The notes under the pieces: generated by a model
The model's database searches: none
Seen by the model: the letters and a program-made list of their open reading frames with translations, nothing else
What the model was told of the DNA's origin: nothing
Assembly (NCBI RefSeq): GCF_003073135.1
Contig: NZ_PGDQ01000028.1
Location: 1-43,766, forward strand
Direction of reading: 5' to 3'
From: Euzebya rosea
GTDB taxonomy: Bacteria > Actinomycetota > Nitriliruptoria > Euzebyales > Euzebyaceae
Length of the DNA: 43,766 bases
Translations under genes and position numbers: made by a program
In this document: piece after piece, positions 1-43,766 of the stretch
Numbering within the stretch: position 1 is the first letter of the stretch
Layout: the number at the start of each line of letters is the position of its first letter

Positions 1-69
1 GTCACCCTCGAACCCCTCCTCGACCGGCCCGACGACCAACTAGCATCCATCCCCGCAGTGACCAACTGA
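1..69 (+). CDS. C-terminal end of an unidentified protein (partial)
   Basis: Frame 1 is open from the window edge and ends at TGA 67-69, giving 22 residues that end in IPAVTN. Codon use is compatible with coding sequence. The fragment is too short to name. If it is real, its gene lies mostly to the left of the window, where a missing integrase could also be. Confidence 0.3.
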   Translation, partial: VTLEPLLDRPDDQLASIPAVTN

Positions 70-86
70 ATCAAGCGCACGGGCTT

Positions 87-365
87 CTACACCACCCGAT
101 GGGACTCCATCTCCGTGATCGCGCCTTGGAGGTCGTGGAGTTTGATGATCGACTCTGCGGAGGCGGTTCCGAAGCGACCTCTGAGCGTGACACCGAGGCT
201 CAAGAGCGAGGTCAGCCCAGCATCTGCCGTCGAGATCACGTCGGAGGGGAGTGCAGCCGCCAGTTCATCCCACCGCCCCCCTGCATAGCAGCCGGAGAAG
301 TAGTGCCGGATGTGACGGCCCGCCGCGTCGGATCGAAGGTAGCGAAGCAGGGTGTCGGTGATCAT
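87..365 (-). CDS. small protein resembling the N-terminus of DUF6308, probably shortened
   Basis: The 92-residue product starts with ATG 365, which overlaps the stop of the upstream GntR gene in an ATGA arrangement, so the two are very likely co-translated. The pattern RYLRSD, then a FSGCYAGGRWDELA stretch, then a LTSLLSLGV hydrophobic segment recalls the start of actinobacterial DUF6308 proteins. That match is from memory and weak. DUF6308 proteins are about 200 residues, so this copy would lack its C-terminal half. No catalytic motif is visible. The pairing with a regulator could mean a small regulatory or defence unit, but I infer that only from position. Confidence 0.5.
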   Translation of the reverse strand: MITDTLLRYLRSDAAGRHIRHYFSGCYAGGRWDELAAALPSDVISTADAGLTSLLSLGVTLRGRFGTASAESIIKLHDLQGAITEMESHRVV

Positions 366-1045
366 GACGTGAGTTTGTAGACGAGGTGCTGCCGGTCAGC
401 TGCGATGACGGAGTCCGAGTGCTCAATGAGCTTGCCGTGGAACAGGAGCGTTCGCGAGAGAACAAGAACGGGTGCGCCATCGTTGAGCTGCAGCAAGCGG
501 CGCTCATCGCGTCTGGGCATGCGAGCCGTAACGCCTTCCTCAAGATCTGGGTCGGAGGCATCAACGCCCGCCTTCGGCCACCAAAGCACGGACAACGCCA
601 GCGGTCGCCCGTCGGCGAAGCAAAGCACAGTCTCCGTTTCGAGCGCTCCGGACACGTTGAGGCCAGGATTCGAGGGAGTTTGAGGCCGGTTATCGCTGGC
701 CACGTCCCTAATGCTGGGGGTCTGGCCAGCGCGGCGGACCGAGTGCCTAAACGCCTCTCGCAGTCCTAGATGGGGCCCTGTGGGCGTGACGAGGCGGGGG
801 ATGGGGGCTTGCTCGACTGAACGAACAAAGGCGCCACGTCCGTGTTCCACCACAACCGACCCCTCGTTGCGGAGGACTCCTATGGCTTCGCGGGCTGTAC
901 CGCGTGAGACGCCATGCGTCTCGATGAGCTCGGCCTCGGAGGGAAGCCGCGCTCCAGGGCTCAACCGGCCTTCAGCAATGTCGTCGCGGAGGACGTCAGC
1001 GAGCTGCAGGTACAGCGCCCTGTCGGCATGACGGTCGACCTCCAT
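362..1045 (-). CDS. GntR/HutC-family transcriptional regulator
   Basis: The 227-residue protein has an N-terminal GntR winged helix at about residues 8-76: the YLQLADVLRDDIAEGRL helix, then LPSEAELIETHGVSRGTARE, then the wing ending HGRGAFVR. The C-terminal part, about 100-227, looks like the ligand-binding UTRA domain of the HutC subfamily, with ALSVLWWP, a VLVLSRTLLF strand and the closing LVYKL. Such proteins usually repress their own operon and release DNA on binding a small effector; the effector cannot be read from sequence. It overlaps the next gene by 4 nt. The start at 1045 has no clear ribosome binding site, so leaderless translation is possible. Confidence 0.88.
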   Translation of the reverse strand: MEVDRHADRALYLQLADVLRDDIAEGRLSPGARLPSEAELIETHGVSRGTAREAIGVLRNEGSVVVEHGRGAFVRSVEQAPIPRLVTPTGPHLGLREAFRHSVRRAGQTPSIRDVASDNRPQTPSNPGLNVSGALETETVLCFADGRPLALSVLWWPKAGVDASDPDLEEGVTARMPRRDERRLLQLNDGAPVLVLSRTLLFHGKLIEHSDSVIAADRQHLVYKLTS

Positions 1046-1062
1046 GCCGGTTAGCGTAGCGA

Positions 1063-1080
1063 CGTCCGGTCGTATGGACG
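1063..1080. promoter_or_regulatory. possible operator between divergent genes
   Basis: CGTCC and GGACG form 5-bp inverted arms separated by 8 bases, just upstream of the GntR start and before the divergent acidic ORF. This fits an autoregulatory GntR-type site in position, but the arms are short and could occur by chance in GC-rich DNA. Confidence 0.25.
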
Positions 1081-1098
1081 AGTAGTCGCGTTACGGCA

Positions 1099-2145
1099 GT
1101 GGAGCGAGATGTCCGGGGCAGGCCATCGCTGCCCGACGACTTGCCGGCCGAGGCGCCGTTGGACGAACCGGGTGAGGGGAACCCCGACGACGTGGTCGAG
1201 GGTCCATCCGATTCGGAGACGCCACCCCAGTCGGACGGTCCGCCGGACGCGGTGCCAGGAGAGGCTGAGCCCAAGGATCCGGCGCCAGCGGGTGAGGGTG
1301 GGTCGTCCCTGCCGGAGGAGGCCCCGGACGACGAGGGCACCCCTACGGACGACGTCGTTGGTCCTGACACGGTCGCTGGTGAGGAGGAGGTCGCGCCGCC
1401 GCTGAATGGCGAGGACGGATCCGGTCCGGCCGTGGAGGGGGGAGCGGTCGGGGATCCTGCCCCGCTCCCCGCCGATCTGGGTGAGGTTGTCGACGCGATC
1501 GCGGACCCTGTTGAGGAGGCGGTCGGGGGCCCAACGGTGGTGATCGCCGACATCGTGGCGATGCCTGATGAGGAGCCAGAGGCCGAGGACGTCGTCCCGG
1601 AGGATGTTGAGGCAGTGGTGGACGACGTGGTCGGGCCCGTCATCGACGTGGTCGCGCCGCCAACGGACGGCGGGGCACCGCCAGCACCCCAGCCACCCGT
1701 TCCTGCTCCACCGCCTGCGGCCCCGGCGCCGACCGCACCCATCCCCACTGCCCCGACACCGCCACGGCCGAGTCCGGCGCCGCTGCCCGTGACGACGGCG
1801 CCCTCAGCCCCGCCAGCCGTGGCCGAGGCGGATCCCTGGCCAATCGAGTCCACGGCGACCCCGATCGACCCGGTTCCCGAGCTCGTCACGGTGCTGGACT
1901 CGTTGGATCCTTGTGCGCCAAGTTGCGAACATGTTCGAAATTCACGCGCCAAAGCGCTAGTCGGCGGGCCGAGCACCCGGGCGTGGATACCCTCGTTTAT
2001 TGCCCTACTGCTCAGGCCCCCTAGGCGAAGTCCAGTACGGAACCCAAGTTCATGCCGGTTACCCGCCCGTGCAACAGCAACGCATCCCGCTCGGTCAGGC
2101 GAGATACAGCATCACAGGCTATGCGCGCGGCAGACGCTAGTGTGA
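1099..2145 (+). CDS. acidic, proline-rich low-complexity protein, probably a damaged gene
   Basis: The frame opens at GTG 1099 and runs 348 codons. Residues 1 to about 190 are very rich in Asp, Glu, Pro, Val and Gly. Residues 190-250 are almost only Pro, Ala and Thr. Codons are GC-ended, so this strand is the coding one and the long Ser/Gly-rich reverse-strand ORF is its shadow. The last 70 residues change to Arg/Ser/Pro-rich sequence and overlap the oppositely oriented dGTPase gene by 125 bp, so the original C-terminus is probably lost. There is no signal peptide and no ribosome binding site; the N-terminus may be missing too. The composition resembles stalk or spacer parts of surface proteins. 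Function unknown. Confidence 0.4.
   Translation: MERDVRGRPSLPDDLPAEAPLDEPGEGNPDDVVEGPSDSETPPQSDGPPDAVPGEAEPKDPAPAGEGGSSLPEEAPDDEGTPTDDVVGPDTVAGEEEVAPPLNGEDGSGPAVEGGAVGDPAPLPADLGEVVDAIADPVEEAVGGPTVVIADIVAMPDEEPEAEDVVPEDVEAVVDDVVGPVIDVVAPPTDGGAPPAPQPPVPAPPPAAPAPTAPIPTAPTPPRPSPAPLPVTTAPSAPPAVAEADPWPIESTATPIDPVPELVTVLDSLDPCAPSCEHVRNSRAKALVGGPSTRAWIPSFIALLLRPPRRSPVRNPSSCRLPARATATHPARSGEIQHHRLCARQTLV
1926..1937. repeat. 12-bp perfect palindrome CGAACATGTTCG
   Basis: The palindrome sits where the acidic ORF loses coding character and about 85 bp beyond the stop of the dGTPase gene. It resembles a LexA half-site pair, but the gap between GAAC and GTTC is 2 rather than 4 bases, so I do not call it an SOS box. 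Confidence 0.3.
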
Positions 2146-3334
2146 TCTGCTGTTGTCCCAATAGTTCCTCTGCCTCCTCGCGGGCGCCCATAGGCAGAAG
2201 TGAGCGACGTTTGTCGTCCATGACGGCATCACGCAACTCCTTGTACAGAGTCGCCACTACTCGCCTCTGTCCAGCCTGTTGACTGCCAAGCCCTGGTCTG
2301 TCGATGACGTACCGCCACGTCAACTCCTTCAACACGTCGAGCTCAAACGTGGTCTCCGGTGGCTCGCTAAGGAGGCCGTCCTCCTCCAACTGAGCCGTCT
2401 CTACGTACTTGCCAACAAGAGTGCTCGTGAAGTAGCGGAGCGCGGCGCGAGCCAATCGACTGCCATCATAGGGACGGTCCGACCCGTAGTAGATGAGTGT
2501 CGCGTCGAACACGTCGTTGATCTGCTGTTCCGTCGCACCAGGGTGTGGCCGGCCGTTACGGACCCACTTATCTCGGATCCAGGTGACCAAGTCCTGACGC
2601 TCCTGACCGTCATCCGGATCACGGAGGCGGTGAAGAGGGACCAACCCCGCCCGTACGAAGTCCTCGATGTCATGGACCGCGTATGTGATGTCGTCGGCCA
2701 GATCCATCACTTGTGCCTCGACACTTCGCAGAGCTCCGTCCGGCCCTGGAATATGGTGCGTCGGATCCAGTGAGCGGGCGAACCGAAAGTCGGTTTCCTC
2801 GGAGGCATAGGCGCCCCACTTTCTGGAAGCCTTGGGGCTGTCAGGGTCGTGAAGCCACGGGTATTTGAGGACGCCATCGAGCACCAGGCGAGAGAGGTTC
2901 AGGCCCGCGTATTTACTGCTGTGCACGCTCAGCTTCGTGAGGATGCGGAAGCTCTGAGCGTTGCCCTCAAAGCCTTCTGCCCCATCCTCTGCTGCAAGGT
3001 GGTTCAGTACCTCTTCCCCCACATGTCCGAACGGTGGGTGCCCGAGGTCGTGTGCCAATGCAGCAGCCTCGACGGCCTCTGGGTTCGGACGTGGTAGGCC
3101 GTCGGCAGCCCCCGCCTGTAGGCGCTCCGCCAAGCGTCGGGCGACTTGACCGACCTTCAGCGAGTGGGTGAGGCGGTTGTGATAGACCTCGCCTTCATCC
3201 GCGGAGACGACCTGAGAAACCCCACCGAGTCTGCGAAACGCTGATGAGTACAGGATGCGGTCGCGGTCCCGTGCCGCTACTAGACGAGAGTCCACGTCTG
3301 GCGTGGGCCCATGCCTGCGCTCATGGACCGTCAA
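2021..3334 (-). CDS. dGTPase-like HD-domain dNTP triphosphohydrolase
   Basis: The 437-residue protein matches the deoxyguanosinetriphosphate triphosphohydrolase family, which cleaves dNTPs to deoxynucleoside and triphosphate. The HD metal site is complete: H57 in NRLTHSLKV, H95-D96 in AHDLGHPPFGH, and the aspartates of MDLADDITYAVHDIED around 211-222. The EGNAQSFRIL element at 123-132 is also typical. The N-terminal RDRILYSSAFRRLGGVSQV segment is the usual family opening. It overlaps the upstream 73-residue gene by 4 nt, so the two form an operon. Housekeeping dGTPases exist, but placement inside a mobile element next to a small partner gene is compatible with an anti-phage nucleotide-depletion role. 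That role is inference. Codon use is less biased than in the chromosomal part of the window. Confidence 0.9.
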   Translation of the reverse strand: MTVHERRHGPTPDVDSRLVAARDRDRILYSSAFRRLGGVSQVVSADEGEVYHNRLTHSLKVGQVARRLAERLQAGAADGLPRPNPEAVEAAALAHDLGHPPFGHVGEEVLNHLAAEDGAEGFEGNAQSFRILTKLSVHSSKYAGLNLSRLVLDGVLKYPWLHDPDSPKASRKWGAYASEETDFRFARSLDPTHHIPGPDGALRSVEAQVMDLADDITYAVHDIEDFVRAGLVPLHRLRDPDDGQERQDLVTWIRDKWVRNGRPHPGATEQQINDVFDATLIYYGSDRPYDGSRLARAALRYFTSTLVGKYVETAQLEEDGLLSEPPETTFELDVLKELTWRYVIDRPGLGSQQAGQRRVVATLYKELRDAVMDDKRRSLLPMGAREEAEELLGQQQITLASAARIACDAVSRLTERDALLLHGRVTGMNLGSVLDFA

Positions 3335-3552
3335 GCCGGCGAATTCTCAGCACTGCGGAGGTACAACCGATTCTTGCGGGTAACGCGAAGCGGGCCATGA
3401 CTCGCCAGATATGAGACGGCAAGAGAGGCTTCGGCGCTGCGGCGACCACCGCGGGTGAGCGTACGGACGGCCTCCACGGGCGATAGGCCATCCGGTGCGC
3501 CCTCGAGTGCCTCCCTGAGTTCCTCCAGGGCACCCTCAAATTCGTCAGCCAT
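3331..3552 (-). CDS. small protein co-transcribed with the dGTPase
   Basis: ATG 3552 follows a good AAGGAG ribosome binding site 8 nt away, and the stop overlaps the dGTPase start (ATGA type), so the genes are translationally coupled. The 73-residue product has an acidic helix (EFEGALEELREALEGA) followed by SVEAVRTLTRGGRRSAEASL-like text and a basic C-terminal hairpin around VTRKNRLYLRS. That layout is reminiscent of a mini winged helix, but I recognise no family. A longer ORF extends upstream to 3918, but its extra 122 residues are Arg/Pro-rich shadow sequence without a binding site. A regulator or adaptor of the dGTPase is a reasonable guess. Confidence 0.65.
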   Translation of the reverse strand: MADEFEGALEELREALEGAPDGLSPVEAVRTLTRGGRRSAEASLAVSYLASHGPLRVTRKNRLYLRSAENSPA

Positions 3553-4563
3553 GCAGCACGCTCCTTCAACTGGTCCCAGCACGTCTACAGGGTGGTTATA
3601 CCGCCGCGGTGCGACAACGGTCGGGAGTCGACCCGGCCGCATGGCCGCAAGTTCCGCGAGGGGCACTACGACAGTGAAGCCTTGGCCGCGGGGCGTTGCC
3701 GATGCCGGAACGCAAGAAGCCGGGCCACGCTCGGGTCCTTCCGGTGGCGGCCTACGGCAGGCCCGGGGTGCCGGGTGCTCGTCGGGCAAAGCGCCCCCAC
3801 GATGACAGCCGTCCAACCTTGTTGCACGCTGCAGCGGACGCCCCGATGTAAGGGCTGTCCGCACTTGGGTGGTCGGCCCGGCCGAGAGGTCCCCCGGGGG
3901 CCGCAGTCGGGAATGCAAGTCTGTGTGCTGTCGTTGTGGATCGAGTCGCTGCTGCTTGAGCTTCGGCTGGACGGGACGAGGCAGGCCAACTGAACCGAGG
4001 CAGGTTCACCGAGGACGTCGGTGTGTGTGCCGGCTCCTGTCCGGGAGTCGGTGCCTACAGCGTAGGGATCGTCACCGTACTCCGCGGGTGGGATGTCGCC
4101 GATGAGCCCGGATCCGGCCAACGTGCCGCACTGTGGTCAGGCCGGGTCGTGGCTGTCCATACTTGCCCGCGGACCGCGCCGGCTAAGCCCACCCGGCGCA
4201 CCAGCCGCTGGACGCGGGCAGTGTCTGATTGGAGGATCCCCTCCACGATGCAGCTGCTTCCAAACCTTCGGGGCGCCGTGACGCCGCGGCGGCCTGCCAA
4301 GAACGCCGGACATGGCCGCGCATAACCACGCCGGTGTGCTCCCGGAGAGGTCGCGGCGCCGCCCGGCTCGGGCCTCGGATTCCCCCGGCTCGCTTCAAGG
4401 ACGATGAGCCGGACATGCCGAGCATCACGACGCCGGCGCCACTACGCTGCGACACGGGTCCTCTTTGATGGTCTTGGCTCGTCCTTGATGCCGCAAACAT
4501 CAGGGGCTATCCCCATTCATCTTGGACCATCCGCCGGACCCCTCCATGAAGGAGACGCAGCAA
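3553..4563. other. 1-kb region without an intact gene
   Basis: No intact gene is convincing on either strand; the open frames are Arg/Pro/Ser-rich shadows. The only recognisable content is the IS3-type transposase remnant described separately at about 4105-4290. The last 100 bases must hold the promoter of the JmjC operon, but no clear -35/-10 pair stands out. Confidence 0.5.
4105..4290 (-). pseudogene. remnant of an IS3-family transposase (OrfB part)
   Basis: Reading the minus strand in two frames gives successive pieces of the region just before the DDE core of IS3-type OrfB. One frame reads RHGAPKVWKQLHRGG, like the usual YGARKVWRQL segment. After a frameshift another reads RVQRLVRRVGLAGAVRG followed by TTRPDHSAARWPD, like the usual RLMRELGL...RGKKVRTT.PDPAA.RPPDL text. 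No intact ORF, terminal repeats or DDE residues remain. It is a scar of an old insertion, consistent with a mobile-element setting. Boundaries are approximate. Confidence 0.6.
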
Positions 4564-5793
4564 ATGGGACGGAATAGCGCCAGCGTCGATCAAACTGCCT
4601 CAGGAGGGGCGAGCCTGGCATGGCTTCTTCACCCGGTCGATACGGGGATCTTTCTGCGTGAGTACTGGGATCAGAGGCCCCTGTTCATTGATAGGGGCAA
4701 TTCGCGGTACCACGACTCGTTGCCAGGATTGGCAGAAGTGGATGGACTGCTAAGCACCGGCGTGTATAGCGCAGATCGGCTGGATGGTCGTCTGATGCAG
4801 ACCGGCCCGGACGGCGCTGTTTCGCGGCGCGCCTTTAGTATCACTGCTGAGGGGCGTCTGGATCTTCACGATGTCTACGAGGCCTACGACAGCGGCTACA
4901 CCGTCATCCTAAACCGAATCGAGTCGCGGTCCGCGGTCCTCGGCGCACTCTGCCGTAGGTTGGAGGAGGACCTTAACCACAGAGTGGGTGCGAACCTCTA
5001 TTTGACCCCCGCGGGTACCCAAGGTGCTAACCCCCACATAGACAGTCACGACGTCCTCTTGGTTCAGATTCACGGTTCTAAGACATGGAGGGTGTCTGCG
5101 GAGAGCATCAAGCGGAATCGAGCGGGCGCCGATCCTGGTCAGCGGATCGAACTCGGCGAACATGACGAGTGGACCCTCGTCGAAGGTGATGCCCTCTACA
5201 TCCCGCACGGCTTCGTCCATGCGGGAGTCACGCACGATACGTCATCGTTGCACATCACCTTTGGTTTCAACGTATTGACGTGGGCGGACCTGCTAACCGA
5301 GACGCTGGACCGGATCGCTTCTTCCAGCGAAGAACTGCAGCGACCGTTGCCGCTAGGTCACCTCGGTAAGCCGATAGATGAGAACACCGTCACCATGTTG
5401 CAGAACCAACTCATCAGCGCACTCACAAAGGAGGAGTTGCGTGCAGCGCAGCTCTCCCTCGGTTCAAAGTTGCTGGCTCGACACACGTCCTCAACAGGGC
5501 ACTTTCCTTCGCTGGACGCCGTCGCCGCGTTGGACTTGGAGACACGGGTTGGCCGGGGGTTTGAAGGTCCCCATCGCTTCAGAGTCGCGGAAGAGCGTCT
5601 GACTTGCGAGTTTCCTGGGAACTTCGTGACCGTCCCCGCTTCCCTAGCGCCAGCGCTCCGGTATGCTCTCTCACGACCGACCTTCCGGGTAGGTGAGCTG
5701 CCAGGCGGCCTCTCTGAACGGCAAAGGATCGACTTCATCGCCAGGCTGATTCGTGACGGCCTGCTGGCGGTATTCGAGAGCGAAAGGGGTTAG
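4564..5793 (+). CDS. JmjC/cupin-type Fe(II)/2-oxoglutarate oxygenase, probable peptide hydroxylase
   Basis: I start at ATG 4564 because AAGGAG lies 9 nt upstream; earlier TTG and ATG codons lack a site. The 409-residue product has the Cupin_4/JmjC layout of YcfD and MINA53-like hydroxylases: a double-stranded beta helix at about 90-260, then a helical C-terminal domain. The iron site is visible as H158-x-D160 in NPHIDSHD and a distal His, probably H219, in IPHGFVHAG. IHGSKTWRV after the first motif matches the usual strand carrying the 2-oxoglutarate contact. The gene precedes the small peptide gene by 4 nt. Family members hydroxylate Arg, His or other residues in proteins, so a role on the peptide is likely. 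GC is clearly lower than in the chromosomal genes. Confidence 0.85.
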   Translation: MGRNSASVDQTASGGASLAWLLHPVDTGIFLREYWDQRPLFIDRGNSRYHDSLPGLAEVDGLLSTGVYSADRLDGRLMQTGPDGAVSRRAFSITAEGRLDLHDVYEAYDSGYTVILNRIESRSAVLGALCRRLEEDLNHRVGANLYLTPAGTQGANPHIDSHDVLLVQIHGSKTWRVSAESIKRNRAGADPGQRIELGEHDEWTLVEGDALYIPHGFVHAGVTHDTSSLHITFGFNVLTWADLLTETLDRIASSSEELQRPLPLGHLGKPIDENTVTMLQNQLISALTKEELRAAQLSLGSKLLARHTSSTGHFPSLDAVAALDLETRVGRGFEGPHRFRVAEERLTCEFPGNFVTVPASLAPALRYALSRPTFRVGELPGGLSERQRIDFIARLIRDGLLAVFESERG

Positions 5794-5797
5794 TGAT

Positions 5798-5983
5798 ATG
5801 AGTATCGAAACCAAGACAGAGGCCGAATTCGACGACGCGATCGCAGCGATCGAATCGCGGGTTGACCGGGCGCAGTCCGATCGTGTTGACTTCCCCCGTG
5901 CTGGGCTGGAACCATCGTTCGTACTGCAGCGTTCCAAGAACGTTGAGGATTGGGACGGCGACAACAGCGTTACCAAGGTTTAG
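5798..5983 (+). CDS. candidate RiPP precursor peptide, 61 residues
   Basis: ATG 5798 lies 4 nt after the JmjC stop with an AAAGGGG site 8 nt upstream. The product is acidic. Residues 1-30 (TEAEFDDAIAAIESRVDRAQ) should form a helix, like a leader peptide bound by modifying enzymes. From P40 the sequence changes to a less structured tail, SFVLQRSKNVEDWDGDN and then SVTKV, with Trp52, four Asp/Asn between 51 and 56, and no Cys. That excludes lanthionine chemistry and leaves Asp, Asn, Trp, Phe, Val, Arg or Lys as hydroxylation targets. There is no obvious GG or other protease site. It sits between two oxygenase genes on the same strand. Precursor assignment is inferred from size, layout and neighbours. 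Confidence 0.7.
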   Translation: MSIETKTEAEFDDAIAAIESRVDRAQSDRVDFPRAGLEPSFVLQRSKNVEDWDGDNSVTKV

Positions 5984-5998
5984 GCGGAAGTGCCCAAC

Positions 5999-7009
5999 AT
6001 GCCCTGGTCATTCCGGCCGGAACATGGCAGGGCCGTGCAACTGAGAAGCGGACTGGAACAGGAGTTGTACTCCAGTTTCATCAACCTCCTGGAGCGAGTT
6101 GAACTAGCTTTCCAGTTGCCGAGACATTCGTTGGCGCAGGTGGCTCCACTATCTTGTCGCGATTCTGCCATCCGACCGAGCTTATTTACGAGCCATTGGA
6201 TAATTGGAACCGCAGTCGAGTGTAATAGAACTGATGATTTGCTCCCAGCACTAAGAGAACTTCGGGGCGAGTCTTGCGTACCACTCGAGTTGGTGGTTTC
6301 AACGCGCTCAGACGACATGATTGATGCTGCAGCCCAAGAGTACATCGCGAGCGATGAGGGTCAGCGCAAGGCGCACTACGACAGCACTGGACTCCAACCT
6401 CTACCTGTGCATAGAGGCCTGACTGATTCCAACTTGACTGCTCTGCCACGGTTGGAGATCGATAACCTACGGGAACGGACTGCGGAGGCTCTCCACATCC
6501 TATCAGGTCTAGACCCTTCCCTGGTAGATGAAGTCCATCAGTACGTTCGACAGATCCGCTTCATCGGCAGTGACCGAATCGGTGGAATGAGCAGCGTCCG
6601 ATTCTTCGGCGTCGTTTATCTGCGTAGACCCAGTGCGATGCCGGGGACCTTCGAGGAACTCGTGGAGATCGTCAACGGCATCGTTCACGAGACTTCTCAT
6701 CTACATCTGCACGCTTTGATGGCGGCTGATCCACTCGTCCTCAACGTCAGCGACCGCTTCCCGTCGCCGCTAAGGAGAGATCACCGCCCGATGCTGGGCA
6801 TCTTCCACGCGACATTTGTGCTGGCGAGGCTGATGCATATTCTTGGCCTTTGGGTGGCGGCAGAACCAAACCGAGAAGACTTGGTTGCGGCTAGGTTGGA
6901 TGCCGAAACACGGCTGAGGAACGGGTTGACGACCGTCAGCGAGAACGGGGTCCTAACGCCACGGGGCGAGGAGGTCTTAGCAAGCATGGAGCAAGCGCTC
7001 CTTGCCTAG
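5999..7009 (+). CDS. stand-alone HExxH-domain peptide-modification protein
   Basis: I prefer ATG 5999 (AGGCGG 11 nt upstream) to GTG 5990, giving 336 residues. The key motif is H230-E-T-S-H234 in GIVHETSHLHLH, followed by RDHRPMLGIFHATFVLARL, where H270 may be the third ligand. This matches the HEXXH domain (TIGR04267-type) found alone or fused to radical SAM enzymes of the FxsB kind in peptide-modification loci. In fused radical SAM/HExxH enzymes this domain is a 2-oxoglutarate-dependent beta-hydroxylase rather than a peptidase. The N-terminal 150 residues match nothing I know; RSDDMIDAAAQEYIASDEG and a QPLPV segment recall the family. Third gene of the operon, 15 nt after the peptide; markedly AT-richer than the surroundings. 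Confidence 0.8.
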   Translation: MPWSFRPEHGRAVQLRSGLEQELYSSFINLLERVELAFQLPRHSLAQVAPLSCRDSAIRPSLFTSHWIIGTAVECNRTDDLLPALRELRGESCVPLELVVSTRSDDMIDAAAQEYIASDEGQRKAHYDSTGLQPLPVHRGLTDSNLTALPRLEIDNLRERTAEALHILSGLDPSLVDEVHQYVRQIRFIGSDRIGGMSSVRFFGVVYLRRPSAMPGTFEELVEIVNGIVHETSHLHLHALMAADPLVLNVSDRFPSPLRRDHRPMLGIFHATFVLARLMHILGLWVAAEPNREDLVAARLDAETRLRNGLTTVSENGVLTPRGEEVLASMEQALLA

Positions 7010-7343
7010 TATCTCGCAAGGCGTGGGCGCAGCTAGACAGGGCACGGGACCGCTAGAGTGCGAGCGGAAACGGGGACTGCCGCACGTTGTGGTACCGCGA
7101 GAGCGCTCGGCCTAGGCACCCGCCGCCGGTTCGCTTCGGCTATAGATGAGGACGGGAGCGCCTGCCCGTAACCCCCACCGCCAAGGGGATGACGACTGTT
7201 GCTGGGTGGGCTTCATCCGGCCGCCCGTAGTCTGTCGATCTCCCCGGATAATCACAGAGAGTTCTCGGCGCGGCCGCCCCCTTCTGGCAGAGACCTCCCC
7301 TCCCTGCTTGTGGCTGAGTACCCCGCATGTACGTCGCGCGTTC
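7010..7343. other. intergenic region between converging RiPP operon and relaxase
   Basis: No gene is supported here. The short frames are compositionally poor and lack ribosome binding sites. No strong hairpin terminator was found, although transcription from both sides converges on this stretch. No transporter or protease for the peptide is present. Confidence 0.4.
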
Positions 7344-9224
7344 CTAGCTAGCGAGAAGGAAAGTATGTGCCCGCGAGCGCGAGATTCTGGGATCGGTCTC
7401 GCGCCAGTGCCGCCGCGATGTCGATGACCCTGTCCGTTGACCGAGCCCCCGGGTGGTTGGCGTCTGGATCATATGGCTCAGCGTGTGCTGTCCGATGCAC
7501 GCGAACTGCTCGGTGATGCCGGGAGAGCATGACGTAGACGAACTGGCGGTAGGCCGTGTCGTCGACGAGCACGTGGGAGGTGTCGACGGTCCTGCCCTGG
7601 GCCTTTGGACGGTCGTGGCGTAGGCGTGGGCAAGGCCCCCGTTCTCCATGTAGTCGACCGGTAGCACGATGGCCTGGCCGTGGGCGTCGGTGGCGTGCAC
7701 CTCGTCCGGGGTGATGGCGTCGATGGTGGCGATGGTGCCGTTGAGTACCCCAAGCAGGCGGTTGTTGCGCAGGCACAGGATCTGGTCGCCGACGCGGTAC
7801 CCGGTGCCGCCGATGATCGTTTCTGGGCCGTACAGCGCTCCGGCCTCGTCCAGTCGTTCACGGGCGTGGGCGTTGAGGCGGTCGACTTGGTCTTGGCGGC
7901 CGGCGAGCATGGTTGTGGATAGGCCGACCCTGCGGTCATTCCACCAGCCTTGGACGACTGCGGCGACGGCCTGATCCGACGTGTCGTGGACGGTGTACCG
8001 CTCTGGCTGGGTGAAGTGGGCGAGGGCGACCGCGTCGTTGTGGTCGCGGATGGCGTTGACGGCGGCTCGTTCGGCGGGGTCCTGCTGCCGCCGGTTCGTG
8101 ACGAGCTCCACGGTGTGGGAGTGGCGAGTGAGTGCGCGGAAAAAGCCGCCGGCGTCGATTTCGGGGAGCTGATGGTGGTCGCCGACCAGGATCAGGCGGG
8201 CGCCGACGGCGGCGGTGTGATCGATGAGGCGGGCGAGCTTGCGGGTTCCGATCATGGCGGCTTCGTCGATGACGATGACGTCGTTGTGCCGCAGAGGGTT
8301 GGTGTCAAGCTCGGCGAGGAGCCCGTCGACCGAGGCTGCGGCCATCCCCGTTTCCTCACCCAACTGCTGGGCCGTTCGTGCGGCCAAGGCGGCTCCCATG
8401 ACAGTGCACCCTGCGGCTCGCCAGAGCGGGACTGCGGCGGCGAGGGCGGTGGTCTTGCCGGCGCCGGCGCGACCGACCACGACCTGCACACCCTCAGTGC
8501 CCGTGGTGATCTGGCGCACCATCCGGGCCTGTTCCTCAGCGAGGAACTGCTGGGCTGTGAGGACGCGATCGACGTGGGTGGGCTCGCAGCTCACCGTGGC
8601 CACGGCGGTCGACGCCTGCTCCAGGGCCCGTCGTTCGGTCTCCAGCAGATCGTGGGTCGAGTAGACGGTCTCGGTGCTCCCTGCCTCTCGGTGAGGACGG
8701 AGACCGGCCGGGGCGCCCGCCACGGTGAGGTCGGATCGGACCTCCAACTGTCGGGCCCGTCGGCGGGCCCTCCAGGTCAGCACGCCGACGGGGTCGCGGA
8801 CTCCGTCCAAGGACTCGGCCAGCAGCTCGTTGGCGAGCTCGTCGGGGCGCGTCTCCGTGTTGGTGAGGATGCGCGACACGATGCCCCGCAGGGGCTGGCT
8901 CTCGTCGGCCGGGACTCCGGCCGCTGCCGCCAGGCGGGCCAGGGCCCGGTCGACGTCGGAGGAGACCGGGGAGGTGGGGGCGGGTTGGGAGAGCATGACG
9001 GCGACCCCCGCTTCGCTGTCGAGCGTTGCGTCGGTGAGACGCTCCAGCGTCTCAAGCGGGGCGCCTCGGGGCAGCCGGTCGCACCAGGCGCGGACGACGT
9101 CACGGCGGCGGAAGGTCGAGGTGCGTTCCGTCAATCCGTTGGGACCGCCCAGCGCCAGCATGACTTGGTCGGCGTCGATGTCATCGAGCTCCCGGCGATG
9201 GTCTTGGAACAGCAGCCGCCCCAC
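7344..9224 (-). pseudogene. helicase half of a broken MobF-type relaxase/helicase
   Basis: This 626-codon frame holds the RecD/TraI-like superfamily 1 helicase part: Walker A GRAGAGKTT, Walker B VIVIDEAAM, then ILVGDHHQLPEIDAGG and RQQDPAE. Near its end the text reads AHAYATTV, then QRPRAG, where the family has HKAQG. The frame +1 reads KAQGRTVDTSHVLVDD and ends AGTYFPSR at 7348, so one base was lost around 7604-7608 and the natural C-terminus is in the other frame. The N-terminal side also starts out of frame with the relaxase part, because of the 8-bp duplication at 9307-9322. The original product, about 920 residues, would nick and unwind DNA for conjugative transfer. It is now almost certainly non-functional unless the frameshifts are sequencing errors. 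Confidence 0.85.
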
Positions 9225-9274
9225 GCGATCAGGACCGAAGTCGATGGCTTCCGCGCGGCTGGTCCAGCGATCGT

Positions 9275-10117
9275 TCAGCGTCGCGGCGCTGACGCCGTAC
9301 TCCTTGCGTTGCCGCGTTGCCGCGTGGCCAGGGTGGCGACCTGGGCGGCCTTCGCGGAGGAGTGCCCGGTCGCGTCGAGTGCGGCGAGGATGTCGGCGCG
9401 ACGGCGGGAGAAGTGCTCAATGACCTCTCGCGGAACGCCCTGTAGGTCGGCGGCGCCGTTGACCACTGGCTGCCATGCCACCCCGAGGGCGGACGTGAGC
9501 TCGTGGCGGAGCACCGCTTGGTAGACGAAGCCGGCGGTCTTGGAGTGGGTGTAGAGCAGCCGGCCGTTGAGGGTGCGCCAGCGGTCGTCGTCGGGGGTGT
9601 GGGCGAGGTTGGCGACCAGCACGTGGCTGTGCAGCAGCGGGTCGCCGGCGCGGGAGGTGCGGTGGCGGAACACCGCGGCGACGGCGCCGTCGGCCTCGAC
9701 GTGATCGACCCCGTTGGTGCCGCGGCGGGTGCCGATCGCGTGTCGCTCGAGGAACTCCAACGCGGTGGCGACCGCCCGGTCGTGACACGCCCGCACCTCC
9801 TCGGCCACGTCGGGCGTGCTCAGCGCCCACAGCAGCGACACCGACTTGGGGGCTCGGAAGGTCAGGTCGAAGCCTGGGAGCCGCGGCCCCCCGAACCCGC
9901 GGAGGAGCTTGTCGCCAGTTCGGGGATGGACGCCGGCCAGGACGGCCTCCAGGTCCGACGCGGTGACCCGACCCGACACGCCGAGCCGCGACGCGGCGTT
10001 GCCCGTCCACCAGCCGGGCGCCTCGCCCGCGCCGAGGTAGTAGTCCTCGACCCCGGAGGCGACGACCTCGAGGTAGTACTCCCCGCCGTTGACGGCGAGC
10101 TTGCCGATGTTCAGCAC
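9275..10117 (-). pseudogene. TrwC-type relaxase half of the broken relaxase/helicase
   Basis: The 280-codon frame begins MLNIGKLAVNGGEYYLEVV and carries the MobF relaxase domain: N-terminal tyrosines (YYLEVV, DYYLG) for strand cleavage, the FDLTFRAPKSVSLLWAL segment, and the metal-binding histidines around LLHSHVLVAN and the nearby helix. It breaks after VATLATRQR. There the sequence carries two copies of an 8-bp unit; removing one restores KEYGVSAATLNDRW and continuous reading into the helicase half. The winged-helix gene lies 40 nt upstream on the same strand, a layout I associate with actinobacterial integrative elements. The loss of the gene suggests the element can no longer mobilise itself. 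Confidence 0.85.
9307..9322. repeat. 8-bp tandem duplication that frameshifts the relaxase
   Basis: CGTTGCCG occurs twice in tandem (9307-9314 and 9315-9322). Deleting one unit joins the relaxase and helicase frames into the expected family sequence, so this is most simply a replication-slippage duplication in a formerly intact gene. Confidence 0.85.
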
Positions 10118-10157
10118 CGCGCACCCCTCCCCTGCTCACGAAGGCTCGCGAGCCCGG

Positions 10158-11447
10158 TCACCGGGTCGCCTCCAGCCCCGCACCCCTCGACCGTTCATCG
10201 CGGTCGAGCTCGACCTCGACGGGCCCTGCATCGGCGATCCGGACCGCGTCGGCGAGGCGCGACTTCCAGTCCGATGAGACCTCGACCGCGGGCAGCTCGA
10301 TCATGGACAGCGACGGGTCGTACGGGACCGGCCCGGCGTCGGGCAGCGCGTCGGCGAGCGCGTCGCGCAGCGACCCGCCTCGGGAGGCCCCGAACGCCTT
10401 CGCGGCCCACCCGCCCAGCTCCCCGATCACCGCCGGCGCCGAGCGGCGACCCAGGCCAGCGACCGGCGTGGTCACCTTGCCGACGGCATCGGCCAGGGCG
10501 CCGTCGTCCAGCACCGTGACGGCAAACGCGGCCCACGCCTGGTGCGCCAGCCCGTCCGGCTCCACCGACGGCGGCTGGTAGTCGGGCACTCGCGGGGTGG
10601 GTTCCTGCTCGCGCTGGCGGCGCTGCTGGGCCTCGACCGCCCATCCGTCGCGCACCGCTTTGACGAGCCAGCCTGCGGGGTTGCGGACCCGTTCCCACGG
10701 CAGCGCGTCCAGGGCCGCCTCGATGAGGTCCTCACCGTGGTCGTCGATCAGCGCCTCCGCCGCCGACTGGTCCAGACCGTACCGGATCAGCTGCGAGACC
10801 AGCACGCCCGACGGCGGCTCGTGCGCGTGTTGTTGTTCTTCTTTAGCAACAGCAGGTCTTGTGTTTTGTCCCACGTCACGGTGTCCCGTGACATGGGACA
10901 CGGGGCCTGATTCGGCCGTGTCCCAGGACATGGGACGCGGGTCCTCCGCCTCCGCGTCCCCATTCGTGGGACACGGGTCAGTCTCGACCCTCGGGGTCGT
11001 GGTGAACCGCTCGATGCAGGCCGACGGGTCCAGCACGTACCAGGACGCCGCGTAGCGTCCCGAGTCGGTCTGCCGCTGCTCCTCGTGCAGCACGAACCCG
11101 AAGACCCGCAGCCGGCCCAGGTGCTTGGCGACGGCGTTCTTGGACAGGCCGAGGTTGTCGGCGATCCGGCGGACGTTGGTGTGGGCGACCAGCCGTCCGC
11201 GGTCGTCCAGTCGGGCGTCCAGGGCGATGTCCTCGAGCACCGCCCACGCGGTCACCCCGACGGCCCGCTTCACCTCACGGGAGGACGGGAAGACCTTGGC
11301 GTACGGCTCGGCCCGACCGATGATCCGACCGTCGGACAGCACCCGGCCGATCTCTTGGCCGAACGCGACGACGTCCCTCGCGACACGCGCACCCGTTGGG
11401 ACCCCTCCACCGGGCCCGCTCAGGACGGGAACCTCGCGGCCCCGCAC
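10158..11447 (-). CDS. winged-helix DNA-binding protein of an integrative element
   Basis: The 429-residue protein starts at GTG 11447. Residues about 55-120 form a helix-turn-helix: VTAWAVLEDIALDARLD, then VRRIADNLGLSKNAVAKHLG, then a wing RLRVFGFVLHEE. The middle has a QLIRYGLDQSAAEALIDDHG unit and a WERVRNPAGWLVKAVRDGW motif, seen in replication and transfer proteins that read out short DNA repeats. The rest is charged and Pro-rich. Proteins of this layout commonly sit directly upstream of MobF relaxases in actinobacterial elements, as here, and are thought to act in element replication, segregation or control of transfer. No catalytic residues are visible. It overlaps the small upstream gene by 28 nt. 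Confidence 0.75.
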   Translation of the reverse strand: MRGREVPVLSGPGGGVPTGARVARDVVAFGQEIGRVLSDGRIIGRAEPYAKVFPSSREVKRAVGVTAWAVLEDIALDARLDDRGRLVAHTNVRRIADNLGLSKNAVAKHLGRLRVFGFVLHEEQRQTDSGRYAASWYVLDPSACIERFTTTPRVETDPCPTNGDAEAEDPRPMSWDTAESGPVSHVTGHRDVGQNTRPAVAKEEQQHAHEPPSGVLVSQLIRYGLDQSAAEALIDDHGEDLIEAALDALPWERVRNPAGWLVKAVRDGWAVEAQQRRQREQEPTPRVPDYQPPSVEPDGLAHQAWAAFAVTVLDDGALADAVGKVTTPVAGLGRRSAPAVIGELGGWAAKAFGASRGGSLRDALADALPDAGPVPYDPSLSMIELPAVEVSSDWKSRLADAVRIADAGPVEVELDRDERSRGAGLEATR

Positions 11448-11629
11448 GACGCCTCGTCGGCGGCGAGCGCCAGGTTCGCGGCCAGCGCCAACGCCTCGGA
11501 CGGCAGCAGCGACACGACACCGTCGCGACGGGTGTCGAGGACCACCTCGCCGCGCTCTCCGACGACCACCGACGGCACCTCACGGGCACCCCCGAGGGCA
11601 GCGCCGACGAACCCCTCCATGCCCCTCAT
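11420..11629 (-). CDS. small conserved element protein
   Basis: The 69-residue frame starts best at ATG 11629, where GGGGGTG lies a few bases upstream; ATG 11653 is possible but lacks a site. The product reads FVGAALGG, then VVVGERGEVVLDTRRDGVV, then LLPSEALALAANLALAADEA, a beta hairpin followed by a helix. It overlaps the winged-helix gene downstream by 28 nt, so they share an operon. A diverged second copy of its middle, 12863-12950, differs mainly at third codon positions, which supports real coding and conservation. Function unknown; a small regulator or partner of the winged-helix protein would fit. Confidence 0.65.
   Translation of the reverse strand: MRGMEGFVGAALGGAREVPSVVVGERGEVVLDTRRDGVVSLLPSEALALAANLALAADEASCGAARFPS
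11467..11554. repeat. 88-bp direct repeat, copy 1 (inside the small element gene)
   Basis: By eye this matches 12863-12950 at 82 of 88 positions, without gaps. Copy 1 lies inside the element and copy 2 outside its tRNA-derived border. Confidence 0.9.
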
Positions 11630-11719
11630 GAGACACCCCCGAAAGAGGGCCATTCGCTCCCAGCTCGCTCCCAGAAAACCTGGCAGCGACCGTCAGAGGG
11701 GGTCAGCGGCCGACACGCC

Positions 11720-11758
11720 GAAACCGCGAAACCGCAGGTCAGGTGGCATTTGGTGGCA
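11720..11758. repeat. short direct repeats next to the attachment site
   Basis: GAAACCGC occurs twice in tandem at 11720-11735. GGTGGCA occurs at 11742-11748 and 11752-11758, ten bases apart and so on the same DNA face. They lie 45-80 bp inside the element border, where tyrosine integrases and excision factors bind arm-type sites. The role is inferred from position only. Confidence 0.5.
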
Positions 11759-11800
11759 CCACGGGCAGGGCGCGTCAGGGGCCGAAAAGGCCTCCAACGC

Positions 11801-11845
11801 CTTCCCAAGCTGAATACGGGGGTTCGATTCCCCTCACCCGCTCCA
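11801..11845 (+). other. attachment site: 3' half of a tRNA-Gly(CCC) gene
   Basis: The 45 bases read as a tRNA from the anticodon loop onward: CTTCCCAAG (anticodon CCC), the 3' anticodon stem GCTGA, a T-arm with TTCGATT, and an acceptor strand CACCCGC followed by TCCA. The 5' side does not continue the tRNA: the anticodon stem would need TCAGC and has unrelated bases. This is what remains at the far end of an element that integrated into the 3' end of a tRNA-Gly gene and kept an identity segment. The intact tRNA should be at the other border, left of this window. Confidence 0.8.
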
Positions 11846-11965
11846 TCCATCCATCCATGCAGCTGGCCCCTCGGTGGAGGCCGTCGACCCACGTGACTGC
11901 GAGGCGGTGGCAGCGGTTCCCCTGGCCACGAGGTGCCCCGGGCCCGGTCAGGGCAGGATGAGCGC

Positions 11966-12409
11966 ATGACCGCCCAACGCCCCTCCATCCCCCGCTTCCA
12001 CCTCGCCGTCCCCGTGGACGACCTCGACGCCGCCCGGACGTTCTACGCCGACCTGCTGGGGCTGGAGCAGGGTCGCAGCGACGACCGCTGGATCGACTGG
12101 AACATGTTCGGCCACCAGTTCGTCACCCACCTCGTCGACGCTGACGACGACCCACGGGGAGAGCGGGCCCACAACCCGGTGGACGGTCACGACGTCCCGG
12201 TCCCACACTTCGGTGTCCTGCTGGACCCGGACACGTTCACGGCGCTGGCCGAGCGCCTGCGCGCCGCCGAGGTCCGCTGGGTCATCGAGCCGTACCTGCG
12301 CTTCGAGGGCCTGCCCGGTGAGCAGTGGACGATGTTCCTGCTGGACCCCGCCGGCAACGCCCTGGAGTTCAAGGCCTTCGCCGACGACGCGCAGGTCTTC
12401 GCCATCTGA
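11966..12409 (+). CDS. VOC (glyoxalase/bleomycin-resistance fold) family protein
   Basis: The 147-residue protein starts at ATG 11966. It has the paired beta-alpha-beta-beta-beta layout of vicinal-oxygen-chelate proteins: RFHLAVPVDDLDAARTFYAD at the start and WTMFLLDPAGNALEFKAF at the end, with candidate metal ligands H14, H75-like PHFGVLLD and the Glu of ALEFKAF. NPVDGHDVPVPHFG marks the second module. The substrate cannot be assigned; members include small-molecule dioxygenases, lyases and resistance proteins. It is the first intact gene outside the element border and has chromosomal codon use. Confidence 0.85.
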   Translation: MTAQRPSIPRFHLAVPVDDLDAARTFYADLLGLEQGRSDDRWIDWNMFGHQFVTHLVDADDDPRGERAHNPVDGHDVPVPHFGVLLDPDTFTALAERLRAAEVRWVIEPYLRFEGLPGEQWTMFLLDPAGNALEFKAFADDAQVFAI

Positions 12410-12429
12410 CGTCGCGTGCACCGTCGACG

Positions 12430-12852
12430 ATGCCGCCGACCTGCCCGCACTGCGGGGGGCCCGAGTGCGAGACGCGGTTCCACGCCTGCCTGGAACAGGA
12501 CTACAGCGACCCTGGCTACGGGGCGGTCCACCACTTGGTCGTCGGCGCCTACATGCTGCAGCACGACGCCTACGCCGACGACGTGCGCGCGGCGATGGCC
12601 GAGTTCGTGCTCGCCCACCTCGACCGACCACCGACCGCATACACCATGCGCCGCATCCGCGCCCACACCGATGGGCCCGCCCGGGTCCGTCGACGTCCCG
12701 ACGACCCCCCTCCTGCACGGGCGCCCGCCGATGAGGCGCACGGTCCGCGGGTGACGGTCGCCGACGTCGACACGACGTCCGCCGCGGCCTACCGCCGTAC
12801 CGTCCGGCGCTGGGCCGAGGCGGTCGCCCGCGACGTTGCGCAGGACCGCTGA
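12430..12852 (+). CDS. DUF5946 family protein
   Basis: The 140-residue product opens with CPHCGGPECETRFHACLEQD, a Cys/His-rich motif that may bind zinc, then YSDPGYGAVHHLVVGAYMLQHD, the hallmark of DUF5946 proteins. ATG 12430 is the first start in frame after the VOC gene (20 nt gap), so the two could share a transcript. The C-terminal half is charged and ends in an RTVRRWAEAVARDVAQ helix. The biochemical role of the family is unknown to me. Confidence 0.8.
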   Translation: MPPTCPHCGGPECETRFHACLEQDYSDPGYGAVHHLVVGAYMLQHDAYADDVRAAMAEFVLAHLDRPPTAYTMRRIRAHTDGPARVRRRPDDPPPARAPADEAHGPRVTVADVDTTSAAAYRRTVRRWAEAVARDVAQDR

Positions 12853-12862
12853 CTCACCTCGC

Positions 12863-12950
12863 GCGCCAGGTTCGCGGCCAGCGCCAACGCCTCGGACGGC
12901 AGCAGCGCGACGACGCCCTCGCGGCGGGTGTCGAGGACCACCTCGCCACG
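12863..12950 (-). pseudogene. diverged fragment of the small element gene, copy 2
   Basis: The minus strand reads GEVVLDTRREGVVALLPSEA followed by LALAANLARE, homologous to the product of 11420-11629. Six differences lie in 88 bp and most are silent, so the copies diverged as coding sequences and do not come from a fresh local duplication. It has no start codon or flanking partner genes. It looks like the scar of a second, related element or of an earlier border. Confidence 0.65.
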
Positions 12951-12982
12951 CGGTTCGCCCGGGCGCCCCGTCGGCGGGCGTC

Positions 12983-13450
12983 CTACTCCGGTATCCGGTC
13001 GATGACGGTCACGGTACGGGCGAACCAGACGGCGCCTTCGGCTCCGGGGGCGCAGTGTGAGTGGTCCACCTGGTAGTGGCCCCCGCCCATCTTCAGGATG
13101 TCGCCTTCACGGGCGACGACCTCGCCATCGGGCCCCAGCAGCTCGAGCCCGGACTCCGCGCTCCGGGCGGAGAACCCGTGCGGCCACACGACGCTCCGCC
13201 CCCTTGCCGGGTCGCCGCCCGAGATCCACACACAACCTTGTCCATCGAAGGTCAGGACCCCGTACACGAGTGCCTCCTCACCGCAGAACTCGTCTTCCTC
13301 ACACGTCGGGATCGCCAGCACCGAGCCGGAGGCCGCCTCAGGGGAGGACGTTCCCGCGGCGCCCTGTGTCGCAGGGGCCGAACCTCCGCCGGTGCAGCCC
13401 GGGAGCGCAACCGAGAGCGCGACGAGCAACAGCAGGAGGCGGAGGGGCAT
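12983..13450 (-). CDS. secreted lipoprotein of unknown function
   Basis: ATG 13450 gives 155 residues beginning MPLRLLLLLVALSVALPGC, a lipoprotein signal peptide with lipobox LPGC and the acylated Cys at 19. A Gly/Ser/Ala/Thr linker to about residue 45 follows. The mature domain has CEEDEFCGEE, GQGCVWISGG and HSHCAPGAEG, so four cysteines may form two disulfides outside the membrane. Longer in-frame starts upstream would put charged sequence before the signal peptide and are rejected. No family recognised. It is transcribed toward the element scar at 12863-12950. Confidence 0.75.
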   Translation of the reverse strand: MPLRLLLLLVALSVALPGCTGGGSAPATQGAAGTSSPEAASGSVLAIPTCEEDEFCGEEALVYGVLTFDGQGCVWISGGDPARGRSVVWPHGFSARSAESGLELLGPDGEVVAREGDILKMGGGHYQVDHSHCAPGAEGAVWFARTVTVIDRIPE

Positions 13451-13605
13451 GCCGCGTTGGACGTCCTGCGATGGTCCCGGGTTGCGTCGATGGGACGCTC
13501 CTCGCCGAAGCAGGATCCGGGGTTGCCGGGCCCCCTGCGATCCACACAGACCTCCCCACAGGGCAAGTCGGGGGCCGTCCACGATCCAGCTGATGGGTCT
13601 GGTGT

Positions 13606-14091
13606 TTGGACCGCCCGGGAGTGGTGTCCGCGTGCAGTCATTGGGACGTCACGGCGGGCCGGATCGGCTCCTTCGTCGGGTACCCGGTCCTGCTCACCCC
13701 GACCGACCACCTCAACGCCGAGACGGAGCAGGCACTGCTCGACCCGGCACCCAGCCGGGTCCTCGTCCCGGGAGGAACGGCGTCGGTGGACGACGCGACC
13801 TTCGCCACGATCGAGGCGGTCCTTCCCGAGGCGGAGGTACGCCGTGTCGCCGGCCCCACCCGGATCGAAACCGGCGCCGAGCTGACGCGACTCGCGCTGG
13901 ACGAGCTCTACCCCGAATCGGAGGAGTCCCCGCAGTACGCCGTCGTCGTCGGCCTCCTCCCGTGCGGTCGTGGCAGCCGTGGCCGGCGAGGGCTGCGGGG
14001 CGTAGCGGCTCGTGGACCCGGCGACCGGTCGTGGATGACCGGTCGCCGTACTGGGGCGCTACCCGACGCTCGTCAGCGCGTCAGAAGCTGA
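13606..14091 (+). pseudogene. remnant of a cell-wall-binding repeat 2 (CWB2) protein
   Basis: Residues about 20-115 of this frame match a CWB2 repeat: GYPVLLTPTDHLNAETEQAL, RVLVPGGTASVDDATFATIE, then VRRVAGPTRIETGAELTRLA. CWB2 modules come in threes and bind cell-wall polymers of Gram-positive bacteria. Here only about one repeat is left. There is no signal peptide upstream, and after YAVVVG the frame turns into Arg/Gly-rich noise where the family has a D-x-FPDALAA-type segment. This is a truncated gene fragment, not a working surface protein. Confidence 0.7.
14020..14046. terminator. strong hairpin, likely terminator
   Basis: GGCGACCGGT and ACCGGTCGCC form a perfect 10-bp stem with an 8-base loop, 35 bp beyond the stop of the minus-strand membrane protein gene. 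There is no T tract, as is common for actinobacterial terminators. Confidence 0.6.
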
Positions 14092-14863
14092 AGTCGATGC
14101 TGACGGTGTCCCCTTCGCTGATGGTCTCGCCGCCCGACTCGACCAGCGAACCGTCGACGAAGATGTCGTAGCCGAAGCTCGATGCCACCAGGTTGCAGGC
14201 GGAGAACAGCGTCACCTCGAGGGTGTAGACCCCGTCGCTGCCGATCGTGCCGACCGACTCCTCCGCAGGGAAGAAGTTGACGCAGTCCCCCGTCGTGTCG
14301 TTGTCCGCGCCGATCACGTCGCCGTTCGGCGTGATCAGGCGAGCATCGAAGTCGGACCCGTCATCCCAGAAGACCTGGGCTCGCACGTCGTAGTCCTCCT
14401 GTCCCGCCTCCACCTGCGGGGGTGCTGCCGGAGCCGGCGGGGGTGGCGGTGCCGGGGCCGGAGCAGGCGCTGGTGGGGGAGGTGGTGCGGGCGCGGGTGC
14501 CGGTGCCGGTGCTGGCGCTGGCGCAGGAGCCGCTGGGGGCGTGGTGGCCGCAGGCGGCTGCGTGGGGGCCGCGGCGGGCGTCGACGCCGACGCCGGCTGG
14601 GTGGGCGTCTCGAGCGCGACGTCTCCGTCGCCGTCATCGCCCTGGGACGTGAACAGCACGAAGCCGCCGACCGCCAGCGCGATGACCAACGCGGCGATAC
14701 CGAAGTACAAGGGCTTGCGGTCGGGAGGGGGTGGTGGCCCGTAGCCCCCGCCCGGTGGGCCGTACCCCTGCCCCGGTGGGCCGTAGCCCCCGCCGGGCGG
14801 GCCGTAACCCCCGCCGGGCGGGCCGTAGCCCTGACCACCCTGTGGCGGATGAGGTGCGGACAT
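14081..14863 (-). CDS. single-pass membrane protein with GYGPPGG repeats and extracellular domain
   Basis: ATG 14863 follows AAGGAGG with good spacing, so the ATG six codons earlier is rejected. The 260-residue product has four to five GYGPPGGG repeats (residues 10-45, probably cytoplasmic), one membrane helix (PLYFGIAALVIALAVGGFVL, about 51-70), a long Pro/Ala linker (about 90-150), and a folded C-terminal domain of 105 residues. That domain reads YDVRAQVFWDDGSDFDARLI, TPNGDVIGADND, a Cys pair (GDCVNFF, SACNLV) and GYDIFVDGSLVESGGE. It loosely recalls beta-sandwich domains of the DUF2135 kind. The layout suggests an anchored extracellular sensor or binding domain. Partner unknown. Confidence 0.8.
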   Translation of the reverse strand: MSAPHPPQGGQGYGPPGGGYGPPGGGYGPPGQGYGPPGGGYGPPPPPDRKPLYFGIAALVIALAVGGFVLFTSQGDDGDGDVALETPTQPASASTPAAAPTQPPAATTPPAAPAPAPAPAPAPAPAPPPPPAPAPAPAPPPPPAPAAPPQVEAGQEDYDVRAQVFWDDGSDFDARLITPNGDVIGADNDTTGDCVNFFPAEESVGTIGSDGVYTLEVTLFSACNLVASSFGYDIFVDGSLVESGGETISEGDTVSIDFSF

Positions 14864-15128
14864 GGGTTCCTCCTTGCGCATGGCGCGGTCAGGCGTCGAG
14901 AGGCGTTCTGCACCCTCCCCCCGTCTGGGCGTGGCTGGTCGAAAAGCGGAGCGGCTCCGCTGCGGACGCTACTGCACGGGCCGTGGACGAGTGGGTCGAG
15001 GAACGACAAATGCCTCGAAGTGACTACGTCTCGTCCCGGGAAGACGAAACTCGCTGCCCGGGGGCCCGACCTCCCTCGGGCGCGCAGTGCCCAGTTCCGC
15101 GGGCGACCGGCCCAGTACCGTCGGGGTG

Positions 15129-15989
15129 ATGGACGGGACGACCCTGATCGACGACGCCGCCGACCCGCGGGTCGAGGACTTCCGGCAGATCAACGACCAG
15201 CCGGCGCGTCGCCGGATGGAGCGTGACGAGTTCTTCCTGTCGGAGGGATGGATGTCGATCGAGCGGCTGATCGACTCCGGGCACGGGTTCCGGTCGGTGC
15301 TGCTCTCCCCCTCTCGCGTGAGGCGGTTCCTGCCGTACATGGAGCGCCCGGAGCTCGAGGGGGTGCCGGTGTACGTGGCCGAGCGAGAGGTGATGCGCGA
15401 CCTCGTCGGGTTCGACATGCCGCGAGCCGTCCTGGTCTCGGCGTGTCGCCAACCGCTGGCCTCCGTCGACCACCTCGCCGCGACATCCCGCCGGCTCGTC
15501 GTGCTCGAGGCCCTGAACGACGACGAGAACGTCGGCGCCATCGCCCGGGCGGCACGGGCGTTCGGCATCGACGGCATGCTGCTGAACCCCACGTGCAACG
15601 ACCCCTACCACCGGCGCACCGTGCGGGTGAGCATGGGTGAGATCCTCCACATGCGGGTGGCTCGCGCGACCCGCGACACCTGGCCGGGCGCCCTCGACAC
15701 CCTGCACGCTGCGGGGTTCGAGACGTGGGCGATGACCCCCGACGCCGCCGCGGTCGACCTGTGGCACGCGTCGGTCCCCGATCGGCTGGCGATCCTGCTG
15801 GGCGCGGAGGGGCCCGGGCTGACGCCGGAGGTGCTCGACCGTGCGACGACGCGGGTGCGGATCCCGATCAGTCCGGCGGTCGACTCGCTGAACGTCGGAC
15901 ACGCCGCCGCGATCACGTTCGCTGCCGTCAGCAGATCGACCCCCGACACCCGGCCAACCGACCCCACCCGGGCGCGCGGCGGCGTCTGA
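15129..15989 (+). CDS. SpoU/TrmH-family RNA 2'-O-methyltransferase
   Basis: The 286-residue protein has the three SPOUT motifs: motif 1 ALNDDENVGAIARAARAFGI (128-147, catalytic Asn135 region), motif 2 AILLGAEGPGL (221-231), and motif 3 VRIPISPAVDSLNVGHAAAI (243-262). This knotted fold binds S-adenosylmethionine and methylates 2'-OH groups in rRNA or tRNA. The N-terminal 100 residues (EFFLSEGWMSIERLI) form the L30e-like RNA-binding part, so the rRNA-type subgroup is likelier than TrmL. ATG 15129 is chosen because similarity starts near it. The 265 bases before it hold no gene. Chromosomal codon use. Confidence 0.9.
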   Translation: MDGTTLIDDAADPRVEDFRQINDQPARRRMERDEFFLSEGWMSIERLIDSGHGFRSVLLSPSRVRRFLPYMERPELEGVPVYVAEREVMRDLVGFDMPRAVLVSACRQPLASVDHLAATSRRLVVLEALNDDENVGAIARAARAFGIDGMLLNPTCNDPYHRRTVRVSMGEILHMRVARATRDTWPGALDTLHAAGFETWAMTPDAAAVDLWHASVPDRLAILLGAEGPGLTPEVLDRATTRVRIPISPAVDSLNVGHAAAITFAAVSRSTPDTRPTDPTRARGGV

Positions 15990-16011
15990 GGCGACCACTA
16001 CCCTCGTCGTC

Positions 16012-17586
16012 ATGGCGCCCGTGGACCCCACCCCTCGCGACGACGTCCGTCAGCATCTCCTCGACGCGACGGCGGTGCTGCGAGAGGTCGTCGCTGCCCC
16101 CGACATGCTCGACGCGCTCGACGCCGACGAGCGGGCCGCGTTCCGCAACGCCGCGGGCGACGTGTTCTGCCCCGACCCGGAGATCCGCCGGCGCCGCACC
16201 AAGGTGCTCCAGCTGCAGCGCCGCCGTGCGCGCACCTCCCACGACGAGGACATCCTGAACGAGACCGGCATCCGCACCCTGCGCAGCCGGCCGGTCTTCG
16301 CCACCCCCGACGTCTTCCCGCCGACGGCGTTCGAGCAGCACGACGTCGCCGACGATCCCGACGCCCCCCCGTTCCGCGAGACCCTCGAGCCGCAGCACTG
16401 CTACATCTGCAAGGCCAGCTACCACGACGTCCACCACTTCTACGACCAGCTCTGCGGCCCCTGCGCGACGCTCAACTTCGCCAAGCGGGGCGAGCTCGCC
16501 GACATGCGCGGCATGGTCGTGCTCCTCACCGGCGGCCGCGTGAAGATCGGCTACCAGGCGGGCATCAAGCTGCTGCGCAGCGGCGCCGAGCTCATCGTGG
16601 CGACCCGGTTCCCCCGCGACGCCGCCAAGCGCTACGCCGCCGAGGCCGACTTCGACGACTGGGGTGACCGGCTGGAGGTGTTCGGCCTGGACCTCCGCCA
16701 CACGCCGAGCGTCGAGGCGTTCTGCGCCCACGTCCTCGCCACCCGCACCCGCCTGGACGCCATCATCAACAACGCCTGCCAGACCGTTCGTCGCCCACCG
16801 GGCTTCTACGAGCACATGCTCGAGGACGAACGCGCGTCGCTGGCCACCCTCCCACCGGAGGTCCTGCGGCTCGTCGGGTCCTACGAGGCGCAGTGGCGCA
16901 GCGCCACCGCCATCGGCGACGGGACCGATCAGGCGGCGCTGGCCCCCACCAACGGGGTCGACCCCGGCGAGCTGCCCGGGCTGTCGCATGCCGCGGAGCT
17001 GTCGCAGGCGGTGCTGATCCCCGAGGACCTGCCGACGACCGACACGATGTTCCCCGAGGGGCAGCTCGACCAGGACCTGCAGCAGGTGGACCTGCGCGGA
17101 CGCAACTCCTGGCGCCTGCAGCTGCACGAGGTCTCCACGGTCGAGCTGCTGGAGACCCACCTGGTCAACGCCGTCGCCCCGTTCGTGCTGAACGCCCGGC
17201 TCAAGCCCCTCATGGAGGCCACCCCGGGCGACCACAAGCACATCGTCAACGTGTCGGCGGTCGAGGGGCAGTTCTACCGGCCACGCAAGACCACCAAGCA
17301 CCCGCACACCAACATGGCCAAGGCGGCGCTGAACATGATGACCCGGACCTCGGCGACGGACTACCACCAGTCGGGGATCAACATGAACAGCGTCGACACC
17401 GGCTGGGTCAGCGACGAGGATCCTGTGGCGATCGCCGAGGCCAAGACGGCCGAGCACCGGTTCCATCCGCCGCTGGACATCGTGGACGGTGCCGCGCGGA
17501 TCGTCGACCCGATCATCGACGGCCTGAACACGGGGACCCACGTGTGGGGACAGTTCCTCAAGGACTACGTGCCCACCGACTGGTGA
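16012..17586 (+). CDS. SDR-fold oxidoreductase with four-cysteine insert and no catalytic Tyr
   Basis: The 524-residue protein is about twice the usual SDR length. Residues 1-125 are helical and charged. C130-x2-C133 (HCYICKASY) and C148-x2-C151 (LCGPC) form a zinc-ribbon-like pair. The Rossmann part starts at about 168 with LLTGGRVKIGYQAG, a variant of TGxxxGIG, followed by NNACQT in place of NNAG. Where SDRs have YxxxK the sequence is T433-N-M-A-K437, so the catalytic Tyr is missing. A 100-residue insertion (about 270-370) separates the halves. Similar long SDRs exist in bacteria and eukaryotes. It starts 22 nt after the methyltransferase gene. Substrate unknown; dehydrogenase activity is doubtful. 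Confidence 0.8.
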   Translation: MAPVDPTPRDDVRQHLLDATAVLREVVAAPDMLDALDADERAAFRNAAGDVFCPDPEIRRRRTKVLQLQRRRARTSHDEDILNETGIRTLRSRPVFATPDVFPPTAFEQHDVADDPDAPPFRETLEPQHCYICKASYHDVHHFYDQLCGPCATLNFAKRGELADMRGMVVLLTGGRVKIGYQAGIKLLRSGAELIVATRFPRDAAKRYAAEADFDDWGDRLEVFGLDLRHTPSVEAFCAHVLATRTRLDAIINNACQTVRRPPGFYEHMLEDERASLATLPPEVLRLVGSYEAQWRSATAIGDGTDQAALAPTNGVDPGELPGLSHAAELSQAVLIPEDLPTTDTMFPEGQLDQDLQQVDLRGRNSWRLQLHEVSTVELLETHLVNAVAPFVLNARLKPLMEATPGDHKHIVNVSAVEGQFYRPRKTTKHPHTNMAKAALNMMTRTSATDYHQSGINMNSVDTGWVSDEDPVAIAEAKTAEHRFHPPLDIVDGAARIVDPIIDGLNTGTHVWGQFLKDYVPTDW

Positions 17587-17615
17587 GCACGTGTGCGCCC
17601 TCGACGCCCGTCAGC

Positions 17616-17639
17616 AACGCCGGCTGATCAGCCGACGTT
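17616..17639. terminator. bidirectional terminator between convergent genes
   Basis: AACGCCGGCT and AGCCGACGTT form a 10-bp stem with one mismatch and a GATC loop. It lies between the SDR stop (17586) and overlaps the last codons of the CocE-like gene on the other strand, so it can end transcription from both sides. Confidence 0.6.
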
Positions 17640-19265
17640 GAAGGGGGTCTCGTTGAGCGTGATCACCGGCGCGGGGACGGTGAACGTCGAGCTGTTGTGC
17701 TGGCGCAAGCGGTTGGTCTGGAAGCCGCCGGCGTCGAACTCGGTACGGGGGCTGTCCAGCAGCGGCAGCTCGGCGAACGCCTCGATGACTGCGACGGGCG
17801 ACTGGGTCGGCTGGTGGACCCACCACTCGGCGTTGGATCCGCTGATCAGCACGCCGATCCGGTGGCCCTCGGCGAACACCCAGTCCTGTCCGTACATCTG
17901 CAGGCGATGGCGCATCAGGCCGGGCAGGCGGATCATGTCCGCGCCGCGGCTGACAAGGGTGGCGGTGCCGTCGGGGGCGATGTCGTAGACGTTGCCGACC
18001 ACGTTGGTGCGGGGGGCGGTGACCGCCAGGTCCAGGTCGAGGACCGGCTCGCCTGCCAGGTGCCGGTCGCCGGGCAGCGGCTGGGAGAACGACCAGATCC
18101 CGTCACCGGTCACCGGCGCGGTGCCGAGCGAGACGAGCGCCCCCGTCGGCGATCCGAAGTTCAACCCGTTGTCGGTGTAGACCCCGCCGTTGATGGTGCT
18201 GGTCCGCACGACCGCGTCGGCAGGCGGCCACGAGTCCTCGCCCCGGTAGCGTCCCAGGTTGTCCTGCACCTCGACCTGCGGGAGGTCCAGCCAGGCCTGC
18301 TCGGCCGCCGCGTCATCCTTCAGGTACGCGTCGAGGAAGATCATCATCTGCTCGGCCCAGTCGGCACGGCCGACGGCGTGACCCGACTCGGAGTTCTCGG
18401 CGTCGGTGCCCCGGACGTGGTCGAACTGGCCGAACCACGCGCGCTTGGGTCCCCCGATGCCCTCCCAGTACGCGAAGGCGCCGTCGGGCTTGGTGTTGCG
18501 CTCGAGGAAACCCTGCATCAGGAACAGCGGGACGTCGCTGCCCCTGGAGGCGTTGATGAGCTCGCGCTGCTGCCAGAAGGCCGAGTCGGCCCGGTCGTCC
18601 TGCTGCGCGGTGTAGTACTCCACGGCGCACGTCGGCGGGCTGAGGGTCATGAAGCTGGTCGGGGTGACCAGGGAGTTGGCGAAGCGGATGCCGTCGTCGT
18701 ACAGGTAGCGGTAGCCGTCGAAGACGGGTTCCTGGCTGATGACCGCGGCGAGCCCGTCGGGCTGGTTGGCCATGCCCATCAGGCCGGTCCAGCCGTCGTA
18801 GGACTTGCCCAGCAGCGCGACGTTGCCGTTGGACCACTCCTGGCTGGCAGCCCACTCGACGGCGGCGACGACGTCCATCTGCTCGCCCGGGCCGCCCCAG
18901 TCGCTGCAGCCCTCGGACTGACCGAAGCCGCGCATCGTGGCGATGGCGTAGGTGTAGCCCTGCTCCAGCGCGCCGGTGGCCTCGAAGAAGTCGTCGAAGC
19001 GCGTGGACGGGCCACCGTTCTCCGGCAGCGTGTAGGGGCTGACGACCAGGATGACCGGCTGGGGCTCGTCCTCGGGTGTGCCGTCGGCGCGGATCACGTC
19101 GATGTCGAGGATGGTGCCGTCCAGCGACGGCACGTCGAACTCCCAGTGGGTGGTGTCCTCGGGCTGGGCGCCGGCGGGCGTCGCCACTGGCAGCAGGACG
19201 GCGACCATCGCGACCAGCGCGAGGGCCATGGCCACGAACGAGGGACGGGTGGCGTTGCGGTGCAT
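17628..19265 (-). CDS. secreted CocE/NonD-type alpha/beta hydrolase (X-Pro peptidase S15 family)
   Basis: ATG 19265 is chosen because GGAG lies 7 nt upstream; the GTG four codons earlier is less likely. The first 33 residues are a signal peptide (MALALVAMVAVLLP, ending TPAGAQ). The catalytic domain shows the nucleophile elbow GKSYDGWTG, a later Asp in the FLDAYLKDD region and a candidate His in GQFDHVRG. The C-terminal third is the jelly-roll domain of CocE/X-Pro dipeptidyl-peptidase proteins (GDRHLAGEPVLDLDLAVTAP). Length, 545 residues, is normal. It acts outside the membrane on esters, amides or Pro-peptides; the substrate cannot be told. Confidence 0.87.
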   Translation of the reverse strand: MHRNATRPSFVAMALALVAMVAVLLPVATPAGAQPEDTTHWEFDVPSLDGTILDIDVIRADGTPEDEPQPVILVVSPYTLPENGGPSTRFDDFFEATGALEQGYTYAIATMRGFGQSEGCSDWGGPGEQMDVVAAVEWAASQEWSNGNVALLGKSYDGWTGLMGMANQPDGLAAVISQEPVFDGYRYLYDDGIRFANSLVTPTSFMTLSPPTCAVEYYTAQQDDRADSAFWQQRELINASRGSDVPLFLMQGFLERNTKPDGAFAYWEGIGGPKRAWFGQFDHVRGTDAENSESGHAVGRADWAEQMMIFLDAYLKDDAAAEQAWLDLPQVEVQDNLGRYRGEDSWPPADAVVRTSTINGGVYTDNGLNFGSPTGALVSLGTAPVTGDGIWSFSQPLPGDRHLAGEPVLDLDLAVTAPRTNVVGNVYDIAPDGTATLVSRGADMIRLPGLMRHRLQMYGQDWVFAEGHRIGVLISGSNAEWWVHQPTQSPVAVIEAFAELPLLDSPRTEFDAGGFQTNRLRQHNSSTFTVPAPVITLNETPFNVG

Positions 19266-19416
19266 CGGGTTCTCCACGAGAGGGGGCTCACATCCTGTTC
19301 GCCGTGAGCGCGCCGATCTCCTCCCCGTCCTCGATCCATCGGGCCTCGTGCGCCGCAGTCGCTAGCGTGTGACTGGCTTCTCCCCCGTCCCCCTGTCTGC
19401 CGTCGAGTCGACCCTC

Positions 19417-20352
19417 ATGACTACCGCGTACCTTGCCGCCCCCAACCACGAAGACGAGCTCGACGAGGAGCTCGCGCGCGGTGGCGTCGCCGTGACCGCC
19501 ACCCACGGGCGCCTCCGGATCGCCGAGGGCGCCCGTGTCCATGCAGCCTGGGCGGCCAACACCTGGTGGGATGCCGAGCGGATCCCGGTCACCTCGATCG
19601 GGCACGCCGCCAAGGAGCTGAAGGCTCGTCAGCGGAACTGGGCGCTCTACGCGCCCGAGCACCGGGGACGGGCCGAGCTGATCGCCGAGAAGCTGCCGCA
19701 CGTGTCGTCCAGGCCGCTGGAGATCGGCGAGGTCGCACCCGACGCGCCGCTGGGCTCGTGGACCCTGCTGGACCGCAACACGGTGCTGGCCGCGACGACG
19801 TGCGACAGCCCGTTCCCCAACGGGGAGCCCAGCTTCGTGGAGGACCGCGAGGGCCCCCCGAGCCGGGCCTACCTCAAGCTGTGGGAGGTGTTCGCCCGCT
19901 TCCGTCGCCAGCCCGGACCGGGAGACCGGTGCCTGGACCTCGGGGCCGCACCCGGCGGGTGGACATGGCTGCTCGCGCGGAGCGGCGCGCATGTGACGGC
20001 TGTCGACAAGGCGCCGCTGGCCGAGGACGTCGCCCGGATGCCGAACGTGACCTGGCGGGAGGGCTCGGCGTTCGCGATGGATCCGGCTGACCACGAGCCG
20101 GTCGACTGGTGGTGCAGCGACATCATCGCCTACCCCGATCGGCTGCGGGGGCTGGCCGAGCGATGGCTGGCCGCCGGGAAGGTCCGCAACCTCGTCTGCA
20201 CGGTGAAGCTTCAGGGCGCCACCGACCACGAGGCCGTCGCGAGGTGGCGCGCCCTCCCCGGAGCCCAGGTCGTCCACCTCGACCACAACAAGCACGAGCT
20301 CACCTGCGTGGTCCTCGACGCGGACCCGCGGGGACGAGCAACGGCGCCGTAG
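19417..20352 (+). CDS. RlmM/FtsJ-type SAM-dependent rRNA 2'-O-methyltransferase
   Basis: The 311-residue protein has an N-terminal part with THUMP-like character (about 1-120), then SRAYLKLWEVF (149-159, catalytic Lys154), the SAM loop CLDLGAAPGGWTWLL (D174), VTAVDKAPL, a CSDII Asp, and VKLQGATDHE carrying the second Lys. This K-D-K layout and order match RlmM, which methylates C2498 of 23S rRNA in gamma-proteobacteria; the actinobacterial target may differ. The start at ATG 19417 lacks a clear ribosome binding site. It is divergent from the hydrolase, so the 150-bp gap holds both promoters. Confidence 0.85.
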   Translation: MTTAYLAAPNHEDELDEELARGGVAVTATHGRLRIAEGARVHAAWAANTWWDAERIPVTSIGHAAKELKARQRNWALYAPEHRGRAELIAEKLPHVSSRPLEIGEVAPDAPLGSWTLLDRNTVLAATTCDSPFPNGEPSFVEDREGPPSRAYLKLWEVFARFRRQPGPGDRCLDLGAAPGGWTWLLARSGAHVTAVDKAPLAEDVARMPNVTWREGSAFAMDPADHEPVDWWCSDIIAYPDRLRGLAERWLAAGKVRNLVCTVKLQGATDHEAVARWRALPGAQVVHLDHNKHELTCVVLDADPRGRATAP

Positions 20353-20366
20353 GCGCCAGCTGGATC

Positions 20367-20391
20367 GGCGGCAGAACCCCCGGGTGCCGCC
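20367..20391. terminator. hairpin downstream of the RlmM-like gene
   Basis: GGCGGCA and TGCCGCC form a perfect 7-bp stem around an 11-base loop that contains CCCGGG. It begins 15 bp after the methyltransferase stop and also borders the small minus-strand gene, so it can serve both directions. Confidence 0.5.
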
Positions 20392-20556
20392 TCAGGCGCG
20401 CAGGGCCCGGCGCGCCCGCACGACCGTCACCATCGGGACCCGGAGGCGCCGCCGACGTTGCGGACGAGGACGAGGGGTGGCCAGGCGGCTCGGCATCTGC
20501 CGGGCCATGCGGTGGGACGCGATCGTGGGGTACGGACCTTCGGCTGAGTGGCGCAT
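20392..20556 (-). CDS. small Arg-rich protein, 54 residues
   Basis: ATG 20556 is preceded by GAGGGAGAACCCC, a good ribosome binding site 8 nt away. The product reads HSAEGPYPTIASHRMARQMP, then becomes very basic (RPRPQRRRRLRVP) and ends VRARRALRA. It lies 100 bp downstream of the large ATPase gene on the same strand. A basic unstructured peptide may bind nucleic acid or acidic protein. No family recognised. Because GC-rich DNA easily makes Arg-rich frames, the binding site is the main support. Confidence 0.4.
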   Translation of the reverse strand: MRHSAEGPYPTIASHRMARQMPSRLATPRPRPQRRRRLRVPMVTVVRARRALRA

Positions 20557-20656
20557 GGGGTTCTCCCTCGGAGTGGTGATCGGACGCGCACCCCATGGGC
20601 GCGAGAACCGCCATCCGGCTCGTGAGATCGCCTCTCTCGTGCGACGTCTGCGTTGC

Positions 20657-23600
20657 TCAGCTGGTCGACACGTCCCACTCCACGTGGTCGCCCGGGTCGT
20701 AGACACACCGGACGCCGAGCCTGACGTGGTCACGAAGGTGCGCGCCGAGCGCCGGGTGGCACTCCTCCAGTCGCGCCAGCGTGTAGCGGATCCGTGCGCC
20801 CACGGCCTGACGGGCCCGCTCCTCCCCGTCGGCGCTCCTCCGTGTCCTCCCGGCCAACCCGGCGGCCGCGCGCAGCTGGTCCACGATCCATTCCCGCCGC
20901 TCGGAGGCCTCGGCCGCCCGGCCATCGTCACCCGCCGCCTCGGCGTCGGCGATCTCCTCCTCCAGGGCCACGGCCTCGTGGGCGTAGCGCCGCTTCGCGA
21001 CCTCGTCGAGGACGGGGAGCTGCTGCGCGATCACCCCTCCCCCGGTCAGGTCGAACACGTGGACCTCCCGTCCGGCGTTGGCCAGCAGCGTGGCCAGGTC
21101 CCGGACCCCCTTGGCGTCCGCCAGCACCGTCTCGTGTCCCTCGAAGGCCACCGTCCAGCCCGCACCCGTTCGGCGCCAGACCCCCGCCCCGGCCACGTCC
21201 CGCCGATCCTCCTCGGGCGGACCCTCGTGGACCGGTGCGACAGGTGACGAGGCGACCGGTCCGCCCCCGATGGCCGCAACGCCCCACCGGGTGGCCAGGT
21301 TGCCGGCGCGTTCGGCGAGCAGGCCGGCGCCGATCGACTCGGCCCGCCGAGCCGCCTCGGCCAGCAGCTCCTGACCCCGCCTGCGGTCCCCGCCCTCGAC
21401 GGCCAGCTGCGCCAGGGCCAGCTGGCAGCGGATGATCCGCTCGGGCATCGGCAGGGACTCGTAGACCTCGAGGGCACGTCGCCACGCTGCCTCGACCTCC
21501 TCCGGCGGACGCCCCCGCAGCTGGGCGTCGATCGCCTCCAGCCGCAGCCGCTCACCAGCGTGGATCCGGGTCTCACCGTCGGCCGCCGCGCGGCGAACCA
21601 ACGCGATCACCTCCCCCAGGTCCTCCCCACCCCCCGCGGCGCGTACCACGTCGGCGACCAACGCCCCGACCTCCCCCGCCCAGAACCGCGAGCCGTCCGG
21701 GTTGGTCACGGCCTCCAACGCCTCCCCCACCCTGACCCGCGCCGTCTCCACGTCACCCTCGGCCAGCGCCAGCTCGGCGGCCAGCTGTCCCCAGAAGGCC
21801 ACGAACCATGTCTGCTGCGACCCGCCCATGGCGGCCTTGGCGTCCTCCATCAGCCGACGGGCGAGGGGGAGGTCGCCGGACCGCACCGCGGCCATGCCCG
21901 TCTGGGTCATCAGGCCGGCACGCGTCGAGCCCGCCGGAGCGACGGGGATCGCCTGCATCCCGATCGCCAGCGCCTCGGCGAACCGGCCGCTGTCGACCAG
22001 CGGGCCCAGCAGGTTGACGCGCAGGTCCATGCCCCAGGTCCGGTCGAGGCCGTGGTCCACGGCGATGGCGATCGCCCGGTTGCACTCTTCGATGGCATCG
22101 TCGAACGCCCCCTGGTTGGCGAGGATCCCCGAACGGTTCACGGCGCCGCGCATCTGCTGGTGGACCGACCCGCATGCAGCAGCCACGGCCTGGCCGTCGG
22201 CGAACAAGGCGGCGGCCTCCTCGGCCATGCCCTGCTGTCCTCGCACCGTGGCCAGGGAGATGATGGCTTCGGCCTCCGCTGCGCACGGGCCGACCCGACG
22301 TGCGACCTCGATGGCCTCCTCGGCCATCGCCACGGCCTCACCGAACCGACCCTCCATCGTCAGGCGGCTGCAGAAGGCCGCGGTGATCGTCGCCCGGGCC
22401 GGGCTGTCCCCGTCCGGCAGGGCGGCCAGCGCCTGCTGGAAGGCCGCGAGGGCACGTGGCCAGTCCAGCTCCAGTCCCCGGGCGATCGTCTTGTGGGCCA
22501 GCGCCACCCGCGTCGGGTCCACGTCGGGCGGGAAGCTGGCGAGCGCCAGCTCGGCGTACCTCACGGCGTTGGTGGGGTCGATGTCGGCCTCGGCGCACGC
22601 GGCGGCGAGCTCGTACACACCGGCCAGGTCGGTACCGGTCCGGGCGCTGCTGTCGGCCACCGTGGGCCAGAGCTCCGCGACCCGTTCCAGGCCGGCGACG
22701 GCGTCGCGATAGCCGAACGCGTCACGCGCACGCAGGGCTGCGGCGTGGGCGGCGGACAGCTCCTCCGCCCGTCGTCCGGTGATCCGCAGGTGGCGGGCCA
22801 GGCGGGTTGCGTACGGGCCCTCCGGGCCACCCTCGGACAGCAGCAGGTCGGCGATGGCCCCGTGCAGGCGCTGCCGCTCGTGGGGGAGGGTGGCCTCGTC
22901 GACCGCGTCGGCGATGAGCGCGTGGCGGAAGCGGTACCCGTCGTCGGTGGCGACGAGCAGGCCCGCGGAGACGGCGTCGCGGAGCGCCAGGTCCAGGGCC
23001 GGTCCGTCCAGGCCGGCCATCGCCTCGACCAGGCGATGGGTCACCTGCTCCCCTCCTGCGGCAGCCACGATCTCCAGCACACGCCGGGTGGACGATGGGC
23101 AGCGGTCGACCCGGTCGAGCAGCAGGTCCGCCAGCGTGTCGGTGACCTCACCGTGACCGGCGGCCAGCTGCAGCGCGTGCAGCGGGTTGCCGCCGCAACG
23201 GTCGAGGACCCTCGGCAGGTCGTCGCGGTCCAGCAGTGCGTCGGCGACCAGCTCGGCCACCGACGCGTCGTCCAGCGGCCCGAGCTCGACGAGCCGGGCG
23301 CGGCCGGAGCGACGGACGCCCGTGAGCAGTGGGTGCACCGGGTGGGTCCGGTCGATCTCGTCCGCGCGGCCGGTGAGCACGGTGAGGACAGGGCTGTCGG
23401 TGAGGTTCCCGACCAGGAACGTCAGCAGGTCGGCCGTCGCCGGATCGCACCAGTGCACGTCCTCGACGAGGAGGAGCAGCAGGCCACTGTGGGCGGCGGC
23501 CTGCTCGACCACGCGGAGGAGGTGCTCGTACAGCTGGGTGTGGCCGAGGTCGGCGTCCCCTGCGTCGGACGCCTCGAGCGGGGCGGCGACCTCCGGCACC

Positions 23601-23962
23601 AGTCGGCCCAGCACCCGCCTCGCCGGGGTGCCGAGCGTCAGCCCCCACGCGTCCGGGTGCCGGAGGCTCGCGCGCACGGCCTGGACGATCGGGGCGTAGG
23701 GCAGGCGGGCCGACGCGATGTCCAGGCACTCCCCGCGCATGACCGCGGCGTCCGGCAGGGCCGAGGCCAGCGCATCCAGCATCGTGGTCTTGCCCATGCC
23801 GGCGTCGCCGGTCACGACGGCCACACGTGCCTCGGCAGTCCGCTGGGCCTGCTCGGCGAGGGTCAGCACCATCTCGAGCTCGGCGCGCCGGCCCGCAGGA
23901 TGGCGCGCAGGGGCCCGGGCCGTCGATCTCGCCGGCCCGTCCACCGTCCCCCCGCCCGACAT
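20657..23962 (-). CDS. large AAA ATPase with helical repeats (LuxR/MalT-like regulator without LuxR domain)
   Basis: I start at ATG 23962 (MSGGG); the longer frame adds 71 compositionally odd residues that overlap the divergent gene's promoter. The 1101-residue protein has a P-loop GDAGMGKT (52-59), LLLLVEDVHWCDPATADLL as Walker B, RADEID-like sensor text, then from about 350 an alpha-helical repeat region of TPR type. Instead of a C-terminal LuxR helix-turn-helix it ends with a 180-residue domain: WTVAFEGHETVLADAKGVRD, LATLLANAGREVHVFDL and a charged coiled coil. I know this end from other actinobacterial ATPases and cyclases but not its role. It is probably a signal-transduction ATPase. Divergent from the 89-residue gene. 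Confidence 0.8.
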   Translation of the reverse strand: MSGGGTVDGPARSTARAPARHPAGRRAELEMVLTLAEQAQRTAEARVAVVTGDAGMGKTTMLDALASALPDAAVMRGECLDIASARLPYAPIVQAVRASLRHPDAWGLTLGTPARRVLGRLVPEVAAPLEASDAGDADLGHTQLYEHLLRVVEQAAAHSGLLLLLVEDVHWCDPATADLLTFLVGNLTDSPVLTVLTGRADEIDRTHPVHPLLTGVRRSGRARLVELGPLDDASVAELVADALLDRDDLPRVLDRCGGNPLHALQLAAGHGEVTDTLADLLLDRVDRCPSSTRRVLEIVAAAGGEQVTHRLVEAMAGLDGPALDLALRDAVSAGLLVATDDGYRFRHALIADAVDEATLPHERQRLHGAIADLLLSEGGPEGPYATRLARHLRITGRRAEELSAAHAAALRARDAFGYRDAVAGLERVAELWPTVADSSARTGTDLAGVYELAAACAEADIDPTNAVRYAELALASFPPDVDPTRVALAHKTIARGLELDWPRALAAFQQALAALPDGDSPARATITAAFCSRLTMEGRFGEAVAMAEEAIEVARRVGPCAAEAEAIISLATVRGQQGMAEEAAALFADGQAVAAACGSVHQQMRGAVNRSGILANQGAFDDAIEECNRAIAIAVDHGLDRTWGMDLRVNLLGPLVDSGRFAEALAIGMQAIPVAPAGSTRAGLMTQTGMAAVRSGDLPLARRLMEDAKAAMGGSQQTWFVAFWGQLAAELALAEGDVETARVRVGEALEAVTNPDGSRFWAGEVGALVADVVRAAGGGEDLGEVIALVRRAAADGETRIHAGERLRLEAIDAQLRGRPPEEVEAAWRRALEVYESLPMPERIIRCQLALAQLAVEGGDRRRGQELLAEAARRAESIGAGLLAERAGNLATRWGVAAIGGGPVASSPVAPVHEGPPEEDRRDVAGAGVWRRTGAGWTVAFEGHETVLADAKGVRDLATLLANAGREVHVFDLTGGGVIAQQLPVLDEVAKRRYAHEAVALEEEIADAEAAGDDGRAAEASERREWIVDQLRAAAGLAGRTRRSADGEERARQAVGARIRYTLARLEECHPALGAHLRDHVRLGVRCVYDPGDHVEWDVSTS

Positions 23963-24110
23963 CCAAGGCTGGGTCGTGCTGCTCCTCCCCAACGTCGAGA
24001 AAACTAGTCTTCGAACCGCGACCGGGAAAGTGCCGGATGACTGTCGAGACTGTCGTCCGTGGTTCACTCGCCGGGCTGGTTGGGTCGAGCCGACGGCGGG
24101 AGGATGCGGC

Positions 24111-24380
24111 ATGCACATGCGCGCCGTCCATGTCGACCCCGTCGGGCGGTTCTCCCTCGAGGTCGACGACGACACCGGTCTGACCTACCTCGGCATCCCC
24201 GTGCGCAACAGCATGGTCGAGTACACCGAGTGGTACCGGGTCGACCGCGAGCTGTTCACGGCGTTCGTCGTGGATCCGTCCTCGGCGCGACCGATGGTCG
24301 AACGAGCCCGGCGGCGGGAGATCGACCACCTCCTCCTGTTGCCGCCGGGGCGGGACCGAGGCGTGGCCGACCCCAATTGA
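24111..24380 (+). CDS. small conserved-looking protein of unknown function
   Basis: ATG 24111 has GGGAGG about 9 nt upstream. The 89-residue product reads VHVDPVGRFSLEVDDDTGLT, YLGIPVRNSMVEYTEWYRVD, then a helix with ARPMVERARRREIDHLLLLP. Codon use is good and the RNSMVEYTEWY stretch looks like a conserved core seen in other small actinobacterial proteins. No domain name can be given. It sits between the divergent ATPase gene and the dehydrogenase gene 66 bp downstream; the palindrome right after its stop suggests separate control. Confidence 0.7.
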   Translation: MHMRAVHVDPVGRFSLEVDDDTGLTYLGIPVRNSMVEYTEWYRVDRELFTAFVVDPSSARPMVERARRREIDHLLLLPPGRDRGVADPN

Positions 24381-24384
24381 TGAG

Positions 24385-24397
24385 AGGTGAATCACCT
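24385..24397. promoter_or_regulatory. palindrome AGGTGAATCACCT, likely operator of the dehydrogenase gene
   Basis: The 13-bp palindrome (6-bp arms, one central base) starts 4 bp after the stop of the small gene and ends 49 bp before the GTG of the hydroxybutyrate-dehydrogenase-like gene. Symmetry and position fit a repressor site; the regulator is not in this window as far as I can tell. Confidence 0.5.
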
Positions 24398-24446
24398 GTC
24401 ATCTATGAGGTAGCGTGGCGCCACCCGCCGGAGGAAGGACGTCACC

Positions 24447-25214
24447 GTGTACAGCCAGCCAGACCTGACGGGCCGCACGGCCCTCGTGACCGGAGGTGCG
24501 AGCGGCATCGGGGAGGCGTGTGCCCGGCGCCTGGCCGCCGCTGGTGCCCGGGTCGTCGTGCTGGACCGATCCGCCGATGACGCCGCCGCGGTCGCCGCCG
24601 ATGTCGGCGGCCACTCCCTCGTGGTCGACCTGTCCGACCCCGACGCGATCGACACGGCGCTGGACGGCCTCGACATGCCCATCGACATCCTCGTCAACAA
24701 CGCCGGCCTGCAGCACGTCGCGCCGATCGGGGAGTTCCCGACCGAACGCTGGGACACCATCATCGCGGTCATGCTCACCGCCCCCTTCCGGCTGGCCCGC
24801 CGGCTGGTCCCGGGCATGGCCGACCGCGGCTGGGGACGGATCATCAACATCTCCAGCGCCCACGGCCACCGGGCCTCGCCGTTCAAGTCCGCGTACGTGT
24901 CTGCCAAGCACGGTCTGGAGGGGTTGAGCAAGGTCATCGCACTCGAGGGCGGCGCCCGCGGCGTCACCTCCAACTGCATCGCCCCGGCGTACGTGCGGAC
25001 AGCCCTGGTCGAGGCGCAGATCGCCGACCAGGCCCGCGTCCACGGGATCAGCGAGGACGAGGTGGTCGAGACGATCATGCTGGCCGGGACCGCCGTCAAG
25101 CGGCTCATCGAACCCGCCGAGGTCGCCGACCTGGCCGCCTTCCTCTGCAGCGACGCCGCCGGCACGGTCACCGGATCGTCCTGGACGATGGACGCCGGTT
25201 GGACCGCCCGCTGA
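24447..25214 (+). CDS. bdhA: 3-hydroxybutyrate dehydrogenase-like SDR
   Basis: GTG 24447 follows GGAGGAAGG. The 255-residue protein is a classical SDR: TGGASGIG (15-22) for NAD(P), NNAGLQHVAPIGEFP, a catalytic Ser in INISSAHGHRASPFKSAY and the Tyr/Lys of AYVSAKHG, and the closing GSSWTMDAGWTAR. LQHVAPIGEFP, SAHGHRASPFKSAYVSAKHG and CIAPAYVRTALVEAQIADQA are typical of 3-hydroxybutyrate dehydrogenases, which interconvert 3-hydroxybutyrate and acetoacetate. That would link it to ketone-body or polyhydroxybutyrate use. A palindrome upstream suggests regulation. Confidence 0.85.
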   Translation: MYSQPDLTGRTALVTGGASGIGEACARRLAAAGARVVVLDRSADDAAAVAADVGGHSLVVDLSDPDAIDTALDGLDMPIDILVNNAGLQHVAPIGEFPTERWDTIIAVMLTAPFRLARRLVPGMADRGWGRIINISSAHGHRASPFKSAYVSAKHGLEGLSKVIALEGGARGVTSNCIAPAYVRTALVEAQIADQARVHGISEDEVVETIMLAGTAVKRLIEPAEVADLAAFLCSDAAGTVTGSSWTMDAGWTAR

Positions 25215-25333
25215 CGGAGACGATTCCGACCGTGGGTGGAGGCGATTCCATCCGTGGGCGGGGGTGTTGCCCCCAGGACGACGGGCGGACGTACCGTTGA
25301 CGGTCCTGCCGCGCCGTCGTCCCGGAGTGACCC

Positions 25334-26695
25334 GTGCCCCGCCTGTCCACCCCAGACCTGCAGCATCGACTCGACCGGATGGTCGCGGAGGGGGACATGC
25401 CTGGGGCGCAGCTCGCCGTGCTGGACGGGGGCGAGGTCACGACGGTCGCCAGCGGGGTCCTCAACGCCAACACCGGGCAGCCGGCAACCACCACGTCGCT
25501 GTTCCAGATCGGCTCGATCGGCAAGCTGTGGACCGCCACCGCCGCCATGCAGCTGGTGCGGGACGGCGTGCTCGACCTCGACGAGCCGATCGGCACCCAC
25601 CTGCCGGGCCTGTCGGTCGGTGACGAGGACACCTCGGCGAAGGTGACGATGCGCCACCTGCTGACGCACACGTCGGGGATCGAGGGCGACGTCTTCGACG
25701 ACACCGGCAGCAACGACGACGCCCTCGAGCGCTACGTCGACCTGCTGGGCACCCTCCGCCCGGTCCACGCGCTCGGCGAGACCTGGTCGTACTGCAACGC
25801 CGGCTTTGGCATCGCGGGGCTGCTGATCGCTCGGCATGCGGGGACGACGTTCGAGCAGGCGATCCGTGACCGGGTCGTGGCGCCGCTCGGCATCGAGCGG
25901 TTCGCGTGGAACGCCGACGAGGCGATCCTCCTGGGGGCGGCGGTCGGCCACGTCCCCGGACCCGAGGGCACCCCCGTGGTCACCCCCACCTACAGCTTCC
26001 CGCGCAACGCCGCGCCCGCGGGACTCGTCACGACGACCGCCGCCGACCTGCTGGCGTTCGCCGCCGCACACCTCGACGACGGCGGCCCGCTGCTGTCCCG
26101 CGAGCTGGCCGTCGAGATGCGCACCCCGCAGGTCGACTGCCCGTCCCACATCGCCGACCGGTGGGGCCTCGGATGGATGATCCACGACTGGGACGGCACC
26201 ACCGTGGTCGGCCACAGCGGTGCAACGATCGGCCAGGCCGCGGAGCTCCTCGTGGTCCCCGAGCAGGGGACCGCCGTCGCGCTGCTCGTCAACGGCCCGC
26301 GCGGACGGTCCGATCACGAGCTGCTGTCCGGCGTGCTGGCCGACCTGTCCGGCGTCGAGCTGCCGCCAATCCCGACCCCGACGACCGGCCCGGTGACGGA
26401 CCCCGAGCGGTACGTCGGCCACTACGCACGGCTGGGCGTCGACCTCGTCGTGGCCCGCGACGGCGACGACCTGACCCTCACCACCGACCTCAGCGGACCG
26501 CTCGCCGACATCCCCGGTGAGCAGTCCACCACGACACGGCTGTACCCCACCGACGTCGCCGGACGGCTGCTCGCGCGGCTGCCCGGTCGAGACGACCTCT
26601 ACACCCCGGTGATCCTCCACGGCGAGGACCCCGAGCGGCCGTCCTTCCTCCACATGGGGGCCCGGGCCCACGTGCGAGCGGACCCCGGGGCCTAG
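25334..26695 (+). CDS. serine hydrolase, class C beta-lactamase fold
   Basis: The 453-residue protein starts at GTG 25334. It shows S61-I-G-K64 (SxxK nucleophile), Y153-C-N155 (YxN) and the third motif as VVGHSGATIGQ (HxG in place of KTG), the layout of esterase EstB, D-aminopeptidase and PBP4*-like proteins more than of true beta-lactamases. MRHLLTHTSGI is also typical. The C-terminal 100 residues form a lipocalin-like beta domain (DPERYVGHYARLGVDLVVAR). There is no signal peptide, so it is cytosolic as annotated. Its TAG overlaps the stop of the converging amidohydrolase gene in CTAG. Confidence 0.85.
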   Translation: MPRLSTPDLQHRLDRMVAEGDMPGAQLAVLDGGEVTTVASGVLNANTGQPATTTSLFQIGSIGKLWTATAAMQLVRDGVLDLDEPIGTHLPGLSVGDEDTSAKVTMRHLLTHTSGIEGDVFDDTGSNDDALERYVDLLGTLRPVHALGETWSYCNAGFGIAGLLIARHAGTTFEQAIRDRVVAPLGIERFAWNADEAILLGAAVGHVPGPEGTPVVTPTYSFPRNAAPAGLVTTTAADLLAFAAAHLDDGGPLLSRELAVEMRTPQVDCPSHIADRWGLGWMIHDWDGTTVVGHSGATIGQAAELLVVPEQGTAVALLVNGPRGRSDHELLSGVLADLSGVELPPIPTPTTGPVTDPERYVGHYARLGVDLVVARDGDDLTLTTDLSGPLADIPGEQSTTTRLYPTDVAGRLLARLPGRDDLYTPVILHGEDPERPSFLHMGARAHVRADPGA

Positions 26696-28179
26696 CCCGC
26701 CCGGACGGGCCGCCCGGGCCGCGCGTCGAGGTCGAGCACACCGTCGCGGATCACGGCCCGGCCGTTGACGAGCAGGTGGCGCACGCCCTCGCTGGGACGG
26801 GTGCCGTCGAGGTAGGTCGCCCGGTCCCGCAGCGCGGTCGGATCGAACACGACGATGTCGGCATCGGCCCCCGGACGCACACGGCCCTTGTCGGCCATCG
26901 CCGGCACGGCTGACTCCAGGGTCCGGGCCGGCAGCAACGAACACCGCGCGAGGGCGTCGGCCCACGACTCCCGGACCTCGTCGACGAGCAGGCGCAACGA
27001 CCGGGTGAACGTGCCTGCGGTGCGTGGGTGGGTGGTCCATCCCGGTGGGATCGGCCACTCCTCCGGGGCGTGGCCGGCCACCTCGTCGGGGCCGACGAGC
27101 GGCATGGCGTCGGACGCCACGACGGTGCCGGGAAACGACAGGGCGCGCCGCAGGATCGCCCGGTGGGCGTCGTTGCCGTCGTCGAGGAACTCCACCAGCA
27201 CCGCCGCGCCGGGGTCGGCGGCCCGCAGCTCGACCAGCCGCTCGACGCTGTCGATGCGTTCGCCGCTGCCGACCATCACCAGCGACTGGGGCCGCAACCC
27301 CCGCAGCCCGAGCTGGTCGGGCGCCAGGAACCGGGCGTTGATCGCCGTCGAGCCGGCCCCGTACGGGTAGGCCTCGACCGTCACCGTGCCGCCCTCGGCC
27401 GTCGCGTCCGCGATCAGCCCGAGCACCCGGTCGACGTGGTGCGTCGAGGTCGACGTGACGTGGCAGTAGTGCATGTGGGCGCCGGTCTCGGCGGCGGTCC
27501 GGACGATCTCCTCCGCCCCGTCGCGCAGCACATCGGGACGCACCTCGACCAGGTCGCGGGCGTGGGTCCAGGTCGGTCGGCCCGCGGTCGCCGCGAGGCG
27601 GGCGACCTCGGTGTACTCCTCCGGGTCGGTCTCCTGGGCGTATCCCATCAGGATGCCGACCCCCAGGCCGCCCGCGGCGAGGTCCTCCTCGAGCAGCGCA
27701 CGCAGCCGCACGCGTTCGGCGGCCGAGGCGGACCGCTGCCAGGCGGGGAGGCCGAGGCCGGCGAACGTCCCGTGCAGCCCGTTGCGTGGGTGGCCGGCCA
27801 GGACCTCCATGCGGATCGCCGCCCACGAGGCGGAGAAGCCGTAGTTGAGCGGACGTCCCTCGGCCGCCACCCGGGCGTAGGCCGACGCGATCGGAGACTC
27901 GCCGCTCTCCAGCTCCAGCGTCGTCGTCACGCCGTCGAAGGCCTGCAGCCGGTGGCCGGGCACCGTCTGGGCGTGGCTGTGGAGGTCGATGAAGCCGGCC
28001 GTGACGATGCAGCCGGCGGCGTCGATCACCGCAGCCGCCTCGGTGGGAGCATCGCCGACGGCGACGACGCGCCCGCCGGCGACGGCGACGTCGGTGACCT
28101 CGTCCAGGCCGGACTCGGGGTCGATGACGCGGCCGCCGCGGATGATCAGGTCGGCGCTCGTGGGCAGGTGCTCGGTCAC
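26692..28179 (-). CDS. N-acyl-D-amino-acid deacylase-like amidohydrolase
   Basis: GTG 28179 overlaps the stop of the upstream YdeI gene (GTGA). The 495-residue product has the metal-dependent amidohydrolase layout: DLIIRGGRVIDPESG, AGFIDLHSHAQ (metal HxH), GVTTTLELESG (the Glu/Cys metal position of D-aminoacylases), HYCHVTSTSTHHVD, VVASDAMPLVG (metal Asp) and SEGVRHLLVNGRAV. These fit the D-aminoacylase subgroup, which removes acyl groups from N-acyl-D-amino acids. The substrate here is unproven. The gene converges on the beta-lactamase-like gene with no gap. Confidence 0.85.
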   Translation of the reverse strand: MTEHLPTSADLIIRGGRVIDPESGLDEVTDVAVAGGRVVAVGDAPTEAAAVIDAAGCIVTAGFIDLHSHAQTVPGHRLQAFDGVTTTLELESGESPIASAYARVAAEGRPLNYGFSASWAAIRMEVLAGHPRNGLHGTFAGLGLPAWQRSASAAERVRLRALLEEDLAAGGLGVGILMGYAQETDPEEYTEVARLAATAGRPTWTHARDLVEVRPDVLRDGAEEIVRTAAETGAHMHYCHVTSTSTHHVDRVLGLIADATAEGGTVTVEAYPYGAGSTAINARFLAPDQLGLRGLRPQSLVMVGSGERIDSVERLVELRAADPGAAVLVEFLDDGNDAHRAILRRALSFPGTVVASDAMPLVGPDEVAGHAPEEWPIPPGWTTHPRTAGTFTRSLRLLVDEVRESWADALARCSLLPARTLESAVPAMADKGRVRPGADADIVVFDPTALRDRATYLDGTRPSEGVRHLLVNGRAVIRDGVLDLDARPGRPVRAG

Positions 28180-28787
28180 ACCGCGCGCTCCCCGCGAGCG
28201 GCCTTCTCCACGATGGTGCCGATCCGCTTGTCTCGGGTGGCGTCCCTGACGGCGCTGATCACCCACCAGAGCATCTGCTTGCGGGCGCTCGGCGGGAAGT
28301 CGTCCCAGGCCGAGCGGGCTGCCGGGTCGGCGTCCAGCGCCCGGGCGAGCGCCTCGGGTTCGATCAGGTCCTCCACCGGGTCCAGGATCGTCCAGTACCC
28401 GTTGGCCTTCGCCACCTCGACCGCACGGCGTCCCGCATCGGTCATCAGTCCCGCCGCCTCCATGTCGGCGACCCGCTGCCGGTTGAGGCGGGTCCACGTG
28501 CTCTTCGGCCGGCGGGGCGTGAAGAGCTGCAGGTTGCGGTCCTCGTCGAGGATGGTGATCGTCGAGTCGATCCAGCCGACGCAGATCGCCTCCTCGACGG
28601 CGTCCGGATACGGACACCGCGGCCGGCCCGTGGGCGTGCGCCACGAACACAGCCAGAGGCCCCGCGACGTCTCGTGGTTCACCGACAACCACGCACGGAG
28701 CTGGGCGCGGGTCTCGGCGTGGAAGACGGGGTAGTCGAACGTCCACGTCTCCGGATGGGACGATGCCGACGGCGGGACGGACGTCAT
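28176..28787 (-). CDS. YdeI/OmpD-associated family protein
   Basis: The 203-residue protein reads FHAETRAQLRAWLSVNHETS, GLWLCSWRT, then YPDAVEEAICVGWIDSTITI, and LFTPRRPKSTWTRLNRQRV, all hallmarks of the YdeI family. The C-terminal part, FPPSARKQMLWWVISAVRDA, matches the family's second domain (OmdA/Bacteriocin-protection type). It is cytosolic, without a catalytic motif I can point to; members have been linked to stress and peptide resistance. It overlaps the amidohydrolase gene by 4 nt, so they form an operon. Confidence 0.87.
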   Translation of the reverse strand: MTSVPPSASSHPETWTFDYPVFHAETRAQLRAWLSVNHETSRGLWLCSWRTPTGRPRCPYPDAVEEAICVGWIDSTITILDEDRNLQLFTPRRPKSTWTRLNRQRVADMEAAGLMTDAGRRAVEVAKANGYWTILDPVEDLIEPEALARALDADPAARSAWDDFPPSARKQMLWWVISAVRDATRDKRIGTIVEKAARGERAV

Positions 28788-28809
28788 GCGCTCGGGCGAC
28801 CGCCCGACA

Positions 28810-31735
<2,926 letters not shown>

Positions 31736-31803
31736 CCGCCCGGACGTGTCGCGGGCTCCCCGGCAGCCCTCGGGCCATCGGGTGACGGGCGTATGCTCCC
31801 GAC

Positions 31804-32145
31804 GTGCACAGGATCTTCACGACCAGCTTCGCGTCGGTCTATCCCCACTACGTCAACAAGGTCGAGCGGAAAGGCCGGACGAAGGCCGAGCTGGACCGGG
31901 TGATCGAGTGGCTGACCGGCTACGACGATGCGGCGCTGCAGCATCACCTCGACGCCGGGACCACGTTCGAGGGGTTCTTCGCCGACGCCGAGCTGAACCC
32001 CAACGTCGCGCTCGTCACCGGGGTGGTGTGCGGGGTCAGGGTCGAGGACATCGAGGACCCCCTGATGCAGAAGATCCGGTACCTGGACAAGCTCGTCGAC
32101 GAGCTGGCCCGGGGCAAGGCGATGGAGAAGGTCCTCCGGGCCTGA
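31804..32145 (+). CDS. DUF2200 family protein
   Basis: GTG 31804 starts a 113-residue protein: [40 protein letters not shown], then [20 protein letters not shown] and [20 protein letters not shown]. This matches DUF2200 from end to end at the usual length. Fold and role are not known to me. It follows the FadH gene by 68 nt and could be read from the same transcript. Confidence 0.88.
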
Positions 32146-32198
32146 TGCTGCGCTCATCGGGGCTCGCACTGGATCCGCCACCGAGGAGGGGATGAGCC

Positions 32199-32690
32199 GT
32201 GGCCTACGACATCGCGCTGGTGGCAGCGGCGCTGACCTGCAGCCTCGTCACCGGCTTGCTGCTCGGATTCGCGGTCGTCGCCATGCCGGGAATCGGCACC
32301 CTCGACGACCGCACGTTCGTGCGGACGTTCCAGGCCATGGACCGGGTGATCCAGGACCGGCAGCCGGTCTTCGTGCTGCTCTGGGTGGGATCGGTCATCG
32401 CCGTCCTGGTCGTGCTGGCGCTCGGGTGGTCGCAGGAAACCGGTGGTGAGCGCCTGCTGCTCGTCGGGGCGACGGCGCTGTGGATCGGCGGCCTCCAGGT
32501 GCCCACGGCAGCGATCAACATCCCGCTCAACAACACGCTTCAGGCGGTCGATGTCGCCGCGGAGGACGACGACTCGGTCAGCCGTGCCCGCAGCGCCTTC
32601 GAGCGACGATGGAACACCTGGAACCGGGTCCGCACCGTCGCCGGGGTCCTGGCATCGACGGGGTTGGTGGTGCTTCTCGCCGCTCGGTGA
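32199..32690 (+). CDS. DUF1772-like integral membrane protein
   Basis: GTG 32199 has GAGGAGGGG upstream. The 163-residue product has four membrane segments: IALVAAALTCSLVTGLLLGF, PVFVLLWVGSVIAVLVVLAL, LLLVGATALWIGGLQ, and VAGVLASTGLVVLLA. The pattern PTAAINIPLNNTLQAVD between segments 3 and 4, and FERRWNTWNRVRT before the last, are those of DUF1772 (anthrone-oxygenase-like) proteins. Its function in bacteria is not established. The next gene is convergent and starts 5 bp beyond the stop. Confidence 0.82.
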   Translation: MAYDIALVAAALTCSLVTGLLLGFAVVAMPGIGTLDDRTFVRTFQAMDRVIQDRQPVFVLLWVGSVIAVLVVLALGWSQETGGERLLLVGATALWIGGLQVPTAAINIPLNNTLQAVDVAAEDDDSVSRARSAFERRWNTWNRVRTVAGVLASTGLVVLLAAR

Positions 32691-32695
32691 CGCCT

Positions 32696-33577
32696 TCAGG
32701 CGAGGCGCTTGATCAGGCCGTTGACCTCGTCGGCGAGCAGGTCGCACACGCCCGGCGGGAGGTCGTGGCCCATGCCGCGGACCAGCCGGAAGTGGGCACC
32801 GGGGATCGCGTCGGCGATGGAGCGGCCGGCACGATGGTTGACCAGCGGGTCGTCGGCGCCGTGCACGACCAGGGTCGGGACCTCGACCCGCTGCAGCTCG
32901 GGCACCCGGCTGCCGTCGGCGGCGATGGCGTGCAGGTGGCGGACGAACCCTGCGGGGTTGAGGCCCCGATCGAACGCGCGGCCGATCGCCGTACGCAGGT
33001 GGTCGGGGTCCGGCTCGAAGCCGGGGCTGGCGATGGCGCCCCGCATCCCTGCGATCGCGTCGATGTAGGCGTCACGGTCATGGGTGGGGATGGTCATGAA
33101 GAATGTCCTGGCCGCACGGGGCTTGGCGGGCGGCACCAGCCGTGTCCCGCTGGAGGACATCACCGGGACCAGCGATGCCAGGCGCTGCGGGTGGTGGATC
33201 GCCATGCGCTGGGCGATCATCCCGCCCATCGACACGCCGACGACGTGGGCGCGTGCCAGGCCGAGGTGGTCCATCAGGCCGACGGCGTCGTCGGCCATGT
33301 CCCGCAGGGTGTAGGGCGGAGGCGGAACCGGGACCCCGAACGTGCCGGCCAGCACACGCAGCATTGGCGAGGTGGGCGCGTCGACCTTGGTGGACAGCCC
33401 GACGTCCCGGTTGTCGAACCAGACGACACGATGGTCCTTCGACAGGTCGTCGATCAACCGCTGCGGCCAGTACACCATCTGCGTGCCCAGGCCCATGACC
33501 AGCAGGATGGTCTCCCCGTCGGTCGGTCCCGTCGCCTCGTAGTGGAGGCTGATCTGGCCGAGGTCGGCGGTGGGCAT
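32696..33577 (-). CDS. alpha/beta hydrolase
   Basis: The 293-residue protein has the oxyanion region VMGLGTQMVYW, the FDNRDVGLS strand, the nucleophile elbow HVVGVSMGGMIAQ with Ser116, and the late acid/base pair in VVHGADDPLVNH and RGMGHDLPPGV. Length and motif order are those of esterase, lactonase or haloperoxidase-like hydrolases with a YTLRDMADDAVGLMDHLGL cap entrance. Cytosolic, no signal peptide. The substrate cannot be inferred. Confidence 0.88.
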   Translation of the reverse strand: MPTADLGQISLHYEATGPTDGETILLVMGLGTQMVYWPQRLIDDLSKDHRVVWFDNRDVGLSTKVDAPTSPMLRVLAGTFGVPVPPPPYTLRDMADDAVGLMDHLGLARAHVVGVSMGGMIAQRMAIHHPQRLASLVPVMSSSGTRLVPPAKPRAARTFFMTIPTHDRDAYIDAIAGMRGAIASPGFEPDPDHLRTAIGRAFDRGLNPAGFVRHLHAIAADGSRVPELQRVEVPTLVVHGADDPLVNHRAGRSIADAIPGAHFRLVRGMGHDLPPGVCDLLADEVNGLIKRLA

Positions 33578-33654
33578 GGGTGCTCCTCTGTGGGGGATGG
33601 GTCAGCGTCTGCCGTGGCGTCCGACGATAGTCGCCCTGCCCGGACCCGGACCGG

Positions 33655-34155
33655 TCAGCCGTTGCCGTCGGTGCGCGTGCGCACGAACCGCAGCGGCGCC
33701 TGCACGAGCCCACGGAGCAGCGCGACGGCGAGATCGACGTGGTCGAACCGGTCGCGCCACACGGTGATCAGGCCGTCGCGCACCTCGAAGGTGCCGCAGA
33801 CCCAGAAGGCAACGCGGACGGGGCCGTTGGTCAGCGCGTCGACCCGCTCGGTGAGTACGACGTCCCCATCGCTGGCGATGTGATGCATCTCCACCTCGAA
33901 CCCGGTGGCCGCAACCAGGAAGAGCCTGAGCACCCGGATGGTGGCCTCGGGGCCGCGGACAGGCGGGTAGGGCACGTTCTGGTAGACGATGTCGGGCGCC
34001 ATCAGCGCCCGGGCGGCCTCGACGTCGAGGGCCCGAAGGGCGTCGAGGAACGCCTCGACGGTCGCGGTGGCCGTGCGCGGTGGGGCCGTGCGGGTGTCGG
34101 GCCTCGAAGTGGGGTCAGGCGTTGCGATCGTGGAAGCTCCTCGTGGGATCTCCAC
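33655..34155 (-). CDS. limonene-1,2-epoxide hydrolase-like protein
   Basis: The 166-residue protein matches the small SnoaL/LEH fold: TVEAFLDALRALDVEAARAL, the YQNVPYPP strand (Tyr and Asn of the catalytic water site), VVLTERVDAL (Arg and Asp) and LITVWRDRFDHVD (the second Asp). All five residues used by limonene-epoxide hydrolase are present, so epoxide opening is plausible. The N-terminal 30 residues are Thr/Pro/Arg-rich and may not be translated. It shares its strand with the permease upstream (36-nt gap). Confidence 0.85.
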   Translation of the reverse strand: MEIPRGASTIATPDPTSRPDTRTAPPRTATATVEAFLDALRALDVEAARALMAPDIVYQNVPYPPVRGPEATIRVLRLFLVAATGFEVEMHHIASDGDVVLTERVDALTNGPVRVAFWVCGTFEVRDGLITVWRDRFDHVDLAVALLRGLVQAPLRFVRTRTDGNG

Positions 34156-34191
34156 GGTACGCCCGGTGGGGGCGGTCGGACTGGTGCCACC

Positions 34192-35580
34192 TCAGCGGGT
34201 GGGGTCCTCTCGGGTCCCGGAAGCCCGGCGAGTCGAACGGTTGGCGCCCCACACGACGATCCCGAGCGTCATCAACGCGCCGGCCCGCAGCCAGGTGGCG
34301 CCCTCGTTCTGGGTGACGAGCGCCAGGCACACCACCGCGCCGAGGACCGGCGCCAGCGTCGGCGCCCGGAAGTGGTCGTGGTCCACCTCGTCGCGCCGCA
34401 GCACCAGCACCGAGACGTTGACGACGACGAAGACGATCAGCAGCAGCAGGACGGTGGTGTCGGCGAGGCCGCCGAGGTCGCCGGTCGCCGCCAGCACGAG
34501 GGCCAGCGCGGTGGTGAAGGCGATGGCGGTGGCTGGCGTGCCCCGTCCCGGGACGACCCTCCCCAGCGAGGACGGCACGATCCCCTCCCGGGCCATCCCG
34601 TAGACCAGCCGCGACGCCATGATCAGGTTGATCAGCGCACCGTTGGCGAGGGCGAACAACGCGATACCGCTGAACATCGTCTCCGGGACGCCGCCCGGAC
34701 CACGTCGGATGACCTCGAGCAACGGGCCGTCGCTGGCAGCCAGCTCGTCGGTCGGGACCACCGCCGACGCCACGACCGTGACGGCCAGGTACACGAGGGC
34801 AGCCACGCCCAGCGCGGCGAACAGGGCCCGGGGGAAGACACGCGAGGGGTCCCTGACCTCCTCCGCCATGTTGACGGAGTCCTCGAACCCGATCAGGGCG
34901 TAGAAGGCCAGCGCCGCACCCGAGAGCACGACGAGGAGCGGTGGGCCGTCCCCGCTGAGCTCGAGGTTCCGTGACAGGTCGGCGCTGCCGTCCCCGATCG
35001 CCATCGTCCCGACGACGAGGATGATCAGGAGGCCGATGACCTCGATGACGGTGCAGGCGGCGTTGAACCGGACCGACTCCCTGATGCCCCACAGGTTGAT
35101 GGCAGCGAGCACGACGATCAGCCCGAGTGCCCCCACCTGCACCGGCGCGTCCACGAACGTGACCAGGTAGTCCCCCGCGAACCCGCGGGCGAGGGCGGCG
35201 GCCGAGGTGATCCCCGAGCACATGACCGCGAAGGCCACGAGGAAGGTGAGGAACGGCCGCCGGAAGGCCCTGTTGACGTACAGGGCCGCACCGGCCGCCC
35301 GCGGGTACTTGGTGACCAGTTCGACGTAGGCGAAGGCCGTCAACGAGGCCAGCACGAACGCGGCCAGGAACGGCATCCAGATCGCCCCGCCCACGCTCGC
35401 GCCGACCTCGCCGACCAGCGCGTAGATGCCACCGCCGAGCATGTCGCCGAGGACGAAGAAGAACAGCAGCCACGGGCCGATGGTCCGGTGGAGGCCCCCG
35501 GACCGCTCGTCTGCAGCGGCGCCGGTGTCCACCTCGATGCGAAGGTCCTCCGTCCGCTGGGGGGCGTCACCGACCGACAT
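34192..35580 (-). CDS. APC-family amino acid permease
   Basis: The 462-residue product has about twelve membrane helices. Helix 1, GPWLLFFFVLGDMLGGGIYA, carries the unwound G-x-G-x-I substrate motif of the family; helix 6 is YALIGFEDSVNMAEEVRDP, another hallmark. The N-terminal 35 residues are acidic and cytosolic. Length and topology fit proton-coupled import of an amino acid or amine; the specificity cannot be read. It is divergent from the glutaredoxin gene; the 200-bp gap holds a 14-bp tandem repeat. Confidence 0.88.
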   Translation of the reverse strand: MSVGDAPQRTEDLRIEVDTGAAADERSGGLHRTIGPWLLFFFVLGDMLGGGIYALVGEVGASVGGAIWMPFLAAFVLASLTAFAYVELVTKYPRAAGAALYVNRAFRRPFLTFLVAFAVMCSGITSAAALARGFAGDYLVTFVDAPVQVGALGLIVVLAAINLWGIRESVRFNAACTVIEVIGLLIILVVGTMAIGDGSADLSRNLELSGDGPPLLVVLSGAALAFYALIGFEDSVNMAEEVRDPSRVFPRALFAALGVAALVYLAVTVVASAVVPTDELAASDGPLLEVIRRGPGGVPETMFSGIALFALANGALINLIMASRLVYGMAREGIVPSSLGRVVPGRGTPATAIAFTTALALVLAATGDLGGLADTTVLLLLIVFVVVNVSVLVLRRDEVDHDHFRAPTLAPVLGAVVCLALVTQNEGATWLRAGALMTLGIVVWGANRSTRRASGTREDPTR

Positions 35581-35722
35581 GCCAAGGCCCTTCTGTCACG
35601 CGTGGTTCGGATGCACGTTCGGCTGACGTGTGTCCTCCTGCACGTGCGGGGACGTTGTCCCCCGTTCCCCCACGGACGTAACCGAACCCCCGGTGTCGGG
35701 CACGGAATCGCCGTCACCGACC

Positions 35723-35750
35723 CGGTGTTGCATGGTCGGTGTTGCATGGT
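35723..35750. repeat. 14-bp perfect tandem repeat upstream of the glutaredoxin gene
   Basis: CGGTGTTGCATGGT occurs twice without a gap (35723-35736, 35737-35750), ending 33 bp before the glutaredoxin start. It may be a double binding site or a slippage product. Confidence 0.7.
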
Positions 35751-35783
35751 GCAGCGCCACAGCCGACGAACCGAGGAGCCATG

Positions 35784-36122
35784 ATGTCCGACCCCACAGC
35801 CACCCCGCCCGTCACCGTCTACTGGAGGCCGGGATGTGGATTCTGTGCCGGCCTGCTCCGTGGCCTGGAGCGGACGGGGCTGGCCCACGAGCGGGTCAAC
35901 ATCTGGGAGGACGAGGCGGCCGCGGCCCACGTCCGGAGCGTCGCCAACGGCAACGAGACCGTCCCGACCGTCATCATCGGCGACACGTCGATGGTGAACC
36001 CGTCGGTGGACGAGGTCATGGCCACCGTCGCCGAGCAGCACCCCGAGCACCTGCCCGAGGGGTGGACACCACCCGAACCCGGCCGCATGTCCCGGGCGGT
36101 CAACAAGCTCCTTGGGGGGTAG
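35784..36122 (+). CDS. glutaredoxin/mycoredoxin-like protein
   Basis: Two ATG codons stand in a row (35781, 35784); the second is better spaced from GAGGAG. The 112-residue product has the redox site C18-G-F-C21 in YWRPGCGFCAGLLRGL, the cis-Pro loop TVPTVIIGD and a C-terminal extension (PEGWTPPEPGRMSRAVNKLL) beyond the usual 80-residue fold. That fits actinobacterial mycoredoxins, which reduce mycothiol mixed disulfides. Cytosolic. It is followed after 44 nt by an SDR gene on the same strand. Confidence 0.88.
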   Translation: MSDPTATPPVTVYWRPGCGFCAGLLRGLERTGLAHERVNIWEDEAAAAHVRSVANGNETVPTVIIGDTSMVNPSVDEVMATVAEQHPEHLPEGWTPPEPGRMSRAVNKLLGG

Positions 36123-36166
36123 CCGCGGGGTACCGTCCGACCCCCCTCGAGCGCAGGACCATCGCC

Positions 36167-37003
36167 ATGCCCGACATCCCCTCCCCCGTCCTCGTCACCG
36201 GTGCATCGACCGGCATCGGACGCGCGACCGTCCGCGCCCTCGTGGGGCGTGGGGTCGACACGGTCGCCTCGGTCCGCAGCGACGCCGACGCGCAGGGGCT
36301 CCTCGACGAGCTCGGCGATCAGCACCTCAACGTCCTGCAGTTCGACATCACCGACTCCGACGCCGTCACCGAGCGGATCTCCTCCCTCGATGCCCTCGGG
36401 GCCATCGTCAACAACGCCGGGACCGCCGTGCCGGGCCCGCTTGAGTACCTGGACCCCGCTGACCTGCGCTGGCAGCTGGAGGTCAACACCGTCGGCCACG
36501 TCGTCGCCACCCAGGCCGCCCTGCCGTTGCTGCGCGAGCACGGCGAAGGGGCGCGGATCGTCAACATCGGGTCGATGGCGGGTCGGGTGTCGGGACGGAT
36601 GGTCGGTGCCTACTCGATGTCGAAGTTCGCCATGGCCGCCTTCTCCGACGCGCTCGCCCAGGAGCTCGAGCCCTTCGGGATCGGCGTCGCCCTCATCGAA
36701 CCCGGGGCGATCGACACCGAGATCTGGGAGACCAGCACCGCCCGCAGCCGCGACATGCTGGCCGCCATGCCCGAGGAGGCACGGGAGCGGTACGCCGACA
36801 TGGTCGAGGACACGCTGAAGGTCGGCGAACGTTCGGCCCGCCTGGCGATCTCCCCCGACCGGGTGGTCAAGGTCATCATCGACGTGCTGACCGCACGCCA
36901 CCCACGCCCTCGCAACCTGGTCGGCATCGACGCCAAGGCCGCCGGGCTGGTCGCCCGCCTGCCCACCGAGCTGCGCACCCCGATCCTCAAGCAGGTCCTC
37001 TGA
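36167..37003 (+). CDS. short-chain dehydrogenase/reductase
   Basis: ATG 36167 gives 278 residues. Classical SDR features: TGASTGIG (11-18), IVNNAGTAVPGPLEYL, the Ser of IVNIGSMAGRVSG and the YxxxK site AYSMSKFAMAAF, then VALIEPGAIDTEIWE. The C-terminal extension with ISPDRVVKVIIDVLTARHP is typical of SDRs acting on steroid-like or long-chain substrates, but none can be named. It converges on the IMPase gene with a 9-bp gap. Confidence 0.87.
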   Translation: MPDIPSPVLVTGASTGIGRATVRALVGRGVDTVASVRSDADAQGLLDELGDQHLNVLQFDITDSDAVTERISSLDALGAIVNNAGTAVPGPLEYLDPADLRWQLEVNTVGHVVATQAALPLLREHGEGARIVNIGSMAGRVSGRMVGAYSMSKFAMAAFSDALAQELEPFGIGVALIEPGAIDTEIWETSTARSRDMLAAMPEEARERYADMVEDTLKVGERSARLAISPDRVVKVIIDVLTARHPRPRNLVGIDAKAAGLVARLPTELRTPILKQVL

Positions 37004-37012
37004 CCCGCGGGA

Positions 37013-38110
37013 TCACGTGCTGGCGAGCAGTCCCGCTGCGGTGTCGTGGTCCGCAGCGGCGACGAACCTGATCAACCCCTCGGTGTCGGGCAGCAGCGCC
37101 AACGGCTGTCCGCCCGGGTCGAGGACGATCCCGCCCGCCGCCACGAGGACCGCCAGCGCCCCGGCGACGTCGTGCACGTGGGTGCCGTCCCGGTCCAGGT
37201 CGTGCCACGCCCCTGCTGAGCCGTCCGCGACCAGGCACAGGTCGACGGCCGTGCACCCGGTGATCCGCAGCCGGCGGAACCCCTCGGGCACCTCGACGGT
37301 CCCGCCGGGCGGTGGCGTCGGGACCATCAGCGTGGCGCCGGCTGCCGTGGTGACCGGCATCCCGTCCCGGAACGCTCCCACACCGACCGTGCCCCACCAG
37401 CGACGGCCCGACGAGAGGTCCATCACGTACCCCGCCACCGGACGGCCGCCGGCGACCAGCCCGGCGGCGAACGCCCACGGCGGCATCCCGGCGCGGTAGT
37501 TGCCGGTCCCGTCGATGGGATCCACGACCAGCCACGGACCGGAGGGATCCTCCACCCCGATGTCGGCGCGTTCCTCGCTGAGCATCGGTACGCCGAGCTC
37601 GCCCAGGATGCGCTGGGACGCGCGGTCCGCCTCGGCATCCGCGGCAGCCGAGGGGCTGCCGTCGTCCTTGGTCGTCGTCGTGCCCACCCCGGTGGTCCGG
37701 TTCGCCGCCAGGAGCGCCGCGTTGGCAGCCACCGCCGCCAGCGCGACGAACCGGTCGGAGATGGTTCCCCGAACCCGTGCCAGCTCGTGGATCGTGCCGT
37801 CGGGATGCTCCAGTGCCGTCGCCCCCATGGTCCGAGCATGCCAACCGGCCTCCTCGAGCAGCGCGTCGTGGTCGGCCCCGAGCAGGTGGCGGACCCGCAG
37901 GGTCCCCTGGCCGTTCGGTCCCTCCGTGACGACCACGAGGCCGTCCGGAGTGCCGCCGTCCGGATGGGTGATCACCACACGAGCCGAGGGGTGACCCATC
38001 GCCCACACAATCCCGTCACCCGCGTCGGGCACCCAGTGGTCCTCCAGGAGCGCCTCGATGGCAGGCAGGTCGAGCGCCGTGGCCAGCCGCGTGTGCCGAC
38101 CGTCGGTCAT
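37013..38110 (-). CDS. inositol monophosphatase-like protein with extra N-terminal domain
   Basis: Residues about 115-365 form an IMPase-family domain: ADAEADRASQRILGELG, SEE (178-180), the metal loop WLVVDPIDGTGNY (D197, D200) and a late Asp in HVHDVAGALAVLVAAGG. These bind Mg2+ and hydrolyse sugar, inositol or adenosine phosphates. The first 112 residues are an addition: ATALDLPAIEALLEDHWV, then strands, then ALLEEAGWHARTMGATALEH. The order recalls a reduced GNAT acetyltransferase, but no acetyl-CoA loop is visible. There is no frame break between the parts, so it is a true fusion. The likely start is ATG 38110. Confidence 0.82.
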   Translation of the reverse strand: MTDGRHTRLATALDLPAIEALLEDHWVPDAGDGIVWAMGHPSARVVITHPDGGTPDGLVVVTEGPNGQGTLRVRHLLGADHDALLEEAGWHARTMGATALEHPDGTIHELARVRGTISDRFVALAAVAANAALLAANRTTGVGTTTTKDDGSPSAAADAEADRASQRILGELGVPMLSEERADIGVEDPSGPWLVVDPIDGTGNYRAGMPPWAFAAGLVAGGRPVAGYVMDLSSGRRWWGTVGVGAFRDGMPVTTAAGATLMVPTPPPGGTVEVPEGFRRLRITGCTAVDLCLVADGSAGAWHDLDRDGTHVHDVAGALAVLVAAGGIVLDPGGQPLALLPDTEGLIRFVAAADHDTAAGLLAST

Positions 38111-38269
38111 CGGGATGGGCGCAGTGGCGGTGCTGGTGGCATGGCGCGCACTCTAGGACCGCGCGGGCAGCTGGGGCGGGCAGTTCGCGTTCCGGCCGTC
38201 ATCGCCGACGGGACCGTCATAGGGTGACCGGCAACGGGGACCGCCGGACCCGAATCAAGGAGCCTGACA

Positions 38270-39169
38270 ATGGGGTACGAACTCGCGACGCTGCTCGACG
38301 GAGGGCACTTCTACGAGGGGCCGCGATGGCACGACGGCACGTGGTGGGTCAGCGACTTCTACGCCCACACCGTGCAGCGGGTCACCGCCGACGGCCATGC
38401 GGAGGTCGTCATGACCGTCGACGCGCAGCCCTCGGGGCTGGGCTGGATGCCGGACGGCTCGATGCTGGTCGTGTCGATGCGGGACCATCGGCTGCTGCGC
38501 CGGGCCGCCGACGGGACGGTGACGGTCCATGCCGACCTCTCCGAGCACTGTGGTGGCAAGGCCAACGACATGGTGGTGGACGCGCAGGGGCGGGCGTTCG
38601 TCGGCAACTTCGGCTTCGACCTGATGGGTGGCGCCGACCCCTCCCCGGCCACCCTCGTCAGGGTCGATCCGGACGGTTCGGTGTCGGTGGCGGCCGAGGA
38701 CATGTGGTTCCCCAACGGCAGCGTCATCCTGCCCGACGAGGCGACGCTGGTCGTCGGAGAGACCATGGGCGCCCGCTACACCGCCTTCACCATCGCCGAG
38801 GACGGGTCGTTGACCGACCGGCGGACGTGGGCGGAGCTCGCGCCGGCCCCGACCCTCGGGACGCTGGAGGAGACCCTCGCCGGGCTGGCGATCGGTCCCG
38901 ATGGCTGCACCCTGGACGTCGAGGGGCACATCTGGGCGGCCGACGCCATGGGGGCGCGGGTGCTGCGTGTCGCCCCCGGTGGCGAGGTCGTCGACCAGGT
39001 CACGATGCCCGAGGGGCTGGGCGCCTTCGCCTGCCAGCTCGGCGGCGAGGACGGCCGGACCTTGCTGATCTGCGCGGCACCGGACTTCCTCGAGCACATG
39101 CGCATGGACGCCACCGAGGCGGTCCTGTTGACGACCACCGTTGAGGTCGGGCACGCCGGCAGACCCTGA
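38270..39169 (+). CDS. SMP-30/gluconolactonase/LRE-family protein
   Basis: ATG 38270 follows AAGGAG 8 nt upstream. The 299-residue beta-propeller shows FYEGPRWHDGTWWVSDFYAH (metal Glu), AQPSGLGWMPDGSMLV, GKANDMVVDAQGRAFVGNFG (Asn/Asp metal site) and HIWAADAMGARVLRVAPGGE. These are the signature elements of SMP-30-type lactonases, which hydrolyse sugar lactones or related esters with a divalent metal. Cytosolic, normal length. It converges on the beta-CASP nuclease gene. Confidence 0.88.
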   Translation: MGYELATLLDGGHFYEGPRWHDGTWWVSDFYAHTVQRVTADGHAEVVMTVDAQPSGLGWMPDGSMLVVSMRDHRLLRRAADGTVTVHADLSEHCGGKANDMVVDAQGRAFVGNFGFDLMGGADPSPATLVRVDPDGSVSVAAEDMWFPNGSVILPDEATLVVGETMGARYTAFTIAEDGSLTDRRTWAELAPAPTLGTLEETLAGLAIGPDGCTLDVEGHIWAADAMGARVLRVAPGGEVVDQVTMPEGLGAFACQLGGEDGRTLLICAAPDFLEHMRMDATEAVLLTTTVEVGHAGRP

Positions 39170-39175
39170 CCGGAC

Positions 39176-39190
39176 CTGACACGTCGTCAG
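39176..39190. terminator. weak hairpin between convergent genes
   Basis: CTGAC and GTCAG pair around a 5-base loop in the 28-bp gap between two converging genes. Position fits a terminator; the 5-bp stem is short. Confidence 0.3.
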
Positions 39191-39197
39191 CGCCCCG

Positions 39198-40607
39198 TCA
39201 GAGGCGGACCCGTTCGAGGTGCCGTGGGACCACCGCGTGCCAGTCCAGCTCGGCTTCGATGGCATCACGGAGCGCCTCGGCGCCGTCCTGCTCGCCGTGG
39301 ACGAGGTGGACCAGCTCCGGGGCGGGCCGTGCGGAGCGGAGCCAACCCATCAGCTCGTCGTGGTCGGCGTGCACCGAGAACGACCGGAGGTTGGCGACCT
39401 CGGCCCGGACCCGGACGTAGGTGCCCATCATCTTCAGCTGGGCGGGCCAGTCGGCGAGACGGCGTCCCCGCGTGCCCTCTGCCTGGAAGCCGACCAGGAC
39501 CACGGCGTTGCGCGGGTCGGGCAGCAGCCTGGCGAGGTGGTGCAGGACCCGACCCCCGGTGGCCATGCCGGAGGCGGAGATGATGATCGACGGGCCGGTC
39601 AGCTGGGCGAGCGCCTTGGACCCCTCGACGTCACGGACCTCGTGGAGGTGCCCGGTGTCGAAGGGGTCGGCCTGCCCGCGCAGCTCGGGACGGATGTCGG
39701 CCGCACCCTCCTCGATGGCGGTGCGGTAGACGTCGAGGGCCCGCAGCGCCATCGGGCTGTCGGCGTGGACGGGGAGCGTCGGTAGGCGGCCCGATGACAT
39801 CAGCTCGCGGAGGCGCAGCAGCACGACCTCGGTGCGGTCGACCGCGAACGCGGGGATGAGGACGGTGCCGCCGCGGGCGGCCGTCCGGTCGATGATCCGG
39901 GCGAGCTGGTCGATGGCGTCGGTGTCGTCGTGCTGGCGGCCGCCGTAGGTCGACTCGAGGACGATGACATCGGCGTCGGTCGGTGGGGTGGGCGGCACGA
40001 GCAGGGGGTGCCGTGGCCGACCGAGGTCGCCGCTGAACAGCACCCGTCGTCCGCTGTCGGCCAGGTCGAGCGCGACGGTCGACGAGCCGAGGATGTGCCC
40101 GGCCGGCTGGAGCGTGACGGTCACGTCGTCGGTGATCGGCGTCGGGTGGCCGAACGGGACGGTCTGCAGGCTGGGGAGCACCGCCCGGGCGTCCTTCTCG
40201 GTGTACAGGGGCAACGCGGGTTCGTGCTTGGAGTACCCCATCCGGTTGGCGAAGCGCGCCTCCTCCTCCTGGAGGTGGCCGCTGTCGGGCAGGACGATGC
40301 GGACGAGGTCGGCGGTGCCGTCCGTGCAGAACACCGGCCCGCGGAACCCCTCGTTGCGCAGCCGCGGCAGGTAGCCGCTGTGGTCGACATGGGCATGGGT
40401 CAGCACGACGGCGTCGATGGCTGCGGCGTTGGCGGGGAAGGGCGCCCAGTTCCGGCGTCGCACCTTGCCGTGCCCCTGGAACAGGCCGCAGTCGACGAGC
40501 ACCGTCGACCGTGCGGTCCGGAGGAGGAACCGGCTGCCCGTGACCGTCCCGGCAGCTCCGAGGAAGCCAAGGATCGGGACGGCAGGACGTCGGGCAGCAG
40601 CAGTCAT
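39198..40607 (-). CDS. metallo-beta-lactamase/beta-CASP RNA-processing nuclease
   Basis: The 469-residue protein has the MBL motifs LTHAHVDHSGYLPRL (H71, H73, D75, H76), LQPAGHILGSS and LFSGDLGRP, then the beta-CASP segment with VIVLESTYG, GTVLIPAFAVDRTEVVLLRL and SPMALRALDVYRTAI, and the C-terminal zinc motif FSVHADHDELMGWL. This is the CPSF73-like bacterial group, not RNase J. Such proteins act as endo- or exonucleases on RNA. ATG 40607 is chosen; the upstream extension is Arg-rich. Divergent from the amine oxidase gene. Confidence 0.88.
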   Translation of the reverse strand: MTAAARRPAVPILGFLGAAGTVTGSRFLLRTARSTVLVDCGLFQGHGKVRRRNWAPFPANAAAIDAVVLTHAHVDHSGYLPRLRNEGFRGPVFCTDGTADLVRIVLPDSGHLQEEEARFANRMGYSKHEPALPLYTEKDARAVLPSLQTVPFGHPTPITDDVTVTLQPAGHILGSSTVALDLADSGRRVLFSGDLGRPRHPLLVPPTPPTDADVIVLESTYGGRQHDDTDAIDQLARIIDRTAARGGTVLIPAFAVDRTEVVLLRLRELMSSGRLPTLPVHADSPMALRALDVYRTAIEEGAADIRPELRGQADPFDTGHLHEVRDVEGSKALAQLTGPSIIISASGMATGGRVLHHLARLLPDPRNAVVLVGFQAEGTRGRRLADWPAQLKMMGTYVRVRAEVANLRSFSVHADHDELMGWLRSARPAPELVHLVHGEQDGAEALRDAIEAELDWHAVVPRHLERVRL

Positions 40608-40704
40608 CGAGGTCACCGTAGGCCCGTGTCGGGAACCTCGGCAGGGCCCAAGGTCCCGGCGTCGTCGGGAGTCGGCGGATGGGGAACGGGGCACCCTGCC
40701 TCCC

Positions 40705-42090
40705 GTGCGCTGCGTCGTCGTCGGAGGAGGACTGGCCGGCCTCGCGTCGGCGGTCTGGCTGGCCGAGGCAGGTCACGAGGTGGTCGTGCTGGAACGTCGC
40801 GGCGCGCTCGGCGGGCGGACGGTCGCCATGCCGCAGGACCAGGTCGACGACGTCCCCGACAACGGACAGCACGTGCTGGCCAGCGGATACACGCACCTGC
40901 CACGGTTCCTCCGCAGCATCGGGACGGCTGACCGGCTGGCGTTCCCCGGTCACCTGACGATCCGGATGCCCGACGGCACGGCGCGGCGGATCGGGTCGGG
41001 ACCGCTCGGCGTCCTCAAGGTCGTGGTCGGTGACGTGCCCGGCGTCCGCGGGTGGGATCGGTTCCGGACGGCCGTGGCGCAGGCCAGGTTGATCGGCCAG
41101 GCCGTGCGGCAGCCGCGAGACCTCGACGCGATCACGGCGGAGGAGTGGTTCGACCGCGTGGGCCTGCCCGAGACGGCACGCGTCGGGTTGTGGAACACGG
41201 TGGTCATCGGCCTGACCGGCGACAAGCCGTCGATCTCGTCGGCGAAGGTGCCGGCGGACCTGCTGGTCACGGGGTTGCGGCAGGCCGTGCGCACCCGGCG
41301 TGCCATCTCGATCGGCTATCCCACCGTCGACCTCGACAGCTTGATCGTCCGACCGGCGTCGGCGGCGTTCGATCGGTTGGGGGTGTCGGTGCGGACCCGG
41401 GCGGTCGTGCGCGGGCTCGAGGTGGAGGCGGATCCCGCGGGTCGTCGGGTCGTGCGTGGGGTCCGGCTGTCCGACGGCGACGTGGTGGCGGCCGACGCGG
41501 TCGTCTGTGCGGTGCCGATCTGGGACATGGCCGACCTGCTGGAGGGCCTGCCGGAGGCGCAGCTCGTCGACCGGGTCGTCGCCGAGCTGACCCCGGTGCC
41601 GATCGTCAGCGTCAACCTCTACCTCGACCGTGACATCGGGATGGCCGACTGGGGCGAGGTCATCCACGGCGGGGAGGGCGTGCTGGAGCAGGTGTGGGAC
41701 CGGCAGCGGATGCACGGGCGGACGCCCCGGTCGAGCTGGCTGTTCTCCACGACCGTGTCGGCGGCGTACGAGCTGGTCGGCATGCGCAACGACGAGATCG
41801 TCGCGGCGCAGATGGCGGTGCTGGCCGATCGGTATCCAGCGGCCGCAGGGGCCACGGTGGTCCATGCCCACGTCGTGCGGATGCCTCGGTCGACGTTCGC
41901 CCAACGGCCGGGCACCGCCGGCCTGCGTCCCCCGCAGGCGACCTCGGTGGATGGGTTGGTGCTGGCCGGTGACTGGACTCGCACGGACTGGACGACCACG
42001 ATGGAGGGTGCCTGCCAGAGCGCTGCCCGGGCCGTCGCGGTCCTCGTGGGTTCGGCGACGCGCCGCCGTCCTCGGGTCCTCGGGCGGTAG
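40705..42090 (+). CDS. FAD-dependent amine oxidase-like protein, HpnE/phytoene-desaturase type
   Basis: GTG 40705 gives 461 residues starting RCVVVGGGLAGLASAVWLAE, the FAD dinucleotide fold, then VVVLERRGALGGRTV. DNGQHVLASGYTHLPRFLRSIG is the stretch typical of hydroxysqualene dehydroxylase HpnE, and the end reads SVDGLVLAGDWTRTDWTTTMEGACQSA, again as in HpnE. That enzyme reduces hydroxysqualene to squalene in the hopanoid route. Its partners HpnC and HpnD are not in the window, so a carotenoid-type desaturase role is also possible. Confidence 0.82.
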   Translation: MRCVVVGGGLAGLASAVWLAEAGHEVVVLERRGALGGRTVAMPQDQVDDVPDNGQHVLASGYTHLPRFLRSIGTADRLAFPGHLTIRMPDGTARRIGSGPLGVLKVVVGDVPGVRGWDRFRTAVAQARLIGQAVRQPRDLDAITAEEWFDRVGLPETARVGLWNTVVIGLTGDKPSISSAKVPADLLVTGLRQAVRTRRAISIGYPTVDLDSLIVRPASAAFDRLGVSVRTRAVVRGLEVEADPAGRRVVRGVRLSDGDVVAADAVVCAVPIWDMADLLEGLPEAQLVDRVVAELTPVPIVSVNLYLDRDIGMADWGEVIHGGEGVLEQVWDRQRMHGRTPRSSWLFSTTVSAAYELVGMRNDEIVAAQMAVLADRYPAAAGATVVHAHVVRMPRSTFAQRPGTAGLRPPQATSVDGLVLAGDWTRTDWTTTMEGACQSAARAVAVLVGSATRRRPRVLGR

Positions 42091-42105
42091 GGTCGCCGGC
42101 GCACC

Positions 42106-42360
42106 ATGGCAGCGGATGCGCGGGGAGGGCTCGTGGACGGATCGGGGTGGGGACGTGGGAGGGGGCTTCTCGTCCTGCTCGGGACCTGGGTCCTCGCGCT
42201 GGCCGCGATGGCGGCGCTGTCGTCGGTGACCATCCCGAAGGTGGTGGTCACCCTCGTCGTCAGCAGCCTCGTCGCCTACGCCGTCACCGAATCGCCGACC
42301 GGTCCCGGGGAGCGGCCCGCCCGGTCGTGGCCGCAGGACGAGAGCGGCGCCGGCGGGTGA
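42106..42360 (+). CDS. small membrane protein
   Basis: The 84-residue product starts at ATG 42106, 15 nt after the oxidase, and so is probably co-transcribed with it. It has two hydrophobic stretches, GLLVLLGTWVLALAAMAAL and VVVTLVVSSLVAYAVTE, and hydrophilic ends. No family recognised. Its stop overlaps the start of the next frame (GTGA). Confidence 0.6.
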   Translation: MAADARGGLVDGSGWGRGRGLLVLLGTWVLALAAMAALSSVTIPKVVVTLVVSSLVAYAVTESPTGPGERPARSWPQDESGAGG

Positions 42361-42734
42361 GGCCGGAACCGCTCGCCCGTGGCGCGGTGACGGGTGCGCT
42401 GGTCGGCCTCGTGGTCGGACTGGCAGGTGAGCTGGCGACCTGGGTCGTGGCACGGGTGTTCCCGACCGATGTGGGAATCGTGGGCCTCGCGACGATCTGG
42501 GCCGTGCCGTCGGGGGCCCTCCTGGGCGTGCTCACCGAGTGGCGCGGCCGGCCCCGCGGTCGGGGTCGACGGCTGCTGCTGGTGGCCCCCCGGCGATCCT
42601 CGCGGGCATCACGTCCGCAGTCTTCCAGTGGTTGGCGGCGTGACCTGCTGACGCGGGCCGGAAGGAGAAGAACTTCGAGAACATCAGCAGCATTCGCCGG
42701 GTGTCGACGTCGACCGGCAGCATCGGGATGGTGA
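42357..42734 (+). CDS. small membrane protein with abnormal C-terminus
   Basis: GTG 42357 overlaps the previous stop by 4 nt, which argues for real coupled translation. Residues 1-62 contain two hydrophobic segments (GAVTGALVGLVVGLAGELAT and IVGLATIWAVPSGALLGVL). After LLLVAP the sequence turns into Ser/Arg-rich text with no coding character up to the stop, over a stretch where the opposite strand looks coding. The gene is probably truncated or frameshifted near 42590. Function unknown. Confidence 0.45.
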   Translation: MRPEPLARGAVTGALVGLVVGLAGELATWVVARVFPTDVGIVGLATIWAVPSGALLGVLTEWRGRPRGRGRRLLLVAPRRSSRASRPQSSSGWRRDLLTRAGRRRTSRTSAAFAGCRRRPAASGW

Positions 42735-42810
42735 AGAACCCCTGGGAGGTGTCGTCCGGATCGGTGAACACGAACACGAACCGGTCGGGCCCGACCACCG
42801 CCGGCAGCAT
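42532..42810 (-). pseudogene. possible gene fragment on the opposite strand
   Basis: The first 50 residues read naturally, with strong GC-ended codons: VVGPDRFVFVFTDPDDTSQG, FFTIPMLPVDVDTRRMLLMF, SKFFSFRP. The rest is low-quality sequence that overlaps the small membrane gene. It looks like the surviving N-terminal or middle part of a larger protein, downstream of the DUF1697 gene. No family recognised. Confidence 0.35.
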
Positions 42811-42862
42811 CGCTGCGCGGAGGGGGAGGGGCGTGGCCGGGGAAGGTGGGTGTTGGCCTGCC

Positions 42863-43408
42863 TCAGCACTTCTTGAGGATGCGCGACAGCGTCGGGAACG
42901 TCCGCGACGTCAGGTCCTTGCCGAAGGTCTTCTGCAGCCAGCCCATGGCCGACGGTGTGCCCTTGCCGACCGAGGTGTCGTTGACCGTGAAGAGCTCCGT
43001 GGCTGTGGCATGGACGACCCGCAGGCCCAGGGACTCGACCTCGTGGGGTACGGCGAAGTCGAGCGTGATCGGGCGGTCGAAGAACGTGACGAGCTGGTAG
43101 GCAGCGGGGCCGTGCTCCTGTCCGGCGTAGGGCTGCAGGTCGACGAGCGCCTGCAGCTCCTCGGGGGTCCGCACGATGGTCCTGGACGTGAACCCCAGGC
43201 GGTCGGTCCACGTGCGGTCCAGGCGACGGGTGACCTCGTCGCGGTCGTCTGTGTCGGCGTCGAAGACGAGGTTGCCGCTGGACTGGATCGAGGCGACCCG
43301 CGTGAACCCCGCGGCTTCACAGGCGCCTCGCAGGTCCGCACTCTTCTGGTTCTCGTGCATCGGGGCGATTCCCCGTAGCAGCGCCACCCATCGGGTCGTC
43401 ACCGTCAT
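42863..43408 (-). CDS. DUF1697 family protein
   Basis: The 181-residue protein matches DUF1697 throughout: RWVALLRGIAPMHENQKSAD, LRGACEAAGFTRVASIQSSG followed by NLVFDAD, a VTFFDRP strand, and the conserved closing NDTSVGKGTPSAMGWLQKTF, then TSRTFPTLSRI. Length is normal. The ATG at 43408 has GGAGG very close upstream. The molecular role of the family is unknown; it is widespread in Actinobacteria. Confidence 0.88.
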   Translation of the reverse strand: MTVTTRWVALLRGIAPMHENQKSADLRGACEAAGFTRVASIQSSGNLVFDADTDDRDEVTRRLDRTWTDRLGFTSRTIVRTPEELQALVDLQPYAGQEHGPAAYQLVTFFDRPITLDFAVPHEVESLGLRVVHATATELFTVNDTSVGKGTPSAMGWLQKTFGKDLTSRTFPTLSRILKKC

Positions 43409-43668
43409 GCCTCCAAATCGGGGTGGGGTCCGGGTTTGGGTCGAGCCGGGTCGAAGTGAAGCCCGAACCCTAGCGCTGCTCCGTCATCCACAGGTGTCCG
43501 GATCGGGACACATCGTCGCGTGTGTCGGGTTGTTGCCCACTCCAGACCGCCGTGGATGACAGTGTCCAACAGCAGCCACGAAGCGGAGACGATCACCACT
43601 GACGAACCGTCAGAAATGCCGTTTGAGCTGGGGAAACACCCGATCCAAGACCGTCCGAGGCGGTATAC

Positions 43669-43684
43669 TCGAACACACGATCGA
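43669..43684. promoter_or_regulatory. near-consensus LexA (SOS) box
   Basis: TCGAACACACGATCGA matches the actinobacterial SOS box TCGAAC-N4-GTTCGA at 11 of 12 fixed positions. It starts 4 bases after a TATACT-like -10 element begins (43664-43669) and lies 27 bp before the last ORF. Position over the promoter is right for LexA repression. Confidence 0.5.
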
Positions 43685-43710
43685 GACAGGTGAGAGGTGG
43701 GGTTCGGGGT

Positions 43711-43766
43711 ATGGGGTCAGGGGTGGTGGAGGCGGGTGAGGTGACCGAGCTGGTCACCCACCTCCA
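43711..43766 (+). CDS. start of a probable DUF222/HNH-type protein (partial)
   Basis: ATG 43711 follows AGGTGG at about 10 nt and begins GSGVVEAGEVTELVTHL before the window ends. A short N-terminus leading into a helix, with a LexA-like box upstream, is what DUF222/13E12-repeat HNH genes of actinobacteria look like. With 18 codons the family call is only a suggestion. The 300 bp before it contain no other gene. Confidence 0.4.
   Translation, partial: MGSGVVEAGEVTELVTHL

Follow-up and report, generated by a model that had tools for sequence, protein, structure and literature searches.

Among described systems, the one closest to the locus considered here is the biphenomycin (bip/bpm) pathway, in which the JmjC protein BipG, an Orn γ-hydroxylase, and the αKG-HExxH protein BipH, a β-hydroxylase adding a further hydroxyl, both hydroxylate one precursor (PMC12707348; PMC12257519). 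Other αKG-HExxH enzymes display related activities on peptides: PesO is a peptide oxygenase that hydroxylates Pro (PMC13060819), while PflC and PosC hydroxylate Gln and cut the backbone oxidatively on Gln-ARMD precursors, with PflC also hydrolysing when the leader is missing (PMC12636437). The two enzyme families also occur together in Pantoea sp. Mb-10 (L087:6237-14134) and Salmonella arizonae (L088:6400-14332), where a cluster with a peptide ending in ELLLATHRC encodes, in addition to that peptide, a cupin/JmjC protein, an SBP_bac_5 protein, a ThiF (MccB-like) protein, an αKG-HExxH protein, a second cupin/JmjC protein, an MFS transporter and an ABC-F protein. The set resembles a RiPP cluster in which a ThiF-type adenylating enzyme is combined with two kinds of 2OG oxygenase. 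The pairing of a JmjC with an αKG-HExxH enzyme in one RiPP cluster is already published. The original prediction for the present locus cited no described class defined by this pair without a ring-forming enzyme, but the pair itself has precedents in both BipG/BipH and the Pantoea/Salmonella arizonae set.

Here we describe a further occurrence of the pair in Euzebya rosea, within a 43,766-nt stretch of contig NZ_PGDQ01000028.1 (henceforth, the window). We assign a probability of about 0.62 to the reading that it constitutes a minimal RiPP-type operon on a mobile element, in which a single peptide is oxidised by two Fe(II)/2OG oxygenases that are unrelated to each other. The features on which this reading draws are:

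4549..4554, + strand: AAGGAG, probable ribosome-binding site of the JmjC gene, read from the sequence
4564..5793, + strand: P0001, JmjC_2 (PF08007) gene with an ATG start, 409 aa, Pfam E=1.1e-26
5782..5789, + strand: GAAAGGGG, probable ribosome-binding site of the peptide gene, 8 nt upstream of it, read from the sequence
5798..5983, + strand: P0003, candidate precursor peptide of 61 aa, MSIETKTEAEFDDAIAAIESRVDRAQSDRVDFPRAGLEPSFVLQRSKNVEDWDGDNSVTKV, recognised from its ORF, ribosome-binding site and codon-position GC
5990..7009, + strand: P0002, predicted stand-alone αKG-HExxH gene, 336-339 aa, starting at ATG 5999 or GTG 5990, with a TIGR04267 match
7347-9224, - strand: TraI-like helicase part, AAA_30 E=5.4e-50
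9278-10117, - strand: TrwC/MOBF relaxase, Pfam PF08751 E=5.6e-81

The three genes in 4564-7009 of the window are encoded on the same (+) strand in the order JmjC protein, 61-residue peptide and HExxH protein, with a 4-nt gap between the JmjC stop and the peptide ORF, and a 15-nt gap between the peptide stop and the HExxH ATG (5999). All three frames are intact and a plausible ribosome-binding site precedes each of the three starts. The codon-position GC of the peptide ORF (0.64/0.41/0.67) resembles that of the flanking genes (0.65/0.47/0.68 and 0.64/0.43/0.61); given this pattern and its ribosome-binding site, we take 5798-5983 to be a probable genuine coding gene. The operon has a GC content of 56-59%, as against about 71% around it (69-75% across the greater part of the window beyond 8 kb). 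The gene order, spacing, shared strand and AT-richness relative to the surroundings that were originally noted are thus all borne out by the ORF coordinates and GC values. A Pfam scan of the 10 ORFs between 0 and 14 kb recovered no radical SAM domain, and none of these neighbouring ORFs encodes an MNIO, arginase, B12 radical SAM or TldD protein. Likewise, neither the low-GC stretch nor the scanned neighbors of the operon contained a recognisable gene for a protease, a transporter or immunity.

P0002 matches TIGR04267 with 76.2 bits (curated cut-off 40) and has neither a Pfam match nor a radical SAM domain, upholding the original description of a TIGR04267-type HExxH protein free of radical SAM, with no such domain in the 10 scanned ORFs either. 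A family alignment of 46 sequences reveals an invariant H233-E234-x-x-H237 motif along with P260, R262, R266 and H273, and H233, E234, H237, R262, R266 and H273 are also aligned in ChlH. A profile built from 46 relatives recovers ChlH and SjiH as the only relatives in the PDB. The AlphaFold2 model of P0002 (mean pLDDT 89.6, pTM 0.91) superposes on ChlH (8s5f) with Z 28.0 over 304 aligned positions and on SjiH (22ob) with Z 24.3 over 296, and the next-best fold match, proteases included, is at Z 5.9. The candidate identity of a zinc protease was rejected on this comparison, with whole-chain Z-scores of 28 and 24 for the αKG oxygenases versus about 5 for proteases. Given the TIGR04267 score, the fold match to ChlH and SjiH and the invariant catalytic residues, we conclude that P0002 is a predicted αKG-HExxH oxygenase over its whole length.

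The relatives of P0002 were surveyed by an alignment-based scan of 84,980 genomes, which yielded 72 HExxH loci and relies on one conserved peptide pattern that distant cases may escape. A single-sequence search with P0002 of the same 84,980 genomes recovered no confirmed relatives, nor did a scan of viral contigs. Most loci inspected have a short ORF immediately before the stand-alone HExxH gene, and at 24 of 74 loci this ORF contains an LDxSKLLG-like leader motif (0.8 expected from shuffled peptides). Recurrent partners across the 72 loci include a YcaO-like protein (eight loci; above the Pfam cut-off at L047 and L053 and below it at L048), MFS transporters and an AhpD-like protein. In the phylogenetic tree, P0002 groups on a long branch with actinobacterial members, most of which adjoin YcaO-like genes. 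A JmjC protein like P0001 adjoins the HExxH gene in none of the 72 loci (0/72), and among the TIGR04267-positive genomes of the phylum the only neighboring JmjC gene is that of the window itself. The original prediction had staked itself on the JmjC, peptide and HExxH genes occurring together elsewhere, and in this it fell short: no second copy of the triad turned up in the genomes searched. The low-GC three-gene set, which lacks ring-forming, MNIO and radical SAM enzymes, is for now a singleton.

Several of the HExxH loci have organizations of their own. In Streptomyces sp. B-S-A12 (L049:9953-12048), a short peptide gene (MENNEIQAEQVEAVEQAEITFGEIPESYLSHSSQLMQAD) precedes a tandem pair of stand-alone HExxH genes, and genes for a YcaO-like protein, a methyltransferase and an MFS transporter come next. 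Pseudarthrobacter sulfonivorans (L048:8046-12827) presents, in a row, genes for a PhyH-type 2OG oxygenase, a methyltransferase, a 35-aa peptide, an HExxH protein, a YcaO-like protein and an MFS transporter, making it a possible further two-oxygenase peptide cluster. Aminoacyl-tRNA synthetase genes lie close to the HExxH clusters at L044, L051 and L052, and also at L089 and L109, with MetRS directly behind the YcaO-like gene in L051 and L052, ValRS adjoining L044 and IleRS near L089/L109; these could be self-resistance copies or chance neighbors.

The closest solved structures to P0001 are MINA53 (E=1e-22), NO66 (E=8e-21) and YcfD (E=1e-9), and the scores of P0001 and P0002 alike lie well outside the range of chance. 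Its iron ligands H158-x-D160...H219 make up the HxD...H motif, and K173, whose counterpart in the MINA53 alignment is the GxK lysine, is the putative 2OG lysine; all four residues (H158, D160, K173, H219) are invariant across 38 relatives. P0001 thus possesses both the HxD...H ligands and the 2OG lysine that mark JmjC Fe(II)/2OG oxygenases, and is a predicted member of this class with its catalytic residues kept, in agreement with the original assignment, to which the PF08007 match also lends support. Many homologs at 27-37% identity were recovered on searching relatives and the phylum, and we read the flanking DNA around the homologs of P0001 at 32 actinobacterial JmjC loci (among them L009-L026, L123-L127 and L129-L134; e.g., L021:789-1067 and L025:1268-1489). 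About 28 of the 32 have a peptide gene of 55-113 codons directly upstream of the JmjC gene, and 29 of the 32 a gene for a Suc_Fer-like ferredoxin directly downstream, defining a conserved order of leader-plus-repeat peptide, JmjC_2 and Suc_Fer-like ferredoxin. The encoded peptides display a short LxDEDIETV leader followed by Asp/Gly-rich repeats (or GGSNPEGHDGGADG repeats), and no family model matches them. As we also found no publication on this gene set in the open-access literature searched, it may represent an undescribed JmjC-modified peptide family. A profile of this peptide-adjacent family matches P0001 over its full length with 282 bits. Together with the neighboring peptide genes, this fit suggests that P0001 comes from a family apparently devoted to small peptides. 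Other relatives of P0001 occur in peptide-like settings, e.g., in Streptomyces clavuligerus alongside a 48-aa gene, a peptidase and an ABC transporter. The αKG-HExxH and P0001-type JmjC families both look peptide-directed.

P0003 presents the RiPP hallmark of a short precursor gene beside modifying-enzyme genes, the 61-aa ORF lying between the two oxygenase genes. Its C-terminal part (FVLQRSKNVEDWDGDNSVTKV) contains several Asp, Asn and Gln residues, i.e., types that such enzymes oxidise in known systems, and within it lies an Asp/Trp/Asn-rich stretch (VEDWDGDNSVTKV). No homolog beyond chance-level matches was recovered from 101 genomes or 72,556 plasmids. The comparison of small ORFs put forward with the original prediction did not bear out a relationship, in that P0003 resembles the other HExxH-associated peptides no better than shuffles do, and neither a leader nor a core of P0003 is conserved in related clusters. 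Two specific candidates were likewise rejected: a core motif shared with the Bacteroidota peptides of L054 and L057 (RSMETYEGE) scored no higher in alignment than shuffled sequences did (p about 0.3), and the leader of the JmjC-associated peptides scored 0.8 in a PSSM search, against 17.7-29.9 for members, with 98% of shuffles scoring as high. Having no homolog, no likeness to HExxH-associated peptides and no JmjC-family leader, P0003 fits no known precursor family.

The operon is flanked on one side by a gene for a dgt-like HD-domain phosphohydrolase and on the other by the TrwC/MOBF relaxase, and thereby adjoins mobile-element genes. The relaxase region (7344-10117, - strand) reads as two ORFs, the TrwC relaxase and the helicase part, about 50 nt apart, possibly owing to a frameshift or a split gene; these are neighboring mobile-element genes that lie outside the peptide pathway. 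Further along the window, a 92-nt direct repeat (11464-11555 and 12860-12951; 92% identical) overlaps a small ORF and might mark a duplicated mobile-element gene. No tRNA was found within the window. The HExxH gene was not recovered from any of the 100 relatives searched, which include three congeners, and the JmjC gene is likewise missing from those three; that neither enzyme gene was found in the three congeneric genomes searched argues against a housekeeping function.

In the proposed mechanism, P0003 (5798-5983) would be the precursor peptide and the substrate of both enzymes, with P0001 and P0002 each oxidising its side chains using Fe(II), O2 and 2OG. The simplest chemistry would be β- or γ-hydroxylation of residues in the C-terminal part containing VEDWDGDNSVTKV. 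The N-terminal acidic helical part would probably serve as the leader, and later cleavage and export would be carried out by enzymes encoded elsewhere. The hydroxylation of P0003, the residues that would be modified and the order of the steps are inferred. This mechanism is held to be the most likely one, and the joint action of BipG and BipH on one precursor is a precedent for it. The RiPP-like character originally attributed to the locus is well founded in respect of the enzymes, given the whole-length αKG-HExxH membership of P0002 and a JmjC family that normally occurs beside a leader-plus-repeat peptide. More tentatively, and with the odds lying against it, the operon might exemplify a RiPP type in which a single linear precursor is acted on by a JmjC and an αKG-HExxH enzyme but by none of the ring-forming, MNIO or radical SAM kind, and which arose on a mobile element by recombining a JmjC gene of the peptide-JmjC-Suc_Fer lineage with an HExxH gene.

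The doubly hydroxylated product that was originally envisaged is only one possible outcome, as oxidative cleavage of the backbone is also within the reach of αKG-HExxH enzymes (PMC12636437). P0002 might thus hydroxylate P0003 and then cut it oxidatively (or hydrolytically where a proper leader is wanting), releasing an amidated fragment, while P0001 hydroxylates another residue, in which case a separate protease would be needless. This would accord with the lack of an evident protease gene near the operon, and both PflC and PosC act in this way on Gln-ARMD precursors, with PflC hydrolysing when no leader is present (PMC12636437). However, P0003 has neither a Gln run nor an ARMD motif, and cutting is known from one αKG-HExxH sub-group only, the other characterised members being hydroxylases, making this course an improbable one. 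We hold it equally doubtful that a single oxygenase acts on P0003, with the other being a passenger that targets a cellular protein, e.g., by hydroxylating a ribosomal protein in the manner of YcfD, MINA53 and NO66. P0001 does align with MINA53, NO66 and YcfD, P0003 is devoid of the JmjC-peptide leader motif, and the Suc_Fer partner is missing, with no match to a Suc_Fer-like gene in six frames of the whole window. Yet the P0001 gene lies only 4 nt from the peptide gene, and the profile of the peptide-adjacent family that gives P0001 its 282 bits gives 67 bits for the one ribosomal-oxygenase-type JmjC protein compared, that of Morganella. A ribosomal oxygenase identity for P0001 is less likely on the strength of this difference and of its absence from the three congeners, which is unlike a core ribosome modifier. 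In the Pfam scan, PF20514 (ROXA-like_wH) is present in the Morganella homolog, whereas P0001 has JmjC_2 with no PF20514 reported.

The remaining alternative, that 5798-5983 encodes a small protein acting as a partner or regulator rather than a substrate, or that the operon is what decay has left of a larger cluster that the mobile element moved, appears very unlikely. P0003 having no homolog, the lack of a transporter or protease and the neighboring relaxase being in two pieces would be in keeping with it, but all three reading frames are uninterrupted, have ribosome-binding sites and show the base composition of coding DNA, and neither P0001 nor P0002 has lost its catalytic residues.

If P0003 is modified as proposed, the operon would offer a system of only three genes in which to study the sharing of one short substrate by two unrelated Fe(II)/2OG oxygenases, free of the cross-linking enzymes that complicate biphenomycin. 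Beyond this locus, the Asp-rich repeat peptide/JmjC/Suc_Fer clusters suggest that many bacterial JmjC proteins annotated as "cupin" or "ribosomal oxygenase" act on dedicated small peptides. None of the genomes or open-access papers searched contained the stripped-down combination of the pair and one peptide, free of ring-forming, MNIO and radical SAM enzymes, its absence from the literature being weak evidence. The locus nevertheless shares elements with each of several known systems. P0001 belongs to the same family as the JmjC proteins of the peptide-JmjC-Suc_Fer clusters (31-37% identity, full length) and is likewise encoded beside a short peptide gene; however, their peptide gene lies 5' of the JmjC gene whereas that of P0003 lies 3' of P0001, their peptides have the LxDEDIETV leader and Asp/Gly repeats while P0003 has neither, and the gene that follows is for Suc_Fer there and for the HExxH protein here. 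P0002 shares the TIGR04267 model, whole-chain fold and catalytic residues with ChlH, SjiH, PflC/PosC and PesO, and is stand-alone like PflC and PesO; unlike ChlH it carries no radical SAM domain, and whereas the known stand-alone αKG-HExxH enzymes are paired with an MNIO, its only partner is the JmjC protein. As in the Pantoea/Salmonella arizonae cluster, a cupin/JmjC and a stand-alone αKG-HExxH gene are placed around a short peptide gene, with radical SAM and MNIO genes absent from the genes read there too, but that cluster has Cupin_8-type cupins, the ThiF (MccB-like) protein, and export and probable immunity genes. Biphenomycin needs an MNIO with its partner, an arginase, a B12 radical SAM cross-linker, a TldD protease and an MFS transporter, none of which was recognised near 4564-7009, and its precursor has an FRF core that is absent from P0003; what the two have in common is one JmjC and one αKG-HExxH enzyme encoded in one operon, a pair that in biphenomycin is listed next to each other and hydroxylates the same precursor.

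Follow-up and report, generated by a model that had tools for sequence, protein, structure and literature searches.

A peptide gene and two oxygenase genes at 4564–7009 of the window (the whole stretch of 43,766 nucleotides from Euzebya rosea that was analysed) probably form a minimal operon for a RiPP (a ribosomally synthesised and post-translationally modified peptide), in which the peptide would consist of a leader half and a tail hydroxylated by both oxygenases. The arrangement is that by which RiPP clusters are recognised, i.e., a short precursor gene beside genes for modifying enzymes, and the precursor role of the 61-aa peptide is well supported. Besides the JmjC and aKG-HExxH oxygenases, no modifying enzyme was visible at the operon, and neither a protease nor a transporter could be identified next to it. 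RiPP operons of the aKG-HExxH type are already known; this is an unusually small version, and the JmjC partner in so small a set is new; outside the biphenomycin clusters, it adds a partner of this type to an HExxH enzyme. The oxygenase fold of the aKG-HExxH enzymes has been recognised only recently, and few of its members are characterised. One peptide with two oxygenases offers a small system in which to study how targets are chosen, how the leader is recognised and in which order the enzymes act.

The peptide gene and the flanking oxygenase genes

The ORF was found exactly where the original prediction had placed it, at 5798–5983 on the forward strand (ATG to TAG), and encodes the 61-aa sequence MSIETKTEAEFDDAIAAIESRVDRAQSDRVDFPRAGLEPSFVLQRSKNVEDWDGDNSVTKV. 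The peptide contains neither Cys nor His and has a net charge of -6. Its tail, which ends in SKNVEDWDGDNSVTKV, carries the Trp, three Asp and two Asn that had been described (Trp52, Asp51/53/55 and Asn48/56), and permuted peptides rarely had so dense a cluster of Asp, Asn and Trp (p = 0.017), a clustering moderately unusual for the composition. The proline from which the tail had been said to begin is residue 39, rather than 40. Since the peptide lacks Cys, lanthionine and sactionine chemistry was rejected, as had been argued beforehand; a lanthipeptide or sactipeptide precursor was ruled out because the core Cys is absent.

Position and composition argue strongly that 5798–5983 is a gene. The ORF begins 4 bp after the stop of the JmjC gene and ends 6 bp before the HExxH gene, and its codon usage fits that of both flanking enzyme genes (0.137 per codon; the two remaining forward frames scored -0.3), a score matched by 0 of 2000 shuffles. 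One antisense frame scored equal to the coding frame, and a shuffled stretch of 183 nt was open in 8% of cases; therefore, the length of the ORF proves nothing by itself, and the argument for a gene is made from packing and context. Scans for promoters and terminators produced nothing above shuffles.

The downstream gene (5990–7009, forward strand; start at GTG 5990 or ATG 5999) encodes a 339-aa protein of the aKG-HExxH-type peptide beta-hydroxylase family (TIGR04267; 76.2 bits against a curated cut-off of 40). Its HETSH motif is encoded at 6686–6700 on the forward strand, and H233, E234, H237, R262, R266 and H273 were invariant in 44 aligned rows of relatives; H273 (6806–6808, forward strand) is the candidate third ligand. 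The profile and the conserved residues aligned to ChlH (PDB 8s5f), which the predicted model also matched (Foldseek E = 3e-10, TM 0.54–0.72). By family, and with its iron ligands kept, this enzyme should be a 2-oxoglutarate-dependent peptide beta-hydroxylase.

The upstream gene (4564–5793, forward strand; ATG at 4564, preceded by AAGGAG) encodes a 409-aa JmjC_2 oxygenase (PF08007; 93 bits, cut-off 22, E = 1e-26). Its iron ligands H158xD160 (5035–5043, forward strand) and H219 (5218–5220, forward strand) form an HxD...H triad that is kept in comparison with MINA and NO66; these two and YcfD were the best solved relatives. Combined with six relatives in a profile, the protein could be aligned to NO66 along almost its whole length, the C-terminal region (about 5596–5790, forward strand) included. 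RRE-like domains, which bind leaders, are reported as fusions to some PF08007 JmjC domains, bacterial relatives occurring in RiPP-like contexts (PMC12710340); the C-terminus of the JmjC enzyme may bind the peptide leader.

AlphaFold2 models were made of the peptide alone and of the peptide in frame with the HExxH enzyme, the stop codon being read through for modelling only. Both predicted an acidic leader helix at residues 8–27 (5819–5878, forward strand; pLDDT about 85). The acidic N-terminal helix of the original prediction was thereby recovered, but not its amphipathicity, as the helical moment was no higher than in shuffles (p = 0.5). Residues 40–61 (5915–5980, forward strand), the putative core with VEDWDGDN at 5942–5965, were disordered in both models. 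The tail of the fused model was undocked, with pLDDT under 50, and confidence in the helix was nearly equal with and without the enzyme; therefore, no docking of the peptide on the HExxH enzyme is claimed. In neither model was an active site occupied by the tail.

Relatives of the HExxH enzyme and their neighbourhoods

An alignment scan of genome contigs identified 72 loci (numbered with the prefix L) with relatives of the HExxH enzyme, and a profile search also found relatives; single-sequence scans of genome contigs and of the phylum gave no matches. In the phylogenetic tree the window enzyme belongs to a clade of 18 rows (support 99/97), where it has a long branch and its nearest neighbours are sequences from Nocardia, Pseudarthrobacter and Streptomyces. 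A short ORF led by a SD sequence stood just upstream of the HExxH relative in 31 of 70 loci, compared with 54 of 282 other genes from the same loci (Fisher p = 3e-5). At least one candidate contained Cys in 12 of the 31, some of those candidates looking spurious; examples of the upstream peptides are MEKTQEVIDEKIEVLEFEPVEESYLAITSPAVQIS (L061) and MENNEIQAEQVEAVEQAEITFGEIPESYLSHSSQLMQAD (L070). The recurrence of these ORFs, the structure of the operon and the peptide hydroxylases of the HExxH and JmjC types that have been characterised (PMC12707348, PMC12636437, PMC13060819) all support the earlier proposal that the peptide is a precursor for the flanking 2-oxoglutarate oxygenases.

Direct searches with the peptide returned nothing credible in its own genome and 100 relatives, plasmids and viral contigs. 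The peptides of the HExxH-relative loci shared neither leader nor tail with the window peptide above chance, and when the window ORFs were ranked by a profile built from the peptides of the nearest relatives, the window peptide came at about rank 20 of 303. Because that profile gave no match, a visual likeness between the relatives' peptides and the window peptide (xVxF..., VQIS) was dropped; the relatives' peptides appear too different for homology to be claimed.

The neighbours of the relatives' HExxH genes included MFS transporters and, according to Pfam, YcaO-like proteins adjoining the gene in L061, L064, L071 and L075. Some loci have, near the HExxH gene, a further 2-oxoglutarate oxygenase whose fold is different: L061 and L063 encode PhyH, L093 and L109 two Cupin_8/JmjC_2 proteins. 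Most HExxH relatives were without a JmjC neighbour, and HMM searches of the HExxH loci detected no JmjC other than the remote Cupin_8/JmjC_2 proteins of L093 and L109. Together with BipG and BipH of the biphenomycin pathway, these pairs show that tailoring by two oxygenases recurs, and the window holds the smallest of the examples named. The relatives' loci contain unexplored combinations of HExxH with PhyH, with YcaO, and with ThiF and two JmjC/cupin proteins.

Several of these neighbourhoods were observed to have features of their own. L093 (2237–8570, Pantoea) and L109 (2202–8570, Salmonella arizonae) have a common operon comprising a 49-aa peptide ending in Cys, two Cupin_8/JmjC_2 proteins, ThiF, HExxH and a further downstream gene; the candidate precursor is nearly identical in both (MNDFESKEFRSYVSPTE..DFDVEFKIENVQLAE.ELD.ELLLATHRC), and the operon is apparently an undescribed RiPP-like cluster. 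Another RiPP-like arrangement, in which HExxH and a YcaO-like protein come after a short peptide free of Cys, was seen in L061 (3893–8671), L070 (5325–8544), L064 (5343–7492) and L075 (5238–7311). The YcaO match in Pfam was below cut-off in L061, missing in L070 and above cut-off in L064 and L075, while L061 also has PhyH and MFS genes beside this set. In the SPbeta-like Bacillus phage SPbetaL1 (L056, 5513–6609) a 66-aa acidic ORF lies directly 5' of the HExxH protein. The proteobacterial small ORFs upstream of HExxH in L113 and L121–L129 share LDxSKLLG...KPxG motifs and represent a separate family of candidate precursors.

Proposed modification, alternative readings and known systems

A division of the peptide into leader and core, a set of target residues and an order of enzyme action can be proposed. 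The N-terminal half would act as leader, while the flexible tail would be hydroxylated by both enzymes, each of them modifying side chains there with the help of Fe(II), O2 and 2-oxoglutarate. Among characterised HExxH enzymes, Asp, His, Gln, Phe-type and Pro residues all serve as targets, and PflC and PosC also cleave the backbone (PMC12636437, PMC13060819). Given this range, the Asp and Asn residues of NVEDWDGDN would be the likeliest single choice of target for the HExxH enzyme, rather than an established one; judged from its sequence, the DWDGDN tail is a plausible hydroxylation target. For the JmjC enzyme the likelier target would be Asn or a basic residue (R45, K47, N48 or K60), by analogy with BipG, which acts on Orn. 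The protease and the exporter would need to come from elsewhere in the genome. More speculatively, the operon could stand for a RiPP class with just two 2-oxoglutarate oxygenases of unrelated fold as its modifiers, acting sequentially on one Asp/Asn-rich tail (e.g., beta-hydroxylation of a residue that is then oxidised further or crosslinked) and yielding a poly-hydroxylated, possibly metal-binding peptide; this is an unlikely reading.

The part played by the JmjC enzyme could be read otherwise. JmjC_2 proteins at 31–35% identity were widespread single genes in the class and phylum and did not obviously belong to RiPP loci, which leaves room for the JmjC partner to act elsewhere; no relative above 35% identity emerged when viral contigs and the phylum were scanned, and the closest actinobacterial relative (L133) adjoins uvrC, with no precursor there. 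These distributions, the closeness of MINA, NO66 and YcfD, and the HExxH relatives that mostly stand without a JmjC neighbour would suit an enzyme of the ribosomal-oxygenase-like NO66/MINA/YcfD type with another protein as its target, merely co-located with a peptide on which only HExxH acts. This has a small but real likelihood, for the JmjC gene opens the packed operon and shares its composition, it is absent from same-genus genomes and encodes the only above-cut-off JmjC_2 protein in its own, and JmjC and HExxH are paired in the biphenomycin clusters and in L093 and L109.

It is rather improbable that the HExxH enzyme cleaves the backbone oxidatively, through alpha-hydroxylation at a small tail residue such as Gly54, to leave a C-terminal amide (...VEDWD-NH2), as PflC and PosC do at the Ala of ARMD. 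Although PosC cuts at Ala and partly at Gly (PMC12636437), Gly54 sits between two Asp and no protease gene is near, the tail has no ARMD-like motif, PflC and PosC belong to another cluster of the family, and the other characterised members only hydroxylate. That the peptide is a small partner or regulatory protein (an oxygenase accessory factor), or that the ORF is untranslated, was considered very improbable; the exact packing between two genes, the forward-frame codon usage and the small ORF that recurs next to relatives' HExxH genes outweigh the equal antisense frame, the ordinariness of an open frame of such length and the failure to find a homologue.

The proposed hydroxylation of the tail by both enzymes is comparable with the biphenomycin clusters (bip/bpm), where one JmjC and one aKG-HExxH oxygenase accompany a RiPP precursor; BipG hydroxylates Orn (gamma) in this precursor and BipH hydroxylates after BipG (PMC12707348, PMC12257519). 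A tailoring pair of JmjC and HExxH is proven only in this many-enzyme pathway, which also has an MNIO with its partner, a B12 radical SAM, an arginase, a transporter and a TldD protease, none of them found beside the window operon. The bip precursor core is FHAFRF, which the window peptide lacks, and the operon is therefore not assigned to the biphenomycin type. PflC and PosC are, like the window enzyme, stand-alone aKG-HExxH enzymes; as is proposed for the window, they modify a precursor in its C-terminal part, and their clusters likewise have no protease gene, but pfl and pos differ in their MNIO-nitroreductase fusion partner, their Gln hydroxylation and cleavage at ARMD and their nitrile-hydratase-type leader (PMC12636437). 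PesO, from the pes cluster of the nitrilobacillins, is an aKG-HExxH enzyme that hydroxylates a residue near a C-terminal Asp-Asn; however, PesO acts on Pro, hydroxylation of the Asp is the work of an MNIO, the C terminus is turned into a nitrile and there is no JmjC (PMC13060819). The ChlH domain (PDB 8s5f) has the same fold and, by alignment, the same HExxH...H arrangement as the window enzyme, but is fused to a radical SAM and acts on cyclophane peptides (Asp, His). SmaO and SmaX are described as a pair of oxygenases with Asp in a single precursor as their target, which is converted to beta-hydroxy-Asp and then to aminomalonate; they belong to a graspetide cluster with a graspetide synthetase (PMC13097080).

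The element that carries the operon

All three genes were alike in being atypical for the contig, the G+C content of the operon being 56–59% against about 70%. Homology to a same-genus element starts at about position 7517 of the window, downstream of the operon, which is therefore cargo of the element. The element encodes a TrwC relaxase and a TraA-like helicase, which lie in two frames (9275–10117 and 7344–9224, reverse strand). About 50 bp at 11801–11853 matched tRNA-Gly(CCC) genes elsewhere, and this region is therefore a probable attachment site, derived from the 3' part of such a gene. The segment 7344–11853 points to an integrated conjugative element, perhaps a decaying one, that carries the operon.

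The HExxH protein had no relative in its own genome beyond itself and none in 100 related genomes, while same-genus genomes gave no match to either the JmjC or the HExxH protein. Apart from the one JmjC_2 protein above cut-off, the genome contained one weak match below it. Also inside the element, a dGTP triphosphohydrolase-like HD protein is encoded at 2021–3334 on the reverse strand (TIGR01353, 240 bits) and scores on the anti-phage dGTPase model as well. Three further contigs of this genome (C27, C11 and C5) carry copies of positions 1–111 of the window at 99–100% identity, and the contig probably ends in a repeat here.
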